A DNA stretch of 64,000 bases from assembly GCF_000515395.1 (NCBI RefSeq), contig NZ_KI911782.1, positions 2,168,606-2,232,605 of the forward strand, written 5' to 3'. Positions 1 to 64,000 of this stretch are shown here, in pieces. This DNA is from Jiangella gansuensis DSM 44835. Lineage in GTDB: Bacteria; Actinomycetota; Actinomycetes; Jiangellales; Jiangellaceae. The notes beneath the pieces were generated by a model. That model had not been told where the DNA came from, did not search any database, and saw only the letters and a list, made by a program, of their open reading frames with translations. The position numbers were made by a program, and so were the translations under genes. Position 1 is the first letter of the stretch; every line of letters begins with the position of its first letter.

Positions 1-261
1 ACGCCGGTGGACGTCCCGGACCTGCCCGACGGCGACGACACCGGCAACGACAACGGCGACGGCGACAACGGCGGCGACAACGGCGGCGACAACGGTGGCA
101 ATGCCGGCGGCGGCGGCGACGACCTCGCCGACACCGGTAGCGGCACGTCCGTGCTGCTGCTACTCGCCGGCGGGCTACTCATCATCGCCGGCGGCACCGC
201 ACTGGCCACCACCCGCCGCCGCAACACCGGCCAGACAGGCCAGGGAGGCCTGACCAGCTGA
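1..261 (+). CDS. C-terminal end of a sortase-anchored surface protein (partial)
   Basis: The reading frame is open from the first base, so the protein begins upstream of the window. The visible part is a low-complexity Asp/Gly/Asn linker, then LADTG, a hydrophobic segment of about 20 residues and a short tail starting TTRRR. This is the standard cell-wall sorting signal: sortase cuts in the LAxTG/LPxTG motif and links the protein to peptidoglycan. LAxTG is the form known for class E sortases of high-GC Gram-positives. The function of the exported domain cannot be told. A strong hairpin follows 25 bases after the stop. Confidence 0.75.
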   Translation, partial: TPVDVPDLPDGDDTGNDNGDGDNGGDNGGDNGGNAGGGGDDLADTGSGTSVLLLLAGGLLIIAGGTALATTRRRNTGQTGQGGLTS

Positions 262-285
262 GCACCACGCACCAACCATCACCAC

Positions 286-323
286 CCGGCGCCCGGGCCC
301 CACACAGGGGACCCGGGCGCCGG
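286..323 (+). terminator. Strong GC-rich hairpin after the surface protein gene
   Basis: The arms 286-301 and 307-323 pair over 16 of 17 positions (CCGGCGCCCGGG core, one bulged base) around a 5-base loop. There is no T-run, as is usual for actinobacterial hairpin terminators. It lies between the plus-strand surface gene and the convergent minus-strand transglutaminase gene, so it could serve both. Confidence 0.7.
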
Positions 324-451
324 CGTCCCACCACGTTTCTGGAGACTCATGCGCCCTTCCGGGCGCGTCTTAGCGTGCACAAGTCTCCAGAAGCGGCAGG
401 GAACAGGCCCGTCCACGGAAGCCGCAGGGGCCTCGTGTGGCGCCTTGACCG

Positions 452-2785
452 TCAGGACCGGCGGCGGGCCAGCGACAGGGCGGACGCGCGCGCCCGCTCG
501 CCGGCGGTGTCCATCCAGTCGAACGCGTCCAGGACCGCCTGATTGGCCGCGGCCGCGGCGTCGCGCAGCCGCGACGGCACCAGGAACGCGCCCACTCGCC
601 GGCCGGCCGACGCCGAGCGGGAGATGGTACGGCGCACTGCGGCGGTGTCGGCACGCAGCGACTCGACCGGCTGCGACTGGCGTGCGTACCGGGCCCGCTC
701 GATCGCGCCCACCAGGTGGTCCAGCAGGACACGGTCCTCAGGGCCCAGCGACGCCGACGCGGCCACGGATCGACCCACCGCGCGCGGCGTGGCGGCCGGA
801 TCCCAGGACAGCCCGGCGTCACGGACGGTCTCGCGCAGATCCTCCCAGGCCGCCTCCGCGGTCAAAGCGGCGTCGTGGCCGGCCTGCCGCCAACGCCGTT
901 CCCGGCCGAACCGGGCATACAGCGACGGGGTCGAGACCAGCGCGGCCAGGGCCAGCACTCCGAGCATCACCAGCGGCCATTGCGACGGCGGCTCGTCCCC
1001 GGGCGCGGTGACGCCCCCGGCGGTGTCGTCCTCGCGGGGGACCTGCGGGGCCTGCATCGACGGCTGTGCGGACGGCTGCGACGGGTCGGGCGCCGGGGCG
1101 TTGCTGCCGCCCGTGTTGGGCACCACGGTCCAGTCCGGCGCGGCGCCGGAACGGGAGGCCGGCGTGGGCTCGAAGCGCACCCAGCCGAGGCCCTCGAAGT
1201 ACAGCTCCGGCCAGGCGTGCATGTCGTGGGCACGGACCAGCCAGGTGGCCTCGCCCTGGTAGTCGCCCGGGGTGAAGCCGACGGCCACCCGCGACGGGAT
1301 GCCGAGGTAGCGGGCCATGATGGCCATAGTGGCGGCGAACTGCTCGCAGTAGCCGCGCCGCTCGGTGAGGAAGTCCTCGAGCGCGGTGGACGAGTGGCCC
1401 GGCTGCGACTCGATGTCGTAGACGAACCCGCCGGTCGGGCCGCGGAACCAGTCCTGCAGCGCGGCGGCGCGGCTGAAGTCGTCCGTCGCTCCCGCGGTGA
1501 CCTCGTCGGCGAGTTCGGTGACCATCTGGGGGAGTTCCTCGGGCAGTTCGAGCGAGGACTCGACGTCGCTGCTCGGTTCGCCGGCCGCCCGCAGCGCTTC
1601 GACGGTGGGTGCGAGCGCCAGGCTGCGGGCGGTGTACCGGCGAGCCTGCACGTTGCCGCTGTTGGTGACGACGTCCAGCGTCTCGGCGTGGTAGCGCCAG
1701 TCGCCGTCGATCTCGATGGACTGCGTGGGGTAGGGCAGCGGCAGCCAGCTGGAGCTGAGGTTCTGGGTGATCCGGATGTCGTAGTCGACGACGGGATACT
1801 CGGCGTCCTGCAGTCCTTGCGGCCACGGCAGCCCGCTGTCGACGGAGTCGGGGACCGGCCGGTCGGACGTCTTCCACTCGTCGCCGTCGAAGACGTCGAG
1901 CGTCACGATGCGGATGTGCGAGGGTTCGTCGGCGGAGCTGCGATACCGCAGCACTTCGACGTTCTCGCGACGTTGCAGGTTGCGCTGGAGGTCGACGATG
2001 GGGTTGTCGGTGCGGATGGTCTGTCCGCCGCCGCCTCCAGCACCCCGGCCGGGACCGAGTAGGCCCTCGGTGAGCACCGGCGCCAGGCCGGGTACCGCGA
2101 CCGCGACGGCCAGCGCGACCGCGCCGACACGGCGGCCGTTGCGGGCCAGCGAGTCGGTCTCGGGGACGCCGCTGTGCGCGGCCGACGGGCTGGCCGAGCG
2201 GCCCCAGCCGGCCACCCTGGTGCGGCCCTCGGACACGAGCAACGCCAGGAACCCGGCGGCCGGCGGGATGAACCAGTACCACTCGAGGCCGGTGACCAGG
2301 ACCGAAGCCGTGACGGCGTAGCAGGCGGCGAGCGGGAAGCCGGCCAGCGGCACCCTGCGCAACCAGACGGCGACCGCGTCGACGAGCAACGCGACCAGCC
2401 CGGCGCCACCGACCAGCATGAGCGTGATGCCGCGCGGCACCGGGACCGGCGCGACGTAGGTGTTGGTGACGTCGACGCCCTCGTTGAACACGTCGATCAG
2501 CCGGGTGGCCCATTCGGTTGTCGGGATGAAGCCGAGCAGCGCGACGTCGCTGGCGACCAGGACGCCCAGCCACAGCACCAGGACCGCCAGCTGCGCGACG
2601 GGCACCAGCGCGCCCGGCACGTTGAGCTTGCGCAGGACGTAACCGGTGCCGGCGACGAAGGCGACGGCGATCGCCGCGGAGAGGATCCAGTCGCGGGTGA
2701 CCGTGAGTTCGAACAGCGGCAGTACCGACAGTACCGATGCGACCGCGGCGACGGTCGTGAGGCGTCCGTGCGTGCTCATCGGCAT
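452..2785 (-). CDS. TgpA-type membrane transglutaminase-like protein
   Basis: 777 residues. The N-terminal third carries several hydrophobic membrane segments. The extracytoplasmic middle holds a transglutaminase-like core with Cys480 in RRGYCEQF and His523 in DMHAWPEL, followed by FEPTP near the third member of the triad. A Pro/Ser-rich linker, another membrane helix and a DUF4129-like cytoplasmic tail follow. This is the DUF3488/TgpA architecture. The start could be Met1 (2785) or the Met at 2779. It lies 3 bases after the DUF58 gene in a moxR-DUF58-tgpA operon, a widespread arrangement. The family is thought to act on cell-envelope proteins; the actual substrate is unknown. Confidence 0.88.
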   Translation of the reverse strand: MPMSTHGRLTTVAAVASVLSVLPLFELTVTRDWILSAAIAVAFVAGTGYVLRKLNVPGALVPVAQLAVLVLWLGVLVASDVALLGFIPTTEWATRLIDVFNEGVDVTNTYVAPVPVPRGITLMLVGGAGLVALLVDAVAVWLRRVPLAGFPLAACYAVTASVLVTGLEWYWFIPPAAGFLALLVSEGRTRVAGWGRSASPSAAHSGVPETDSLARNGRRVGAVALAVAVAVPGLAPVLTEGLLGPGRGAGGGGGQTIRTDNPIVDLQRNLQRRENVEVLRYRSSADEPSHIRIVTLDVFDGDEWKTSDRPVPDSVDSGLPWPQGLQDAEYPVVDYDIRITQNLSSSWLPLPYPTQSIEIDGDWRYHAETLDVVTNSGNVQARRYTARSLALAPTVEALRAAGEPSSDVESSLELPEELPQMVTELADEVTAGATDDFSRAAALQDWFRGPTGGFVYDIESQPGHSSTALEDFLTERRGYCEQFAATMAIMARYLGIPSRVAVGFTPGDYQGEATWLVRAHDMHAWPELYFEGLGWVRFEPTPASRSGAAPDWTVVPNTGGSNAPAPDPSQPSAQPSMQAPQVPREDDTAGGVTAPGDEPPSQWPLVMLGVLALAALVSTPSLYARFGRERRWRQAGHDAALTAEAAWEDLRETVRDAGLSWDPAATPRAVGRSVAASASLGPEDRVLLDHLVGAIERARYARQSQPVESLRADTAAVRRTISRSASAGRRVGAFLVPSRLRDAAAAANQAVLDAFDWMDTAGERARASALSLARRRS

Positions 2786-2788
2786 CGG

Positions 2789-4108
2789 TCATGCACCTTC
2801 CCGGGCCGGGCGGCCCTGCATCGCGGGCGCGGCCGGCCCGGCGGCTGGACGCTGCACGCCCAACTGCTCCCACAGGGCGGCGAGGTGCTCGCCGCGGTGC
2901 GCCACGATGACGTTCCAGCCGGCGCCGCGCAGCACCTGCACGCTCTCGGTCAGCCGTACCTGTTCGCGGCTGTGCGCGCCGAGCGACGTCCACGACATGA
3001 CGTCGAGGACGACGGCGAGCGCCGCGGTGCTGCCGTGCCGCAGGGCCGCCACCACTCGTGCTTCCTGCTCGCTGAGCCGGCCGAACACGCCGACCAGCAT
3101 CCCGGTGGCGGACTCGGCTCCGCTGAGCAGGTCGGGCCAGCGCCCGACGGAGGCGTCGCGTTGCGGCTGCACCACCGCCAGGGCGTCCAGGAGCGAGACC
3201 CTGGCGTCGCCGGGGCCGCTGGCGGGGTCGTGCCAGGACGTGGAGACGGCACTGCCGTGGTCGGTGGCCAACCGTACCGCGTAGCCGCGCTCGGCCAGGT
3301 GAACGCCGATGGAGGCGGCCGCGGTGACGCTCCACTCCAGCGAGGAGTCGATGCCCTCGCCGGTGTGCCCGGCGGTGCGGGTGTCGAGCAGGATGGTGGC
3401 TCGGCTCTGCCACGGCTGCTCCTCGCGCCGGACCATGAGATCGCCGTGGTGGGCGGTGGCCCGCCAGTGCACCCGGCGCATGTCGTCGCCGGTGCGGTAG
3501 GCGCGGATGGTGGCGTCCTCCTCACCGGCGGCGGCCATGGCGCGCGGCCGGCTCTCGCCGCTGCCGCTCCACTCGCCGCCCAGCCGGGCGGTGGGCAGCC
3601 GGTGCACGGTCGGGGTGACGATCAACGTGCCGACGTCGCTGAAGGCGCGTTTGAGCTCGACCATGCCGAACGGGTCGGTGACCCGGACGGTCAGCGGCCC
3701 CACCGTGTACCTGCCGCGCACGACGGGGTCGATGGCGTACGTGACGTCGCGGCGGAACCGGGACCAGACGTGGTCGAGCACGAACCGGGGCCGGGCGCCG
3801 AGCGTGAAGGGGATGCTGTCCTCGACCAGCAGCACGCCGGTGGGGATACGGGCGGAGTTGGCCAGCTCGAGGTGGACCGTGGCGCGCTCGCCGACCGACA
3901 CCCGAGGCGGCTCGATCGACCGCGACGCGGCCAGCCGTACCCGGCTGCGCAGTGCGACCACCAGGCTGATGGCAGGGATCGCCACCAGCAGGATGCCTGC
4001 GCGCAGGACGTCGCGCTGGCCGGCCAGGACCGCGGCGATGACGGCACCGCCGCCCACGGCCAGGAACGCCCAGCCGCGGCGGGTCAGTCCGGACAGCGCA
4101 TCGCTCAC
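2789..4108 (-). CDS. DUF58 domain protein
   Basis: 439 residues with two hydrophobic segments at about residues 8-50, then a beta-rich region and the hallmark DUF58 motif YRTGDDMRRVHWRATA with a following RREE. The C-terminal half resembles a von Willebrand A-like fold, with LLDTR in the first strand. DUF58 proteins are usually encoded with a MoxR ATPase and a transglutaminase-like membrane protein, exactly as here, and are suspected to form a chaperone-like system for envelope proteins. The gene follows moxR by 16 bases and precedes the transglutaminase gene by 3, so all three are probably cotranscribed. Confidence 0.88.
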   Translation of the reverse strand: MSDALSGLTRRGWAFLAVGGGAVIAAVLAGQRDVLRAGILLVAIPAISLVVALRSRVRLAASRSIEPPRVSVGERATVHLELANSARIPTGVLLVEDSIPFTLGARPRFVLDHVWSRFRRDVTYAIDPVVRGRYTVGPLTVRVTDPFGMVELKRAFSDVGTLIVTPTVHRLPTARLGGEWSGSGESRPRAMAAAGEEDATIRAYRTGDDMRRVHWRATAHHGDLMVRREEQPWQSRATILLDTRTAGHTGEGIDSSLEWSVTAAASIGVHLAERGYAVRLATDHGSAVSTSWHDPASGPGDARVSLLDALAVVQPQRDASVGRWPDLLSGAESATGMLVGVFGRLSEQEARVVAALRHGSTAALAVVLDVMSWTSLGAHSREQVRLTESVQVLRGAGWNVIVAHRGEHLAALWEQLGVQRPAAGPAAPAMQGRPAREGA

Positions 4109-4124
4109 CTCGGCTCCCGACCTG

Positions 4125-5132
4125 TCAACGTGGGTCTGGCTGCGGAACGCGCTGGACGAGGTCGTCGACGATGCCCGAGGCGTCGCGACGTCCGATCTGC
4201 GCCTCGGCGGTGGGTAGCAGCCGGTGGCTGAGCACCGGTGCGGCCAGCACCTGGAGGTCGTCGGGCAGGACGTACTCGCGGCCGTCCAGCCCCGCCCAGG
4301 CCTTGGCGGCGCGGATGAGATGGAGGGTGGCCCGGGGCGATGCGCCCAGCCTCAGCTCCGGCGAGGTGCGGGTGGCGCTGGTGAGTGCGACCGCGTACTC
4401 CTTGATGGCGTCGGCGACGTAGACGCCGCGGACCAGCCGGACGAGCTTGTGCACGTGCGCGGCGTCGGTGACCGGCTCGAGCGGGTCCAGCGCGCTGCCG
4501 GCTCCGTGGGTGTCGATCATCTCGATCTCGTCGCGGGTGGAGGGGTACCCCATGGACAGCCGCATCATGAAGCGGTCGCGCTGGGCCTCCGGCAGCGGGT
4601 AGGTGCCCTCCATCTCGATGGGATTCTGGGTGGCGACCACCATGAACGGGGCCTCGAGCTGGTAGGTGGTGCCGTCGACCGTGACCTGCCGCTCCTCCAT
4701 GCACTCCAGGAGGGCGGACTGCGTCTTCGGGGAGGCGCGGTTGATCTCGTCGCCGACGACGACGTTCGCGAAGACGCCGCCGGGCTTGAACTCGAACTCC
4801 CGGGTCTCCTGATTGAACACGGAGACGCCGGTGACGTCGCTGGGCATCAGGTCGGGCGTGAACTGGATTCGGCGAACGGTGCAGTCGACGGCGCGGGCGA
4901 TGGACTTGGCCAGCATCGTCTTGCCGACTCCTGGAACGTCCTCGATGAGGATGTGCCCCTCGGCGAGCAGGACGGTCAGCGCCAGCTTGATGACCTCGGG
5001 CTTGCCTTCGACGACGGAACCGATGGCCGACTGGATGCGGGCCGCGGTGTCGGCGAGGTCGGTCAGGGCAAGTTCCGACACGCGGTCGGACGCCGGCTGT
5101 TGATGGCTGCCCTGCATCAACGAATCAGGCAC
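4125..5132 (-). CDS. MoxR-family AAA+ ATPase
   Basis: 335 residues. The Walker A motif is in EDVPGVGKTMLAKS at about residue 70, the Walker B region reads GDEINRASPKTQSALLECMEE, and sensor 1 lies in VATQNP. This is the MoxR branch of AAA+ ATPases, which act as chaperones that mature or activate partner proteins, often ones with von Willebrand A folds such as DUF58 proteins. The start is a GTG at 5132, preceded on the minus strand by a strong GGAGGAG ribosome site (5135-5141). It is the first gene of the moxR-DUF58-transglutaminase operon and diverges from mraZ. Confidence 0.92.
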   Translation of the reverse strand: MPDSLMQGSHQQPASDRVSELALTDLADTAARIQSAIGSVVEGKPEVIKLALTVLLAEGHILIEDVPGVGKTMLAKSIARAVDCTVRRIQFTPDLMPSDVTGVSVFNQETREFEFKPGGVFANVVVGDEINRASPKTQSALLECMEERQVTVDGTTYQLEAPFMVVATQNPIEMEGTYPLPEAQRDRFMMRLSMGYPSTRDEIEMIDTHGAGSALDPLEPVTDAAHVHKLVRLVRGVYVADAIKEYAVALTSATRTSPELRLGASPRATLHLIRAAKAWAGLDGREYVLPDDLQVLAAPVLSHRLLPTAEAQIGRRDASGIVDDLVQRVPQPDPR

Positions 5133-5368
5133 GTCTCCTCCATTCGATCCCCGACCTCGTCGGCGTACGTGCCTCGGCCGATCGCGGAATTCCCGCTACC
5201 AGTCTCGCAGTGTGCGACGTGCGGCTCGTCGCTCAGGTTCCGATCAGCTTCGGGACTTCCTCGTATACCCGCAGAGCCTATGTCCACTCCGCTTCCCACG
5301 CATCAGTCATTCCGGACATACCGATAGGCCGCCCGGTGATCGTCCGGCGCCTCCGGGTTGGTGCCGGA

Positions 5369-5465
5369 TGGGGGGAGGTGGGGCGCGGTGGGGGCGATTG
5401 TGGTTGCAAGTGGGGGAGAGTGGAGTAGAGTGGCGGGCATTGGAGGAAGAGTGGTCCGAAGTGGC
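5369..5465 (+). promoter_or_regulatory. mraZ promoter overlapped by a phased TGG (MraZ-type) operator array
   Basis: TGG trinucleotides start at 5369, 5379, 5389, 5401, 5411, 5421, 5431, 5441, 5452 and 5462, almost all exactly 10 or 11 bases apart. The first three and the fifth read TGGGG. MraZ from E. coli is known to bind TGGGN repeats separated by 5 bases, one helical turn per repeat, upstream of its own operon. A plausible promoter lies inside the array: -35 TTGCAA at 5404-5409, 16-base spacer, -10 TAGAGT at 5426-5431. MraZ bound here would cover RNA polymerase and repress the dcw operon. Confidence 0.7.
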
Positions 5466-5492
5466 CGTCATCGGGGACCAGATGACGGCCAC
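5461..5492 (+). promoter_or_regulatory. Perfect 12-bp hairpin in the mraZ 5' leader
   Basis: GTGGCCGTCATC (5461-5472) and GATGACGGCCAC (5481-5492) are perfect reverse complements around the loop GGGGACCA. The hairpin sits downstream of the likely promoter and 11 bases before the mraZ ribosome site, so it would be in the mRNA leader. A long uninterrupted stem like this could be an RNase III substrate or affect mraZ translation; both are inferences. Confidence 0.55.
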
Positions 5493-5515
5493 GGCGGACA
5501 GCGGGGAGGTGGGCC

Positions 5516-5947
5516 GTGTTCCTCGGCACCCACACGCCCCGGCTGGACGACAAAGGGCGACTCATCCTTCCGGCGAAGTTCCGGGACGAACTGGCGGAGG
5601 GCGTCGTGATCACACGAGGACAGGAACGCTGTCTCTACGTGTGGCCGCACGCGGAGTTCCTCCGGTTCACCGAGCAGTTGCGGGCCGCGCCCATCACGCA
5701 CAAGGGCACCCGCGACTTCGCCCGGATGCTGGCAGCGGGGGCCAGCGACGAGGTCCCGGACAAGCAGGGCCGCATCACCATCCCGACGGGTCTGCGGACC
5801 TACGCCGGGCTGGAACGCGAGTGCACCGTCGTCGGTGCGATGACCCGCGTGGAGATCTGGTCCGAGCAGGCCTGGGAGACGTACCAGGCAGAGAAGGAAC
5901 CGATGTTCGCCGACATCTCCGAGGAGGTGCTGCCCGGCATCTTCTGA
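5516..5947 (+). CDS. mraZ: MraZ, transcriptional regulator of the dcw cluster
   Basis: 143 residues, the normal MraZ length, made of two SpoVT/AbrB-like halves. DDKGRL near residue 12 and DKQGRITIP near residue 85 are the two copies of the family signature. MraZ forms ring-shaped oligomers and binds direct repeats in its own promoter. The start is a GTG with GGGGAGG 6 bases upstream. It is the first gene of the division and cell-wall cluster and follows the phased operator array at 5369-5465, which argues for autoregulation. The 168 bases to rsmH contain a modest inverted repeat, GTCACTTG (5992-5999) with CAAGTGAC (6018-6025). Confidence 0.97.
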
Positions 5948-6115
5948 CCCGCCGACGCGTGGCACGCACGGTGAGGTCTCCGGCCGCTCACGTCACTTGA
6001 CACACCTTCCCCGGTGGCAAGTGACCGAGCTGAGCTGCCCGAGCGGGCGGGGACCTGACCGTACGAGCCGCAAGGGAAGCGGAACGAGCGACCGATTCGA
6101 GGACAAGACGCGGGG

Positions 6116-7123
6116 GTGTCGATGACCGAGCAGGAGTCGCACGGGGCGTCGCACGTCCCTGTGCTGCTCGACCGGGTCGTCGGGCTGCTGGAGCCGAGCC
6201 TGCGGGGGCAATCCGCCGCTCGCCGCGATGGCGCCGGCGATGAGACCGGCGGCCGGGTCGTCGTCGATGCGACGCTCGGGCTCGGCGGACACGCGGAGGC
6301 CATCCTGAGCCGCTGCACTACAGCGCGCCTGGTCGGTCTCGACCGCGACCACGCGGCGCTGGAGCGCTCCCGCGAGCGGCTGGCACCGTTCGGTGACCGG
6401 TTCACCGGTGTCCACGCGGTCTACGACCGGATCGCCGACGTCTTGGCGGGCCTCGGCATCCGGCGTGTCCACGGCATCCTCTTCGATCTGGGGGTCTCCT
6501 CCCTCCAGTTGGACGAGGCCGGCCGTGGCTTCGCGTACGCCCAGGACGCCCCGCTGGACATGCGGATGGACCAGTCGTCCGGGCTCACCGCGGCGGACGT
6601 GCTCAACACGTACGACGCGGCCCGGCTCACCCGGATCCTGCGTCGCTACGGCGAGGAGCGCTTCGCCTCCCGCATCGCCGCCGCGGTGGTGCGGGCGCGC
6701 CAGCGGGAGCCGTTCGACACCAGCGGCCGGCTGGTGGAGCTCATCCGCGGGGCCATCCCGGCCGCGGCCCGCCGCACCGGCGGGCACCCCGCCAAGCGCA
6801 CCTTCCAGGCGTTGCGGATCGAAGTGAACGGCGAGTTGGACGCCCTGGAACGAGCGCTGCCTGCTGCGCTGGGCGCCCTGGCCGTCGGCGGCCGGGCCGT
6901 CGTGCTCTCGTACCACTCGCTCGAGGACCGCATGGTCAAGAAGGCGTTCGCGGCAGGGGCGGCCAGTACGGCACCGCCCGGGTTACCGGTCGAGCTGCCC
7001 GAACACCGGCCGGTGCTGAAGCTGCTGGCATCCGAGCCGCCCACCGACGAGGAGGTCGCCGCCAACCCGCGCGCGGCCTCGGCCCGGCTGCGGGCCGTCG
7101 AACGGATTCGGGAGGCGGCATGA
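6116..7123 (+). CDS. rsmH: 16S rRNA (cytosine-1402-N4)-methyltransferase RsmH
   Basis: 335 residues. The family N-terminus [13 protein letters not shown] is followed by the SAM-binding motif [14 protein letters not shown], then [17 protein letters not shown] and SYHSLEDR near the C-terminus, all typical of RsmH (MraW). It methylates C1402 in the ribosomal decoding site. The annotated start is GTG 6116, but ATG 6122, with GGGGG 5 bases upstream, gives a more natural N-terminus (MTEQES). Its stop overlaps the ftsL start (ATGA at 7120). Confidence 0.97.
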
Positions 7124-7542
7124 GCGCTGAACGTGCATACGCCGAAGTCAGGACGGCGCGACGGCCGATGCTGCGCAGCGTCCCGGTGCGTTCGTCGAAG
7201 GCGCCGCGGGCCCCGTTCGTCGTCCTGGTGCTGCTGGTGCTGGGCGTCGGCCTCATCGGTCTGCTGGTGCTCAACACGTCGCTGCAGCAAGGGTCCTTCG
7301 AGCTGGGCGAGCTGCAGTCACGCACCGACGAGCTGCGCGACCGGCAGGCACAGCTGGCCGAGGAGGTCGCCGAGCGCAGCGCGCCGGGCGCCCTGGCCGA
7401 GCAGGCCGCCCGGATGGGGATGGTTCCGGCGGAGGAACCGCCGCGCTTCCTGGAGCTGCCCGGCTCCGGTGCCGCGGACAGTGCCCCCTCCGACGGCGAC
7501 ACCCGCGCCGCCGAGAGCAACGACGCCGGTGGTGACGACTGA
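7120..7542 (+). CDS. ftsL: FtsL-like bitopic division protein
   Basis: 140 residues. About 27 basic cytoplasmic residues lead into one transmembrane helix (roughly 29-49), then a leucine-zipper-like coiled coil ([22 protein letters not shown]) and a short acidic tail. Topology, length and position between rsmH and ftsI identify it as the FtsL/septum formation initiator-type divisome protein, which joins FtsQ and FtsB-like partners and activates FtsWI. It overlaps rsmH by 4 bases, and its stop shares one base with the ftsI start (TGATG at 7540). FtsL sequences are poorly conserved, so the name rests on structure and synteny. Confidence 0.88.
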
Positions 7543-9890
7543 TGCCCCCGAAGCGCCCCGACGGGCCGCGGGGGACCGGCTCCCGAGGTGCGGAGCCGCG
7601 GCGGACCGGACGGGGTGGTGCCGAAACGCGCCGGTCGGGGGCGCGGCGGGGAGGATCCGCGACGATCGGCGGCGGCACGGCAGCAGCCGGTCGTGGCTCC
7701 GGTGCCGGTCGCGGGTCTGGTACCGGTCGTACGTCCGGTGCCGGTCGCAAGTCCGGTGCGGGCCGCGGCTCTGGTGCCAGCGCCCGGCCGGCGACCGGGC
7801 CCGACCCGGCGCGGAAGGCCGCGCCAAGGCCAGCGCGGAAAGCCGCGCCCAAGCCGCCCAAGCCAGCGAAGGCAGCAACGCCCGCCGCCAAGCCGGGAGC
7901 GAAGACCGCGAGAGCGGCGGCCGCCCGGCCGGCGGTGAAGTCGGCGAAGCCCGCGGCCAAGTCCTCCGCCAAGCAGGCGGCGACGGCGACCACCTCCGCG
8001 CGGAAGCCCGCTCGGACGGCGGATCGCCGCGGGAGTGCCCGCCGCACCCCGTCGTCGAACCCGCGCCGGTCCACACCGGACCGGCGCAAGGCCGTGCGCC
8101 AGCCGCGGGCAGTTGCGCCCAGGGCACCCAAGCCGCCGAAGCCGCCCAAGCCACCGCGGCAGCCGCGGCTGGTGCGCCTGGCCGACCCGCGTAAGCGGCT
8201 GCGGGTGAGCCTGGTCGGTGTGTGCGTGGTGCTGTCGCTGTTCGGCGGCCGGCTCATTCAGCTGCAGGGCATCGACGCGTCCGGCTACGCCGCCGTCGCC
8301 AACCAGATCGGGCTGGACACGGTGCCGGTGCGGGCCGAGCGCGGCGAGATCCTCGACCGCAACGGCGCGTCGCTGGCCGCCACCATCGAGGCGTACGACA
8401 TCGTCATCGACCAGACCCAGGTGAGCAATCCGGCCGCCTACGCGCTGCAGCTCGAGAGCATCCTCGGCACCGACGCCGCGGCTCTGCAGGAAACCCTGAC
8501 CGGCGACCGGCGGTACGTGTACGTCGCCAAGGGGGTGCCGGGCGCGGTCTGGCGGCAGGTCCAGGCGCTCGGACTGCCCGGCTTCACCGCCGAGACCGCG
8601 GCCGCCCGGGACTACCCGGCCGGCCCTGTGGCCGGCAACGTCGTGGGAGTGCTCGGTGCCGAAGGTGTCGGGCTCACCGGCCTGGAACAGTCCATGGACC
8701 CGACCCTGGCCGGCGAGGACGGCGAGGCCACCTACCAGTTCAGCCCGTCCGGCCTGCGCATCCCCAACAGCTCCTCCAACCACGTGCAACAGCCGGTGTC
8801 CGGCACGGGGCTGCGCCTGACCCTCGACCGCGACGTGCAGTGGCACGCCGAGCAGGTGCTCGCCGACGCCGTCGAGAACGCCGGCGCGGCAGACGGCGTG
8901 GCCGTCGTCATGGACGTGGAGACGCAGGAGATCGTGGCCCTCGCGGCCACCCCGACCTTCGACCCCAACGACCCCGGCAAGACCGAGGCCGCCGACCGCG
9001 GCAGCGCCGCGGTCGAGGACGCTTACGAACCGGGCTCGGTCTTCAAGCCGATCACCATGGCCGCGGCGGTCGAGGAAGGCGTGGTCGACGCGTCCACGGT
9101 CTTCTCCGTGCCCGACAACATCCGCCGTGGTGGCGAGACCATCAACGACTACTACAGCCACGGTGTCGACCAGATGACGGTGGCCGGGATCGTCGCCAAG
9201 TCGAGCAACGTCGGCACGGTGCTCGCCGCCGAGCTGCTCGAGAAGGACGTGTTCAACCAGTACCTGGACGCGTTCGGGTTCGGCACCGCCCCGGACCTCG
9301 GGCTGCCCGGCGAAACCGGCGGGTACCTCCCGACCGGCGACGCCTTCACCGATCTGACCCGCGACAACGTCGCCTTCGGGCAGGGCATCTCCGTCAGCGC
9401 CGTGCAGATGGCATCCGCCTACGCCACCATCGCCAACGGCGGGCTACGGGTCGACCCGCGCCTCGTGGCGGCCACCATCGGCCCCGACGGCGAGGAGACA
9501 CCGATCGAGCCGGACGAGCCCGAACGCGTCATCAGTGAGGAGACGGCGGCCGAGGTCACCACCATGATGGAAGCCGTCATGGGCGACGGCGGCACCGGCG
9601 GGCCGGCGGAGGTCGACGGCTACCGCGTCGCCGGCAAGACCGGAACCGCGCAGCGCATCGACCCCGAGTGCGGTTGCTACGCCGACTACAACTCCTCCTT
9701 CATGGGCTTCGCGCCGGCCGACGACCCCCGGTACGCCGTCGTCGTCTCGCTGTTCGACCCCAAGAACGGCAACTCGGGCAGCGCGCTGGCCGGCCCGGCG
9801 TTCGCGGAGATCATGCGGTTCGCTCTCGAGCAGGGCGGCGTGGCACCCACGGGCACCGAGGCGCCGCAGGTGCCACTCTTCGCCGAGTGA
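7542..9890 (+). CDS. ftsI: Septal transpeptidase FtsI (class B penicillin-binding protein)
   Basis: 782 residues, long for the family because the first 215 or so form an Ala/Pro/Lys/Arg/Gly-rich cytoplasmic region that looks disordered. A single transmembrane helix follows (VSLVGVCVVLSLFGGRLI), then the dimerisation domain and the transpeptidase domain. The active-site motifs are complete: Ser499-Val-Phe-Lys502, Ser554-Ser-Asn556 and Lys699-Thr-Gly701. It cross-links septal peptidoglycan together with FtsW. Long basic N-termini also occur on mycobacterial PbpB; here the tail includes a five-unit tandem repeat (see 7689-7778). Confidence 0.96.
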   Translation: MPPKRPDGPRGTGSRGAEPRRTGRGGAETRRSGARRGGSATIGGGTAAAGRGSGAGRGSGTGRTSGAGRKSGAGRGSGASARPATGPDPARKAAPRPARKAAPKPPKPAKAATPAAKPGAKTARAAAARPAVKSAKPAAKSSAKQAATATTSARKPARTADRRGSARRTPSSNPRRSTPDRRKAVRQPRAVAPRAPKPPKPPKPPRQPRLVRLADPRKRLRVSLVGVCVVLSLFGGRLIQLQGIDASGYAAVANQIGLDTVPVRAERGEILDRNGASLAATIEAYDIVIDQTQVSNPAAYALQLESILGTDAAALQETLTGDRRYVYVAKGVPGAVWRQVQALGLPGFTAETAAARDYPAGPVAGNVVGVLGAEGVGLTGLEQSMDPTLAGEDGEATYQFSPSGLRIPNSSSNHVQQPVSGTGLRLTLDRDVQWHAEQVLADAVENAGAADGVAVVMDVETQEIVALAATPTFDPNDPGKTEAADRGSAAVEDAYEPGSVFKPITMAAAVEEGVVDASTVFSVPDNIRRGGETINDYYSHGVDQMTVAGIVAKSSNVGTVLAAELLEKDVFNQYLDAFGFGTAPDLGLPGETGGYLPTGDAFTDLTRDNVAFGQGISVSAVQMASAYATIANGGLRVDPRLVAATIGPDGEETPIEPDEPERVISEETAAEVTTMMEAVMGDGGTGGPAEVDGYRVAGKTGTAQRIDPECGCYADYNSSFMGFAPADDPRYAVVVSLFDPKNGNSGSALAGPAFAEIMRFALEQGGVAPTGTEAPQVPLFAE
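7689..7778 (+). repeat. Five tandem 18-bp repeats inside ftsI
   Basis: Units start at 7689, 7707, 7725, 7743 and 7761 and encode GRGSGA, GRGSGT, GRTSGA, GRKSGA and GRGSGA (residues 50-79 of FtsI). The DNA copies differ mostly at third positions, so the repeat is not brand new. It enlarges the basic cytoplasmic tail of FtsI and is a likely site of length variation between strains. Confidence 0.9.
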
Positions 9891-9909
9891 CCGAGTAGAT
9901 TGCTCTGTC

Positions 9910-11535
9910 GTGCCCGACCGCCCAGGACTGCGTCCCCGCCACGTCGCGCCGCTCCCGCTCGCGGCGCTCGCCACCGAGGCCTCGCTCTCGGTGGACGCCG
10001 CGGCCCGCGACGTCCCGGTGACCGGTGTCACCCACGACTCTCGCCAGGTCAGACCCGGTGACCTCTACCTGGCGCTGCCCGGCGCGGTGACGCACGGCGC
10101 CAGGTTCGCCGCCGACGCCGTCCGCTCCGGCGCCGTCGCCGTCGTCACCGATCCCGACGGCGCCCGCCTCGCCGGCGAGCTGCCCGTTCCGGTCCTGACG
10201 GCGGACGACCCGCGCGCCCACATGGGCGCCGTCGCCGCCGCCGTCTACGGCCACCCGGACCGAGACCTGATGATGCTCGCGGTCACCGGAACCAACGGCA
10301 AGACCACCACGTCGTACCTCCTGGAGTCCGGGCTGCGCGCCGCGGGCCACACCACCGGACTCATCGGGACGGTGGAGACCAGAGTCGGCGACGAACGCGT
10401 CGCCAGCATCCGTACGACGCCGGAGGCCACCGACGTGCACGCGCTGCTGGCCGTGATGCGAGAGCGCGGCGTGACCGCCTGCGCGATGGAGGTTTCGAGC
10501 CACGCCATGGTGTTCGGGCGGGTCGACGGCATCGTGTTCGATGTCGCCGGGTTCACCAACCTCACCCAGGACCACCTCGACTTCCACACCGACCTCGACG
10601 ACTACTTCGCCGCCAAGGCGCGCCTTTTCACACCCGCGCGCACCCGCCGGGCCGCCGTCGTCCTCGCCGACGAGTACGGCCGGCGGCTGGCCGCTGGGGC
10701 CGGGGTCCCGACGGTGACCGTCCTGCCCGCCGGCGCGGACCACCCCGCCACCGCGGGCGCCGAGCTCCGCGCGGACTGGCGCGTCGAACACCTCGGCCAC
10801 ACCACGGTGCTGGCCGGCCCGGACGGCGAGAAGCTCGAACTGCGGGTGCCGCTGCCGGGCGAGTTCAACGTCACCAATGCGGCCCTCGCCGTCACGATGC
10901 TGGTGCAGGCCGGGGTCGACGCCGGCGACGCGGCCCGCGGCGTGGCCGACTGCGCCGGCGTCCCGGGCCGGATGGAGCGCGTCGTCGCCCCCGCCCCCGA
11001 CAAGCCGGGCGCACCCGGTACCACCCCGACCGATGCGCCGAACGCCGTCGTCGATTTCGCGCACACCCCCGATGCCATCCAGAATGTGCTGCGCGCACTG
11101 CACCCGGCCGGCCGGCTGATCGTGGTCGTGGGCGCCGGCGGCGACCGCGACCGGGAGAAGCGGCCCCACATGGGGCAGGCGGCAGCGGCCGGCGCCGACG
11201 TCGTCGTCGTCACCGACGACAACCCACGATCCGAGGACCCAGCCGCCATCCGCGCCGCCGTCGTCAGGGGCGCGCAGGCCGTTCCGGCCGCCGAGCGGGC
11301 CGAGGTCCTCGAGGTGGCCGGGCGCCGCGAGGCGATCCGGGCCGCGCTGCGCGCGGCGACAGGAGCCGGGGACACCGTGGTGGTCCTCGGCAAAGGGCAC
11401 GAACAAGGGCAGGAGATCGCAGGCGTCGTGCAGCCATTCGATGATCGAGAGGTGCTCCGCGAGGAGCTGCGGCGATGGAGTGCGGAGTTCGGTGCGGGCG
11501 CACCCGGCGACTCCGGGCAAGGGGAGAACAGGTGA
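9910..11535 (+). CDS. murE: UDP-MurNAc-L-Ala-D-Glu:diaminopimelate ligase MurE
   Basis: 541 residues with the three-domain Mur ligase layout. The ATP-binding loop is Gly127-Thr-Asn-Gly-Lys131-Thr-Thr. The amino-acid-recognition motif is Asp437-Asn-Pro-Arg440 (DNPRSEDP), the form found in diaminopimelate-adding enzymes rather than lysine-adding ones, so the cell wall should contain DAP at position 3. The motif does not tell meso- from LL-DAP. The start is a GTG 19 bases after ftsI. The stop overlaps the murF start (GTGA). Confidence 0.96.
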   Translation: MPDRPGLRPRHVAPLPLAALATEASLSVDAAARDVPVTGVTHDSRQVRPGDLYLALPGAVTHGARFAADAVRSGAVAVVTDPDGARLAGELPVPVLTADDPRAHMGAVAAAVYGHPDRDLMMLAVTGTNGKTTTSYLLESGLRAAGHTTGLIGTVETRVGDERVASIRTTPEATDVHALLAVMRERGVTACAMEVSSHAMVFGRVDGIVFDVAGFTNLTQDHLDFHTDLDDYFAAKARLFTPARTRRAAVVLADEYGRRLAAGAGVPTVTVLPAGADHPATAGAELRADWRVEHLGHTTVLAGPDGEKLELRVPLPGEFNVTNAALAVTMLVQAGVDAGDAARGVADCAGVPGRMERVVAPAPDKPGAPGTTPTDAPNAVVDFAHTPDAIQNVLRALHPAGRLIVVVGAGGDRDREKRPHMGQAAAAGADVVVVTDDNPRSEDPAAIRAAVVRGAQAVPAAERAEVLEVAGRREAIRAALRAATGAGDTVVVLGKGHEQGQEIAGVVQPFDDREVLREELRRWSAEFGAGAPGDSGQGENR

Positions 11536-12923
11536 TTTCGCTGACGCTGGCCGAGGTCGCCGCGGCGACCGGCGGCCGGCTGGACGCCGTGCGTGACCCC
11601 GAGACGCGGGTCACCGGACCGGTGGTCACCGACTCGCGCGAGATCGTCCCCGGCGGCCTGTTCGTCGCGCGGCAGGGGGAGGCGCAGGACGGGCACGACT
11701 TCGCCTCCGCCGCGGTCGAGTCCGGCGCCGTCGCGGTACTCGCCGCCCGGCCTGTCGGCGTCCCCGCCGTCGTCGTCGACGACACCGAGGCGGCCTTCGG
11801 CCGGTTGGCTCGCGCCGTCGTCGACCGGCTGCCGCAGACGACCGTCGTGGGTGTCACCGGCTCGTCCGGCAAGACCACCACGAAGGACCTGCTGGCGCAG
11901 GTGCTCGAGCCGCTGGGGCCGTTGGTGGCGCCGCCAGGCTCCTACAACAGCGAGGTCGGCGTGCCGCTGACCGTCCTGCGGGCCGACCAGGACACCCGGA
12001 CCCTCGTGGTCGAGATGGGCGCGCGCGGCCCCGGCCACATCGCGTACCTGTGCGGCATCGCCCCGCCGTCGGTGGGCATCGTCCTCAACGTCGGCAGCGC
12101 GCACCTGGGCGAGTTCGGCGACCGCGACACCATCGCGCGCGCCAAAGCCGAACTGGTCCAGGCGCTCCCGCCGGCGTCAGCCGGCGGGACGGCGATCCTG
12201 AACGCCGACGACCAGGTGGTGCGCCGGATGGCCGACCAGACCGACGCGACGGTGCTGATGGTCGGCGAATCCGTGCACGCCGACATCCGCGCCGAGGACG
12301 TCCAGCTCGACGATACCGGCCGGGCGTCGTTCCGGCTCATCGCCCCCGGTGGGGGCGCCGACGTGTCGTTGCGGCTGGTCGGCGAGCACCAGGTCGGCAA
12401 CGCGCTGGCGGTCGCCGCCGCCGGGCACGCGCTCGGCCTGCCGGTCGACGTCGTCGCCGCCCGCCTGTCCGCGGCCCAGCCGCGCTCGCGCTGGCGCATG
12501 GAGGTCACCGAGCGGCCCGACGGCGTCACCGTCGTCAACGACGCCTACAACGCCAACCCCGAGTCCATGCGGGCGGCGCTGAAGACCCTGGCCCAGCTGC
12601 GCAGGAACGGGCGCACCTGGGCAGTCCTCGGCGAGATGCTGGAGCTGGGGGAGTCGTCCGTGGCCGAGCACGACGCCATCGGGCGCCTCGCGGTGCGGCT
12701 CAACGTGTCGCGACTGGTCGCCGTCGGCGACGGCGCCCGGGCCATCCACCAGGGCGCGATGCTGGAAGGATCATGGGACGGGGAGTCGATGCTGGTCCAG
12801 GACACCGACGCCGCGTACGCGCTGCTGCGTGACGAGCTGCGCCCCGGCGACGTCGTGCTGGTCAAGTCCTCCCGAGACGCCGGCCTGCGGTTCCTCGGCG
12901 AACGGCTGGTGGAGACACCGTGA
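11532..12923 (+). CDS. murF: UDP-MurNAc-tripeptide:D-Ala-D-Ala ligase MurF
   Basis: 463 residues from the GTG at 11532, chosen because it overlaps the murE stop as GTGA and has AAGGGGAG just upstream. The frame stays open further upstream, but the extra sequence lies inside murE and does not look like MurF. The ATP loop Gly110-Ser-Ser-Gly-Lys114-Thr-Thr and the motif [15 protein letters not shown] are diagnostic. It adds D-Ala-D-Ala to complete the cytoplasmic UDP-MurNAc-pentapeptide. No ddl gene is present nearby, so the dipeptide must be made by an enzyme encoded elsewhere. Confidence 0.96.
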
Positions 12924-13981
12924 TCTCGATTCTCACCGCCGGCGTCGTCGGCCTCGTCGCCTCGATCCTGGGCACCCCCCTGGCCATCCGGGTGCTGGTG
13001 CGCCGCGGGTACGGCCAGCTGATCCGCGACGACGGGCCCACCAGCCACCACACCAAGCGCGGCACGCCCACGATGGGCGGCGCCGTCATCATCCTGGCCG
13101 CCGTGCTCGGCTACTTCGTGGCGCACGTCGTGCGCCCGTCGCCGCCGACGGTGTCCGGCCTGCTGGTGCTGTTCCTCGTGGTGGGCCTCGGCATCGTCGG
13201 ATTCCTGGACGACTACATCAAGATCGCCAAGCAGCGCAGCCTGGGCCTGCGCAGCCGGGCCAAGATGGCCGGCCAGATCGCCGTCGCCGTGGTCTTCGCG
13301 ATCCTGGCGATCAACTTCCCGGACGAGCAGGGCTACACTCCGGCGTCACAGGCACTGTCGGTGCTGCGCGACACCCCGTGGGTGATGCCCGCGGCGGTGT
13401 TCGTCATCTGGGCGTTGTTCCTCATCTCCGGTTTCTCCAACGCGGTGAACCTCACCGACGGCCTCGACGGCCTTGCCACCGGCGCGGCCGTGATGGCGTT
13501 CGGCGCGTACACGCTGATCGGCGTGTGGCAGCTCAACCAGAGCTGTGCGGTGTCCCCCGGCCCCAGCTGTTATGACGTGCGCGACCCGCTCGACCTGGCC
13601 ATCGTGTCCGCGGCGCTGGTGGGGGCCTGTTTCGGCTTCCTGTGGTGGAACGCCGCCCCGGCGAAGATCTTCATGGGCGACACCGGCTCGCTGGCGCTCG
13701 GTGGCGGCCTGGCGGGCCTGGCCATCACCACCCGGACCGAACTGTTGCTCATCGTGCTGGGCGGACTGTTCGTGGTCATCACCCTCTCGGTGATCCTGCA
13801 GGTGGGCTGGTTCAAGGTCTCCGGCGGCAAACGGCTGTTCCGGATGGCTCCGCTGCAGCACCACTTCGAGCTGAAAGGCTGGGGCGAGGTCACCATCGTC
13901 ATCAGGTTCTGGATCATCGCCGGCATGTTCGTCGTGCTGGGCCTGGGCCTGTTCTACGCCGAATGGGTGGCGACGGCATGA
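12920..13981 (+). CDS. mraY: Phospho-MurNAc-pentapeptide transferase MraY
   Basis: 353 residues with about ten hydrophobic helices. Family motifs include [18 protein letters not shown] near residue 35, FLDDYIK (catalytic aspartates), [13 protein letters not shown], and [12 protein letters not shown] before the basic loop ending in [11 protein letters not shown]. It transfers phospho-MurNAc-pentapeptide to undecaprenyl phosphate, making lipid I in the membrane. The GTG start overlaps the murF stop, and its own stop overlaps the murD start (ATGA at 13978), so translation is probably coupled along the operon. Confidence 0.97.
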
Positions 13982-15450
13982 GCGCGGCGGCGGCCTCGCC
14001 GGCACCGGGTTGGCTGGCGGAGGCGAGCCGCACCAGCCCGTGGTCGGAACTGTCCGTCGTCGTGGCCGGCCTCGGCGTGTCCGGGTACGCCGCCGCGGAC
14101 GCGCTGATCCAGCTCGGCGCCCGGGTCACCGTCCTGGACGAGCGCGACGGCGAAGCCGAGCGCGAACGCGGCACCATCCTCTCCATCCTCGACGCCACCG
14201 TGGTGCTCGGACCAGGGTCGACGGCGTCGCTGCCGCCAGGGACGCACCTGGTGGTGACGTCGCCAGGCTGGAAGCCGTCCGCGCCGCTGCTGGTGGCCGC
14301 GGCCGCCGCCGGTGTGCCGGTGTGGGGCGAGGTCGAGCTGGCCTGGCGCATCCGTGACCCGGCGACCCCGTGGCTGGTGCTGACCGGCACCAACGGCAAG
14401 ACCACGACGGTGAAGATGCTCGCGTCGATGCTGCGCGCCTCCGGTCTGCGGGTGGCCGCGACCGGCAACGTCGGCGACCCCGTCGTGTCCGCGATGCTCG
14501 ACCCCGGCGGCCACGACGTCATCGCCGTGGAGCTGTCCAGCTACCAGCTGCACTGGACGTACTCCATGGCCGCGCGGTCGGCGGCGGTGCTGAACGTCGC
14601 ACCCGACCACCTGGACTGGCACGGCTCGCTCGACGCCTACGCCGCGGACAAGGCCCGCATCTACGCCGGGGTCGAGACCGCCTGCGTCTACAACGTCGCC
14701 GACCCGCTGACCGAGCAGATGGTCCGCGACGCCGACGTGCGAGAAGGCGCCCGGGCCGTCGGGTTCACTCTGGGCATCCCGGCGGTCGGGATGGTCGGCG
14801 TGGTGGACGACGTGCTGGTGGACCGCGCGTTCATCGCCGAGCGGCATCCCCCGATGAACATGGCGGCCGAGCTGGCCTCCGTCGCCGACGTGCAGCCGCC
14901 GGCGCCGCACAACGTCGCCAACGCGCTGGCAGCCGCGGCGCTGGCCCGCTCGATCGGCGTGCCGCAGGTAGCGGTCCGCGACGGTCTGCGGGGCTTCGAG
15001 CCCGAGGCGCACCGCATCCAGACGATCGCCACCATCGACGGCGTCGGCTACGTCGACGACTCCAAGGCCACCAACCCGCACGCCGCCGCGGCATCCCTGA
15101 CGGCGTATCCGTCCGTGGTGTGGATCGCCGGTGGCCTGGCCAAGGGCGCCACGTTCGACGAGCTCGTCGCGGGAGCCGCGGCACGGCTGCGCGGCGTGGT
15201 CCTGATCGGCGCCGACCGGGGGCTGATCGCCCAGTCGCTGGCACGACACGCACCGGATGTGCCGGTTGTCGAGCTTTCCGACACCCACAATGAGGCCATG
15301 GACCGCGTCGTCGCAGCAGCCGCCGAGCTGGCCAGGCCCGGCGACACCGTGCTGCTGGCGCCCGCGTGCGCGTCGATGGACATGTTCGCCAACTACGTGG
15401 CGCGCGGTGACGCCTTCGCCGCGGCGGTGCGGCGCCGTGAGCACCACTGA
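13978..15450 (+). CDS. murD: UDP-MurNAc-L-Ala:D-glutamate ligase MurD
   Basis: 490 residues from the ATG at 13978, which overlaps the mraY stop; the frame remains open upstream but only as an antiphase reading of mraY. An N-terminal Rossmann-like domain ([17 protein letters not shown]) is followed by the ATP loop Gly137-Thr-Asn-Gly-Lys141-Thr-Thr, then [12 protein letters not shown] and [13 protein letters not shown] of the Mur ligase family. It adds D-glutamate to UDP-MurNAc-L-Ala. Its 3' end overlaps the ftsW start by 14 bases. Confidence 0.96.
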
Positions 15451-16729
15451 GAAGCCGCCCACCCGCGACGGTTCGAAGCCGCTGCGTGCCGCCGGCTCGG
15501 AGGCCCTGCGCCGGCTGCTGAAGCGGCCGCTGGCGTCGTACTACCTGGTGCTGGGGTCCGCCGGGCTGCTGCTGGTGCTGGGGCTGGTGATGGTGTTCTC
15601 CGCCTCCAGCGTGATGTCGCGGTTGCAGTTCGGCCACTCGTACTACTTCTTCGCCCGCCAGCTGGCCTGGGTGATCGTGGCGCTGCCGGCCGCCTGGGTG
15701 GCCTCCCGGATGTCGACGCGCACCATCCGGCGGTTCGGGTTGCCGATGCTGGTGGTGGCGGCGATGCTGCTGGCGCTCACGTTCGTGCCCGGGCTGGGTG
15801 TCACCCGTGGCGGCAACACGAACTGGCTGGACTTCGGCGGGCCGTTCCTGATCCAGCCGTCGGAGCCGGCGAAGCTGGCACTGATCGTGTGGGGCGCGGG
15901 GATGTTCGCGCTGAAGGGCCGGCTGCTGCAGCAGTGGAAGCACCTCATGATCCCGTTCGTTCCGGTGGCCGGCGCCGTCGTCGCCCTGACCATCGGCCAG
16001 CACGACCTCGGCACCGCGCTGGTGCTGATGGCCATCGTGCTGACCCTGCTGTGGGTGGTGGGGGTGCCGACCTGGCTGTTCGGGCTCGCGCTCGGCGTGG
16101 TCGGCGTGGTGGGGGCGTACTTCGTGGCGGCGTCGGAGAACCGGATGTCGAGGGTGGTGAGCTTCCTCGACCCGTTCGCGGACTTCGCCGGCACCGGTTA
16201 CCAGGCGGCCAATTCGATCTACGCCTTCGCCACGGGGGGCTGGTGGGGGACCGGCCTGGGCGCCAGCCGCCTCAAGTGGGGCCAGCTCCCCGAAGCTCAC
16301 ACGGACTTCATCTTCTCCATCCTCGGTGAGGAACTCGGCCTGCCCGGCGCCCTGATGGTGCTGGCGCTGTTCTTCACCCTCGGGTACGCCGGCATCCGCA
16401 TCGCCATGCGCACCGACGACATGTTCACCAGGCTCGCCGCCGCCGGCATCACCGGTTGGCTGGTGGTTCAGGCCATCATCAACCTTGGTAGCGTTCTGGT
16501 GGTCTTCCCGGTCATCGGCGTGCCGCTGCCGCTGGTGTCGTACGGTGGCGCCTCGATGGTGGTGGCCATCGTCGCTGTCGGCATCCTCATGGCCCTGGCC
16601 AAGGAGGAACCGGGCGCCCGGGAGGCCCTGGCCGCCCGCAAGGAAGCGCGGCGAGAACGCCGCCGACAACGGCGCGAGCTGGCTCGCTCGGCCGGACACA
16701 GGTTCATACAGAGGAGGAACGCCGGGTGA
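15437..16729 (+). CDS. ftsW: SEDS peptidoglycan polymerase FtsW
   Basis: 430 residues from GTG 15437. Roughly ten transmembrane segments begin at about residue 37 ([19 protein letters not shown]). Family features include a catalytic-type aspartate in [26 protein letters not shown] and [10 protein letters not shown] near the C-terminus. It polymerises lipid II into septal glycan with FtsI as transpeptidase partner. The basic C-terminal tail ([12 protein letters not shown]) is cytoplasmic. It overlaps murD by 14 bases and murG by 4. It could in principle be RodA, but its place between murD and murG supports FtsW. Confidence 0.94.
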
Positions 16730-17796
16730 GGGTGGTTCTGGCCGGCGGAGGCACCGCCGGGCACATCGAACCCGCACTGGCAACAGCTGAGGCCATCCGC
16801 CGCGCCGACGCGTCGGCGCAGGTCGTGTTGCTGGGCACTGAGCGGGGACTGGAGGTGCGGCTGGTGCCCGAACGCGGCTACGAGCTGGCGCTCATTCCGC
16901 CGGTGCCCATGCCTCGCCGGCCGACACCGGAGCTGCTGCGACTGCCGCTGCGGGTGCGCGCGGCGGTTCGGGAGACCGCTGCCGTGCTGCACGAGCGGCG
17001 CGCCGAGGTGGTGGTGGGGTTCGGCGGCTACGTTGCGCTGCCGGCGTACCTGGCCGCCCGTCGCGTGGGCGTGCCGATCGTGGTGCACGAAGCGAACGCG
17101 AAACCGGGGCTCGCCAACCGGCTCGGGGCCCGGTTCACGTCGCACGTCGCGGTGGCGACCCCGGCCATCGACCTGCCGCACGCCCAGCACGTCGGGATCC
17201 CGTTGCGCCGGTCGATCGCGGTGCTGGACCGGTCGGCGACCCGGGCGGAGGCGCGGGCGTTCTTCGGGCTCGACCCGGACCGGCCGACGCTGTTCGCCTT
17301 CGGCGGCAGCCAGGGCGCCCGGCGCATCAACGAGGCCGTGGCCGGTGCGCTGGAGCAGCTGCTGGCCGCCGGCTTCCAAGTGCTGCACGCGGTGGGCGGC
17401 GCCAACGCGGACACGGTGCGGGCCCGGCCGGGCTACGTGCCGCTGCCGTACGTGGACCGGATGGACCTCGCCTACGCCGCCGCCGACCTCGCCGTCTGCC
17501 GGGCCGGCGCCATCACCTGCGCGGAGCTGGCCGCTGTCGGGTTGCCGGCGGTGTACGTCCCGCTGCCGCACGGAAACGGCGAACAGCGTTTCAACGCCGT
17601 GCCGACCACCGAGGCCGGCGGGGGCCTGCTGGTGGCCGACGGTGAGCTGACGCCGTCGCGGCTGGCCGACGAGGTGGTCGCGTTGCTGGGAGACCGGCCT
17701 CGGTTGGACGCCATGGGTACCGCAGCGGCTAGTCTCGGTCGTCGCGACGCCGACGACCGACTGGTCGAGATGGTGCGGCGTGCGACAGGAAGGTGA
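16726..17796 (+). CDS. murG: Lipid II synthase MurG (GlcNAc transferase)
   Basis: 356 residues. The N-terminal glycine-rich loop [15 protein letters not shown] binds the lipid diphosphate, [15 protein letters not shown] and [14 protein letters not shown] follow, and the C-terminal nucleotide-sugar site has [22 protein letters not shown] and PLPHGNGEQ. It transfers GlcNAc from UDP-GlcNAc to lipid I on the inner membrane face. The GTG start overlaps the ftsW stop, with GAGGAGG upstream at about 16712. Confidence 0.97.
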
Positions 17797-17802
17797 CCAC
17801 AC

Positions 17803-19215
17803 GTGATCGTCTCGCCACCGGAGCGGACCGTGCCCGCGGAGAAGCTGGGCCGGGTTCACTTCGTCGGCATCGGCGGTGCCGGCATGAGCGGCATCGCGCG
17901 CATCCTGCTGGCCCGAGGCGTCGAGGTGTCCGGTAGCGACGCCAAGGAGTCCGGGACGCTCGCCGGGCTGCGTGCCCTGGGCGCCGAGGTGCACGTCGGC
18001 CACGCCGCGTCCAACGTCGGCCTGGCCGAGACCGTCGTCGTCTCCACCGCGATCCGAGAGACCAACCCTGAGGTGGTCGAGGCGCACGAACGGGGCATCC
18101 CGGTGCTGCCGCGAGCCGCGGCGCTGGCCTCGGTGATGGCCGGGCGGCGAGCCATCGCCGTCGCCGGAACCCACGGCAAGACCACGACGACGTCCATGCT
18201 CACCGTCGCGCTGCAGCACTGCGGCGCGGACCCGTCGTTCGCCATCGGCGGCAGCCTCAACGAATCCGGTGCCAACGCGCACGACGGTAGTGGCGACATC
18301 TTCGTCGCGGAGGCCGACGAGAGCGACGCGTCGTTCCTCGCCTACGACCCCGAAGTGGCCGTCGTCACCAACGTCGAGGCCGACCACCTGGACTTCTACG
18401 GCACCGAGGACGCCTACATGGCGGCGTTCGACGCCTTCGCCGACTGCGTGTCGGGCTACCTCGTGGTGTGCGCCGACGACCCGGGGGCGCGTGCCCTCGG
18501 CGCCCGGGCGGCCTCGCGCGGCGTGGTGGTGCACACGTTCGGCGAGTCGCGCGACGCCGACGTCCGGGTGACCGCGCTGGACATCGCCGGCCCAGGCGTG
18601 TCGTTCGAGCTGGTCGCCCGTGGCCGCCGGCTGGAGCGCATCCAGCTGCAGTTGCCCGGCCGGCACAACGCGCTCAACGCGGCCGCGGCGTTCACCGCCG
18701 GACTCGGCATCGGTTTCCCGGCCGGCGACCTGCTTGACGGCCTGGCCGGCTACACCGGCACCCGCCGCCGGTTCGAGCTCAAAGGCGTAGCCGGCGGAGT
18801 GCGGGTGTACGACGAGTACTCCCACCACCCCACCGAGGTGGCGGCCGCGCTGGCGGCCGCGCGTGGCGTGGCCGGTCGCGGCCGGGTGGTCGTGGTGTTC
18901 CAGCCGCACCTGTTCAGCCGTACCCGGATCTTCGCCTCGGAGTTCGGTGCCGCGTTGGGCGCCGCCGACGAGGTCATCGTCATGGACGTCTACGCCGCCC
19001 GCGAGGACCCCGAGCCCGGGGTGACCGGGGCCCTCGTGGCCGCGGCCGTGCCGTTGCCGCCGTCGCAGGTGGTGTTCGAGCAGTCGTGGTCGGCGGTGCC
19101 GGAGCTGGCGGCGTCGCGTGCCGAGCCCGGGGACATCATGTTGACCGTCGGTGCCGGCGACGTCACCTTGATCGGCCCCGAGGTGCTGGACGTGTTGGAG
19201 GCGCGGCAGCCGTGA
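17803..19215 (+). CDS. murC: UDP-MurNAc:L-alanine ligase MurC
   Basis: 470 residues. The N-terminus HFVGIGGAGMSGIARIL is the MurC nucleotide-binding signature, the ATP loop is Gly122-Thr-His-Gly-Lys126-Thr-Thr, and EADESDASFL, NVEADHLDFYG and YDEYSHHPTEV follow in the expected order. It attaches L-alanine to UDP-MurNAc, the first amino-acid step of the pathway. The GTG start lies 6 bases after the murG stop, with AGGAAGG upstream. The stop overlaps the GTG candidate start of ftsQ. Confidence 0.97.
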   Translation: MIVSPPERTVPAEKLGRVHFVGIGGAGMSGIARILLARGVEVSGSDAKESGTLAGLRALGAEVHVGHAASNVGLAETVVVSTAIRETNPEVVEAHERGIPVLPRAAALASVMAGRRAIAVAGTHGKTTTTSMLTVALQHCGADPSFAIGGSLNESGANAHDGSGDIFVAEADESDASFLAYDPEVAVVTNVEADHLDFYGTEDAYMAAFDAFADCVSGYLVVCADDPGARALGARAASRGVVVHTFGESRDADVRVTALDIAGPGVSFELVARGRRLERIQLQLPGRHNALNAAAAFTAGLGIGFPAGDLLDGLAGYTGTRRRFELKGVAGGVRVYDEYSHHPTEVAAALAAARGVAGRGRVVVVFQPHLFSRTRIFASEFGAALGAADEVIVMDVYAAREDPEPGVTGALVAAAVPLPPSQVVFEQSWSAVPELAASRAEPGDIMLTVGAGDVTLIGPEVLDVLEARQP

Positions 19216-19988
19216 GCATGGCGTCGCGCTCGGCCAGCGCCCGGCTGTTCGCGGCTCGGGCGCGGCGGCGCCGGCTGCGGCAGGTGTTCGGGGTGCTGCT
19301 GGGCTGCCTGGCAGCGGCCGGCGTGGTGGCCCTGGCCTGGTTGGTCGGCTGGTCCAGCGTGTTGGCCGTGAAGTCGGTGACGGTGTCGGGAGTGTCATCG
19401 CCGCTCTCCGAAGAAGTGCTGGAGCTGGCGGACGCGCCGATGGGCACGCCGCTGGCCCGGGTGGACACGGGTGCGATCGTGGAACGGGTGGCCGTTCTGC
19501 CGGAGGCCGCCGAGGTCGAGGTGCGCCGGTCATGGCCCACGACGTTGACCATCGAGGTGACGCCGCGCGAGCCGGTGGCCGCGATCTCGTCAGGTGATCT
19601 CTGGTACTCGGTGGACGAGGCCGGCGTGCTGTTCGGGGAGTCGTCCGCACGCCCGGACGGGCTGCCGGTGCTGACCGCGCCGGTGACGGCACCGGGCGCC
19701 GACCAGGAACCGGAAACCGCCGTCGATGCCGCCGTCCGGGCCGCCGGGGTGGCCGTGCTGACCGGCCTGCCGTCGTCACTGCTGGACCTGGTGGACACCG
19801 TGGACGCCCGATCGGAAGCGGACATCCGGCTCGTCCTCGCCGACGGTACCGACGTGCGGTGGGGCACCGCGGAGGACATCGACCGCAAGGCCGAGGTGTT
19901 GCTCGCCCTGATTGCCGACCAGGACGGTGACGACCCGCCGTCCGGCTACGACGTGTCCGCCCCGACCAACCCCGCGGTGACCCGCTAG
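19212..19988 (+). CDS. ftsQ: Divisome protein FtsQ (POTRA domain)
   Basis: 258 residues from GTG 19212, overlapping the murC stop; ATG 19218 is the alternative. A basic cytoplasmic start leads to a transmembrane helix (about residues 28-50: VLLGCLAAAGVVALAWLVGW), then a POTRA domain (VKSVTVSGVSSPLSEEVLEL, with VRRSWPTTLTIEVTPREPVA in its last strand) and the FtsQ beta domain. It links FtsL-type partners to the divisome on the outer face of the membrane. ftsA is absent, as in other actinobacteria. The run of plus-strand cell-wall genes pauses here until ftsZ. Confidence 0.93.
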   Translation: MSMASRSASARLFAARARRRRLRQVFGVLLGCLAAAGVVALAWLVGWSSVLAVKSVTVSGVSSPLSEEVLELADAPMGTPLARVDTGAIVERVAVLPEAAEVEVRRSWPTTLTIEVTPREPVAAISSGDLWYSVDEAGVLFGESSARPDGLPVLTAPVTAPGADQEPETAVDAAVRAAGVAVLTGLPSSLLDLVDTVDARSEADIRLVLADGTDVRWGTAEDIDRKAEVLLALIADQDGDDPPSGYDVSAPTNPAVTR

Positions 19989-20165
19989 GCGCAGTCGGCA
20001 CCGCTGGCCCTACCCGCCCAGCCTGCTGGCTTTCCGTATCGTCCTGGCCCGAGGTATCGCCGATGGCTGGACCAGGCCATGTCGGCGTTACCTCAGGCCA
20101 GCACGTGGCGCCAGGCCACGAAGACGTAACGGATTGCGCACCGACGGGCGCGGGCCGCAACGTGG

Positions 20166-20372
20166 TCATACCGCACCCCCGCAGGCCGGGCAGCTGGCGA
20201 CGATGCGCGCCGTGCTGACCGGGTCGGGGCGGAGCACCCCTGGTGGGCGCGGTTGCGCGCAGGCGCATGGCTGTCTGACCAGGACGGCGAGCTTCTCGGC
20301 CTGCGGCGCGGTCTGCCGCCGCCGGCGTCGGTCGATGTCGGGGCTGAGGTGAAACGCGGCGAGGTTCGTCAT
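20166..20372 (-). CDS. Possible small hypothetical protein, basic with CPACGG end
   Basis: A 68-residue frame starting MTNLAAFHLSPDID, with GGGGAG about 9 bases upstream of the ATG. It contains an RRRRR run, CAC in the middle and CPACGG four residues from the end. No family is recognised. The GC-rich context makes chance frames common, and opposite-strand frames overlap it, so it may not be real. In its favour are the ribosome site and the otherwise empty 500-bp gap. Confidence 0.3.
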   Translation of the reverse strand: MTNLAAFHLSPDIDRRRRRQTAPQAEKLAVLVRQPCACAQPRPPGVLRPDPVSTARIVASCPACGGAV

Positions 20373-20424
20373 GCCCACCATCTCCCCAGATCGCGGGGGA
20401 GCGGGCCAGGCCGGATCCGCGAAA

Positions 20425-20462
20425 TGTGGACAACTCCGTGAACTGCCTGCCCCTGTGGATGT
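20425..20462. promoter_or_regulatory. Two DnaA-box-like nonamers
   Basis: TGTGGACAA at 20425-20433 is the reverse complement of TTGTCCACA, the form preferred in high-GC actinobacteria. TGTGGATGT at 20454-20462 matches seven of nine positions in the same orientation. They lie 29 bases apart in a non-coding gap. Chance occurrence of a single nonamer is possible. Confidence 0.35.
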
Positions 20463-20489
20463 GCGCAGCTCCCGAGCGCGGCGCGCCCG

Positions 20490-21251
20490 TCACGCCGCCT
20501 TGGCCGCTGTCCGGTACGTGCCGAGCGCCCAGCGCTCGGCGGCCGCCCACGCCGTCGTCGTCAGCAGGTAGAGCGCGGCGGCGAGCGGCACGAACATGGC
20601 CACCACCGGCGTGCCGAACGGCAGCAGCGCGGTCACCCGGGATATCGAGCGCTGGGCGGTAGCCAGCTCCGGTGGCAGACCTTCGAGCTGCGACATCGTG
20701 CTCGTCATCGAGCGCCGGGCCTGCCAGGACGACCAGCAGGCCACCGCGATCAGCAGTACGAAGACCGTGCCGAAAACGATCAGCTCCGGCGGGACCAGGC
20801 CGGCCGCGAGGTCCGTCAGCCAGCTGTCGCTCAGCGGGACACCGAACACGGCGTGAGTGAACAGGGCGTTCGCGTGCCCGTTCAGTGTCGGCGACGCGAA
20901 CAACCGGTACAGGACCATGAAGACCGGCACCTGCGCCAGTAGCGGGACGACGCTCGAGAACGGCCGCACCTGGTGTCGTTCGTGCAGCTCGTGCAGCTCA
21001 TGGTGGAGACGGGCCGGCTGGTCGCGGAACCGGCGTCGTAGCTCCAGCTCCTGGGGTCGCAACGCCTGCCGGGCTCTGGCGGCCCGGGCGGCGCGTAACC
21101 CGACGGGCAGGAGCAACAGGCGGACGAGCAGGGTGAGCGTGATGATCGCGCCGGCGGTCGCCGCGTCACCGAGGACGGGTTCGAGGGCGCGGCCGATGGC
21201 CAGCACCAGGTCGGAGACGACGAGGGCAGGTGTGTCGAGGATGGCGAGCAT
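20490..21251 (-). CDS. YidC/Oxa1-family membrane protein insertase
   Basis: 253 residues from the ATG at 21251 (GGAGAGG upstream); the frame extends another 146 codons upstream, but that part is low-complexity and unlike any YidC. The core has the family layout: a first helix, IITLTLLVRLLLLPVGLRAARAARARQ with the conserved cytoplasmic basic loop, then VVPLLAQVPVFMVLYRLFAS and three more helices. These proteins insert small membrane proteins with or without SecYEG. There is no lipoprotein signal, and it is shorter than typical housekeeping YidC encoded near rnpA, so it is probably a second paralogue. It sits on the opposite strand between ftsQ and ftsZ, downstream of a DUF6412 gene. Confidence 0.88.
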   Translation of the reverse strand: MLAILDTPALVVSDLVLAIGRALEPVLGDAATAGAIITLTLLVRLLLLPVGLRAARAARARQALRPQELELRRRFRDQPARLHHELHELHERHQVRPFSSVVPLLAQVPVFMVLYRLFASPTLNGHANALFTHAVFGVPLSDSWLTDLAAGLVPPELIVFGTVFVLLIAVACWSSWQARRSMTSTMSQLEGLPPELATAQRSISRVTALLPFGTPVVAMFVPLAAALYLLTTTAWAAAERWALGTYRTAAKAA

Positions 21252-21421
21252 GGCGGAGCCTCTCCGGGTGAGCTGAGACGTGGACGAGGCAGGTCCGAAC
21301 GCAGGCACGTTGCCGAGAACGCCAGGTACGGCACCGCGGCCGCTGGCCGGCGAACCTCGGTGACCTGGCCCCGGGGATCCCGGAGACGCTCCCTGGCTGA
21401 TACCTGGTGGCGCAGACCTGT

Positions 21422-21709
21422 CTAGGGGAGGCAGGCGATCCCGGTCGGTGCTCTCGGACGGGGCCGGAGGGCGGCGTCGGGGTCGGTCAGCGCGATGACC
21501 ACGGTCTGGACGCCGGTGTGGCGCCTGACGACGGCGTCGGTGGCTTCGTCCGCTCGCGCGGAGCGCGACCGCCGGACCGCGAGCAGGGTGATGAGCAGCG
21601 CCAGCACCGACACGACCGCGACGGAGAGGGCCGGCACGTCCGGGGACAGCACCCACGGCACCACCAGGGCGGCCAGTGCGGCGACCCACTCGACCAGCGC
21701 TCGGACCAT
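21422..21709 (-). CDS. DUF6412-like small membrane protein
   Basis: 95 residues: two hydrophobic helices (about residues 5-22 and 26-44), a basic loop [10 protein letters not shown], and a C-terminal end with [13 protein letters not shown]. That ending matches my recollection of actinobacterial DUF6412 proteins, which are often encoded beside a YidC-like gene, as here. Function is unknown. It precedes the yidC-like gene by 170 bases on the same strand and diverges from ftsZ. Confidence 0.65.
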
Positions 21710-21912
21710 GCTGCGAGCCTACCCGCCGGCGCCGGTCGTCCTGGTGCAGCGCGTGACCACGCGGGCCGAAACCATGTACCCGCCCGGAATCCAGTCCGCA
21801 TCCGCTGTTCTGGCATGCGTCATCACCGACGGCGTCATGAATGGCGGATGCGTTCGGCGTGTCTACGGCGACAGGAGTGTGGCCGCCCTTAGCGTTTCAC
21901 CAAGCGCTCAGG

Positions 21913-21956
21913 TTGACATAACTATAAACCTCAACTTGAGGGTGAGAGTTGAACTC
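21913..21956 (+). promoter_or_regulatory. ftsZ upstream promoter and symmetric elements
   Basis: An AT-rich island in otherwise GC-rich sequence. TTGACA (21913-21918) looks like a -35 and TATAAA (21923-21928) like a -10, but they are too close together to belong to one promoter, so two overlapping promoters or a separate operator are implied. CCTCAACTTGAGG (21929-21941) and GAGTTGAACTC (21946-21956) are odd-centred perfect palindromes, 17 bases apart start to start. Similar TTGA/TCAA-rich blocks precede ftsZ in other actinobacteria. Confidence 0.5.
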
Positions 21957-21974
21957 GACGAAAGGCGATGTGAC

Positions 21975-23183
21975 GTGACTGCCCCGCAGAACTACCTCGC
22001 GGTGATCAAAGTCGTCGGCATCGGCGGCGGCGGCGTCAACGCGGTCAACCGCATGATCGAAGTCGGCCTCAAGGGTGTCGAGTTCATCGCCATCAACACC
22101 GACGCTCAGGCGTTGCTGATGAGCGACGCCGACGTCAAGCTCGACGTCGGGCGCGAGGCCACCCGGGGGCTGGGTGCTGGGGCCAACCCGGACGTGGGCC
22201 GCAAGGCCGCCGAGGACCACGCCGAGGAGATCGAGGAGGTCCTCAAGGGGGCCGACATGGTCTTCGTCACGGCGGGGGAGGGCGGCGGCACCGGCACCGG
22301 CGGTGCGCCGGTGGTGGCACGTATCGCCCGCTCGCTCGGCGCGCTGACCATCGGTGTGGTCACGCGGCCGTTCATGTTCGAGGGCCGGCGGCGGGCGCTC
22401 CAGGCCGAGGCCGGCATCGAGGAACTGCGCGAAGAGGTCGACACCCTCATCGTCATCCCGAACGACCGCCTGCTGTCCATCAGCGACCGGCAGGTCAGCG
22501 TGCTGGACGCGTTCAAGAGCGCCGACCAGGTGCTGCTGTCCGGTGTGCAGGGCATCACCGATCTCATCACCACCCCGGGCCTGATCAACCTCGACTTCGC
22601 CGACGTGAAGTCGGTCATGAGCAATGCCGGGTCGGCGCTGATGGGCATCGGTTCGGCGCGCGGCGAGGACCGCGCGGTCGCGGCGGCCGAGATGGCCATC
22701 TCCAGTCCGTTGCTCGAGGCGTCCATCGACGGCGCGCACGGGGTCCTGCTGTCCGTCTCCGGCGGCTCCGATCTCGGCTTGTTCGAGATCAACGAGGCCG
22801 CCAACCTGGTGGCACAGGCCGCGCACGACGACGCCAACATCATCTTCGGCGCGGTCATCGACGACGCCCTCGGCGACGAGGTCCGGGTCACCGTCATCGC
22901 CGCGGGTTTCGACAGCGGCAGTCCCACCCGGCGTGAGCTCGGCACCGTCCGCAAGTCCGACGGTCAGGCCAGTTCCGGCCCGGCCGCCGCGGGAGCCATC
23001 GGCTCGGTCGGCACGGCCACCCCGGCCGCGAGCACGTCGGACAAGGACAGCGACGAGGCGAAGCGCACGGACGGCGGTGACGACGCTCCCGCCGCCGCGC
23101 CGCCGGCCCCGCCGCGCGAGCAGCGCCGCATCGTCCCGGCCACGCCCAGCGACGATCTCGACGTGCCCGATTTCCTCAAGTAG
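21975..23183 (+). CDS. ftsZ: Cell division GTPase FtsZ
   Basis: 402 residues from GTG 21975 (AAAGG about 10 bases upstream); the frame is open far upstream but only in non-FtsZ sequence. [22 protein letters not shown] begins the GTPase domain, and the tubulin signature is Gly103-Gly-Gly-Thr-Gly-Thr-Gly109. The GTPase and C-terminal subdomains are followed by a linker of about 60 Ala/Ser/Pro-rich residues and the conserved tail [10 protein letters not shown], which binds SepF and other partners. FtsZ forms the Z-ring. It has its own upstream region because the opposite-strand yidC block separates it from ftsQ. Confidence 0.98.
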
Positions 23184-23206
23184 GACGGCTAGGGGGCCCG
23201 AGTCCC

Positions 23207-23929
23207 GTGCTTCGGCACACCAGTTCCGTCGGCCCGGTCCGGTTCGCGTTCACCGACCGGTTCGGCGGAGTCAGCCAAGCGCCGTACGACCAGCTCAATC
23301 TCGGCGGCCACGTCGGCGACGACCCGGCGGCCGTGGCTCGCAACCGCGAACTGCTGGCCGGGGCCATCGGGCTGTCGCCGCGCGCTGTCTCCTACATGAA
23401 CCAGGTGCACGGTGCGCGGGTCGGCGTCGTCGACGGGCCCTGGACCGGCCCGGCGCCCGAGGTGGACGCCCTGGTCACGACCGTGCCGGAGCGCGCGCTG
23501 GCGGTGCTCGTGGCCGACTGCGTGCCGGTGCTCGTCGCCGACCCGGAGGCCGGCGTCGTCGGCGTCGCGCACGCCGGGCGGCCCGGGCTCGCCGCCGGCG
23601 TCGTCCCCGCGCTCGTGGCGGCCATGCGCGACTTCGGCGCCCGCAAGCTCACCGCGCGCATCGGCCCGGCGGTCTGCGGACGTTGCTACGAAGTACCCGA
23701 GCCGATGCGGGCCGAGGTCGCCGCCGTCGTCCCGGAATCGTGGGCGGTCACCCGCGCCGGCACGCCGGGGCTCGACCTGCCGGCCGGTGTCGCCGCCCAG
23801 CTGCGTACCGCGGGCGCGGCGGTCGAGGACGTCGCGACCTGCACGATCGAGGACGAGGCGTCCTACTCGTACCGCCGCGACGGCGTCACCGGGCGGTTCG
23901 CCGGGGTGGCATGGATGAGTCAGGTGTGA
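23207..23929 (+). CDS. pgeF: Peptidoglycan editing factor PgeF (YlmD, multicopper oxidase-like fold)
   Basis: 240 residues. The motif FTDRFGGVSQAPYDQLNLGGHVGDDP is typical of the N-terminus. The metal-site residues are present: His in MNQVHG, Cys in VADCVPVL and His in VAHAGRPGLAAG. The family removes misincorporated L-Ser from peptidoglycan precursors in E. coli, and related proteins have purine nucleoside phosphorylase-like activity. The GTG start lies 23 bases after ftsZ. The yggS gene that usually follows it in actinobacteria is missing. Confidence 0.93.
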   Translation: MLRHTSSVGPVRFAFTDRFGGVSQAPYDQLNLGGHVGDDPAAVARNRELLAGAIGLSPRAVSYMNQVHGARVGVVDGPWTGPAPEVDALVTTVPERALAVLVADCVPVLVADPEAGVVGVAHAGRPGLAAGVVPALVAAMRDFGARKLTARIGPAVCGRCYEVPEPMRAEVAAVVPESWAVTRAGTPGLDLPAGVAAQLRTAGAAVEDVATCTIEDEASYSYRRDGVTGRFAGVAWMSQV

Positions 23930-24045
23930 TCGGTGGGACTCATGCGACGCCTGGGCGTGTCGCGCTCGCAATCCCCGGTTCCGGCAGCACGCGGGGCTAG
24001 TGTCTGAAAGCACAGGGGACCGTCCACCACATGCGGAGGACTTGA

Positions 24046-24591
24046 ATGGCCGGCGCAATGCGCAAAGTTGCGGTCTACCTCGGCCTCGTGGAGGACCGAG
24101 ACCGCTACGACGACGAGTACACCGACGAATACGACGACGAGGCGTACGCCGAGGACTACGACGACGCCCCCGCCGACGACGTCGAGGAGCGCCTTCCGGA
24201 ACGCCGGGAGCGCGCCGAGCGCGGGGAACGTGACCGCGAGCACACCGCCACGGTGGCGTCGCTCGCCGACCGCCGGCCCATGGCAGCCGTGCGGCGGGCG
24301 CCGGCCATGCGTGAGGCCCGCATCACCACGCTGCACCCGCGTACCTACAACGAGGCGCGCACGCTGGGTGAGCACTTCCGCGACGGCACGCCGGTCATCA
24401 TGAACCTGTCCGAGATGGACGACGTCGACGCGAAACGGCTGGTCGATTTCGCCGCCGGGCTGATCTTCGGGCTGCGCGGCAGCATCGACCGCGTCACCGC
24501 CAAGGTTTTCCTGCTCACGCCCGCGGACGTGCAGGTCACGGCCGAGGACAAGGCCCGCATGGTCAGCGGCGGGTTCTTCAATCAGAGCTGA
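24046..24591 (+). CDS. sepF: SepF, membrane anchor of the Z-ring
   Basis: 181 residues. The N-terminal amphipathic helix ([13 protein letters not shown]) is the membrane-binding element. A very acidic, tyrosine-rich linker (residues 20-60) follows, then the SepF domain from about residue 88 ([46 protein letters not shown]). In organisms without ftsA, SepF tethers FtsZ to the membrane through the FtsZ tail. GGAGG lies 6 bases before the ATG. MRKVAVY at Met5 is an alternative start. Confidence 0.95.
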
Positions 24592-24689
24592 TCCACCCGA
24601 CGTGACGTTCGGCACGATGGGCAACGACACCCCGGCGCGCCGGTGCCTATGTCATCGAAGCCGGCGTTCGTCAGGTAAGTTCAGGTGTT

Positions 24690-24977
24690 GTGTCGGCTGT
24701 GAGTCAGATTTTGTCCGCGGTGTTGTGGCTCTTCTTCATCGCATTGTTGATCAGGCTTGTTGCCGACTGGATTCAGGTCTTCGCACGCGAGTGGCAGCCG
24801 AAAGGTCTGGTGCTCGTCGTGTTGGAGGCCGTATACACGGTGACCGACCCGCCTTTGCGGGCCATCAGACGGGTCATTCCGCCGCTGCGGATCGGCTCGG
24901 TCGCCCTTGACCTGGCGTTCATCGTGCTCATCATCCTGGTCCAAATCGCCCTTGTGGTTGTCGGGTCCCTAGGATGA
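24690..24977 (+). CDS. YggT-family membrane protein
   Basis: 95 residues with two long hydrophobic segments (about 6-27 and 70-92) separated by a basic/aromatic stretch, FAREWQPKG, and the family motif VTDPPLRAIRRVIPPL. YggT proteins are small membrane proteins of poorly known function, regularly encoded between sepF and wag31/divIVA. The start used is GTG 24690; the ribosome site is weak, and GTG 24702 is possible. Confidence 0.9.
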   Translation: MSAVSQILSAVLWLFFIALLIRLVADWIQVFAREWQPKGLVLVVLEAVYTVTDPPLRAIRRVIPPLRIGSVALDLAFIVLIILVQIALVVVGSLG

Positions 24978-25023
24978 CGCGGTACGGTGACATTCTGCCT
25001 ATGCTCACATCCGAGGTGACGCT

Positions 25024-25836
25024 ATGCCACTGACGCCCGAGGACGTCCAGAACAAGGAGTTCACGACGGTCCGCCTGCGCGAGGGTTACGACATGCAGGA
25101 GGTCGACGAGTTCCTGGACGAGGTCGAGGCCGAGCTCGCGCGCATGCAGCGGGAGAACGACGAGCTGCGCGACAAGCTCAGCGCCGTGACCCGCGGCGGC
25201 GGGCTCGCCGGATCGGCTGAGCCGATCCAGGCTCCGCGCCAGGCCGAGGCGCCAAAGGCGCCGGAGGCTCCGCCGTCGGCTTCCGCGGCTCCTAGCGCAC
25301 CGGCTGGCGTCCAGCCCAGCGACGCTGCGGCGAAGGTGCTGGCGCTCGCGCAGCGGACCGCCGACGAGCTCGTGGCCGACTCCAAGTCCGAGGCCGACCG
25401 TCTCATCAACGAGGCGAAGGCCCGGGCGGAGAAGCTCGACTCCGAGAGCAAGGCCAAGGCCGCGAAGATCGAACAGGACGCCCGGCAGCGGGCCGACTCG
25501 ATCGAGCAGGAGGTCCAGAAGCGGCGGACCCAGGTCTTCGGCAAGCTCGAGTCGGATCGCGCCGACCTGGAACGTGAGCTCGAGACGTTGCGCGCGTTCG
25601 AGCGTGAGTATCGCAGCCGTCTCAAGTCGTACCTGGAGCGCGAACTGCGCAAGCTCGAGACCGGCGGGGTCGACGAAGCCGAGACCGGCGTGGGCCAGGT
25701 GCCCGCGACGACCGGCGGCGGCGGTGCCGGCGGTGGCCAGACGCAGCCCGGGCCGTCCGGGAACGCCGCCTCGGCCACCCAGACCGGCGGGTCGTTGCGT
25801 TCCGTCGCCAGCCTGCTGGACGACGAGCAGCGCTGA
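25024..25836 (+). CDS. wag31: Polar growth scaffold Wag31/DivIVA
   Basis: 270 residues. The N-terminal DivIVA domain (MPLTPEDVQNKEFTTVRLRE, EVDEFLDEVEAEL) contains the membrane-binding loop. A Pro/Ala-rich linker (about 75-105) precedes a long coiled coil rich in Lys/Glu/Arg (LVADSKSEADRLINEAKARAE) and an unstructured Gly/Gln-rich tail. Wag31 marks cell poles and organises tip growth in actinobacteria. GAGGTGACGCT precedes the ATG. A GC-rich hairpin terminator follows. Confidence 0.96.
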   Translation: MPLTPEDVQNKEFTTVRLREGYDMQEVDEFLDEVEAELARMQRENDELRDKLSAVTRGGGLAGSAEPIQAPRQAEAPKAPEAPPSASAAPSAPAGVQPSDAAAKVLALAQRTADELVADSKSEADRLINEAKARAEKLDSESKAKAAKIEQDARQRADSIEQEVQKRRTQVFGKLESDRADLERELETLRAFEREYRSRLKSYLERELRKLETGGVDEAETGVGQVPATTGGGGAGGGQTQPGPSGNAASATQTGGSLRSVASLLDDEQR

Positions 25837-25901
25837 CGCCGCGAGCCCGCGGCCGGGCAGGACCCGGCGGCCACGGACTCAAGCGAGAACATCGCACAAG
25901 G

Positions 25902-25943
25902 AAGGGGCTCAGGCCGGTGTTTCGACGCCGGCCCGGGCCCCTT
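25902..25943 (+). terminator. Terminator of wag31
   Basis: AAGGGGC begins the left arm (25902-25920) and GCCCCTT ends the right arm (25925-25943). GCCGG/CCGGC pairing closes the inner helix over the loop TTCG-type turn at 25920-25925, and CTTTC follows. This is the end of the dcw cluster. Confidence 0.75.
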
Positions 25944-25983
25944 TCGCGTGTTCCGGCGTGTTCCGGCCCACCTGCCCATCGCG

Positions 25984-26040
25984 TGATCATGGAGTAGATC
26001 AGGTTCCGAGTGTCTGGGAGACTGACCTACTCCATGATCA
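25984..26040. repeat. Palindromic element 1 (TGATC-ended inverted repeat)
   Basis: TGATCATGGAGTAG (25984-25997) and CTACTCCATGATCA (26027-26040) are perfect 14-base complements. After one mismatch, TCAG (25999-26002) pairs with CTGA (26022-26025). It lies between convergent wag31 and ileS, about 45 bases before the ileS stop. Confidence 0.85.
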
Positions 26041-26084
26041 ATTGCGTTGCGTCAGGTTGTCGTCTCCTCCGCAGGACGGCGACG

Positions 26085-29000
26085 TCAGGCGCGGCGGAGG
26101 CGGAAGGTGAGCCCCAGGTCGGCGTCGACCTGATCCGGCGAGCCCGCGAGAGCGTCGAGGTCCTCGTGGACCGCCGTCGCCAGGACCTCGTCGGCCAGCA
26201 GGCCGCCGTGCTCGCGCAGCGCGGACGCCATCGGGTCCGCTGCCGACCACGCCAGCTCGATCCGGTCCGACACCTCGAAGCCGGCGGACTTCCGGGCCTC
26301 CTGGACCAGCCGTACGGCCTCGCGAACCAGGCCGGCGCGGACCAGCGCGTCGGTGAGCGTCAGGTCCAGCGCCACCGTCTCGCCCTCGCGGGCCACCGCC
26401 CAGCCCTCGCGGGGGGTCTCGGTCACGATGACGTCGTCGGGCTCCAGCTCCACGTCGCCGAGCGACGGCACCGAGACCGTCGCCCGGCCCTCCGCCTTCA
26501 GCGCGGCCGCGAGGACCCCGGCGTCGGCTCCGGCCACGGCCGCCGCCACCTTCGGAGTGTCCTTCGCGAACCGCTTGCCCAGCGACCGGAAGTTCGCCTT
26601 GGCCGACACGTCGACCAACCGGTCCCCGGCCGCTCCCACTTCAGAGAGCGACAGCACCGACACCACGTTCAGCTCGTCGGCGATCTCGCTGCGCAGCTCC
26701 GGGCGTAGTGACTCCCAGCCGCGGGCACCCACCAGAGCCCGCGACAGCGGCTGGCGGGTGCGGACCTTGGATTCCGCGCGGGCGGCCCGGCCGAGCTCGA
26801 CCAGCCGGCGCGTCAGCGAGACCTCCGCCGCCAGCGCGTCGTCGATCAGCGCCGGGTCGGCCTCGGGCCAGGTCGCCGCGTGCACCGAGACCGGGGCGTC
26901 CGGTACCGACGCAACGACGAGGTCCTGCCAGACCCGCTCGGTGAGGAACGGCACCATGGGCGCCATCAGCCGGGTGAGCGTCTCGACGCACTCGTGCAGG
27001 GTGGCCAGCGCTGCCGGGTCGCCGTCCCAGAACCGCCGCCGCGACCGGCGCACGTACCAGTTGGACAGGTCGTCGACGAACGCCGTCAGCTTGGCGCCGG
27101 CCGTCTGCGTGTCGAAGGTGTCCATCGCGTGGTCGACGTCGCGGACCAGCCGGTGCAGCTCCGAGAGCGCCCAGCGGTCCAGCACTGGCCGGTCGGCGAC
27201 CGGCGGCACCTCCGACGAGCCCGGTGTCCAGCCCGCGGTCCGCCCGTACAGCGACAGGAACGACGCGGTGTTCCAGTACGTCAGCAGGACCTTGCGGACG
27301 ATCTCCTGCAGGTTGGCATGCCCGACCCGGCGCGGCAGCCACGGCGACCCGCTGGCCAGCATGAACCAGCGCACGGCGTCGGCGCCGTGCTCGTCCATCA
27401 GCGGGATCGGCTCGAGGATGTTGCCCAGGTGCTTGCTCATGCGCCTGCCGTCCTCGGCCAGGATGAGCCCCAGGCAGACGACGTTCTCGTACGACGAGCG
27501 GTCGAACACCAGCGTGCCGATGGCCATCAGCGTGTAGAACCAGCCGCGGGTCTGGTCCAGCGCCTCGCAGATGTACTGCGCCGGGTAGGACTTCTGGAAG
27601 GCCTCGGCGCTGCCGGGGGCGTACGGGTAGCCCAGCTGGGCGAACGGCATGGAGCCGGAGTCGTACCAGACGTCGATGACGTACGGCACCCGCCGGAACG
27701 TGCCGGGCACGCCGGGCAGCGTGAACGTGACGTCGTCGACGTACGGGCGGTGCGGGTCCAGCTCGGACACGTCCTGACCGGACAGCTCGGACAGCTCGGC
27801 CAGCGAGCCGACGCAGACCATCCGCGACGGGTCCTCGTCGTTGCGCCAGATCGGCAGCGGTGTGCCCCAGTACCGGTTGCGCGAGAGCGCCCAGTCGACG
27901 TTGCCGCGCAGCCACTCGCCGTACCGGCCCCACTTGATGGTCTCCGGGTACCAGGTGGTCTTCTCGTTCTCGCGCAGCAACTCGTCCTTGACCTGGGTGG
28001 TGCGGATGTACCAGGAGGGCTGCGCGTAGTAGATGAGCGGCGTGTGGCACCGCCAGCAGTGCGGGTACTCGTGCTCGTACGGCACGTGGCGGAACAGGAC
28101 TCCGCGGTGCTCGAGGTCGCGGACGAGGTCGGCGTCGGCGTGCTTGAAGAACTGCCCGCCGACCAGCGGGACGTCCGGGGCGAAAGTGCCGTCGGCGCGT
28201 ACCGGGTTCACGACCGGCAGCCCGTAGGCGCGGCAGACCCGCAGGTCGTCGGCACCGAACGCGGGCGCCTGGTGCACCAGGCCGGTGCCGTCCTCGGTGG
28301 TGACGTAGGTGTCGACGACGACGAAGTGCGCCCGTTCGCCGTCGGCGGGGAACTCGACCAGCTCGAACGGGCGCTGGTACGTCCAGCGTTCCATCTCGGC
28401 GCCGGTGAACGACGCCACCACTCGTGCGTCCTCGCCGAGCACCGTCCTGACGAGCGGCTCGGCCACGACGACGAGTTCGGAGGACCCGGCGGGTCGATCC
28501 GCGTCCTCGGCGGAGGGGTGTGTCTCCACCGCCACGTACCGGACGTCCGGGTGCGCCGCCAGGGCGGTGTTCGAGACCAGCGTCCACGGCGTCGTCGTCC
28601 ACACCAGCAGGGACGCCTGGCCGGCCAGCGGGCCGGAGGTCAGCGGGAAGCGGACGTACACCGACGGGTCGACCACGGTCTCGTAGCCCTGCGCCAGCTC
28701 GTGCGAGGACAGACCGGTGCCGCAGCGCGGGCAGTAGGGCGCGACCCGGTGATCTTCGACCAGGAGGCCCTTGTCGAAGATCTGCTTGAGCGACCACCAG
28801 ACGCTCTGGATGTACGACGGGTCCATGGTGCGGTAGGCCTGGGACGTGTCGACCCAGTAGCCCATCCGCTCGGTGAGCTCCTCGAACGCGTCGACGTGGC
28901 GCAGCACCGATTCGCGGCACCTGGCGTTGAACTCGGCGATGCCGTACGCCTCGATGTCGTGTTTCGTGGTGAAGCCCAGTTCCTTCTCGACCGCGATCTC

Positions 29001-29291
29001 GACCGGCAGGCCGTGGCAGTCCCACCCGGCCTGGCGGGGCACGTTGTACCCCTTCATGGTCCGGTAGCGGGGGAACACGTCCTTGAACACCCGGGCCTCG
29101 ATGTGGTGCGTGCCCGGCATGCCGTTAGCCGTCGGCGGACCCTCGTAGAAGGTCCACTGGGGGCGGCCCTCGCTGTTCTTCAGCGTCTGGGCGAACACGT
29201 CGTTGTCGCGCCAGAACGCGAGGATGTCGTGCTCCAGGGCGGGTAGGTCGACCTGGGCGGGCACCTCGCGGTAGCCGGTGGGCTCGGTCAT
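26085..29291 (-). CDS. ileS: Isoleucyl-tRNA synthetase, eukaryote-like type
   Basis: 1068 residues from the ATG at 29291; the frame continues upstream only into the T-box leader. The class I HIGH-type signature is in GPPTANGMPGTHH and the KMSKS loop reads GRRMSKHLGN. Length and the lack of a clear C-terminal zinc finger fit the type 2 (eukaryote-like) IleS usual in actinobacteria, a type often less sensitive to mupirocin than type 1. It charges tRNA-Ile. Expression is most likely controlled by the T-box at 29307-29506. Confidence 0.95.
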   Translation of the reverse strand: MTEPTGYREVPAQVDLPALEHDILAFWRDNDVFAQTLKNSEGRPQWTFYEGPPTANGMPGTHHIEARVFKDVFPRYRTMKGYNVPRQAGWDCHGLPVEIAVEKELGFTTKHDIEAYGIAEFNARCRESVLRHVDAFEELTERMGYWVDTSQAYRTMDPSYIQSVWWSLKQIFDKGLLVEDHRVAPYCPRCGTGLSSHELAQGYETVVDPSVYVRFPLTSGPLAGQASLLVWTTTPWTLVSNTALAAHPDVRYVAVETHPSAEDADRPAGSSELVVVAEPLVRTVLGEDARVVASFTGAEMERWTYQRPFELVEFPADGERAHFVVVDTYVTTEDGTGLVHQAPAFGADDLRVCRAYGLPVVNPVRADGTFAPDVPLVGGQFFKHADADLVRDLEHRGVLFRHVPYEHEYPHCWRCHTPLIYYAQPSWYIRTTQVKDELLRENEKTTWYPETIKWGRYGEWLRGNVDWALSRNRYWGTPLPIWRNDEDPSRMVCVGSLAELSELSGQDVSELDPHRPYVDDVTFTLPGVPGTFRRVPYVIDVWYDSGSMPFAQLGYPYAPGSAEAFQKSYPAQYICEALDQTRGWFYTLMAIGTLVFDRSSYENVVCLGLILAEDGRRMSKHLGNILEPIPLMDEHGADAVRWFMLASGSPWLPRRVGHANLQEIVRKVLLTYWNTASFLSLYGRTAGWTPGSSEVPPVADRPVLDRWALSELHRLVRDVDHAMDTFDTQTAGAKLTAFVDDLSNWYVRRSRRRFWDGDPAALATLHECVETLTRLMAPMVPFLTERVWQDLVVASVPDAPVSVHAATWPEADPALIDDALAAEVSLTRRLVELGRAARAESKVRTRQPLSRALVGARGWESLRPELRSEIADELNVVSVLSLSEVGAAGDRLVDVSAKANFRSLGKRFAKDTPKVAAAVAGADAGVLAAALKAEGRATVSVPSLGDVELEPDDVIVTETPREGWAVAREGETVALDLTLTDALVRAGLVREAVRLVQEARKSAGFEVSDRIELAWSAADPMASALREHGGLLADEVLATAVHEDLDALAGSPDQVDADLGLTFRLRRA

Positions 29292-29306
29292 GGCGATATC
29301 TCGAAT

Positions 29307-29506
29307 CCTCCGTCGTTCGTGCACCGACGGAGGGACGAGGCGAACCCCGCGGTACCACCCTCCTTGGCCGGATGCCGTGGTCACGGCGTCCGGCCCACTT
29401 CGTTGCGTGCGGCCGGGTCTACTGGGCTCCGTCGAGGACGGTGCCGTTCTTCCGGCGGCTCGAGGGTGATCTTCGCCCGCGCTCGGCCGCCGGGCTCACA
29501 CCGTCC
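29307..29506 (-). promoter_or_regulatory. ileS T-box riboswitch
   Basis: Read on the minus strand, AGGGTGGTACCGCG (29361-29348) is the T-box consensus that pairs with the NCCA end of uncharged tRNA. Upstream, GGACGGTG (29506-29499) pairs with a downstream CACCGTCC to form stem I, enclosing a second helix (CCGGCGGC with GCCGCCGG) and the specifier ATC at 29470-29468, an isoleucine codon. Downstream, CCTCCGTC/GACGGAGG (29333-29307) forms a perfect 8-bp hairpin that hides a GGAGG and has no T-run, so translational rather than transcriptional control is likely, as known for actinobacterial ileS T-boxes. The GGAGG lies 15 bases from the ATG, longer than usual. Confidence 0.9.
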
Positions 29507-29667
29507 CCGGCTCGCTCCTGACCGACGACGCGGGGTACTCGTCCCCGTCAACGCCTGCTCGCGACTACGCAGTCTACGTCGCCGGACGGGTTCGGGGCAC
29601 GGGATTTCACCGCCGGTGACTACCCTCGTACGGTGACCAGTTCCCGCCTGGTCGGTGGAGGCGTGCG

Positions 29668-29931
29668 GTGAGGGTGAGCATCCGGGTGCGGCCGGGCGCG
29701 CCGCGAACGGCTGTGGGCGGCCGTCATGGCGATGCGCTGGTCGTCGCGGTCCAGGCCAGAGCCGTCGACGGTGCCGCCACCCGGGCCGCATTGGAAGCCC
29801 TGGCCGAGGCGCTGGGCTGCCGGAAGCGTGAGGTGACGTTGATCACCGGCGCGACCAGCAGGACGAAGTCCGTCGAGGTCCCGGCCGCGTCGGCGTCGCG
29901 GCTGGCAGACCTCATGCGCGAGGCGGATTGA
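29668..29931 (+). CDS. DUF167 (YggU-family) protein
   Basis: 87 residues. IRVRPGAPRTAVGG, VVAVQARAVDGAATRAALEALAEALG and VTLITGATSRTKSVEV match the short DUF167 fold. Function is unknown; members are often encoded near yggT. The start is a GTG with GGTGGAGG 7 bases upstream. It stands between the ileS leader, with which it diverges, and the dksA-lspA-rluD operon. Confidence 0.88.
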   Translation: MRVSIRVRPGAPRTAVGGRHGDALVVAVQARAVDGAATRAALEALAEALGCRKREVTLITGATSRTKSVEVPAASASRLADLMREAD

Positions 29932-29985
29932 TGCGCGACGCCGCACGCTCTATTCTCACGGCACCTGGCTCTTCCACAGGGCGGG

Positions 29986-30474
29986 GTGGATCGGACGGGG
30001 GAAATGATGATGGCAGAGCGCACGGGCTCGAAGGCGAAGGTGGACACAGTGGCTGGTGACAGCAAGGTCGAGGCTGCTGAGGCGGCCGCACTGGTGGTCC
30101 GCGAGGACGAGGATCCGTGGACCGAAGAGGAGCTCACCGAGGTGCGTGAGCTGCTCGCGTCGGACGCTGTGCGCCTGCGTGCGGAGATCAACGAGGCCGA
30201 GGCCGACATCGCCGACCTGCTGCGAAGCGGCGACACCGGCGGTGAGGACCAGGCCGACACGGGCACCAAGACGTTCGAGCGCGAGCACGAGATGTCGCTG
30301 GCGGCCAACCACCGCGACATGCTCGTCCAGACCGAACGGGCGCTGGGGCGCATCGAGAACGGCACGTACGGCGTCTGCGAGAGTTGCGGCAAGCCGATCG
30401 GCAAGGCGCGGTTGCAGGCGTTTCCGCGTGCCACACTGTGCATGACATGCAAGCAGCGCCAGGAGCGTCGTTGA
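29986..30474 (+). CDS. DksA/TraR-family C4 zinc-finger protein
   Basis: 162 residues from GTG 29986, but ATG 30004 (156 residues), with GGGGG just upstream, is the better start. A charged N-terminal half with predicted coiled coil (EEELTEVRELLASDAVRLRAEINEAEADI) leads to a C-terminal zinc finger, CESC-X17-CMTC. DksA-type proteins act in the RNA polymerase secondary channel; many actinobacterial members are uncharacterised. TATTCT at 29951-29956 is a likely -10. The stop overlaps the lspA TTG start, so the two are coupled. Confidence 0.88.
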   Translation: MDRTGEMMMAERTGSKAKVDTVAGDSKVEAAEAAALVVREDEDPWTEEELTEVRELLASDAVRLRAEINEAEADIADLLRSGDTGGEDQADTGTKTFEREHEMSLAANHRDMLVQTERALGRIENGTYGVCESCGKPIGKARLQAFPRATLCMTCKQRQERR

Positions 30475-31016
30475 CGCACGACGGCACGGACTCACGGTCC
30501 GCTCGGGCCGGGGTCCTGCTCGTCGTCGCGGTGGCCGTGCTCGCCCTCGATCAGGCCACCAAGATCCTGGCGGTCGCCCAGCTGGATCCCGGGCGCGCCG
30601 TGCCGGTTCTCGGTGACGTGTTGCAGCTGCGGCTCATCCGCAACCCGGGGGCCGCGTTCAGCCTGGCCACGAACCTGACGCCGGCGCTGACCGCGGCGGC
30701 GACAGCGGTCGTGCTGGCCATCCTCTGGATCAGCCGGCGGGTACGCAGCCTGCCATGGGCGGTCGCGCTGGGCGGCGTCCTCGGCGGCGCGCTGGGGACC
30801 CTCAGCGACCGCATGTTCCGCATGCCCGGCCCGTTCCGCGGCCACGTCGTCGACTTCCTCGAAGTGCCCAACTGGCCGGTGTTCAACCTCGCCGACTCCG
30901 CCATCGTCGCCGGTGCCGCGGCGGTCGCGGTGCTGAGCCTGCGTGGCATCCGGCACGACGGCGCCGTCCGCGGGCAGCGGCCGGGCCCCGTCCAGGAACG
31001 GACCGGAGCCGCATGA
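30471..31016 (+). CDS. lspA: Lipoprotein signal peptidase LspA
   Basis: 181 residues from TTG 30471, which overlaps the previous stop as TTGA and has AGGAG 6 bases upstream. Four membrane helices are seen. The family motifs are [21 protein letters not shown], the catalytic aspartates in GTLSDRMFR and FNLADSAI, and [15 protein letters not shown]. It cleaves prolipoproteins after diacylglyceryl transfer, so it would process, for example, the sugar-binding lipoprotein encoded at 40978. The stop overlaps the ATG of the pseudouridine synthase gene. Confidence 0.95.
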
Positions 31017-31936
31017 GCGATCACCGTAGCCTCCCGGTGCCCGACGGCCTGGAGGGCGAGCGCCTCGACGCGGCGCTGGCCCGGCTGTTCGGGCTGTCCC
31101 GGAGCCGTGCTGCCGCGCTGGTCGAGGACGGTCACGTCGTCGTCGACGGCGCCGTCGCGGCGAAGTCCGCGCGGGTGCGCGGTGGCGCCTGGCTGGAAGT
31201 CGAGATGCCGGCCCCGCCGGCCCCGGTCCAAGTGGTGCCCGAGCACGTCGAGGGCATGCGCATCGTGCACGACGACGCCGACGTCGTGGTGGTGGACAAG
31301 CCCGTCGGGGTGGCCGCGCACCCCAGCCCGGGCTGGACCGGCCCGACGGTCGTCGGCGGGCTGGCCGCGGTCGGTTTCCGCATCTCCACCAGCGGCGCTG
31401 CCGAGCGGCAGGGCGTGGTGCACCGGCTCGACGTGGGCACCAGCGGGCTGATGGTGGTGGCGAAGTCCGAACGCGCCTACACCTCGCTGAAGCGCCAGTT
31501 CAAGGAGCGCACGGTCGACAAGGTCTACCACGCCCTCGTGCAGGGCCACCCGGATCCGTCGCGAGGCACCGTCGAGGCGCCCATCGACCGGCACCCGTCG
31601 CATGACTACAAGTGGGCCGTCGTGGCCGGTGGCAAGGACAGCGTCACGCACTACGAGACGCTCGAGGCGTTCCCGGCCGCCAGCCTGCTGGAGATCCACC
31701 TCGAGACCGGCCGCACGCACCAGATCCGGGTGCACATGAGCGCCTTGCGGCACCCGTGCGTGGGCGACCTGACCTACGGCGCCGACCCCACGCTGTCGGC
31801 GCGGCTGGGCCTGGCCCGGCAGTGGCTGCACGCCGTGCGGCTGGGGTTCGAGCATCCCGGAACGGGGGAGTGGGCCGAGTTCTCCTCCACCTACCCCGAC
31901 GACCTCCAGCACGCCCTCGACCAGCTGCTGCCGTAG
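31013..31936 (+). CDS. RluD-type 23S rRNA pseudouridine synthase
   Basis: 307 residues from ATG 31013 (ATGA overlap with lspA). An N-terminal S4 RNA-binding domain ([24 protein letters not shown]) precedes the synthase domain with [14 protein letters not shown], the catalytic aspartate in [16 protein letters not shown], and [15 protein letters not shown]. RluA-family enzymes isomerise uridines; RluD modifies helix 69 of 23S rRNA, but the exact site of this one is not proven. lspA followed by rluD is a common pairing. Confidence 0.93.
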
Positions 31937-32344
31937 CCGGGCCGGCGGGCCGCCCCGCTGCCGGGCTGCCTCCGCGCGCCGCCGCTCCCCGTTGATCTTG
32001 GAGTAAGCGCGGAATCAATCGGGCAAAAGGGACTGCGAATCTTCCATTACTCCAAGATCAACGCGTCGGAAGGGTGGCTCGCGCGTCGTCTCGGGATGTG
32101 AGCTCGTTCGTCCGGCTCGTGGACAGGCCGGACGGGGCGCGGGTACCGTCGCCGTCATGCGCACGTATACCGCCTTTACCGAGCCGGCCCGGGCGGCCGG
32201 TCGCGTCGAGGCGTAGCGCGCATCCCACCCGAGTCGGCTCGCCCGAGGCTTCAGGCACCCGCCCTGGGGCCTCTCGTCATCTGGCCACGAGCGGCCGACT
32301 CGCCGAAGCGTACGGCTGCTCACGCACGAACCTGGGAGCACCCC
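31937..32344. other. 408-bp gap between the RluD-type gene and chorismate mutase gene
   Basis: It contains palindromic element 2 (31990-32063), then about 280 bases with no convincing gene. GAGTCGGC (32231-32238) and GCCGACTC (32294-32301) form a distant inverted repeat. A GGGAG sits just before the GTG of the next gene. Confidence 0.5.
31990..32063. repeat. Palindromic element 2 (TGATC-ended inverted repeat)
   Basis: A perfect 17-base inverted repeat: CGTTGATCTTGGAGTAA (31990-32006) and TTACTCCAAGATCAACG (32047-32063), around a 40-base AT-richer loop. It shares TGATC-TGGAGTA with element 1, with the A/T at the sixth position exchanged on both arms. It lies 54 bases after the RluD-type gene. 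Confidence 0.85.
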
Positions 32345-33157
32345 GTGACCGCACCTGCGCACCGCGACTCCGACACCGACACCGACACCGGCGATGCTCC
32401 GCGCGGCCGCGACCTCGCCGTGGCGGCCCTCCGCGGGCCGCGGGTGCCGGTCGTGGCGCCGCCGGGCTCCGGCGCCGACCTCGAGTACGACGACGCCCGG
32501 ACGGCAGCCGGCTCGACTCAGGAGGTCGCCCTCACGACCCCCGACGGAGCGCCCGCGGGCGTCGTGCTGCGGCTCGGCCCGCCGGTGAGCGTCGCAGGCG
32601 CCGAGCCCCTCCACGGCCGGCTGCCGCAGCGGCTTGCACCGCACGTCGTCGCCGTCGTCGTCCCCGCCACCGAACCGGCGGCCATCGCCGGGCTGCGCCG
32701 CCGCGGGGTCACCGTCGTCGCCGGCCTGGGGGACCATGCCGGGCTGGCCGGCGCGGCCGTGGCCGCCGGAGCTGACGGGCTGTGGCTGGACACGCCAGGT
32801 GCGGGTGCCGTCGGGCAGGCCCGGGAGGCGGCCGCCCGGATCGCCCCGCTGGTCCGCCCGGCCGTGCCGGAGACGCTGGCCGAGTGCCGGCAGGCCATCG
32901 ACGGCGTCGACGCGGCCATCGCGACCCTGCTGGAGCACCGCGTGGCGCTGGCCGGGCGCGTGCAGCGGCTCAAGCCGGTGGGCGGGCACGCCGGCCGCGA
33001 TCCACGGCGGGAGGCGGAGATCGTGGCGGCGATGGCCACCCGGGCGCCGTCGCTGCCGGCCGACCGGCTGGCCCGGATCATGGCCGCGGTGATCGAAGCC
33101 GGGCTGGAAGTCTCGGAGCGGGACGAAGCGGACGAAACGCCCGTCTGGCGGATGTGA
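32345..33157 (+). CDS. Chorismate mutase (AroQ type) with an extra N-terminal domain
   Basis: 270 residues. The last 90 form an AroQ chorismate mutase: CRQAIDGVDAAIATLLEHRVALAGRVQRLK, then GRDPRREAEIVAAM and LARIMAAVIEAGLE, with the usual Arg, Lys, Asp and Glu positions. It converts chorismate to prephenate for Phe/Tyr synthesis. The first 175 residues, after a charged TDTDTDTG stretch, look like alternating strands and helices (VVAVVVPATEPAAIAGLRRRG, AGADGLWLD) as in a degenerate barrel fragment; I do not recognise a family. The GTG start has GGGAG upstream. dnaE follows 132 bases later. Confidence 0.8.
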   Translation: MTAPAHRDSDTDTDTGDAPRGRDLAVAALRGPRVPVVAPPGSGADLEYDDARTAAGSTQEVALTTPDGAPAGVVLRLGPPVSVAGAEPLHGRLPQRLAPHVVAVVVPATEPAAIAGLRRRGVTVVAGLGDHAGLAGAAVAAGADGLWLDTPGAGAVGQAREAAARIAPLVRPAVPETLAECRQAIDGVDAAIATLLEHRVALAGRVQRLKPVGGHAGRDPRREAEIVAAMATRAPSLPADRLARIMAAVIEAGLEVSERDEADETPVWRM

Positions 33158-33289
33158 GGCGGCTCTCCGCCGGCCGGCGCGGTGTGGCATCGACACCCTG
33201 TCAGCGACCCCGCATAAGGTGTCTCTAGTTCCCCGGTGCGTGCGGCTGGCCGCCCGGTGCGTGACTGCTTGAGGAGGCGTCTGATCGTC

Positions 33290-36200
33290 GTGTCGAGTGC
33301 TGCGTCCAGTCCCTCCGGTGCGGGCAACTTCGTGCACCTGCACGTGCACACCGAGTACTCCATGCTCGACGGCGCCGCCCGGCTGGACGACCTGTTCAGC
33401 GCGGCGGCCGAACAGCGCATGCCGGCAGTGGCCACCACCGACCACGGCAACGTCTTCGGCGCCTACGAGTTCTACAAGAAGGCGAACCAGTACGGCATCA
33501 AGCCGATCATCGGCACCGAGGCCTACCTGACGCCGCGCACCAGCCGATTCGACAAGACGCGGGTGCGGTGGGGCGACGGCGGCGGCGACGACGTCTCCGG
33601 CAGCGGCGCCTACACGCACATGACCATGTTCGCCGAGAACACCGGCGGCATGCACAACCTGTTCCGGCTGTCGTCGCTGGCCTCGATCGAGGGCTTCTAC
33701 TTCAAGCCGCGCATGGACCGCGAGCTGCTGCAGCGCTACGCACAAGGCATCATCGCCACCACCGGCTGCCCCAGCGGCGAGGTGCAGACGTTCCTGCGGC
33801 TGGGCAAGTACGACGAGGCCATCAAGGCCGCTGCCGAGTTCCGCGACATCTTCGGCAAGGACAACTTCTTCCTCGAGCTCATGGACCACGGGCTCGACAT
33901 CGAGACCCGCATCCGCGAGGACCTGCTGCGGCTGGGCAAGGACCTCAACCTGCCGCTGCTGGCCACCAACGACCTCCACTACACCCACAAGGCCGACCAC
34001 GAGGCCCACGCGGTCCTGCTCTGTGTCCAGTCCGGTTCCACGCTGGCCGACCCCAAGCGGTTCAAGTTCGACGCCGAGGACTTCTACCTCAAGAGCGCGG
34101 CCGAGATGCGCGAGCGGTGGTCGGACTTCCCGGAAGCCTGCGACAACACGCTGCTCATCGCCGAGCGCTGCGAGGTCAAGTTCGTCGAGGAGGCCGGCAA
34201 GTACATGCCGCGCTTCTCGGTGCCGGAGGGTGAGGACGAGGTTTCCTGGTTCGTCAAGGAGGTCGAGCGGGGGTTGCACAAGCGCTTCCCGAACGGCATC
34301 AGCGACGAGGTCCGGCAGCGCGCCGACTACGAGACCGAGATCGTCACCGGGAAGGGCTACGCCGGCTACTACCTCGTCGTCGCGGACTTCATCAACTGGG
34401 CCAAGCGCAACGGCATCCGGGTCGGCCCGGGCCGCGGGTCCGGTGCCGGTTCCATCACGGCGTACGCGATGGGCATCACCGACCTCGACCCCATCCCGCA
34501 CGGGCTGATCTTCGAGCGGTTCCTCAACCCCGAGCGGATGTCGATGCCCGACTTCGACATCGACTTCGACGAGCGCCGGCGGGGCGAGGTCATCCGGTAC
34601 GTCACCGAGAAGTACGGCACCGACCACGTCGCGCAGATCGTCACGTACGGAACCATCAAGGCCAAGCAGGCCATCAAGGACGCCAGCCGCGTCCTCGGCA
34701 ACCCGTTCGCGGTGGGCGAGCGCATCACCAAGGCCATGCCGCCGGCGGTCATGGGCAAGGACATCCCGCTCTCGGGCATCTTCGACCCCCAGCACAAGCG
34801 CTACGCCGAGGCCGGCGAGTTCCGCTCGCTGTACGAGTCCGACCCCGAGGTGCGACGGGTCGTCGACACCGCCAAGGGCCTGGAGAACCTGAAGCGGCAG
34901 TGGGGGGTGCACGCCGCCGGCGTCATCATGTCGTCGGAGCCGCTGCTCGACACCATCCCGATCATGAAGCGCGAGCAGGACGGCGCGATCATCACGCAGT
35001 TCGACTATCCGACCTGCGAGACGCTCGGCCTGGTCAAGATGGACTTCCTGGGCCTGCGCAACCTCACCATCCTCGACGACGCGCTCAAGAACATCGTCCG
35101 CAACGGCAAGGACCCCATCGTCCTGGAGGAGCTGGGGCTGGACGACCGCGGCGCCTACGAGCTGCTGGGCCGGGGCGACACCCTGGGCGTGTTCCAGCTC
35201 GACTCCGGGCCGCTGCGGTCGCTGCTGCGGCAGATGAAGCCGGACAACTTCGAGGACATCTCCGCGACCATCGCGCTGTACCGGCCAGGACCGATGGGCG
35301 CCAACAGCCACATCAACTACGCGCTGCGCAAGAACGGGCAGCAGCCCATCACGCCCATCCACCCGGACCTGGCCGAGGCTCTCGAACCCATCCTCGGCAC
35401 CACCTACGGCCTGATCATCTATCAGGAGCAGGTGATGGCGATCGCCCAGCAGCTGGCCGGGTACACGCTCGGAAAAGCGGACCTACTGCGCCGGGCCATG
35501 GGTAAGAAGAAGCGCGAGGTCCTCGACGCGGAGTACGTGCCGTTCTCCGACGGCATGAAGGCCAACGGCTTCGGCGACGAAGCCATCAAGACGCTGTGGG
35601 ACATCCTGGTCCCGTTCTCCGACTACGCCTTCAACAAGGCACACAGCGCCGCGTACGGTGTCATCGCGTACTGGACGGCCTACCTCAAGGCGCATTACCC
35701 GGCCGAGTACATGGCCGCCGTGCTCACCTCGGTCCGGGACGACAAGGACAAGACCGCGCTGTACCTGTCCGAGTGCCGTCGCATGGGCATCAAGGTGCTG
35801 CCGCCCGACGTCAACGAGTCCGCCGGCGACTTCACCCCGGTCGGTACCGACATCCGCTTCGGCCTCACCGCCATCCGCAACGTCGGCGCCAACGTCGTCG
35901 ACGGCATCGTGGCGGCCCGGCAGGAGAAGGGCCGTTTCGAGACCTTCCCCGATTTCATGGACAAGGTGCCGGTCAACGTCTGCAACAAGCGGGTCGTCGA
36001 GTCCCTGGTCCGCGGCGGCGCGTTCGACTCGATGGGGTACGCGCGCCGAGCCCTGGCCGCCGTCGTCGACGACGCCGTCGACACCGTCATCTCGCTCAAG
36101 CGCAACGAGGCGGTCGGCCAGTTCGACCTGTTCGGTGGTGCCGGTGAGGACGCCGCCGGCTTCGAGGTCGCGGTGCCGGAGCTGACGGAGTGGGACAAGA

Positions 36201-36829
36201 AGCAGAAGCTCGCCTACGAACGCGAGATGCTCGGCCTCTACGTCTCCGACCACCCCCTGCTCGGCCTGGAACACATCATCGCCAACGCCTCGGACCGGCC
36301 GATCTCCACGCTGGCCGACGAGGACGAGGTGCCCAACGGCACCACCATCAGCGTCGGCGGGCTCATCACGTCGCTGCAGCGCAAGGTCAGCAAGCGCGGC
36401 GACACCTGGGCCATCGTCACCCTCGAGGACCTCGAGGGCTCCATCGACGCGATGTTCTTCCCCGCCACCTACCAGCTGTACGCGCTGCAGCTGGCCGAGG
36501 ACGAGATCGTCGTGGTGAAAGGCCGCCTCGACCGCCGCGAGGAATCGCCACAGCTGATCGCCAGCGAGCTGTCCATCCCGGACCTCGCCGAGGCGTCGTC
36601 CGGCCCCATCGTGGTGACGCTGCCGTCCAGCCGTTGTACGCCACCGGTCGTCGAACGGCTCAAGGACGTGCTGGCCACCCACCCCGGCGTCACCGAGGTG
36701 CGGCTGAGCGTGACCTCGTCGAAGAGCACCATGATCATGAAGCTACCCGACGGGCTGCGGGTCACCCCGTCGACGGCACTGATGGGCGACCTCAAGGCGC
36801 TGCTGGGCCCGACGTGTCTGGCGTCGTAG
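33290..36829 (+). CDS. dnaE: DNA polymerase III alpha subunit DnaE
   Basis: 1179 residues from GTG 33290 with GAGGAGG at 33271-33277; an in-frame GTG at 33236 would add 18 residues. The PHP domain starts at once (FVHLHVHTEYSMLDGAARL), then the palm with its catalytic aspartates in MPDFDIDFDERRRGEVIRY, GRGSGAGSI, and the thumb and fingers. A helix-hairpin-helix region and an OB-fold (TISVGGLITSLQRKVSKRG) close the protein. Length and motifs fit the replicative actinobacterial DnaE1 rather than the error-prone DnaE2. Confidence 0.96.
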   Translation: MSSAASSPSGAGNFVHLHVHTEYSMLDGAARLDDLFSAAAEQRMPAVATTDHGNVFGAYEFYKKANQYGIKPIIGTEAYLTPRTSRFDKTRVRWGDGGGDDVSGSGAYTHMTMFAENTGGMHNLFRLSSLASIEGFYFKPRMDRELLQRYAQGIIATTGCPSGEVQTFLRLGKYDEAIKAAAEFRDIFGKDNFFLELMDHGLDIETRIREDLLRLGKDLNLPLLATNDLHYTHKADHEAHAVLLCVQSGSTLADPKRFKFDAEDFYLKSAAEMRERWSDFPEACDNTLLIAERCEVKFVEEAGKYMPRFSVPEGEDEVSWFVKEVERGLHKRFPNGISDEVRQRADYETEIVTGKGYAGYYLVVADFINWAKRNGIRVGPGRGSGAGSITAYAMGITDLDPIPHGLIFERFLNPERMSMPDFDIDFDERRRGEVIRYVTEKYGTDHVAQIVTYGTIKAKQAIKDASRVLGNPFAVGERITKAMPPAVMGKDIPLSGIFDPQHKRYAEAGEFRSLYESDPEVRRVVDTAKGLENLKRQWGVHAAGVIMSSEPLLDTIPIMKREQDGAIITQFDYPTCETLGLVKMDFLGLRNLTILDDALKNIVRNGKDPIVLEELGLDDRGAYELLGRGDTLGVFQLDSGPLRSLLRQMKPDNFEDISATIALYRPGPMGANSHINYALRKNGQQPITPIHPDLAEALEPILGTTYGLIIYQEQVMAIAQQLAGYTLGKADLLRRAMGKKKREVLDAEYVPFSDGMKANGFGDEAIKTLWDILVPFSDYAFNKAHSAAYGVIAYWTAYLKAHYPAEYMAAVLTSVRDDKDKTALYLSECRRMGIKVLPPDVNESAGDFTPVGTDIRFGLTAIRNVGANVVDGIVAARQEKGRFETFPDFMDKVPVNVCNKRVVESLVRGGAFDSMGYARRALAAVVDDAVDTVISLKRNEAVGQFDLFGGAGEDAAGFEVAVPELTEWDKKQKLAYEREMLGLYVSDHPLLGLEHIIANASDRPISTLADEDEVPNGTTISVGGLITSLQRKVSKRGDTWAIVTLEDLEGSIDAMFFPATYQLYALQLAEDEIVVVKGRLDRREESPQLIASELSIPDLAEASSGPIVVTLPSSRCTPPVVERLKDVLATHPGVTEVRLSVTSSKSTMIMKLPDGLRVTPSTALMGDLKALLGPTCLAS

Positions 36830-37362
36830 TGCGCCGTGCGGAGCGGCTCGGGCACGTCGCCCCGGGGCCACGACGAGTGGCCACCGAGATCGCCGGGGTC
36901 TGCGTCGTCGCCGGGCTCGCCTTGGGCGTGCTGTGGTGGCTGCTGGCGCCGGAGGTCACCGGCGTCGTCGTCGACGGCGCGTTGGCCGTGGATGCGGCCG
37001 AGGGACAGAAGCTGTTCGGCCGCGACGCCGTGTTCTCGTTGCTGACCGCCGGTTTCGGCCTCGTCCTGGCGGTCGTGTTCGGCGTGCGGCACTGGCGGCG
37101 CCCGGTGACAGTGCTGGTCGCGCTGGCGCTCGGCGGTGTCGCCGGGTCCTACCTGGCCACCCTGATCGGCGGCGTGCTCGGGCCGAGCGATGATGTGTCC
37201 GGGCTGGAGAACAGTACCGAGCACGCGTTCGCGCTGCGCATGGAGTCGCCGGCCGGGTTGCTCGTGTGGTCCACGGTGGCCACGGTCGTCCTGGCGGTGA
37301 TCGCGCTGTTCCGAGAGGACCGCGCGCCGTGGGCGGTGCCCGGCGACCCGACCGGCCGGTGA
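36829..37362 (+). CDS. DUF2567-like membrane protein
   Basis: 177 residues from GTG 36829, whose first base is the last base of the dnaE TAG; GTG 36814 inside dnaE is the alternative (182 residues). Four hydrophobic segments: GVCVVAGLALGVLWWLLAP, FSLLTAGFGLVLAVVFGV, VLVALALGGVAGSYLATL and LLVWSTVATVVLAVIALF. The spacing and the LWWLLAP and GFG motifs match my recollection of actinobacterial DUF2567 proteins. Function unknown. It is convergent with ybaK. Confidence 0.7.
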   Translation: MRRAERLGHVAPGPRRVATEIAGVCVVAGLALGVLWWLLAPEVTGVVVDGALAVDAAEGQKLFGRDAVFSLLTAGFGLVLAVVFGVRHWRRPVTVLVALALGGVAGSYLATLIGGVLGPSDDVSGLENSTEHAFALRMESPAGLLVWSTVATVVLAVIALFREDRAPWAVPGDPTGR

Positions 37363-37376
37363 ACGCCCACGCGGGT

Positions 37377-37394
37377 CCTGCCGGCGCCGGCAGG
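37377..37394. terminator. Perfect 18-bp palindrome between convergent genes
   Basis: CCTGCCGGCGCCGGCAGG is fully self-complementary with no loop. It is followed by a second GGCGCCGG and by TGGGC/GCCCA arms. It lies between the DUF2567-like gene and ybaK, which converge, so a shared transcription end is likely, although a loopless palindrome is more DNA-like than hairpin-like. Confidence 0.45.
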
Positions 37395-37434
37395 TGTGCT
37401 GTCGGCGCCGGATGGGCGGAACGGCCCACAGGCG

Positions 37435-37932
37435 TCAGCTCGTGCGGGCGATCGTGGCCGTCTTGGCCGAGGTGAGACGGATCAGGTCAGCCGGCGTGAT
37501 CTCGACGTCCAAGCCCCGCCGGCCCGCCGAGACGTACACCGTCGGGAAGGTGTAGACCGACTCGTCGACGATGGTCGGCAGCTTGCGGCGTTGGCCGAAC
37601 GGGCTGATCCCGCCGACGACGTATCCGGTGGCGCGTTCGGCCTGCGAGGTCGCGGCCATGACCGCCTTCTTGCCCGACGCGGCGCGGGCCAGCGACTTCA
37701 GGTCCAGCGAGCCGGACACCGGAACGACGGCGACGACGAGCTCGTCGTCCACTTCAGCCAGCAGCGTCTTGAAGACGCGGGCCGGCGTGACCCCCAGTGC
37801 ACGGGCGGCTTCCAGGCCGAACGACGGCGCCGAGGCGTCATGGTGGTACGGGTGCACGGTGAACGGGACACCCGCCCGCTCCAGCACCACAGTGGCAGGA
37901 GTCCCCGTCCGTTGGCGCATTGTTGTCCCCAT
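37435..37932 (-). CDS. ybaK: Cys-tRNA(Pro) deacylase YbaK
   Basis: 165 residues. RAGVPFTVHPYHHD, VFKTLLAEVDDELVVAVVPV and the lysine in SGKKAVMAA are YbaK/INS-domain features, and GYVVGGISPFGQRRKLPTIVDES is diagnostic. The enzyme hydrolyses Cys mischarged on tRNA-Pro. The start may be the ATG at 37932 or the Met at 37920 (MRQRTGTPA). Confidence 0.93.
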   Translation of the reverse strand: MGTTMRQRTGTPATVVLERAGVPFTVHPYHHDASAPSFGLEAARALGVTPARVFKTLLAEVDDELVVAVVPVSGSLDLKSLARAASGKKAVMAATSQAERATGYVVGGISPFGQRRKLPTIVDESVYTFPTVYVSAGRRGLDVEITPADLIRLTSAKTATIARTS

Positions 37933-38348
37933 TAGGGCAATCTAGCCCCAACCCTGGTCTTTCGTCATCGCACGCGCCGCAGGAACGATCACCGGACGCC
38001 CCCGAGACTCTGTTTCACCATCGTACCCGCAGGTCCGCACGGCCAGTCCGGTGGCCGCCGGGGGGACGCGGCAGCTCCTGTCGCCCGGCCGAGTGCTGTG
38101 AAAAGAATTCTCATAGATCTGATGCCTGGCACGGGATCAAGCCGAAAGATGCAGCAATCGAGCCAACTCAGGTCTTTACAACGGGTCGTAGGTCCGACCA
38201 TCATCGGCTCCATCGATCAGCAGCGGAGGCGGGCGCCATGACCGAGCACCATCGAAGCCGGGCTTCACCGGACGGTTGATCCCGAGTCATCCAGGCCGCA
38301 CCATCGACCGCTCCGCTCCGCGCCGGGCCCGCAGCACGAAGGAGTGCC
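37933..38348. promoter_or_regulatory. Upstream region of the sugar ABC operon with candidate operators
   Basis: This 416-bp gap contains no convincing gene. GGTCCGACC at 38191-38199 is an odd-centred perfect palindrome resembling sites bound by FCD-type GntR regulators. An AT-richer stretch around 38099-38118 holds AGAATTCT inside TGAAAAGAATTCTCATA. Either may be an operator for the importer. No clear -35/-10 pair was found, and AAGGAG lies just before the ATPase start. Confidence 0.35.
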
Positions 38349-39869
38349 GTGAACACCCAGCTTCTGCAGATCCACGGTGTCAGCAAACAGTTCCCCGGCG
38401 TGCGTGCGCTCTCGGACGTCAGCTTCACCCTGGCGGCCGGTGAGGTGCACGCGCTGGTCGGGCAGAACGGTGCCGGCAAGTCCACCCTCATGAAGATCCT
38501 GGCCGGCATCCAGTCCCCGGACGCGGGAACGGTCGCCGTCGACGGCCGCACGGTCAGCATCGACGGCCCGCGGGCGGCCCAGGCGCTGGGCATCAGCATC
38601 ATCCACCAGGAACTGTCGCTGATGCCCGACCTCACGATCGCCGAGAACATCTTCATCGGCCGGGAGCGGCGCCGCGGGCTCGGGCTGTTCATCGACGACG
38701 CGGACCTCAACGAGCGTGCCCGCGAGCTCTTCGACCAGCTGGGTGTCGCGCTGGACCCGCGGGCGAAAGTCGGCTCGCTGGTGGTGGCGCAGCAGCAGGT
38801 GGTCGAGATCGTGAAGGCGCTGTCCTTCGACGCGCGCATCCTCATCATGGACGAGCCGACCGCGGCGTTGACGGTGACGGAAGCCGAAGCCCTGTTCGGT
38901 CTCATCCACCGGCTCAAGAGCGGCGGCACCGGCATCGTGTACATCTCGCACCGCCTCGAGGAGCTCGCGGCGGTGGCCGACCGCATCACCGTCCTGCGCG
39001 ACGGAGCGTGCGTCGGGACCATGGACGCCGACGGCGCAGACCTGCGTCAGGTCATCACGATGATGGTGGGGCACCAGGTGGAAGGCGAGATCCGGCCGCA
39101 ACCGCGGCCCGCCGACCCGACTGTCGTCCTGGAGGTCCGCGGCCTGTCCACGAAGGCGCGGCTGAAGGACGTCAGCTTCGAGCTACGCCGGGGCGAGATC
39201 CTCGGCCTCGCCGGTCTCATGGGCGCGGGCCGGACCGAGGTCGCCCGGGCGATCATCGGTGCGGACCGGACCACCGCCGGGGAGGTCCTGCTGCACGGCC
39301 GGCCGGTAACCATCCGCCGGCCCGCCGACGCCGCGCGCCTCGGCCTCGGCTACCTGTCCGAGGACCGCAAACGGTTCGGCCTGATGCTGGACCAGGACGT
39401 CGGCTTCAACATCATGGTGTCGTCGCTGCCGCGCTACCTCGGCGGGCCGGGGCTGGTCCGCGACGACCAGCTGCGCCGCACCGCGGGCCAGCACGTGGAG
39501 TCGCTGCGGATCAAGACGCCGTCACTGCGGCAGCGCACCAAGAACCTCTCCGGCGGCAATCAGCAGAAGATCGTCATCGCCCGGTGGCTGGCGCGCGACT
39601 GCGACATCCTCATCGTCGACGAGCCGACCCGTGGCATCGACGTGGGAGCGCGGGAGGAGATCTACGCCGTGCTGCGCGGGCTGGCGGCGGAGGGCCGCTC
39701 CATCATCGTGATCTCCTCCGACCTGCCCGAGGTGCTGCGCCTCGCCGACCGCATCGCCGTCATGTGCGAAGGACGGCTGACCGCCGTCCTGGACAACCGC
39801 GACGCCGACCAGGAGACCGTCATGGCCTACGCCACCCAGCTGGGAGCACGCGGAGATGAGGCAGCATGA
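38349..39869 (+). CDS. Ribose-type sugar ABC importer, double ATPase subunit
   Basis: 506 residues with two nucleotide-binding domains. The first has Walker A GQNGAGKST at about residue 39, the Q-loop followed by IIHQELSLMPDLTIAENIFIG, and Walker B ILIMDEPTAALT. The second has the degenerate Walker A GLMGAGRTEVARA, but LSGGNQQKIVIARWLA and ILIVDEPTRGIDVGARE. This RbsA/MglA/XylG layout powers carbohydrate import. The start is a GTG with AAGGAG upstream. It overlaps the permease gene by 4 bases. Confidence 0.95.
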   Translation: MNTQLLQIHGVSKQFPGVRALSDVSFTLAAGEVHALVGQNGAGKSTLMKILAGIQSPDAGTVAVDGRTVSIDGPRAAQALGISIIHQELSLMPDLTIAENIFIGRERRRGLGLFIDDADLNERARELFDQLGVALDPRAKVGSLVVAQQQVVEIVKALSFDARILIMDEPTAALTVTEAEALFGLIHRLKSGGTGIVYISHRLEELAAVADRITVLRDGACVGTMDADGADLRQVITMMVGHQVEGEIRPQPRPADPTVVLEVRGLSTKARLKDVSFELRRGEILGLAGLMGAGRTEVARAIIGADRTTAGEVLLHGRPVTIRRPADAARLGLGYLSEDRKRFGLMLDQDVGFNIMVSSLPRYLGGPGLVRDDQLRRTAGQHVESLRIKTPSLRQRTKNLSGGNQQKIVIARWLARDCDILIVDEPTRGIDVGAREEIYAVLRGLAAEGRSIIVISSDLPEVLRLADRIAVMCEGRLTAVLDNRDADQETVMAYATQLGARGDEAA

Positions 39870-40903
39870 GTGACGCCGACACCACCCGGTCCAGCACCGA
39901 CACGCTCACCGCGCCGGAGCACACCCGGACGAGGTCCCGCGGGTTCGTGGGCCGCCAGCTGCAGCAACTGCTGGCCCTAGCCAGCCTCATCGCGCTGGTG
40001 CTGTTCTTCTCCGTCGCCGACGGCAACTTCCTGACCTGGTCGAACATCACCGGGATCCTGCTGTCGACGGCGGTCATCGGCATCCTGGCGCTGGGCACGA
40101 CGTTCGTCATCGTCAGCGGCGGCATCGACCTGTCGCTGGGCACCGGGATGACGTTGTGCGCGGTGATGGCGGGCGTCTTCCTCACCACCCTGGGCTGGCC
40201 GCTGGCGCTGGGCGTGCTCGGCGGGATCCTCACCGGGGCCGTGCTGGGGTTCATCAACGGCTTCAACGTCGCCGTGCTGAGGATTCCGCCGTTCATCGTC
40301 ACCCTGGCGATGATGCTGATCGCGCAGGGGCTGGCCCTCGTGATCTCGGGGACCGCGCCCATCTACTTCACCGACGTCCCGGGCTTCACCGACATCTCCC
40401 GCGGCGAGATCATTCCCGGCGTCGACCTGCCGAACGCCGTCGTCATCCTGTTCCTGCTGACGGCGGTCGGCGCGGTCATCCTGCGCAAGTCGCTGCTGGG
40501 CCGCTACGCGTTCGCCATCGGCAGCAACGAGGAGGCCGCCGAGATCTCCGGCGTCGACGTGCGCCGCTGGAAGATCCTCATCTACGTGCTCTCCGGGGTG
40601 TTCATGGGCATCGCGGGCGTGGTGCTGGCCGCCCGGCTGAACTCCGCGCAACCGTCGCTGGGCGTCGGCTACGAGCTGCAGGCCATCGCCGCGGTCGTCA
40701 TCGGCGGCACCTCGCTGCAGGGTGGCAAGGGGAGCGTCGTCGGGACCCTGATCGGGGCGCTGATCGTGGGAACCGTCACCAACGGGCTGCGCATCATGTC
40801 CATCCCGCAGGAGTGGCAGACCGTGATCATCGGCCTGGTCATCCTGGTCGCCGTCTACACCGACAACCTGCGTCGCGGCAGAGAGGGCCCGATGACGAGA
40901 TGA
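39866..40903 (+). CDS. Ribose-type sugar ABC importer, permease subunit
   Basis: 345 residues with eight or more hydrophobic helices starting at about residue 32. The RbsC-family signatures TFVIVSGGIDLSLGTGMTL, GFINGFNVAVLRIPPFIVTLAMM, SNEEAAEISGVDVRRWK and AAVVIGGTSLQGGKGSVVGTLIGAL are all present. It forms the membrane channel, probably as a homodimer with the double ATPase encoded just upstream. The ATGA overlap implies coupled translation. Confidence 0.95.
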   Translation: MSDADTTRSSTDTLTAPEHTRTRSRGFVGRQLQQLLALASLIALVLFFSVADGNFLTWSNITGILLSTAVIGILALGTTFVIVSGGIDLSLGTGMTLCAVMAGVFLTTLGWPLALGVLGGILTGAVLGFINGFNVAVLRIPPFIVTLAMMLIAQGLALVISGTAPIYFTDVPGFTDISRGEIIPGVDLPNAVVILFLLTAVGAVILRKSLLGRYAFAIGSNEEAAEISGVDVRRWKILIYVLSGVFMGIAGVVLAARLNSAQPSLGVGYELQAIAAVVIGGTSLQGGKGSVVGTLIGALIVGTVTNGLRIMSIPQEWQTVIIGLVILVAVYTDNLRRGREGPMTR

Positions 40904-40977
40904 CGGTACGAGCGGACCGCGCCCGTGGCCGGGAGTTCGAACGACACACGCGCCGAACAACAGGAGGAGCACGGACC

Positions 40978-41955
40978 ATGAGGAAGCACGCGAGGGGTCT
41001 CGGTGTCGCGGCGGCGGCCATGCTGCTGCTGGCGGCCTGTGGTGACGACGGAGGAACGTCCGGTGACGGCGACGGTGGTGGCGACCGTCCGCAGATCGCG
41101 CTGGTGTCGAAGGGTTTCCAGCACCAGTTCTGGCAGGCCGTCCGCCAGGGCGCCGAGCAGGCCGGCGAGGAGTTCGACGTGGAGGTCACGTTCGAGGGCC
41201 CGGACTCGGAGTCGGAGGTGGCGCAGCAGATCGACATGCTGCAGTCCGCCATCGACCGCGGGCCCGACGCGCTCGGGTTCGCCGCGCTGGACAGCCAGGC
41301 GGCCACGCCGCTGATGGAGGACGCGGCCAGCCGCGAGATCCCGGTCATCGCGTTCGACTCCGGCGTCGACAGCGACGTCCCGCTCACCACCGCCGCCACC
41401 GACAACCGGGCGGCCGCCGCGCTGGCGGCGGAGAAGATGGTCGAGCTGATCGGCGGCGAGGGCGAGGTCGCCCTGGTGGTCCACGACCAGACCAGCGTCA
41501 CCGGCGTCGAGCGGCGCGATGGGTTCGTCGAGTACATCGAGGAGAACGCCCCGGGGGTGGAGATCGTCGACATCCAGTACGGCGGCGGCGATCACCTCGA
41601 GTCGACCAACCTGGCCACCGCCATCATCCAGGGGAACCCGAACCTGGCCGGCATCTACGGCGCCAACGAGGGCTCGGCCATCGGCGTGGTCAACGCCGTG
41701 AACGAACTGGGCATGGCGGGCGAGCTCGTCATCGTGGGCTTCGACTCCGGCCAGGCCCAGATCGACGCGATTCGCAACGGCGTCATGGCCGGCGCCATCA
41801 CCCAGAACCCGATCGCGATCGGGTACGAGACGGTCAAGGCGGCGGTGCAGGCGCTGGACGGCGAGGAGCTCCCGGAGACCATCGACACCGGCTTCCTCTG
41901 GTACGACGCCACCAACATCGACGACGAGGAGATCCAGGCGGTGCTCTACGAGTAA
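40978..41955 (+). CDS. Sugar-binding lipoprotein of the ABC importer
   Basis: 325 residues from ATG 40978 with AGGAGG 10 bases upstream. A short signal peptide ends in the lipobox LLAAC with Cys21 as lipidation site. The mature part is a type I periplasmic-binding fold: QIALVSKGFQHQFWQAVRQGA, ALGFAALDSQAATPLMEDA, VIAFDSGVDSDVPLTTAATDN and GIYGANEGSAIGVVNAVNE. It delivers a monosaccharide or short glycan to the permease encoded upstream. Ligand identity cannot be read from sequence. Confidence 0.94.
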   Translation: MRKHARGLGVAAAAMLLLAACGDDGGTSGDGDGGGDRPQIALVSKGFQHQFWQAVRQGAEQAGEEFDVEVTFEGPDSESEVAQQIDMLQSAIDRGPDALGFAALDSQAATPLMEDAASREIPVIAFDSGVDSDVPLTTAATDNRAAAALAAEKMVELIGGEGEVALVVHDQTSVTGVERRDGFVEYIEENAPGVEIVDIQYGGGDHLESTNLATAIIQGNPNLAGIYGANEGSAIGVVNAVNELGMAGELVIVGFDSGQAQIDAIRNGVMAGAITQNPIAIGYETVKAAVQALDGEELPETIDTGFLWYDATNIDDEEIQAVLYE

Positions 41956-42011
41956 CTCGAAGTGGTGGCACTACGCTGCCTGATGCCACCGCGACGTGAA
42001 GGGACGCACCC

Positions 42012-42986
42012 ATGCCGTTGTTCGACAAGCCGCTCGCCGAACTGCGTGACTACCGGCCCGAGCGACAGGAAGAGCCCGACTTCGACGAGTTCTGGTCACG
42101 GACGCTCGCCGAGGCCGCGCAGTACCCGCTGAACCCGGCGTTCGAGCCGTACGACGCCGCGCTGAGGCTGGTCGACGTCTACGACGTGCGGTACTCCGGC
42201 TGGGGCGGGCACCGGATCGCCGGCTGGTTCATCGCGCCCGCCGGAGGCACCGAGCCGCTGCCGACCGTCGTCCACTACATCGGCTACGGCGGTGGCCGCG
42301 GCTTCCCGCACGACTGGCTGACCACGGCCGCGGCAGGGTTCGCCACCTTCGTCATGGACACCCGCGGCCAGGGCTCGGCCGGGTCGCCGGGTGACACCCC
42401 GGACCCCGTCGGCGGTGACAACCCGCAGACCCCCGGGTTCATGACCCGCGGCGTGCTGAACCCGGACGACTACTACTACCGGCGGGTGTTCACCGACGCC
42501 GTCCGGGCGGTCGACGCGGTGGCGTCGCACCCGCTGGTCGACGAGTCGCGCATCGTCATCGGCGGCGGCAGCCAGGGCGGCGGCATCGCAACGGCCGTGG
42601 CCGGGCTGCGCTCCGGGCTGGCCGGCGCGATGATCGACGTGCCGTTCCTGACCGGCTTCCGCCGCGCCACCGAGATCGTCGACACCATGCCATACGGCGA
42701 GATCACCCGGTACCTGTCCATCCACCGCGACCACGAGGAGCAGGTGTTCCGGACGCTGACGTACTTCGACGGGCCGAACTTCGCGGCCCGCGGGTCCGCG
42801 CCCGCGCTCTACAGCGTCGCCCTGATGGACACCACCTGCCCGCCGTCGACGGTGTTCGCCTCGTACAACCATTACGCCGGCCCGAAGGAGATCCGGGTGT
42901 GGCCGTACAACAAGCACGAGGGCGGCCAGACCTTCCAGACGGACGAGCAGTTGCGCTGGCTGCGTGACGTGCTGAAGGCCGGCTGA
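42012..42986 (+). CDS. Acetylxylan esterase / cephalosporin-C deacetylase family
   Basis: 324 residues, normal for carbohydrate esterase family 7. [28 protein letters not shown] is the typical start. The nucleophile is Ser187 in GGGSQGG, the catalytic His is His302 in NKHEGG, and the aspartate lies in [14 protein letters not shown]. No signal peptide, so it acts in the cytoplasm on imported acetylated oligosaccharides. It follows the binding-protein gene by 56 bases and probably belongs to the same operon. It is followed by palindromic element 3. Confidence 0.92.
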
Positions 42987-43000
42987 ACCGGCACCGTCCG

Positions 43001-43051
43001 GTGATCATGTTCCCGTGCGGGCGATGGGCGACCGCGAGGGAACATGATCAC
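43001..43051. repeat. Palindromic element 3 (TGATC-ended inverted repeat)
   Basis: GTGATCATGTTCCC (43001-43014) and GGGAACATGATCAC (43038-43051) pair perfectly around a 23-base loop. It starts 15 bases after the acetyl esterase stop, between two plus-strand transcription units. Confidence 0.85.
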
Positions 43052-43065
43052 GGGGTCGGCTGCTC

Positions 43066-43175
43066 GGAAACCGGTTCATGACCGGATCCGGTCAAGGTGA
43101 CCTAGCTCAGGCCGCTCACCCTTGACCGGTATCGTCACGCGGCGTTGACTGTGAAGTACGGGCCGGAAACCGGTT
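43066..43175 (+). promoter_or_regulatory. Operator-like sites before the fucosidase gene
   Basis: GGAAACCGGTT occurs twice, at 43066-43076 and 43165-43175, each with an AACCGGTT palindrome and central CG as in LacI-family operators. TGACCGGATCCGGTCA at 43079-43094 is a perfect 16-bp palindrome. The second copy is about 70 bases before the start codon. The spacing of 99 bases would allow looping. Confidence 0.45.
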
Positions 43176-43245
43176 ACCGGGACTGCTCGGCGCACCCCCG
43201 GCCCGACGCGGTGCGCCGGGTACCGACGAGCCGAGGGAGACCGAC

Positions 43246-45522
43246 GTGATCACGCGCAGAGCGGTGCCGGTCGGAGCTGGAGTCCTGGTCATTGCCGGCG
43301 CCCTCGGTGCGGCGGCCGCCGAACCCACGCCCGCGCCGACCGGGGCGCCGGCGACCGCGCCCGTCGGCGACTACGAGCCCACCGTCGAGTCGCTGTCCCG
43401 GCACGAGACGCCCGAGTGGTTCACCGACGCCAAGCTCGGCATCTTCATCCACTGGGGGCCGTACTCGGTGCCCGCCTATGCCCCGCCCGGCGGTGGCGCG
43501 CGGCCGGGCTCGGACGTCTACGCCGAGTGGTACTGGTACGAGATGAACCAGCCGGGGAGCCCGACCCACCAGCACCACGCGGAGACCTACGGCGAGGACG
43601 TGCCCTACGACGCGTTCGTTGAGCAGTGGAACCCCGTTCGCTTCGACCCCGAGCAGTGGCTGGACCTGTTCGCCGACGCCGGCGCGGAGTACTTCGTGCT
43701 GGTGTCCAAGCACCACGACGGCGTGGCCCTGTGGGACAGCGACACGACCGACCGTGACACGGTCGCGATGGGGCCGCGGCGTGACCTCGTCGCGGACCTG
43801 TTCGAGGCGGCCGACGACCGCTCGATGCGAACCGGCCTGTACTACTCGCTGGCCGAGTGGTACCACCCCGCCGGCGGCTGGGATCCGCCGCGCGGCCACA
43901 GCCTGGAGGAGGGGCCGGTCAACCCGTACACGGGCGACCCGGTGCCGTACACCGGCTACGTGCCGGTGTCCGACGACGTGCTGGACCACCAGTACCCGCA
44001 GATGCTCGAACTCGTCGACCGGTTCGACCCGGACATCATCTGGTGCGACATCGGGCCGCACGTGCCGCACAACAGCAACGAGTTCATGGCCTTCTACTAC
44101 AACCAGGCGAAGAACCGGCCGCAGCCCAAGGACGTCGCCGTCAACGACCGCTGCGGCAACGACGTGCACGACTTCGTCACGCGCGAGTACCGCAACCAGC
44201 CGGCCATCGATCCGAACCCGTGGGAGGCCACCCGCGGCCTCGGCCGCTCGTTTGGTTACAACGCCGAGGAGGGGCCGGAGGTCTACCTGAGCGCCGACCA
44301 GCTGATCGACAGCTTCGTCGACACGGTGAGCAAGAACGGGAACCTGCTGCTGAACATCGGGCCGATGGCCGACGGCTCGATCCCGGACATCCAGGCCGAC
44401 CGGGTGCGGGCGCTGGGCGCCTGGCTCGACGTGAACGGCGAGGCGATCCGCGGTGCCACCTACTGGACCCGCGCCGACGACGCGCACAGCAACGTGCCGG
44501 TGCGCTACACGGTCAACGACGGCGTGCTCTACGCGACCGCCCTGCAGTGGCCGGGCGAGGAGCTGGTCCTGTCCGGCGAGGTGCCGCTGGCGGCCGGCAG
44601 CACCATCACGCTGCTCGGTTCCGGCGGGGAGCCGCTGCCGTGGCGGCGCGACGGCCGTCAGGTCACGGTCACGATGCCCGCTGCCGGCGCCGCGGCGACG
44701 ACCAGTGAGCACGCCTACACCTTCGAGATCAGCACGCCCGGGCTCACCGACGTGCGCGACGTCGTTCGCACCTCGCTCGACGTCCCGGACAGCGCCGAGC
44801 CCGGCGAGTCGTTCGTCGCCACCGCCACCGTGACCAACCCGGGCGACCGGCACTCCGCGAGCGTGCGCGTCGAGCTGGGGGTCCCGGCGGGGTGGTCGGT
44901 GGCGCCGCGGCGCGACGTGCTCGGCCCGATGGCGCCCGACGAGTCGGCCACGGCCGAGTTCGTGGTGACGCCGCCCGCCGGGACCGCGACCGACCAGTAC
45001 CAGCTCACCGTCGTGACGTCGGCCGCCCACGTGGGTCAGGTCACCGGTGCCCCGGTGGTCGTCGGCTTCGAGAGCGCCGTGGACGTCGTCGCTCCGGCAA
45101 AGCTGAGTCCGGGCGTGATGGCGGTCGAGGGTGCGGAGTACTACGTCGACCGTGACGTGACGCTGCGCTCGCTGCCGGCCGAACTGCGCGGCGCCACGAT
45201 GATCCGCGGCGCCAACGACGACAAGCGGCTGACCGATCCGGAGTACCTCGTCGTCGACGCGCGCCGCGACCTCGACCTCTACGTGGCGCTGGACCCGCGA
45301 GGCGCACCGGAGAACGGCGGCTGGTGGCCGGCCTGGCTCGAGGAGCTCGGCTTCCGCCCGACCGGCGAGGAGATCGCCAGCGCCGGCGACGACGCCCAGC
45401 CGGCGCTCAGGCTGTTCAAGCTGGAACGGCCGGTGGCGGCGGGCGAGCGGATCGTCCTCGGTGGCAACGGCGCGACGACGGGTAGCTCTGGTACGTACGT
45501 CACCTTCGCCGTGCCGCGTTGA
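43246..45522 (+). CDS. Secreted GH29 alpha-L-fucosidase with NEW3-like domain
   Basis: 758 residues. A hydrophobic signal sequence (residues 8-25, ending AAAAEP) indicates export. The GH29 catalytic domain begins at about residue 55 with WFTDAKLGIFIHWGPYSVPAY; YFVLVSKHHDGVALWDS and IIWCDIGPHVPH follow, with Asp268 the likely nucleophile. After the barrel come a beta domain and an NPCBM-associated NEW3-like domain (about 500-600), then about 150 residues with no family recognised. It would remove terminal L-fucose from glycans outside the cell. The GTG start has GAGGGAGA upstream. Confidence 0.92.
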   Translation: MITRRAVPVGAGVLVIAGALGAAAAEPTPAPTGAPATAPVGDYEPTVESLSRHETPEWFTDAKLGIFIHWGPYSVPAYAPPGGGARPGSDVYAEWYWYEMNQPGSPTHQHHAETYGEDVPYDAFVEQWNPVRFDPEQWLDLFADAGAEYFVLVSKHHDGVALWDSDTTDRDTVAMGPRRDLVADLFEAADDRSMRTGLYYSLAEWYHPAGGWDPPRGHSLEEGPVNPYTGDPVPYTGYVPVSDDVLDHQYPQMLELVDRFDPDIIWCDIGPHVPHNSNEFMAFYYNQAKNRPQPKDVAVNDRCGNDVHDFVTREYRNQPAIDPNPWEATRGLGRSFGYNAEEGPEVYLSADQLIDSFVDTVSKNGNLLLNIGPMADGSIPDIQADRVRALGAWLDVNGEAIRGATYWTRADDAHSNVPVRYTVNDGVLYATALQWPGEELVLSGEVPLAAGSTITLLGSGGEPLPWRRDGRQVTVTMPAAGAAATTSEHAYTFEISTPGLTDVRDVVRTSLDVPDSAEPGESFVATATVTNPGDRHSASVRVELGVPAGWSVAPRRDVLGPMAPDESATAEFVVTPPAGTATDQYQLTVVTSAAHVGQVTGAPVVVGFESAVDVVAPAKLSPGVMAVEGAEYYVDRDVTLRSLPAELRGATMIRGANDDKRLTDPEYLVVDARRDLDLYVALDPRGAPENGGWWPAWLEELGFRPTGEEIASAGDDAQPALRLFKLERPVAAGERIVLGGNGATTGSSGTYVTFAVPR

Positions 45523-45585
45523 GCCAGGGCTACACTGGGCCCGTCCACACAATGGCGTTGTGCAGAGCACACCACGGGATGGGTC

Positions 45586-46425
45586 GTGGAACGGAACACC
45601 TCATCGTCGCTCCGGCGCGGGCTCGCGCTGCTCGACGCCGTCAGGGCCGCGACGCCGGCCGGTGGTGCGACGCTGAGTGAGCTGGCCCTGGCCGTCGGCG
45701 TGCACAAGAGCTCCGCGCTGCGGCTGCTCCAGCCGATGACGGAGACCGGGCTGGTCCGGGTGGGCCACGGCCGCTACGTGCTCGGTCCCCGTACGGCCCA
45801 GCTGGGGCGGGTGTACCTCGACTCCGTCGACCTGCGTGCGCTGGCCCAGCCGGCGCTGCGTCGCCTGGTCGAGCGGTCGGGGGAGTCGGTGCACCTCGTC
45901 CTGCCCGACCTGCCGCACATGGTCTACATCGACAAGATCGACGGGCCGGGGCGGGTGCGCATGAACTCGTCCATCGGGTCCCGGCAGCCGTGCCACTCCA
46001 CCGGGGTCGGGCGCGCCTATCTCGCCTTCGCCGGCAGCGACGCGGTGGAGCGGGTCATCGCGCTCGGGCTGACCGCCCGGACCACCCGCACCGTCACCGA
46101 TCCGGACGAGTTCCGCGCGCTGCTCGCCGCCGTCCGGGAGCGCGGCTACGCCGTCGACGACGTCGAGAACGAGGACGACATCCGCTGCGTCGCCGCCCCG
46201 GTGTTCGACCACGCGGGCACGGTGACGGCGGCGCTGTCGGTCTCCGGGCTGGCCACCCGGGTCACGCCGGAGCGGGTCGGCCCACTCGGCGAGCTGGTCG
46301 CGGCTGCCGGCCACGAGGTCTCCGCCCTGCTCGGCGCCCCGCCGCCCGAATCTCCGCACGCCGGCACCGTTTCGCCGTCCGCACGGACAACACCGTCCGC
46401 ACCGTCCAGAGAGGACACTCCATGA
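45586..46425 (+). CDS. IclR-family transcriptional regulator
   Basis: 279 residues. An N-terminal winged helix (SLRRGLALLDAV, TLSELALAVGVHKSSALRLL) precedes the IclR effector domain (MNSSIGSRQPCHSTGVGRAYLAF, GYAVDDVENEDDIRCVAAPVFD). IclR proteins bind small sugar acids or aromatics. Its stop overlaps the ATG of the aldolase gene, so it is in one operon with KDPG aldolase and KDG-type kinase and is likely their regulator. Confidence 0.92.
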   Translation: MERNTSSSLRRGLALLDAVRAATPAGGATLSELALAVGVHKSSALRLLQPMTETGLVRVGHGRYVLGPRTAQLGRVYLDSVDLRALAQPALRRLVERSGESVHLVLPDLPHMVYIDKIDGPGRVRMNSSIGSRQPCHSTGVGRAYLAFAGSDAVERVIALGLTARTTRTVTDPDEFRALLAAVRERGYAVDDVENEDDIRCVAAPVFDHAGTVTAALSVSGLATRVTPERVGPLGELVAAAGHEVSALLGAPPPESPHAGTVSPSARTTPSAPSREDTP

Positions 46426-47078
46426 GCGTCGACCGCATCGCCCCGAGCGCCCAGCTACGAGACACCGGGGTCATGGCGATCCTGCGCGCCCGTTCGGCCG
46501 ACCGCTTCGCCGACATCAGCCGCACTCTGGTCGCCGCCGGCATCACCTGCCTGGAGATCACCCTCACCTCGCCCGGTGCGCTGGAGGCGATTCGTGCCAT
46601 CCGCCAGGAGCTGCCCGGCAGCGTCGATGTCGGCGCCGGGACGGTGACCGACGCGGAGCAGGCGCGGGCCGTCGTCGAGGCCGGCACGGGTTTCGTGGTC
46701 TCGCCGTCGGTGGAGCCGGACGTGGTGGCCGTCGCCCGCGAGGCCGGCATCCCGGCGTACCCGGGCGCGTTCACGCCGACGGAGGTGCTGGCGGCGTGGC
46801 GGGCCGGCGCGAGCGTCGTGAAGCTGTTCCCGGGCTCGGCGGTGGGGCCGTCGTACATCAGGGCGCTGAACGGGCCGTTCCCGGACATCGAGATCATGCC
46901 GACCGGCGGCGTCAGCCTCGACAACATCGGCGACTGGATCCGGGCCGGCGCGGCCGGTGTGGGCCTGGGCGGCCCGCTGCTGGGCGACGCCGCCGACGGT
47001 GGGGACCTCGGCGCCCTGGCCGAGCGGGCCGCGAAGGCCCTGGCCGCCGTCCGCGCCGCGAAGGGCGACGCCGCGTGA
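46422..47078 (+). CDS. eda: 2-keto-3-deoxy-6-phosphogluconate / KHG aldolase
   Basis: 218 residues from ATG 46422 (ATGA overlap). GVMAILRA, the catalytic glutamate in CLEITLTSPGALEAI, VGAGTVTDAEQA and the Schiff-base lysine in GASVVKLFPGSAVGPSYIRAL identify a KDPG/KHG aldolase. It splits KDPG to pyruvate and glyceraldehyde-3-phosphate. Together with the kinase encoded immediately downstream it forms the lower part of a uronate or deoxy-sugar-acid pathway. Other 2-keto-3-deoxy acids could be the true substrate. Confidence 0.92.
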   Translation: MSVDRIAPSAQLRDTGVMAILRARSADRFADISRTLVAAGITCLEITLTSPGALEAIRAIRQELPGSVDVGAGTVTDAEQARAVVEAGTGFVVSPSVEPDVVAVAREAGIPAYPGAFTPTEVLAAWRAGASVVKLFPGSAVGPSYIRALNGPFPDIEIMPTGGVSLDNIGDWIRAGAAGVGLGGPLLGDAADGGDLGALAERAAKALAAVRAAKGDAA

Positions 47079-48019
47079 GCGGCGGGCTGGTCACGCTCGG
47101 CGAGGCGATGGCCCTGATGGCCGCCGCCGAGGTGGGCGGCTGGTCGCACCACCGCGACCTCAAGCTGTCCGTGGCCGGGGCGGAGCTGAACGTCGCCGTC
47201 GGTGCGCGCCGGCTCGGCGCCGCGGCCACCTGGATCAGCCGGGTCGGCGCCGACGGGTTCGGTGAGCTGATGCTGCGTGAGCTGCGCGCGGAGGGTGTCA
47301 CCGCCGTCGCGGCGGTCGACGACACCCGGCCGACGGGCCTCATGGTGAAGGAGCGGCCGACGAGCCAGCGCACCCATGTCCGGTACTACCGGGCCGGTAG
47401 CGCGGCCTCGGCCATGACGGCGTTCGACGTGCCGGTGGACGTGGTCGCGCAGGCCTCGGTCCTGCACGTCACCGGCATCACGCCCGCGCTCGGACCGGGT
47501 CCGGCCTCGGCCGTCCAACTGGCCATCGACACCGCCCGCCGGCACGGCACCACCGTGTCGCTGGACGTCAACTACCGCTCCGCGCTGTGGAGCCGCGCCG
47601 ACGCCGGTGCCGCACTCGAGCCGCTGGTCCGCAAGGCCGACGTGGTCTTCGCCGGCCCGGAGGAGGCGGCGCTGATCGTGCCGGACGGCGAGCCGGAGCA
47701 GCTGGCCCGGGCGCTGTCCGACCTGGGGCCGAAGCAGGTCGTCATCAAGCTCGGCGGTGACGGCGCGGTGTCCCTGGTCGACGGTGTCGCGCGCGTGACG
47801 CAGGCGGTGCCGGTGACGGTGGTCGACACCGTCGGCGCCGGGGACGCGTTCGTGGCCGGTTACCTAGCCGAGCTCATGGACGGCGCCGAGGCCGGTCAGC
47901 GACTTTCGACGGCGGCCGCCGCGGGGGCGCTGGCCTGCACCGTCCTCGGCGACTGGGAAGGCCTGCCTACCCGAGCCGATCTCGCGGCCCTCGGCGACAC
48001 GGAGTCCGTCCAGCGCTGA
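47075..48019 (+). CDS. PfkB-family sugar kinase, probably 2-keto-3-deoxygluconate kinase
   Basis: 314 residues from GTG 47075 (GTGA overlap). TLGEAMALMAA opens the fold, GGWS and SVAGAELNVAVGARRLG are substrate-lid residues of KDG-kinase-like members, and DTVGAGDAFVAGYLAELMDG contains the catalytic aspartate. Its position directly after KDPG aldolase supports phosphorylation of a 2-keto-3-deoxy sugar acid. A fructokinase or other PfkB specificity cannot be excluded by sequence alone. It converges on the MMPL gene across palindromic element 4. Confidence 0.88.
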   Translation: MSGGLVTLGEAMALMAAAEVGGWSHHRDLKLSVAGAELNVAVGARRLGAAATWISRVGADGFGELMLRELRAEGVTAVAAVDDTRPTGLMVKERPTSQRTHVRYYRAGSAASAMTAFDVPVDVVAQASVLHVTGITPALGPGPASAVQLAIDTARRHGTTVSLDVNYRSALWSRADAGAALEPLVRKADVVFAGPEEAALIVPDGEPEQLARALSDLGPKQVVIKLGGDGAVSLVDGVARVTQAVPVTVVDTVGAGDAFVAGYLAELMDGAEAGQRLSTAAAAGALACTVLGDWEGLPTRADLAALGDTESVQR

Positions 48020-48029
48020 GCCAGCCCAC

Positions 48030-48095
48030 CTCCCCCATGATCATCAAGACTTGACCCGGTCATAGCCGGGTGAAGTCTGGATGATCAAGGGGGAG
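48030..48095. repeat. Palindromic element 4, overlapping the 3' end of the MMPL gene
   Basis: Arms 48030-48059 and 48066-48095 are complementary at 27 of 30 positions around the loop TCATAG, with CATGATCATC on one arm and GATGATCAAG on the other. It separates the convergent kinase and MMPL genes. The right arm lies within the MMPL coding sequence and the left arm contains its stop codon. Confidence 0.85.
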
Positions 48096-50233
48096 TCCTC
48101 GCGCAGACCGATCCGGGCGTGCAGGCGCCGCAGGGGGTCCGGCGCCCACCAGTTGGCCCGGCCGGCCAGCCGCATCAGGGCCGGCATCAGGACGCCCCGG
48201 ATCACGGTCGCGTCGACCAGTACCGCCAGCGCCATGCCGATGCCTAGCTGCTGCAGGAACACGATGTCGCTGCTGGCGTACACGGCGAACGAGGCGGCCA
48301 GGATGACGGCGGCGGCGGTCACCAGCGGCGCGGACCGGGCGATGCCGCGCGGCACCGAGCCGATGACGTCGCCGGTGCGGTCGTAGTCCTCCTTGATCCG
48401 GGCCAGCAGGAACACCTCGTAATCCATCGACAGGCCGTAGGCGATGCAGAACATCAGCAGCGGAATGCTCGGTTCGATCACCCCGGTGGGCGTGAAGCCG
48501 AGCACGCCGGCCAGCCCGCCGTTCTGGAAGCCCCACACCAGCACCCCGAACATCACCGACAGGCTCAGCAGGTTGAGCACCGACGCTTTCAGCGGCGCCA
48601 CCACCGAGCCGGTCATGAGGAACAGCACCACGAATGTGACGCCCAGGATCAGCGCCGCCACCAGCGGCAGCCGCTCGACGACGCCGTCGCGGTAGTCGGT
48701 GAGCTCGGCCGGGTAGCCGCCGACGAGCACGTCGAACGGCGCCGCCAGCTCGCGCACGTCGGCGACCAGCCCGGTCGGGTCATCGGCCAGCCGTTCGCCG
48801 GTGGGGACGACGGCGAACCACGCGCCGGTGCCGTCGGCGTAGCGGGCGGGGTCGGCGGCAGCCGCCACCCGTGCGCCGTCGGCGAACGAACCGGCCGCGG
48901 AGTCCACGCGGTGGACGCCGTCGAGCGATGACAGCGCGGCCGCGTACGGGGCGATGTCGCCGTCGTCGGCGGCCGGCGCCACCACCTGCACGGCGTCGGC
49001 GTCCTCCGTCGTGAAGTCCGCCCGGATGGTGTCGTACATGTCCCGGACCGGCTGGCCGGCCGGGAGGACGCGGTCGTCGGGGGAGCCGAACTCGACGCCG
49101 GCGGCCGGTGCGCCCAGGCCGAGCAGCACCACGAGCGCCGCGCCGCCGCTGACCAGGGGCCGGCGCATCACCGTCGTCGACAGCCGATGCCAGAACCCTT
49201 CTTCACGCCCGGAGCCGGTGGCGCCGCGCCGCGCGGCCCGGTGTCCCAGCAGCGTGAGCGCGGCCGGCAGGACCACCGTCGCCCCGAACACGGCCGTCAG
49301 GACCACGGCGATGCCGGCGTACGCGAACGACGACAGGAACGGGAACGGGAAGACGAACAGCACCGCCAGCGACGCCGCCACCGTGGCCCCGCTGAACAGG
49401 ACCGTGCGGCCGGCACCGGTCACCGCGGCGCGCACGGCGTCCGGCACCGGTAGGCCGCGAGCCAGCTCCTCGCGGAACCGGTAGGTGACGAACAGGCCGT
49501 AGTCGACGCCCAGCCCGATGCCCATGACCAGCGCGATGTTGGACGCGAACGTGGAGACCTCGGTGAACACGGTGACGACGCGCAGGATGGCCAGCGTCCC
49601 GACGACGGAGAACAACCCGACCCCGAGCGTCACCAGGGCCGGACCGAGCCGCCGGTACACCAGCCACAGCAGCGCCCCGACCAGCGGCAGGATGATGAGC
49701 TCGGCTCGCAGGAAGTCGGTGCGGGCCTGTTCGGCCACGACGCGGAAGACCTCGTCACCACCGCCGATCTCGACATCGATGGGGCCGCCGGGGTCGCCGA
49801 AGGACTCCTCGATGCCGGGCAGGACGTCGCCGCGCACGTGGTCGGCGTCGCCGGGCACCCAGGCCAGCACCAGGGCGTGGCGGCCGTCCTCGCTGCGCAG
49901 CGTGTCGGTGGCATCGCTCCAGTAGGACCATGCGTCGCCGACACCCGGGTGGGCGGCCAGTTCGTCGGTCAGCGCGGCGCCGGCGGCCGCGACGGCAGCG
50001 TCGTCGACGGTGCCGTCCTCGGCGGTGACCAGCAGCGCGACGTTGGAGGTGCTGGTGTCGAACTGTTCGGCCAGGGCGTCGCGGGCCTGCAGGGACTCCG
50101 AGCCGGGAGCTTCGTAGCGGTTCAGCGCGAGGGCATCGACGACGGACGCGGCCAGAACCCCCGCGAGCAGGAACAGCAGGACGGATCCGGCCAGGACGCG
50201 GCGCGGTGCGCGGGTGACGTAACGGCCGAGCAT
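48044..50233 (-). CDS. MMPL-family (RND) exporter
   Basis: 729 residues from the ATG at 50233, with AGAGGGAG upstream on the minus strand; the frame extends further but without MMPL features. Two repeats each have one helix, an extracytoplasmic loop, then a five-helix bundle. The proton-relay helices read GIGLGVDYGLFVTYRFREEL and YGLSMDYEVFLLARIKEDY. Such proteins export lipids, siderophores or drugs. The last 17 or so residues (from SPLIIQTSPGYDRVKS) are encoded inside palindromic element 4. It diverges from a TetR gene with paired operators. Confidence 0.92.
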   Translation of the reverse strand: MLGRYVTRAPRRVLAGSVLLFLLAGVLAASVVDALALNRYEAPGSESLQARDALAEQFDTSTSNVALLVTAEDGTVDDAAVAAAGAALTDELAAHPGVGDAWSYWSDATDTLRSEDGRHALVLAWVPGDADHVRGDVLPGIEESFGDPGGPIDVEIGGGDEVFRVVAEQARTDFLRAELIILPLVGALLWLVYRRLGPALVTLGVGLFSVVGTLAILRVVTVFTEVSTFASNIALVMGIGLGVDYGLFVTYRFREELARGLPVPDAVRAAVTGAGRTVLFSGATVAASLAVLFVFPFPFLSSFAYAGIAVVLTAVFGATVVLPAALTLLGHRAARRGATGSGREEGFWHRLSTTVMRRPLVSGGAALVVLLGLGAPAAGVEFGSPDDRVLPAGQPVRDMYDTIRADFTTEDADAVQVVAPAADDGDIAPYAAALSSLDGVHRVDSAAGSFADGARVAAAADPARYADGTGAWFAVVPTGERLADDPTGLVADVRELAAPFDVLVGGYPAELTDYRDGVVERLPLVAALILGVTFVVLFLMTGSVVAPLKASVLNLLSLSVMFGVLVWGFQNGGLAGVLGFTPTGVIEPSIPLLMFCIAYGLSMDYEVFLLARIKEDYDRTGDVIGSVPRGIARSAPLVTAAAVILAASFAVYASSDIVFLQQLGIGMALAVLVDATVIRGVLMPALMRLAGRANWWAPDPLRRLHARIGLREDSPLIIQTSPGYDRVKS

Positions 50234-50268
50234 GATCGGCGGCTCCCTCTGGTAGCGTCGGCGAAAAG

Positions 50269-50311
50269 GCGAGTTGTGACTCGCGTTTTGAGAATACGAG
50301 TCATCGCTCGT
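50269..50311. promoter_or_regulatory. Paired TetR-type operators between the MMPL and TetR genes
   Basis: GCGAGTTGTGACTCGC (50269-50284) has perfect 6-base arms, and ACGAGTCATCGCTCGT (50296-50311) has the same layout with one mismatch. The two sites are 27 bases apart start to start, in the divergent promoter region between an exporter gene and a TetR gene, so the regulator probably represses both. Confidence 0.7.
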
Positions 50312-50399
50312 GTTTGTCCAACGAGTGGGCGGACGCGTCGGCTCGGGCACCTCACGGCGGTGCCGGACGTTGGCGATCAGCGGGAGAAGGGACGGCTGG

Positions 50400-51017
50400 G
50401 TGACGAAACGGCAGGCTCGCGGCGAGCGGCGAATCGAGCAGATCGTGGCCGCCGCGGCGGAGGTGTTCGCCGCGGCCGGCTACGAGGCCGCCACCACCAA
50501 CGCGATCGCGGCGCAGGCCGGCATCTCGCCGGGCTCGCTGTACCAGTTCTTCGCCAACAAGGACCAGATCGCCCGGGCACTGGCCGAGCGGTACGTCGAC
50601 GAGCTGGGTGCCGCGCAGGCGGCTGCGTTCGAGACGATCGATCTGGCCCAGGCCCCGCTGGCGGGCATGATCGAGGCGGTGATCGGCCCGCTGGTGGAGT
50701 TCAACCTCGCGAACCGGGGCTTCAAGGCGCTGTTCGCACGCGCCGACATGCCGCCGACGCTGACCGAGGCGGTCGCGCCGTTGCACGCCGCGCTGCTCGG
50801 CCGGGTGGTGGCCCTGCTGTCTCTGCGCGCGCCCGAGCTACCGGCGGCCGTCGTCGAACGCGCCGCCGTCGTGTCGATCCAGATCGTGCGTGCCATGATG
50901 CCGCTGATCGTGGCCGCTGAGGACACCGAACGCGACGCCCTGGTGGGGGAGCTGCGAGCGGCGTTGCACGGCTACCTCGCGCCGATGCTGGGCGACACCA
51001 CCGGTGGGCCCGGATGA
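50400..51017 (+). CDS. TetR-family repressor of the MMPL exporter
   Basis: 205 residues from GTG 50400, preceded by GGGAGAAGGGA. The helix-turn-helix (IEQIVAAAAEVFAAAGYEAATTNAIAAQAGISPGSLYQFFANKDQIARAL) is classic TetR. The ligand domain is unassigned. It diverges from the MMPL gene, and two matching operators lie between, which strongly suggests local control of the exporter. Its stop overlaps the start of the YdcF-like gene. Confidence 0.92.
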   Translation: MTKRQARGERRIEQIVAAAAEVFAAAGYEAATTNAIAAQAGISPGSLYQFFANKDQIARALAERYVDELGAAQAAAFETIDLAQAPLAGMIEAVIGPLVEFNLANRGFKALFARADMPPTLTEAVAPLHAALLGRVVALLSLRAPELPAAVVERAAVVSIQIVRAMMPLIVAAEDTERDALVGELRAALHGYLAPMLGDTTGGPG

Positions 51018-51628
51018 GCCGGCGGCCACGGATGTCGCCGCGGCGGTGGATCGCGCTGGCCGCGGCGGCCGCCGTCGTCGGGCTGGCCGTCCCGACCGTG
51101 TGGGCCTACGCCTCCAGCGCCGGGCGCATCCTGTCCGACCCGTCGTCGGCGCCGTCCACCGACGTCACCATGGTCATGGGCGCCGGCGTGCGCGCCGACG
51201 GCCGTCCCACCCGGCTGCTGGCCGGCCGGCTGGACGTCGCGGCGGACCTGTTCCACCTCGGCCGCACCCGCACGCTGCTGGTCAGCGGCGGTACCGCCCC
51301 CGGCGGGTACGACGAGCCGGCCGCGATGCGCCGTTACCTCGTCCAGGCCGGAGTGCCGGACGAGTCGATCATCGAGGACCCGCTCGGCGTCGACAGCTGG
51401 GCGTCGTGCCGCCGGGCTCGCGACGAGTTCGAGCTGGACCGGCTGCTGGTCGTCAGCCAGCGCTTCCACCTGCCCAGGACGGTGGCGCTGTGCCGGTCGG
51501 CCGGCATCGACGCGGTGGGCGTGGCGCACGACTCCAAGGAGTCGAACCCGCCCGGGACGCGGCAGGGCTACCTGCGCGAGGTGGCCGCGTCGGTGCCCGC
51601 GATGGCGCGCGGCCTCTTCTCCCGGTGA
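51014..51628 (+). CDS. YdcF/SanA/ElyC-like DUF218 protein
   Basis: 204 residues: one N-terminal transmembrane helix (about residues 12-32), then the DUF218 domain with MVMGAGVRADGRPTRLLAGRLDVAADL, LLVSGG, EDPLGVDSWASCRRAR and VVSQRFHLPRTVALCRSAGI. SanA-type members affect envelope integrity and vancomycin exclusion in enterobacteria; the reaction is not known. It is translationally coupled to the TetR gene. Its TGA stop is part of the left arm of palindromic element 5. Confidence 0.88.
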   Translation: MSRRPRMSPRRWIALAAAAAVVGLAVPTVWAYASSAGRILSDPSSAPSTDVTMVMGAGVRADGRPTRLLAGRLDVAADLFHLGRTRTLLVSGGTAPGGYDEPAAMRRYLVQAGVPDESIIEDPLGVDSWASCRRARDEFELDRLLVVSQRFHLPRTVALCRSAGIDAVGVAHDSKESNPPGTRQGYLREVAASVPAMARGLFSR

Positions 51629-51678
51629 TCGACAGGGCGCCGCTGCCCGCTGAGCGGTAGCAACCTCCTGTCGATCAC
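51625..51678. repeat. Palindromic element 5, supplying both stop codons
   Basis: GTGATCGACAGG (51625-51636) and CCTGTCGATCAC (51667-51678) pair perfectly around a 30-base loop. TGA of the plus-strand YdcF-like gene is 51626-51628, and TGA of the minus-strand SDR gene is 51677-51675, the same position in each arm. Confidence 0.85.
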
Positions 51679-52487
51679 GCGGCGGACTCCTGCGGCGTGT
51701 CGAGTGCGCGGCGGGTGACCGATTTCGCGATGGCGGTGACGAGCCGGCGCGGCCGCCGCGGCGTGAGGTGAGCACTCAATGCGTTGCCCAGGCCCGGCAC
51801 GACATAGGCGCGGTCGCGGTCCAGCCCGCGCAGCCCGGCCCGGACGACCTCATCGGCGGTCATCATCCGCCCGCCGATGGCTGCCTGTTCGCCGACGGCG
51901 TCGAAGAACGCGGTGCGGGTCGGTCCGGGGCAGAGGGCGAGTACGCGAACGCCGCGGCCGCGATACTCCGAACGCAGCGCCAGGCTGAAGTTCAGCACGA
52001 ACGCCTTGCCGGCGCTGTAGGTGGCGAAGTAGGGCGACGGCTGGAAGCCCGCGGTCGAGCCGACGTTGACGATGCCGCCGCGGCCGCGGCGCAGCATGCC
52101 AGGGGCGAGCTCACGGCACAGGTCGGCCAGGGCGACGACGTTGAGCATGAGCTGGTCGTGGTCGCGGCCGGGCTCGATCTCCTCGAACCGCCCGGAGCTG
52201 CCGAACCCGGCGCTGTTCACCAGCAGGTCGACGGTGAGGCCGCGGGCGGTGAGCTGCGCGGTCAGGTCGTGGGCGGCGCCCGGTCTGGCCAGGTCGTGTG
52301 CGACGACGTCGACGGTGACGGCGTGCCGCTCGCGCAGCGTCCGGGCGAGCGCCTCCAGCCGGTCGGCCGAACGCGCGACGAGTACGAGGTCGTGCCCGCG
52401 GGCCGCGAGCTGGGCGGCGAACTCCGATCCGATGCCGGACGAGGCGCCGGTGACGAGGGCGGTGGGGCCGGGGATGAACGGCGGCAT
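51675..52487 (-). CDS. Short-chain dehydrogenase/reductase
   Basis: 270 residues. The cofactor motif TGASSGIGSEFA, then NSAGFGSSGRFEE and the active-site YSAGK (Tyr-x-x-x-Lys) with the preceding serine in NVGSTAGF are classical SDR. Arg in VARSADR after strand 2 suggests NADP(H). Substrate unknown. It diverges from a TetR gene across candidate operators, so it is probably controlled by that regulator. Confidence 0.92.
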   Translation of the reverse strand: MPPFIPGPTALVTGASSGIGSEFAAQLAARGHDLVLVARSADRLEALARTLRERHAVTVDVVAHDLARPGAAHDLTAQLTARGLTVDLLVNSAGFGSSGRFEEIEPGRDHDQLMLNVVALADLCRELAPGMLRRGRGGIVNVGSTAGFQPSPYFATYSAGKAFVLNFSLALRSEYRGRGVRVLALCPGPTRTAFFDAVGEQAAIGGRMMTADEVVRAGLRGLDRDRAYVVPGLGNALSAHLTPRRPRRLVTAIAKSVTRRALDTPQESAA

Positions 52488-52517
52488 GGTGGGTGCTCCT
52501 AGGGTGACGCGGATTTG

Positions 52518-52574
52518 CTGTTAACCGCAACAGAAATGTATCAGACGGGTCTCCGAGGTGGAGCGAGATGTATC
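52518..52574. promoter_or_regulatory. Operators and promoters between the SDR and TetR genes
   Basis: CTGTTAACCGCAACAG (52518-52533) is an inverted repeat with 5-base arms. ATGTATC occurs at 52536 and again at 52568, and TCAGACG (from 52541) is complementary to CGTCTGA (from 52574). TTGCTG (52515) with TGTATC (52537) could be -35 and -10 for the TetR gene. Overlap of the second ATGTATC with the first possible ATG suggests the later GTG is the real start. Confidence 0.5.
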
Positions 52575-53164
52575 GTCTGACTGTGACTTCCTCTGATGTG
52601 ACGGCCGGCGCCCGGCTGCGAGCGGACGCCGAACGCAGCGTCCGGGCGATCCTCGATGCCGCCGAGCGGGTCCTCGCCGCCGATCCCGGCGCGTCGATGG
52701 AACAGATCGCGCAGGAGGCTGGGGTCGCGCGCACCACCATCCACCGCCGCTTCGCCACCCGGCAGGCACTCATCGACGCCATGGGTGCCGCGGCGGTCAC
52801 GCAGCTCGCTGCCGCCATCGACGCGGGCCGGCCGGAGACCGCCCCGCCGCTGGTGGCGCTGCACGAGATCACCGCCAATGTGCTGCGCGTCAAGGTCGGG
52901 TGGCGGTTCGCGTTCGCCCAGCCGGCGTCACCGGAGTCACCGGTCGCCGTCGAGCAGGAGCGCATCGCCCGCCGCTGCGTCGACCTGTTCGGCAAGGCCC
53001 AGCAGGCCGGCGCCGTCGCCCCCGACGTCGATCTCGAGTGGGCGCGGCGGGTCTACTACGCCCTCATCGGCGAGACGCTCGCCGGCGAGGACGCGGCGGC
53101 CGATCCCGACGCCCTCGCCGCCCGGATCGTCGACACGCTCGTGCGCGGCATCGGTCCGCGCTAG
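52568..53164 (+). CDS. TetR-family regulator of the SDR gene
   Basis: 198 residues from ATG 52568; GTG 52583 (VTSSDVTAGARLR) may be the true start because the ATG lies in the repeat of the operator region. The helix-turn-helix is VRAILDAAERVLAADPGASMEQIAQEAGVARTTIHRRFATRQALIDAM. The C-terminal domain resembles TetR members that sense small hydrophobic ligands, but no ligand can be predicted. Confidence 0.9.
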   Translation: MYRLTVTSSDVTAGARLRADAERSVRAILDAAERVLAADPGASMEQIAQEAGVARTTIHRRFATRQALIDAMGAAAVTQLAAAIDAGRPETAPPLVALHEITANVLRVKVGWRFAFAQPASPESPVAVEQERIARRCVDLFGKAQQAGAVAPDVDLEWARRVYYALIGETLAGEDAAADPDALAARIVDTLVRGIGPR

Positions 53165-53212
53165 TGGCGTCTTGGCATACGGGCAGTGGGTCCGGGTGGT
53201 GAGCTGCACACA

Positions 53213-53218
53213 TACACT
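53213..53218 (+). promoter_or_regulatory. Candidate hisD -10 box, leaderless transcript
   Basis: TACACT lies 7 bases before the GTG start of hisD at 53226. A transcript from this -10 would begin at or within a base or two of the start codon. No Shine-Dalgarno-like sequence precedes the start, and no good -35 was found. Confidence 0.4.
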
Positions 53219-53225
53219 CGGGTGA

Positions 53226-54563
53226 GTGATACGCCGCATCGACCTGCGGGGGAGGCTCGCCACCGGTGAGCCCCTCGACTACCGCTCACTCGTACCACGC
53301 GCCCCGGTCGACGTCGAGGCCGCACTCGACGCCGTCCGGCCGATCTGCGCGGACGTGCGGCATCGCGGGCTCGCGGCTGTCAAGGAGCTGACGGCGCGCT
53401 TCGACGGCGTCGAGCTGGACGACGTGCGCGTCCCGCAGCAGGCCATCGACGACGCCCTGGCCGGTCTCGACCCCACCGTCCGTGCGGCGCTCGAGGAGTC
53501 CATCGTCCGGGCCCGCACGGTCCACGGCGACCAGCGGCGCGGCGACGTCACCACCACCGTCGTCCCCGGCGGCACGGTCACCGAGCGGTGGGTCCCGGTC
53601 GGGCGGGTCGGGTTGTACGTGCCTGGCGGCCTGGCCGTCTACCCCAGCAGCGTGGTCATGAATGTGGTGCCGGCGCAGGAGGCCCAGGTCGGCAGCCTGG
53701 CGGTGGCCAGCCCGCCGCAGCGCAGCGAAGGCGGGCTGCCGCACCCGACCATCCTGGCCGCGTGCGCGCTGCTCGGCGTCACCGAGGTGTACGCGGTCGG
53801 CGGCGCACAGGCGCTGGCCATGTTCGCCTACGGCCTGCGCGACGACGACGGCGCCGCCCTCTGCGAGCCGGTCGACCTGGTCACCGGGCCGGGCAATGTC
53901 TACGTCGCGGCGGCCAAGCGGCTGCTGCGCGGTGTGGTCGGCATCGACGCCGAAGCCGGCCCGACCGAGATCGCGGTGCTGGCCGACGACTCCGCCGACC
54001 CGGTGCACGTCGCCGCCGACCTGATCAGCCAGGCCGAGCACGACCCCCTGGCCGCGTCGGTGCTGGTCACCGACAGCGAGGCGCTGGCCGACGCCGTCGA
54101 TGGCGAGCTGCGCACCCGGGCCGCCGCCACCAAGCACGACGAGCGCGTGCGCACCGCCCTGTCCGGTGAGCAGTCCGGGGTCGTGCTGGTCGACGACCTC
54201 GAACAGGGGCTCGCCGTCGTCGACGCCTACGCCGCGGAGCACCTGGAGATCCAGACCCGGGACGCCGCCGCGGTGGCCGCGCGGGTGCGCAACGCCGGCG
54301 CGGTGTTCGTCGGCCCGTGGTCGCCGGTCAGCCTGGGCGACTATGCGGCCGGCTCCAACCACGTGCTGCCCACCGGCGGCAGCGCGCGGCACTCGTCCGG
54401 CCTGTCGGTGCAGTCGTTCCTGCGTGGTGTGCACGTGGTCGAGTACGACCGGGCCGCGCTGGAGAACGTCGCCGGGCACGTCCGCGCCCTGGCAGATGCG
54501 GAGGACCTGCCGGCCCACGGCGACGCCATCACCGCCCGCTTCGAAGGCGACGACGACCGATGA
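53226..54563 (+). CDS. hisD: Histidinol dehydrogenase HisD
   Basis: 445 residues. [73 protein letters not shown] and [21 protein letters not shown] are HisD signatures, including the zinc- and histidinol-binding His and Glu positions. It oxidises L-histidinol to histidine in two steps. First gene of the his operon; its stop overlaps the hisC ATG. Confidence 0.97.
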
Positions 54564-55657
54564 GCGGCCTGCCCATCCGGGACGAGCTGCGCGGCGTCGA
54601 GCCGTACGGCGCCCCGCAGCTCGACGTGCCGGTGTGCCTCAACGTCAACGAGAACCCGTTCGGGCCGTCGGAGCAGCTGGTGGCCGACGCCGCCCGAGCG
54701 GTCGCCGATGCCGTCCGCGGGCTCAACCGGTACCCGGACCGCGAGGCCACGACTCTGCGGGAGCGGCTGGCCGGCTACCTCGACCGCGAGTCCGGCGTCG
54801 CCCTGCGCACCGAACAGGTGTGGGCGGCCAACGGCTCCAACGAGATCATGCTGCAGATCCTGCAGGCCTTCGGTGGCCCGGGCCGGACGGCGCTGAGCTT
54901 CGCGCCCACGTACTCCATGTACCCGGAGTACGCCCGCGACACCACCACGACCTGGGTCACCGCCCAGCGCAACAGCGACTTCTCCATCGACCCGGAGACG
55001 GCGCTGAAGGCAGTGGCCGAACACCGCCCGTCGGTGGTCCTGATCGCCTCGCCGAACAATCCCACCGGCACGGCCGTGCCGCTCGACCTCGTCACGGCCG
55101 TCCACGAGGCCAGCGACGGCGTCGTCGTCGTCGACGAGGCATACGCGGAGTTCCGCCGCGACGGCGTCCCCAGCGCGCTGTCCCTGCTGGCCGACCACCC
55201 GCGGCTCATCGTCACCCGCACCATGAGCAAGGCGTTCGCCTTCGCCGGCGCCAGAGTCGGGTACGCTGCGGCGTCGGAGCAGGTGATCGACGTGCTGCGG
55301 GTGGTTCGGCTGCCGTACCACCTGTCGGCGGTCACGCAGGCCGTCGCCGTCGTCGCGCTGGAACACGCCGCGGAGTTGCAGGCCCGGGTCGCGCAGCTGC
55401 GCGACGAGCGGGACGCATTGGCGGCCTGGCTACGCGAGATCGGCCTCGAGGTCGCCGACTCCGACGCGAACTTCGTGCTGTTCGGACGGTTCCCCGACCG
55501 GCACGCCGTCTGGCAGGGCCTGCTCGACCACGGCGTACTCATCCGTGAGACCGGGCCGGACGGCTGGCTGCGGGTGTCGGTGGGTACCCCCGAGGAGACG
55601 ACGGCATTCAAGGACGCCCTGGTCAGCGTGACCAGGGAACTGAAGGAGCGCACATGA
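54560..55657 (+). CDS. hisC: Histidinol-phosphate aminotransferase HisC
   Basis: 365 residues from ATG 54560 (ATGA overlap with hisD). [28 protein letters not shown] and the PLP lysine in [17 protein letters not shown] identify a fold-type I HisC. It converts imidazole acetol phosphate to histidinol phosphate. The stop overlaps the hisB start. Confidence 0.95.
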
Positions 55658-56253
55658 GCCGCACCGCCAAGGTCGACCGCGCGACCAGCGAGAGCAAGGT
55701 CAGCGTCGAGCTGGACCTGGACGGCTCCGGCGTGCACGACATCGCCACCACGGTGCCGTTCTACGACCACATGCTGACGGCGCTGGCGCGGCACTCGCTG
55801 ATCGACCTCACCGTCCGGTCCGAGGGCGACACCCACATCGACGTGCACCACACGGTCGAGGACACCGCGATCGTGCTCGGCCAGGCGCTGCGCGAGGCGC
55901 TGGGCGACAAGGTCGGCATCGTCCGGTACGGCGAGGCCACCGTGCCGCTGGACGAAGCGCTGGCGCACGCCGTCGTCGACGTTTCCGGGCGCCCGTACTT
56001 CGTGCACTCCGGTGAGCCGACCGGCCAGGAGTACGTCCTGATAGGCGGGCACTTCACCGGGTCGCTGACCGCGCACGTGCTGGAGAGCATCGCGCACCAC
56101 GCCGGGATCACCGTGCACATGCGGGTGCTGGCCGGGCGCGACCCGCACCACATCGTCGAGGCCCAGTTCAAGGCGCTGGCCCGGGCGCTGCGTACCGCCG
56201 TGGCCGTCGACCCGCGGGAGCGTGGTGTGCCGTCGACGAAGGGTGCGCTGTGA
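55654..56253 (+). CDS. hisB: Imidazoleglycerol-phosphate dehydratase HisB
   Basis: 199 residues, a monofunctional dehydratase without the phosphatase domain of enterobacterial HisB. The metal-binding motifs [15 protein letters not shown] and [15 protein letters not shown], with [19 protein letters not shown] near the end, are complete. It dehydrates imidazole glycerol phosphate. The plus-strand operon is interrupted after it by a minus-strand hydrolase gene that ends 11 bases downstream. Confidence 0.97.
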
Positions 56254-56264
56254 CACCAAGGCGG

Positions 56265-57443
56265 CTACGGCAGGTCGGCGAGGAACGCCGCGAGCGTGGC
56301 CTCGTACCGCTGCGGGTCGCGGTTCCAGCTCTGCACGTGCACGGCGTCGGTGCGCAGGTACGTGACGAGGTCGGGCCGCGCCGCCGCGAAGGCGTCGGAC
56401 GAGGTGACCGGTACCGTCGGGTCGCCGGAACCGTGCACCAGCAGCACCGGGACGTCGAGATCGCCGGCGCGCGCCACCTGGTCCATGGCCCAGACGTTGA
56501 TGCCGGTACGAGCCCGCACGACCGACGCCGCGACGGTGGCGCCCAACGCCGGCAGGTTCCGCAGCCGCGCCTGGAAGACCAGGATGTCCGGCCAGGACAG
56601 TGCGGGGGAGTCGTACACGACACCGGCGACGTTCTCGGAGCCGACCGTGCGCAGGTAGTTGCCGACGACGGCGCCGCCCATCGAGTAGCCGACCAGGACG
56701 ACGTCGCGGGCGCCGCGGCCGCGGACCTCGTCGACGGCGGCGGCGAGGTCGGCCGCCTCGGTCCAGCCCAGCCCGTACGCCCGCTGCGACGTGGCCGGAG
56801 CACCGTCGTCGTTGCGGTAGGCGATGGACAGCTGCGGGTGGCCGAGCCGGTGCAGTGCCGGGATGAGCCGGTGCGCCTCGGCGCGGGTGGCGCCGCGGCC
56901 GTGCACGTGCACGATCCAGCGGCCGGCAGGTGTGGCCGCACCGGCCGCGGCTGGTGCGGGAACGAACGTGGCGGGGTAGCGCCCCAGCGGCCCGTCGTAC
57001 CCGGACTCTTCGACCGGAAGGCCGCTGACCTGGGCGTACACCGCGAGGTCGGCCGGCGCGGCGTAGGAGTCGATGCGCACCTGGGTGCCGGGCGCCGGGC
57101 GGTCGGGATAGGGCCGCAGCCCGCGGACGACGACGCCGTCGCCGTCCGCCGTCAGGTCCGCACCCGCCCGCGCGTAGCCGCCCGCCCACTGCAGGCCGGC
57201 GACCCCCGGATGGTCGGCGCCCTCACCGGTCAGCGTGACGGTGGAGCCGTCGGCGTCGAGCACCCGGATTGGGTACTCGGGCGGATCCTGGCGCACCCGC
57301 AGCAGCTCGTCGGCGAAGTACCAGCCGCCGGCACCGGTGGTAGCCAGGGTGAGCCCCGCTACCGCGGCCGAACCGACGGCCACGCGCCGCGGCCAGCGCC
57401 GCGCAACCGGCGGGACGGCACCGGAACGTTGGTCGAGGCTCAT
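56265..57443 (-). CDS. Membrane-anchored or exported alpha/beta hydrolase
   Basis: 392 residues. A basic N-terminus with PRR and a hydrophobic stretch (about residues 23-45) indicates a signal anchor or signal peptide. The alpha/beta hydrolase core begins at about residue 175 (WIVHVHGRGATRAEA). The nucleophile is Ser in GYSMGGAVVG, the acid Asp is in VHGSGDPTVP and the likely His is in TDAVHVQSW. Substrate unknown; the GYSMGG elbow fits esterases. It sits between hisB and hisH on the opposite strand, an unusual insertion. Confidence 0.88.
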   Translation of the reverse strand: MSLDQRSGAVPPVARRWPRRVAVGSAAVAGLTLATTGAGGWYFADELLRVRQDPPEYPIRVLDADGSTVTLTGEGADHPGVAGLQWAGGYARAGADLTADGDGVVVRGLRPYPDRPAPGTQVRIDSYAAPADLAVYAQVSGLPVEESGYDGPLGRYPATFVPAPAAAGAATPAGRWIVHVHGRGATRAEAHRLIPALHRLGHPQLSIAYRNDDGAPATSQRAYGLGWTEAADLAAAVDEVRGRGARDVVLVGYSMGGAVVGNYLRTVGSENVAGVVYDSPALSWPDILVFQARLRNLPALGATVAASVVRARTGINVWAMDQVARAGDLDVPVLLVHGSGDPTVPVTSSDAFAAARPDLVTYLRTDAVHVQSWNRDPQRYEATLAAFLADLP

Positions 57444-57472
57444 GATCGCAGTCTGACATGCCGAGGTGACAG

Positions 57473-58108
57473 ATGAGCGCGCGTCAGGTGGTGGTGCTCG
57501 ATTACGGATCGGGCAACGTGCGGTCCGCGGTGCGGGCCCTGGAGAAGGTCGGCGCCGACGTCACGCTGACCGCCGACCGGACCGCCGCGGCGGAGGCCGA
57601 CGGGCTGGTCGTGCCCGGAGTCGGCGCCTTCGCCGCCTGCATGGCCGGGCTGCGGGCGGTGCACGCGCCGCAGATCGTCGGGCGGCGGCTCGCCGGCGGC
57701 CGGCCGGTGCTGGGCATCTGTGTGGGCATGCAGGTGCTGTTCGACAAGGGCGTGGAACACGGCGTGACGACGGCCGGAATCGGCGAGTGGCCGGGCACCG
57801 TCGAGCGCCTGCACGCCACCCCGCTGCCGCACATGGGGTGGAACACCGTCGACGTGCCGGCCGGTTCGGCGTTGTTCGACGGCATCGAGAACGAGCGCTT
57901 CTATTTCGTGCATTCCTACGGCGTACGACGCTGGGAGCTACCCCCACCGGAGCGGATCAAGCCCCCGGTGGTCGTCTGGTCCGAACACGACGGCGACCGT
58001 TTCGTCGCCGCCGTCGAGAACGGGCCCCTCGCGGCAACGCAGTTCCACCCGGAGAAGTCCGGTGACGGCGGACTGCGGCTGCTGGAAAACTGGGTGAGAG
58101 GGTTGTGA
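57473..58108 (+). CDS. hisH: Imidazole glycerol phosphate synthase, glutaminase subunit HisH
   Basis: 211 residues. [19 protein letters not shown], the nucleophile cysteine in [30 protein letters not shown] and the His/Glu pair in [10 protein letters not shown] identify HisH. It supplies ammonia from glutamine to HisF. It starts 29 bases after the divergent hydrolase start and overlaps the methyltransferase gene by 4 bases. Confidence 0.96.
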
Positions 58109-58851
58109 CCGTGACCAACTGGGACTCGCAGGCCTACGACCGCGACTTCGCGTTCGTGGCCGCGTACGGTGCTGAGCTGCTGGACTGGCTGGACCCACAG
58201 CCCGGCGAGTCCATCCTCGACCTCGGCTGCGGGACCGGTGAGCTGACCGCACGGCTCATCGATGCCGGAGCCCGGGTCATCGGCATCGACGCCGACCCGG
58301 CCATGATCGAGGCGGCCCGCGAGCGGCTGGGCGACGCCGCGGAGCTGCGGGTCGCCGACGCGCACGACTTCACCGTCGACGAGCCGGTCGACGGTGTCGT
58401 GTCCAACGCCGCGCTGCACTGGATGCCGGCGCAGGTCGAGGTGCTCGGCTGCGTCTCCGACGCGTTGCGCGTCGGCGGCCGGTTCGTCGCCGAGATGGGC
58501 GCCACCGGCAACGTCGCCTCGATCACCGCCGCGGTGGACCGGGCCTGCCGTGAGGCCGGCCTGCCGGACCGGGCGTGGCCGTGGTTCTTCTCCTCGCCGG
58601 CCGAGTACGCGGCGATGCTGGAGGACGCCGGTCTGGAGATCCGTCAGCTCGACTTCTACGACCGGCCGACGAAGCTGACCGGCCCGGACGGGCTGGCGAA
58701 GTGGCTGGGGATGTTCGCCGCCCACGCCGTCGAGGGCCTCCCGCCGGAGGTCGTCCGCCGGGCCGAGGACATCGCCCGGCCCACGCTGTGGCACGACGAC
58801 GCCTGGTGGGCCGACTACCGCCGCCTCCGGTTCCGGGCCGTCAAGCTCTGA
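58105..58851 (+). CDS. Class I SAM-dependent methyltransferase inserted in the his operon
   Basis: 248 residues. The SAM-binding motif [16 protein letters not shown] is followed by [17 protein letters not shown] and [11 protein letters not shown], similar in style to trans-aconitate methyltransferase-like proteins. Substrate unknown. The GTG start overlaps the hisH stop (GTGA), so it is translated from the his mRNA. It is not a histidine-pathway enzyme. GTG 58111 is an alternative start. Confidence 0.88.
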
Positions 58852-58888
58852 CCGCCGCGCGGGAAATGATCACGTTGCGTATGGGTCC

Positions 58889-58926
58889 TCCCGCTTCCCC
58901 ATGCGTGCTTGCCTGGGGGAGCGGGA
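58889..58926 (+). terminator. Hairpin between the methyltransferase gene and priA
   Basis: TCCCGCTTCCCC (58889-58900) pairs with GGGGGAGCGGGA (58915-58926) at 11 of 12 positions, the exception being a possible G-U pair, and AAAAG follows. It lies 22 bases before the priA start. It may be a partial terminator or a processing site inside the his operon. A single ATGATCAC upstream (58866) resembles half of the palindromic elements. Confidence 0.45.
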
Positions 58927-58948
58927 AAAGTCCTGGTGAAGGGGAGTC

Positions 58949-59680
58949 ATGACCACGTTGGAGCTGCTGCCTGCCGTTGACGTCGCCGACGGGCAGGCGG
59001 TCCGGCTCGTCCAGGGCGAGGCCGGTACGGAGACCACGTACGGCGAGCCGCTGGCCGCCGCGCTGGCCTGGCAGGAGGCGGGCGCCCCGTGGGTGCACCT
59101 GGTCGACCTGGACGCGGCGTTCGGCCGCGGGTCGAACCGGGACCTGCTCGCCGAGGTCGTCGGCCGCCTGGACGTCGACGTCGAGCTGTCAGGTGGCATC
59201 CGCGACGACGAGTCGCTGGCCGCCGCGCTGGCGACCGGGTGCCGCCGGGTCAACCTCGGCACCGCCGCGCTGGAAGATCCCGAATGGACGGCGTCGGCGA
59301 TCGCCCGCCACGGCGACCGCGTCGCCGTCGGGCTGGACGTGCGCGGCACCACGCTGGCGGCTCGCGGCTGGACCCGCGACGGCGGCGACCTGTGGGAGGT
59401 GCTGGAGCGGCTGGACCGCGACGGCTGCGCCCGGTACGTGGTCACCGACGTCACGAAGGACGGCACGCTGCGCGGACCCAACCTCGACCTGCTCCGCCAG
59501 GTCTGCGAGCGCACCGACAAGCCGGTGGTGGCCAGCGGCGGGGTGTCCGGGCTCGACGACATCGCGGCGCTGCGGTCGCTGGTGCCGCTGGGCGTCGAGG
59601 GCGCCATCGTCGGCAAGGCGCTCTACGCGGGCAACTTCACCCTGGAGGAGGCACTGAAGGTGGCCGGGGGCCCGCTGTGA
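58949..59680 (+). CDS. priA: Bifunctional HisA/TrpF isomerase PriA
   Basis: 243 residues. [27 protein letters not shown] carries the catalytic Asp11, [16 protein letters not shown] the second strand motifs, and [18 protein letters not shown] the other catalytic aspartate. In actinobacteria this half-barrel enzyme (PriA) serves both histidine (HisA) and tryptophan (TrpF) synthesis. That dual use is assumed here by lineage, since trpF absence elsewhere cannot be checked. AAGGGGAG precedes the ATG. Confidence 0.93.
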
Positions 59681-60438
59681 GCGTGGCGGTCCGTGTCATC
59701 CCGTGCCTGGACGTCGACGCCGGCCGGGTCGTCAAGGGCGTGCGCTTCGCCGACCTGCGCGACGCCGGCGACCCGGTCGAACTGGCCGCCGCGTACGGGG
59801 CCGAGGGCGCCGACGAGCTGGTCTTCCTCGACATCACCGCGTCCAGCGACGACCGCTCCACCACGTACGACATCGTCGCCCGCACCGCCGAGCAGGTGTT
59901 CATCCCGCTCACGGTCGGCGGCGGGGTCCGCACCGTCGACGACGTCGACCGGCTGCTGCGGGCGGGCGCGGACAAGGTGGGCGTGAACACCGCGGCCGTG
60001 GCGCGGCCGGAGCTGGTCGCCGAGATCGCCGACCGGTTCGGCAACCAGGTCCTGGTGTTGTCGGTCGACGCGCGCCGCGGCGGCGGCACTGAGTCCGGGT
60101 TCGAGGTGACGACGCACGGCGGGCGGCGCGGCACCGGCATCGACGCGGTCGCCTGGGCCGCGAAGGCCGCCGAGCTGGGCGCCGGCGAGATCCTGCTGAA
60201 CTCGATGGACGCCGACGGCACCAAGGACGGCTACGACATCGAGATGCTGGCCGCGGTGCGCGCCGCCGTCGGTGTCCCGGTGATCGCCAGCGGGGGAGCG
60301 GGCGAGCTGGCGCACTTCGCACCGGCGGTCGAGGCCGGCGCCGACGCCGTGCTGGCCGCCAGTGTCTTCCACTTCGGTGACCTGAGCATCGCGGACGTGA
60401 AGGGCGCCATCACCGCGGCCGGTCACCCCGTCAGGTGA
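59677..60438 (+). CDS. hisF: Imidazole glycerol phosphate synthase, cyclase subunit HisF
   Basis: 253 residues from GTG 59677 (GTGA overlap with priA). [19 protein letters not shown] with catalytic Asp12, [32 protein letters not shown] and [16 protein letters not shown] with the second catalytic aspartate match HisF. It partners HisH to make IGP and AICAR. It is the last his gene seen; palindromic element 6 follows. Confidence 0.97.
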
Positions 60439-60461
60439 CGATCCGGTTCACGACCTTTCCT

Positions 60462-60513
60462 TGATCATGGCGGGTTTTCTGCTGCCCTAGCCGTACGAAC
60501 CCCGCCGTGATCA
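60462..60513. repeat. Palindromic element 6 (TGATC-ended inverted repeat)
   Basis: TGATCATGGCGGGTT (60462-60476) pairs with AACCCCGCCGTGATCA (60498-60513) with one mismatch and one bulge. Outside it, ATCCGGT (60441-60447) and ACCGGAT (60521-60527) extend the symmetry. It lies 23 bases after hisF. Confidence 0.8.
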
Positions 60514-60680
60514 TGGACGGACCGGATTGGCGTAGGCGGAATCCGGCGCCGGGAAACCGGGTTCAGGGGTGTCGGTGGCGGTTGGTACCGTACGAAGCCG
60601 GGCACCCCACGGTTGGCGACCTGCGTTCAGCATGTCCTGCGACAGCCGTGGCCGCGACGTGACGCAAGAGAGCGAGTGAT

Positions 60681-62480
60681 GTGAGGGACGAGCGGCAGGC
60701 GACGCTGCGCGAGGGGGTCCGCATCCTCGTCCGGGCTCTGCGAGACGAGCCGGTCCTACTCGGTGTCGCGGTCGCCGGCAGCGCCGTGTACGGCATCGCC
60801 ACGGTGGCGGCGGCCGAGGTCATCGGGCGGGTCACCGACCGGGTGGTGGTGCCGGCGTTCCGCGACGGTGAGACCACGACCGGTGCACTGGCCCTGGCCG
60901 CGCTCGCGATCATGGTGACGGCCCTGGTCAAGGCCGGCGGCATCGTGGTGCGGCGGTACTTCGCCGGCCTCGGGCAGTACTCGCTGAACGCGCGCTACCG
61001 GCGCCGGGTCACCCGCCAGTACCTCCGGCTGCCGTTGTCGTGGCATCACCGGCACTCCACCGGCAAGCTGCTGTCCAACGCGAACGCCGACGTCGAGGCG
61101 ACGTTCTGGCCCATCGCGCCGCTGCCGTTCGCGCTGGGTGTCGTGGTCATGCTGGTGTTCGCGCTGGTGTCCATGTTCCTGGCCGACCCGCTGCTGGCGC
61201 TGGTGGGCGCGCTGGTGTTCCCGGCCATCCTGCTGCTCAACTTCGTCTACCAGCGGCGCCTGTCGCCGCTGGCCACCCGGGCACAGGCGCTGCGGGCGGA
61301 GCTGTCCGGGGTGGCGCACGAGTCCTTCGACGGCGCGCTCGTGGTCAAGGCCATGGGCCGCGAGGCCGACGAGACGGCCCGCTTCGCCAAGGTCGCCGGG
61401 CAGCTGCGCGACGCCAACGCGTCGGTGGGACGGGTGCGCGGCGCGTTCGACCCGATGCTGGAGGCGCTGCCCAACCTCGGGGTGCTCGCGGTGCTGGTCA
61501 TCGGGTCGGCGCGGGTGGCGGACGGCACGCTCGAGGCGGGCGCCCTGGTCCAGGTCGCCTACCTGCTGACCATCACGGCGTTCCCGATCCGGGCCATCGG
61601 CTTCGTGCTCGGCGAGCTGCCCCGTGCCACCGTCGGCTGGCGCCGCGTCTCCGCGGTGCTCGACGCCACCGGGGCGCTCCCGCACGGCACCGGCCGGCTG
61701 CCGGCGCACGGCAACGCGGCCCACCTCGGTGTCCAGGACGTCACGTACTCCTACGTCGAGGGCACGCCGGTGCTCGACGGCATCCACCTCGACGTCGAGC
61801 CCGGCCGCACCGTCGCCGTCGTCGGATCCACCGGCTCCGGCAAGTCGACGCTGGCCAGCCTGCTGGTCCGGCTGGTCGACCCGGGAACCGGCGCCATCCT
61901 GCTCGACGGCACCGACCTGCGCCAGCTGGAGCCCGGCTCCGTCGCCGGCGCGGTGTCGCTGGTCTTCCAGCAGCCGTTCATCTTCGAGGACACCGTGCGC
62001 GACAACGTCACGCTGGGTCTCGACATCGGCGACGACGACGTCTGGGCCGCGCTTCGGCTGGCCCAGGGCGCCACCTTCGTCCGCGAGCTCGAGGGCGGCC
62101 TCGACGCCCGCATCGGCGAGCGCGGCGCCACCCTGTCGGGCGGTCAGCGGCAACGCCTCGCGCTGGCCCGGGCGCTGGCGCGCCGGCCGCGGCTGCTCGT
62201 CCTCGACGACGCCACCAGTGCCGTCGACCCGGAGGTGGAGCGGCGCATCCTGGCCGGGCTGCGCGACGCGGCGCTACCGTCCACCGTCGTCGTCGTGGCC
62301 TACCGGCGGGCCACCATCGCGCTGGCCGACGAGGTCGTCTACGTCGAGGACGGCCGGGTGTCCGCCCGCGGCACGCACACCGACCTGCTCACCACCTCGC
62401 CCGGGTACCGCGACCTCATCACCGCCTACGAGCGCGATGCCGCCGAACGAGCCATGGACCGCACGGAGGACGCGTCGTGA
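60681..62480 (+). CDS. ABC exporter subunit with degenerate ATP site
   Basis: 599 residues: six membrane helices (residues 20-310) fused to an ATPase domain. Walker A is GSTGSGKST, the signature LSGGQRQRLALARAL. Walker B reads LLVLDDATSAVD, so Asp stands where the catalytic Glu is usual, and the switch region reads VAYRRATI, with Tyr in place of the H-loop His. Both changes are typical of the non-hydrolysing half of heterodimeric exporters. The next gene overlaps by 4 bases and should be the partner. Substrate unknown. Confidence 0.9.
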   Translation: MRDERQATLREGVRILVRALRDEPVLLGVAVAGSAVYGIATVAAAEVIGRVTDRVVVPAFRDGETTTGALALAALAIMVTALVKAGGIVVRRYFAGLGQYSLNARYRRRVTRQYLRLPLSWHHRHSTGKLLSNANADVEATFWPIAPLPFALGVVVMLVFALVSMFLADPLLALVGALVFPAILLLNFVYQRRLSPLATRAQALRAELSGVAHESFDGALVVKAMGREADETARFAKVAGQLRDANASVGRVRGAFDPMLEALPNLGVLAVLVIGSARVADGTLEAGALVQVAYLLTITAFPIRAIGFVLGELPRATVGWRRVSAVLDATGALPHGTGRLPAHGNAAHLGVQDVTYSYVEGTPVLDGIHLDVEPGRTVAVVGSTGSGKSTLASLLVRLVDPGTGAILLDGTDLRQLEPGSVAGAVSLVFQQPFIFEDTVRDNVTLGLDIGDDDVWAALRLAQGATFVRELEGGLDARIGERGATLSGGQRQRLALARALARRPRLLVLDDATSAVDPEVERRILAGLRDAALPSTVVVVAYRRATIALADEVVYVEDGRVSARGTHTDLLTTSPGYRDLITAYERDAAERAMDRTEDAS

Positions 62481-64000
62481 GCACAACATCGCGCCTCGGT
62501 GACGTCCGCGTCTCCTCCGCGTGGCAGACGCTGCGGCGGGGCATCGCGCTGTCGCCGGAGATCACCCGCGGCCTCACCCTGACGCTGCTGCTGGCCGCCG
62601 TCGCCACGGCCGGGCGGGTCCTGGTGCCGATCACCGTCCAGCAGACCGTGGACCGCGGCCTCAACGCTCCCGGCGGGGCCGACCTCGGGTACGTGCGCCT
62701 GATGGTCGCGCTGGCCGCCGTCGGCGTGCTGATCACGGTCGTGGCGGCCTACTTCATGAACCGGCGCGTGTTCAAAGCCAGCGAGGCCGGTCTGGCGACG
62801 CTGCGCACGAAGGCGTTCCGGCACGTGCACGACCTCTCGGTGCTGACCCAGGACACCGAGCGGCGCGGATCGCTGGTGTCGCGGGTCACCAGCGACGTCG
62901 ACACCATCTCCCAGTTCGTCCAGTGGGGCGGGCTCATCATGCTGGTCAGCATCGGCCAGCTGATGATCGCCACGGTCCTCATGGCGTTCTACTCCTGGCA
63001 GCTGACGCTGCTGGTGTGGGTCTGCTTCCTCCCGCTGTTCCTGGCGTTGCGGACGTTCCAGCGGATGCTGTCCGCGGCGTTCATGACGGTGCGCGAGCGC
63101 GTCGGTTCGATGCTGGGCTCCATCTCCGAGTCGGTGGTCGGGGCGCAGGCGGTGCGCGCCTACGCCGTCGAGGCACGCACCCAGCAGCGCATCGACGACG
63201 CCGTCGAATCGCACCGGAAGTCGGCCGCCCGGGCGCAGCGCCTGGCGGCGACGGCGTTCTCCACCGGCGAGGTGGTGGCCGGGCTGGCCAACGCCGCCAT
63301 CGTCGTCGTCGGCGTGCTGCTGGGCGTGGCGGGCGACATCACCCTGGGCCGGCTGCTGGCGTTCCTGTTCCTTGTCACCCTGTTCGTGGCGCCGGTGCAG
63401 GTGGGCACCGAGGTGCTCAGTGAGGCACAGAACGCCATCGCCGGGTGGCGGCGGGTGCTGGGCATCCTCGACACCCCGGCCGACGTCGTCGACCCCGGCC
63501 CGGACGGCGTGGCCCTACCGCGTGGGCCGGTCGACGTCCGGTTCGAGAACGTCTCCTACGCCTACCCGAACGGCCCGACCGTGCTGCACGACGTCGACGT
63601 CGCCATCGCCCGGCACACCAGGGTGGCCGTGGTCGGCGAGACCGGCTCGGGCAAGACGACGTTCGCGAAGCTGCTCACCCGGTTGATGGACCCGGTCGGC
63701 GGCCGGGTGCTCGTCGACGGCACCGACCTGCGCGACGTGCGCTTCTCGTCGCTGCGCGAGCGGGTGGTCATGGTGCCGCAGGAGGGCTTCCTGTTCGACG
63801 ACACGCTGGCGGCCAACCTGCGCTACGGGCGGCCCGGAGCCACCGACGACGACCTGTGGCTCGCCATCACCGAACTGGGGCTGGCCGACTGGGCGCAGAC
63901 GCTGCCGGCCGGCCTGGACACCCAGGTCGGGCAGCGCGGCGAGTCGTTGTCGGCGGGAGAGCGGCAGCTGGTCGCGCTGGCCCGGGCCTACCTGGCCGAC
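62477..64000 (+). CDS. Partner ABC exporter subunit (cut by the right edge)
   Basis: 508 codons are visible from GTG 62477 (GTGA overlap) and the frame is open at the window end. Membrane helices lie within residues 32-310 (LTLTLLLAAVATAGRVLVPI, LMVALAAVGVLITVVAAYFM). The ATPase domain has Walker A GETGSGKTT at about residue 388, the Q-loop region VVMVPQEGFLFDDTLAANLRYG and the signature ESLSAGERQLVALARAYL. Walker B and the H-loop lie beyond the edge. It is the probable catalytically competent half of the heterodimer. Confidence 0.9.
   Translation, partial: MSTTSRLGDVRVSSAWQTLRRGIALSPEITRGLTLTLLLAAVATAGRVLVPITVQQTVDRGLNAPGGADLGYVRLMVALAAVGVLITVVAAYFMNRRVFKASEAGLATLRTKAFRHVHDLSVLTQDTERRGSLVSRVTSDVDTISQFVQWGGLIMLVSIGQLMIATVLMAFYSWQLTLLVWVCFLPLFLALRTFQRMLSAAFMTVRERVGSMLGSISESVVGAQAVRAYAVEARTQQRIDDAVESHRKSAARAQRLAATAFSTGEVVAGLANAAIVVVGVLLGVAGDITLGRLLAFLFLVTLFVAPVQVGTEVLSEAQNAIAGWRRVLGILDTPADVVDPGPDGVALPRGPVDVRFENVSYAYPNGPTVLHDVDVAIARHTRVAVVGETGSGKTTFAKLLTRLMDPVGGRVLVDGTDLRDVRFSSLRERVVMVPQEGFLFDDTLAANLRYGRPGATDDDLWLAITELGLADWAQTLPAGLDTQVGQRGESLSAGERQLVALARAYLAD

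Follow-up and report, generated by a model that had tools for sequence, protein, structure and literature searches.

A helically phased TGG array at the mraZ promoter of Jiangella gansuensis, a probable two-block MraZ operator

Few bacterial transcription factors are as conserved as MraZ, a ring-forming protein that controls the operon for the division septum. In Escherichia coli, the MraZ box is said to consist of three repeats and reportedly serves autorepression, a finding credited to Eraso et al. in 2014. Upstream of mraZ in the actinobacterium Jiangella gansuensis DSM 44835, the trinucleotide TGG recurs about once per helical turn over a far longer stretch, raising the questions of whether this row is an MraZ operator and what its additional copies may do.

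Simpler operators have been described in several bacteria. Eraso et al. 2014 is cited in the consulted portion of PMC8475190. According to the consulted portions of two other papers, the mycoplasma MraZ binds 7 + 3-base direct repeats, (AAAGTGKN3)3, as an octamer (PMC5282649), and the Burkholderia dcw promoter carries four 7 + 3 repeats (PMC7761207). The same portions differ on stoichiometry, with one octamer per motif in the former and each repeat regarded as the target of an octamer in the latter.

The window (the whole 64,000-nucleotide stretch of the J. gansuensis genome that was analyzed) harbors forward-strand TGG starts at 5359, 5369, 5379, 5389, 5401, 5411, 5421, 5431, 5441, 5452, and 5462 (n = 11), with successive steps of 10, 10, 10, 12, 10, 10, 10, 10, 11, and 10 bases. 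A sequence-only reading had described at least ten copies at 10–11-base steps with a single 12-base step, and the count bears this out: 5369–5465 holds ten TGG, the eleventh lies outside it at 5359, the sole 12-base step is 5389 to 5401, and the sole 11-base step is 5441 to 5452. The longest chain in 5000 dinucleotide-preserving shuffles of the G-rich region 5340–5470 was 5, and none reached 11; thus, local G-richness alone is insufficient as an explanation, and chance arising from it was ruled out. Shuffling the whole window in the same manner (n = 100, steps of 10–12) gave a maximum chain of 4 versus the real 11, and elsewhere in the window the longest TGG chain on either strand is 3. Across the genome (5,585,780 bases, one contig), TGG-N7-TGG-N7-TGG-N7-TGG has three matches, all within the mraZ array, and its backward control matches once on the forward and once on the reverse strand. 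The pattern GTGGNGN4GTGGNGN4GTGG has a single genomic match, again the mraZ array, and its control pattern has none.

The array has the hallmarks of an MraZ box, namely same-strand direct repeats whose GTG(G) core recurs every 10 bp, a location in the mraZ promoter region heading the dcw cluster, and a genome that encodes MraZ. The usual copy number of 3–4 repeats per operator is exceeded by the 11-TGG chain and matched by its inner tetrad alone. Since copy number is inessential to the definition of an MraZ box, the 11-TGG array counts as a variant. The coordinates of its parts and of the surrounding features are collected in Table 1.

Table 1. Features of the mraZ upstream region and its surroundings in the window
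Feature	Position	Strand	Support
Two genes after moxR	2789-4108, 452-2785	-	no NCBIfam match
Divergent moxR-like AAA ATPase gene	4125-5132	-	sequence reading; NCBIfam AAA matches all below cut-off
Outermost TGG (5359)	5358..5367	+	in the window only; absent from the 8 other full-length Jiangella
Distal block of three (A/G)TGGGG units spaced 10 bp apart (T at 5369, 5379, 5389)	5368..5397	+	kept in nine Jiangella
Two extra bases making the 12-bp junction between distal and promoter blocks	5398..5399	+	nine Jiangella, gap-free alignment
TGG (5401) immediately before the probable -35 TTGCAA (5404-5409)	5400..5409	+	12/12 Jiangella
Core MraZ-box tetrad GTGGGG/GTGGAG/GTGGCG/TTGGAG (T at 5411, 5421, 5431, 5441)	5410..5445	+	12/12 Jiangella
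Probable -10 TAGAGT, overlapping tetrad copies 2 and 3	5426..5431	+	TANAGT in 12/12 Jiangella
GTGGTCCG (T at 5452), 11 bp beyond the tetrad; probable leader; also outer hairpin stem	5451..5458	+	12/12 Jiangella
Leader hairpin (5 + 12 pairs) enclosing the last TGG (5462)	5454..5499	+	fold, conservation
Shine-Dalgarno-like GGGGAGG	5503..5509	+	sequence
mraZ, GTG start	5516..5947	+	TIGR00242 above cut-off; two PF02381 repeats

The gene downstream is a true mraZ, as had been assumed when the array was first described: its product scores 132.9 bits against TIGR00242 (cut-off 98.35), a family whose name itself says repressor, and its two PF02381 repeats are the only PF02381 in the genome. It is presumed to be the source of the protein that binds the array. 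Close matches to this MraZ (95–98%) come from Jiangella and Haloactinopolyspora, and solved MraZ structures include 1n0e and its set as well as 9qlr, 9sx6, 9qlg, and their partners. The genes follow in the order mraZ (5516), rsmH (6116), ftsL (7120), and an FtsI-type PBP gene (7542). Between mraZ and rsmH, at 5958–6076 on the forward strand, lies a full-length match to the mraW RNA (RF01746; 43.8 bits, E 9.7e-8) that falls short of the gathering score of 50. At gathering thresholds, Rfam places no element over the array in the window; a weak match to sR30 at 5440–5500 under relaxed thresholds (E 0.84) was taken as chance. Among 220 mraZ loci (219 fetched plus the window, same-genome repeats included), moxR is divergent in 120, not found in 84, and co-directional in none, with 16 being too short to tell.

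The array had also been said to span the likely -35 and -10 elements, and this placement holds for a probable -35 (TTGCAA) and a probable -10 (TAGAGT), 16 bp apart. No promoter is called over the array by a strict sigma-70 consensus scan (0 hits), which counts against the two-block reading described below and leaves the assignment resting on conservation. All but one of the 24 columns of TGGTTGCAAG and TGGAGTANAGTGG are identical in 12/12 Jiangella (the window and eleven others). The TTGCAA/TAGAGT-type layout, with TTGAC, recurs across other families, in which GTGGRGTANNGTGG is the usual -10 form. The class-wide form can be written as TTGAC-N-GTGGRG-N4-GTGGRG-TANN-GTGGNG-N4-GTGGRG, such that the tetrad starts one base past the -35 element and the -10 element overlaps copies 2 and 3.

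Four is the most frequent copy number of this chain. Outside Jiangellaceae lie 184 of the 220 loci; sorted by their longest chain, 80 have 4 copies, 40 have 5, 36 have 3, 17 have 2, 6 have 6, 2 have 7, 1 has 8, and 2 have a single copy. The 8-copy chain (L106) was rejected as an unrelated tandem repeat, leaving 7 (L046 and L182) as the longest genuine chains outside the family. The core pattern TGGNGN4GTGGNGTANNGTGG has exactly one match in each of 30/30 mraZ-positive genomes, hand-picked from sets of 161 and 56 and mostly known beforehand to carry the box, and no match in 0/16 genomes lacking a convincing mraZ, of which 14 come from one family and genus (f19/g24). Wherever the position of mraZ is known in the 30 genomes, the match sits there. 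The one-to-one relationship agrees with MraZ as the ligand; the joint absence could also mean that promoter and gene have gone together as one stretch of DNA. In f19/g24, 14 genomes (G039, G059, and 12 more) have no mraZ match, and G173 has one weak match (E 5.9e-4).

Upstream of the promoter, conservation narrows to Jiangella. Three assemblies (L025, L026, and L033) end inside the array and were excluded from the distal-block counts, which use the nine with full upstream sequence. In phase, GGGG is found at 26/27 distal positions and TGG at 21/27; at shifts of 1–4 bases, GGGG is found at 0–2/27. The mean information is 1.74 bits for the TGGGG columns, 1.40 for the other columns of the distal block, and 0.72 just upstream. 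The TGG itself is kept in 7/9, 9/9, and 5/9 species for the three distal copies, and the loss of T from the third copy in all but 5/9 counts against a reading of the array as two blocks of MraZ sites.

The 12-bp junction is identical in 9/9 full-length Jiangella. At 10.5 bp per turn, it sets the distal block within ~35 degrees of tetrad copy 1, an offset in the same range as the tetrad's own. Loss of the phase in close relatives had been named in advance as a refutation of the sequence-only reading; alignment finds the phase kept in Jiangella. The TGG chain is 11 in the window, 7–10 in the eleven other Jiangella (three cut by contig ends), and 5–8 in other Jiangellaceae. The contigs of 3/12 Jiangella assemblies (starts L062, L064, and L066; matches from bases 122, 133, and 136) break inside the array, perhaps owing to its G-rich or hairpin character. 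The outermost TGG at 5359 is probably chance or a new copy of one species.

Phased distal copies are also found in other families. Of the 184 loci outside Jiangellaceae, 174 have a recognizable register and 130 bases upstream, and 85 non-redundant promoters are left after removing those at least 50% alike. With the tetrad as origin, TGG occurs at -10, the slot of the 5401 copy, in 32/85, and in the in-phase slots at approximately -21, -31, -41, and -52 in 23, 20, 24, and 14 of 85, compared with 2, 2, 3, and 5 of 85 in out-of-phase slots of equal width. From -55 to -12, TGG is periodic with R of 0.53 at a best period of 10.1 bp (null mean 0.16, 0/1000 randomizations), a result that serves as a guide rather than an exact probability because the 50% filter removes kinship only partly. 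No phasing of TGG is seen from -110 to -60 in the 85 promoters, where 571/1000 randomizations match the observed value, a limit that also counts against the two-block reading.

The slot means fall on a line whose slope is 10.41 bp per step and whose intercept is 0.06. Within the tetrad, TGG pairs 8–12 bp apart are exactly 10 bp apart in 203/203 cases (copies 2 and 3 by selection). The slope and intercept of the line imply that, measured from the tetrad, the distal copies are spaced by the helical repeat of unbound DNA. At least two of the three distal slots are filled in 17/85 promoters, twelve of which carry family labels spread over ten families. All three are empty in 38/85, which counts against the two-block reading, as does the loose distal-to-distal spacing in other families (8–13 bp), which shows that strict 10-bp blocks are not general.

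The last two TGG copies lie on the downstream side. In Phytoactinopolyspora, GTGGCC stands at the position equivalent to the 5452 copy and the hairpin is absent. The leader hairpin folds at -35.9 kcal/mol (z -5.9 versus mononucleotide shuffles), and its consensus fold is common to 10 aligned Jiangella and shortened in two (L022 and L034). Among the 10, the outer stem is unchanged, several one-sided G-C/G-U or A-U/G-U changes occur, and a two-sided change is found in one pair only. The TGG at 5462 is present in 10/12 Jiangella.

The array is therefore not a uniform row of ten copies, as the sequence-only reading had it, and is better described as mixed parts of differing conservation: the class-wide tetrad (5411–5441), the TGG at the -35 element (5401), the Jiangella distal block (5369–5389), the Jiangella-wide copy at 5452, the hairpin copy at 5462, and the one-species copy at 5359. 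The same reading took the gradation from TGGGG to TGGAG/TGGCC for ordered occupancy. The best-kept copies are those of the promoter tetrad in the middle, and since A or G at the tetrad's fourth position is ordinary across the class, the proposed gradient finds no support. Its suggestion of multiple rings stands as a possibility, as does a longer wrap, the array exceeding the usual four copies (the mode of the 184 loci outside Jiangellaceae).

On balance, the array is probably a two-block MraZ auto-operator in which the tetrad blocks the promoter and the distal block assists from the same face of the DNA. The array, its phase, its conservation, its uniqueness in the genome, and its kin across the class are observed directly; we infer that MraZ is the ligand, that it also binds the distal block as an auxiliary operator, and that the sign is repression. 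One MraZ ring would bind the tetrad, which lies over the -10 element, between the -35 element and the probable start (expected near 5438). Because the tetrad spans this interval, a ring bound there would cover the promoter and exclude RNA polymerase, turning off the mraZ-rsmH-ftsL-ftsI operon, including mraZ itself. The distal block, set on the same B-DNA face as the tetrad by the 12-bp junction, may then be bound cooperatively, either by a second ring beside the first or by the rest of one ring, for tighter repression. Docking of a second ring and extended contact of one ring would both raise the occupancy of the tetrad.

A further conserved element lies upstream of the tetrad in many families. 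It resembles TGACCTGCG and is accompanied by a CCAC pair in the opposite strand sense; 50/68 distinct hits place it at -55 to -57 from the tetrad within a searched range of -130 to -30. In L042, L076, L120, and L205, for example, a CCAC pair ~10 bp apart occurs with TGACCTGCGG at -55 to -57, which could be an MraZ site in inverted orientation or the target of a different regulator. In 7/9 full-length Jiangella, a TGACCTGCG-like element is found at -89 to -114, a position consistent with an insertion between the element and the tetrad that is at least about as long as the distal block (32 bp). A regular-expression search of the window for a TGACCTGCG/TGACCTG-like element gives no match, and the window retains just two CCAC, 12 bp apart (5284 and 5296).

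Opposite-strand chains of four GTGG-like copies with steps of 10, 11, and 11 occur upstream of mraZ in five distinct loci of unrelated lineages (L004, L005 = L070, L110, L167, and L206); the reverse chain of L123 was set aside as an unrelated tandem repeat. A reverse-oriented array serving as the divergent moxR promoter was not adopted, as the distance from the TGACCTG-like element to moxR varies (sd 94 bp over 32 loci with the element at -55 to -58, a selection from which the small sd to the tetrad follows).

Three other explanations leave MraZ binding to the tetrad alone or assign the distal block to something else. In one, which we consider unlikely, the runs of G in the distal block give rise to, or modulate, a G-quadruplex that acts on transcription as a DNA structure. 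The distal G-run is indeed kept better (26/27) than the T (21/27), the three GGGG together with the GGGGG of tetrad copy 1 make a long-loop quadruplex motif in 9/9 Jiangella, 3/12 assemblies break inside the array, and a quadruplex upstream of mraZ with reporter effects is described for Staphylococcus aureus in the consulted part of PMC11796246. However, a strict motif (four G-runs of at least 3, loops of at most 7) is absent from the window and found in 1/9 Jiangella and 6/85 other promoters, and such a structure needs neither the 10-bp phase nor the phase-restoring 12-bp step, both of which are kept. The guanine-rich tracts of S. aureus, in the same consulted part, lie at the mraZ promoter as those of the array do here, but they are located downstream of it, whereas those of Jiangella are 10-bp-phased and mostly without a strict motif.

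It is improbable that the distal block is a recent, functionless tandem duplication of a 10-bp G-rich unit, leaving only the tetrad to matter. Tandem Repeats Finder reports a period-10 unit at 5369–5393 (2.5 copies, 86% matches), and the outermost copy at 5359 is confined to one species; a functionless repeat would nonetheless have to account for phased GGGG kept in nine species next to upstream sequence that has drifted (1.74 versus 0.72 bits), and for phased distal copies recurring in other families. The idea that the distal block is the site of a different regulator, MtrA for instance, placed in helical phase with the promoter, and only resembles the MraZ motif is given little credence. In Dietzia, the mraZ promoter is a target of MtrA (PMC9602371, as far as the consulted part goes), and the conserved TGACCTGCG element with its CCAC pair (50/68) shows that further inputs reach mraZ promoters. 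Yet the distal units share the GTGGRG core and the strand of the tetrad, and TGACCTGCG is a separate sequence farther upstream that the regular-expression search does not find in the window.

The proposed two-block operator resembles the MraZ boxes of E. coli, mycoplasma, and Burkholderia in its GTGG-like direct repeats on one strand at a 10-bp period, in its mraZ/dcw promoter location, and in the adjacent MraZ gene. Unlike those boxes of 3–4 repeats, the Jiangella chain has 7–11 TGG in two blocks with a 12-bp junction. Its tetrad lies between the -35 element and the start, over the -10 element, whereas the Burkholderia and E. coli repeats are located downstream of -10 according to the consulted part of PMC7761207. 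Other actinobacterial mraZ promoters (L040, L031, L182, L058, and others) share the tetrad, and L031 has the 10/12/10 layout of Jiangella, but most have fewer distal copies at looser spacing. Searches of an open-licence full-text collection, which lacks most subscription papers, turned up no account of an actinobacterial MraZ operator with more than four repeats or of its phase, which is weak evidence of novelty.

A wider reading is tentative and, taken whole, doubtful: actinobacterial mraZ promoters may be two-block operators whose design follows the geometry of the MraZ ring, with a phase-restoring junction. The tetrad would then keep a strict pitch of 10.0 bp, and the tetrad-to-distal distance would follow the ~10.4 bp of free B-DNA. 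The 8–9 kept sites of Jiangella might wrap an octameric or nonameric ring once or dock two rings on one face, forming a small nucleosome-like repression complex, and the oppositely oriented CCAC element fixed at approximately -57 in many families might be part of this complex, supplying the second half of a DNA bend or loop.

The ratio of rings to repeats is described differently in the consulted parts of PMC5282649 and PMC7761207. Actinobacterial mraZ promoters supply a natural series of operators, from 3–4 to 8–11 phased copies with a phase-correcting junction, on which stoichiometry, wrapping, and cooperativity could be tested directly, and the series predicts graded strengths of dcw repression across actinobacteria. 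In Jiangella, a row of about twice the usual length probably lets MraZ shut off its own operon more tightly.
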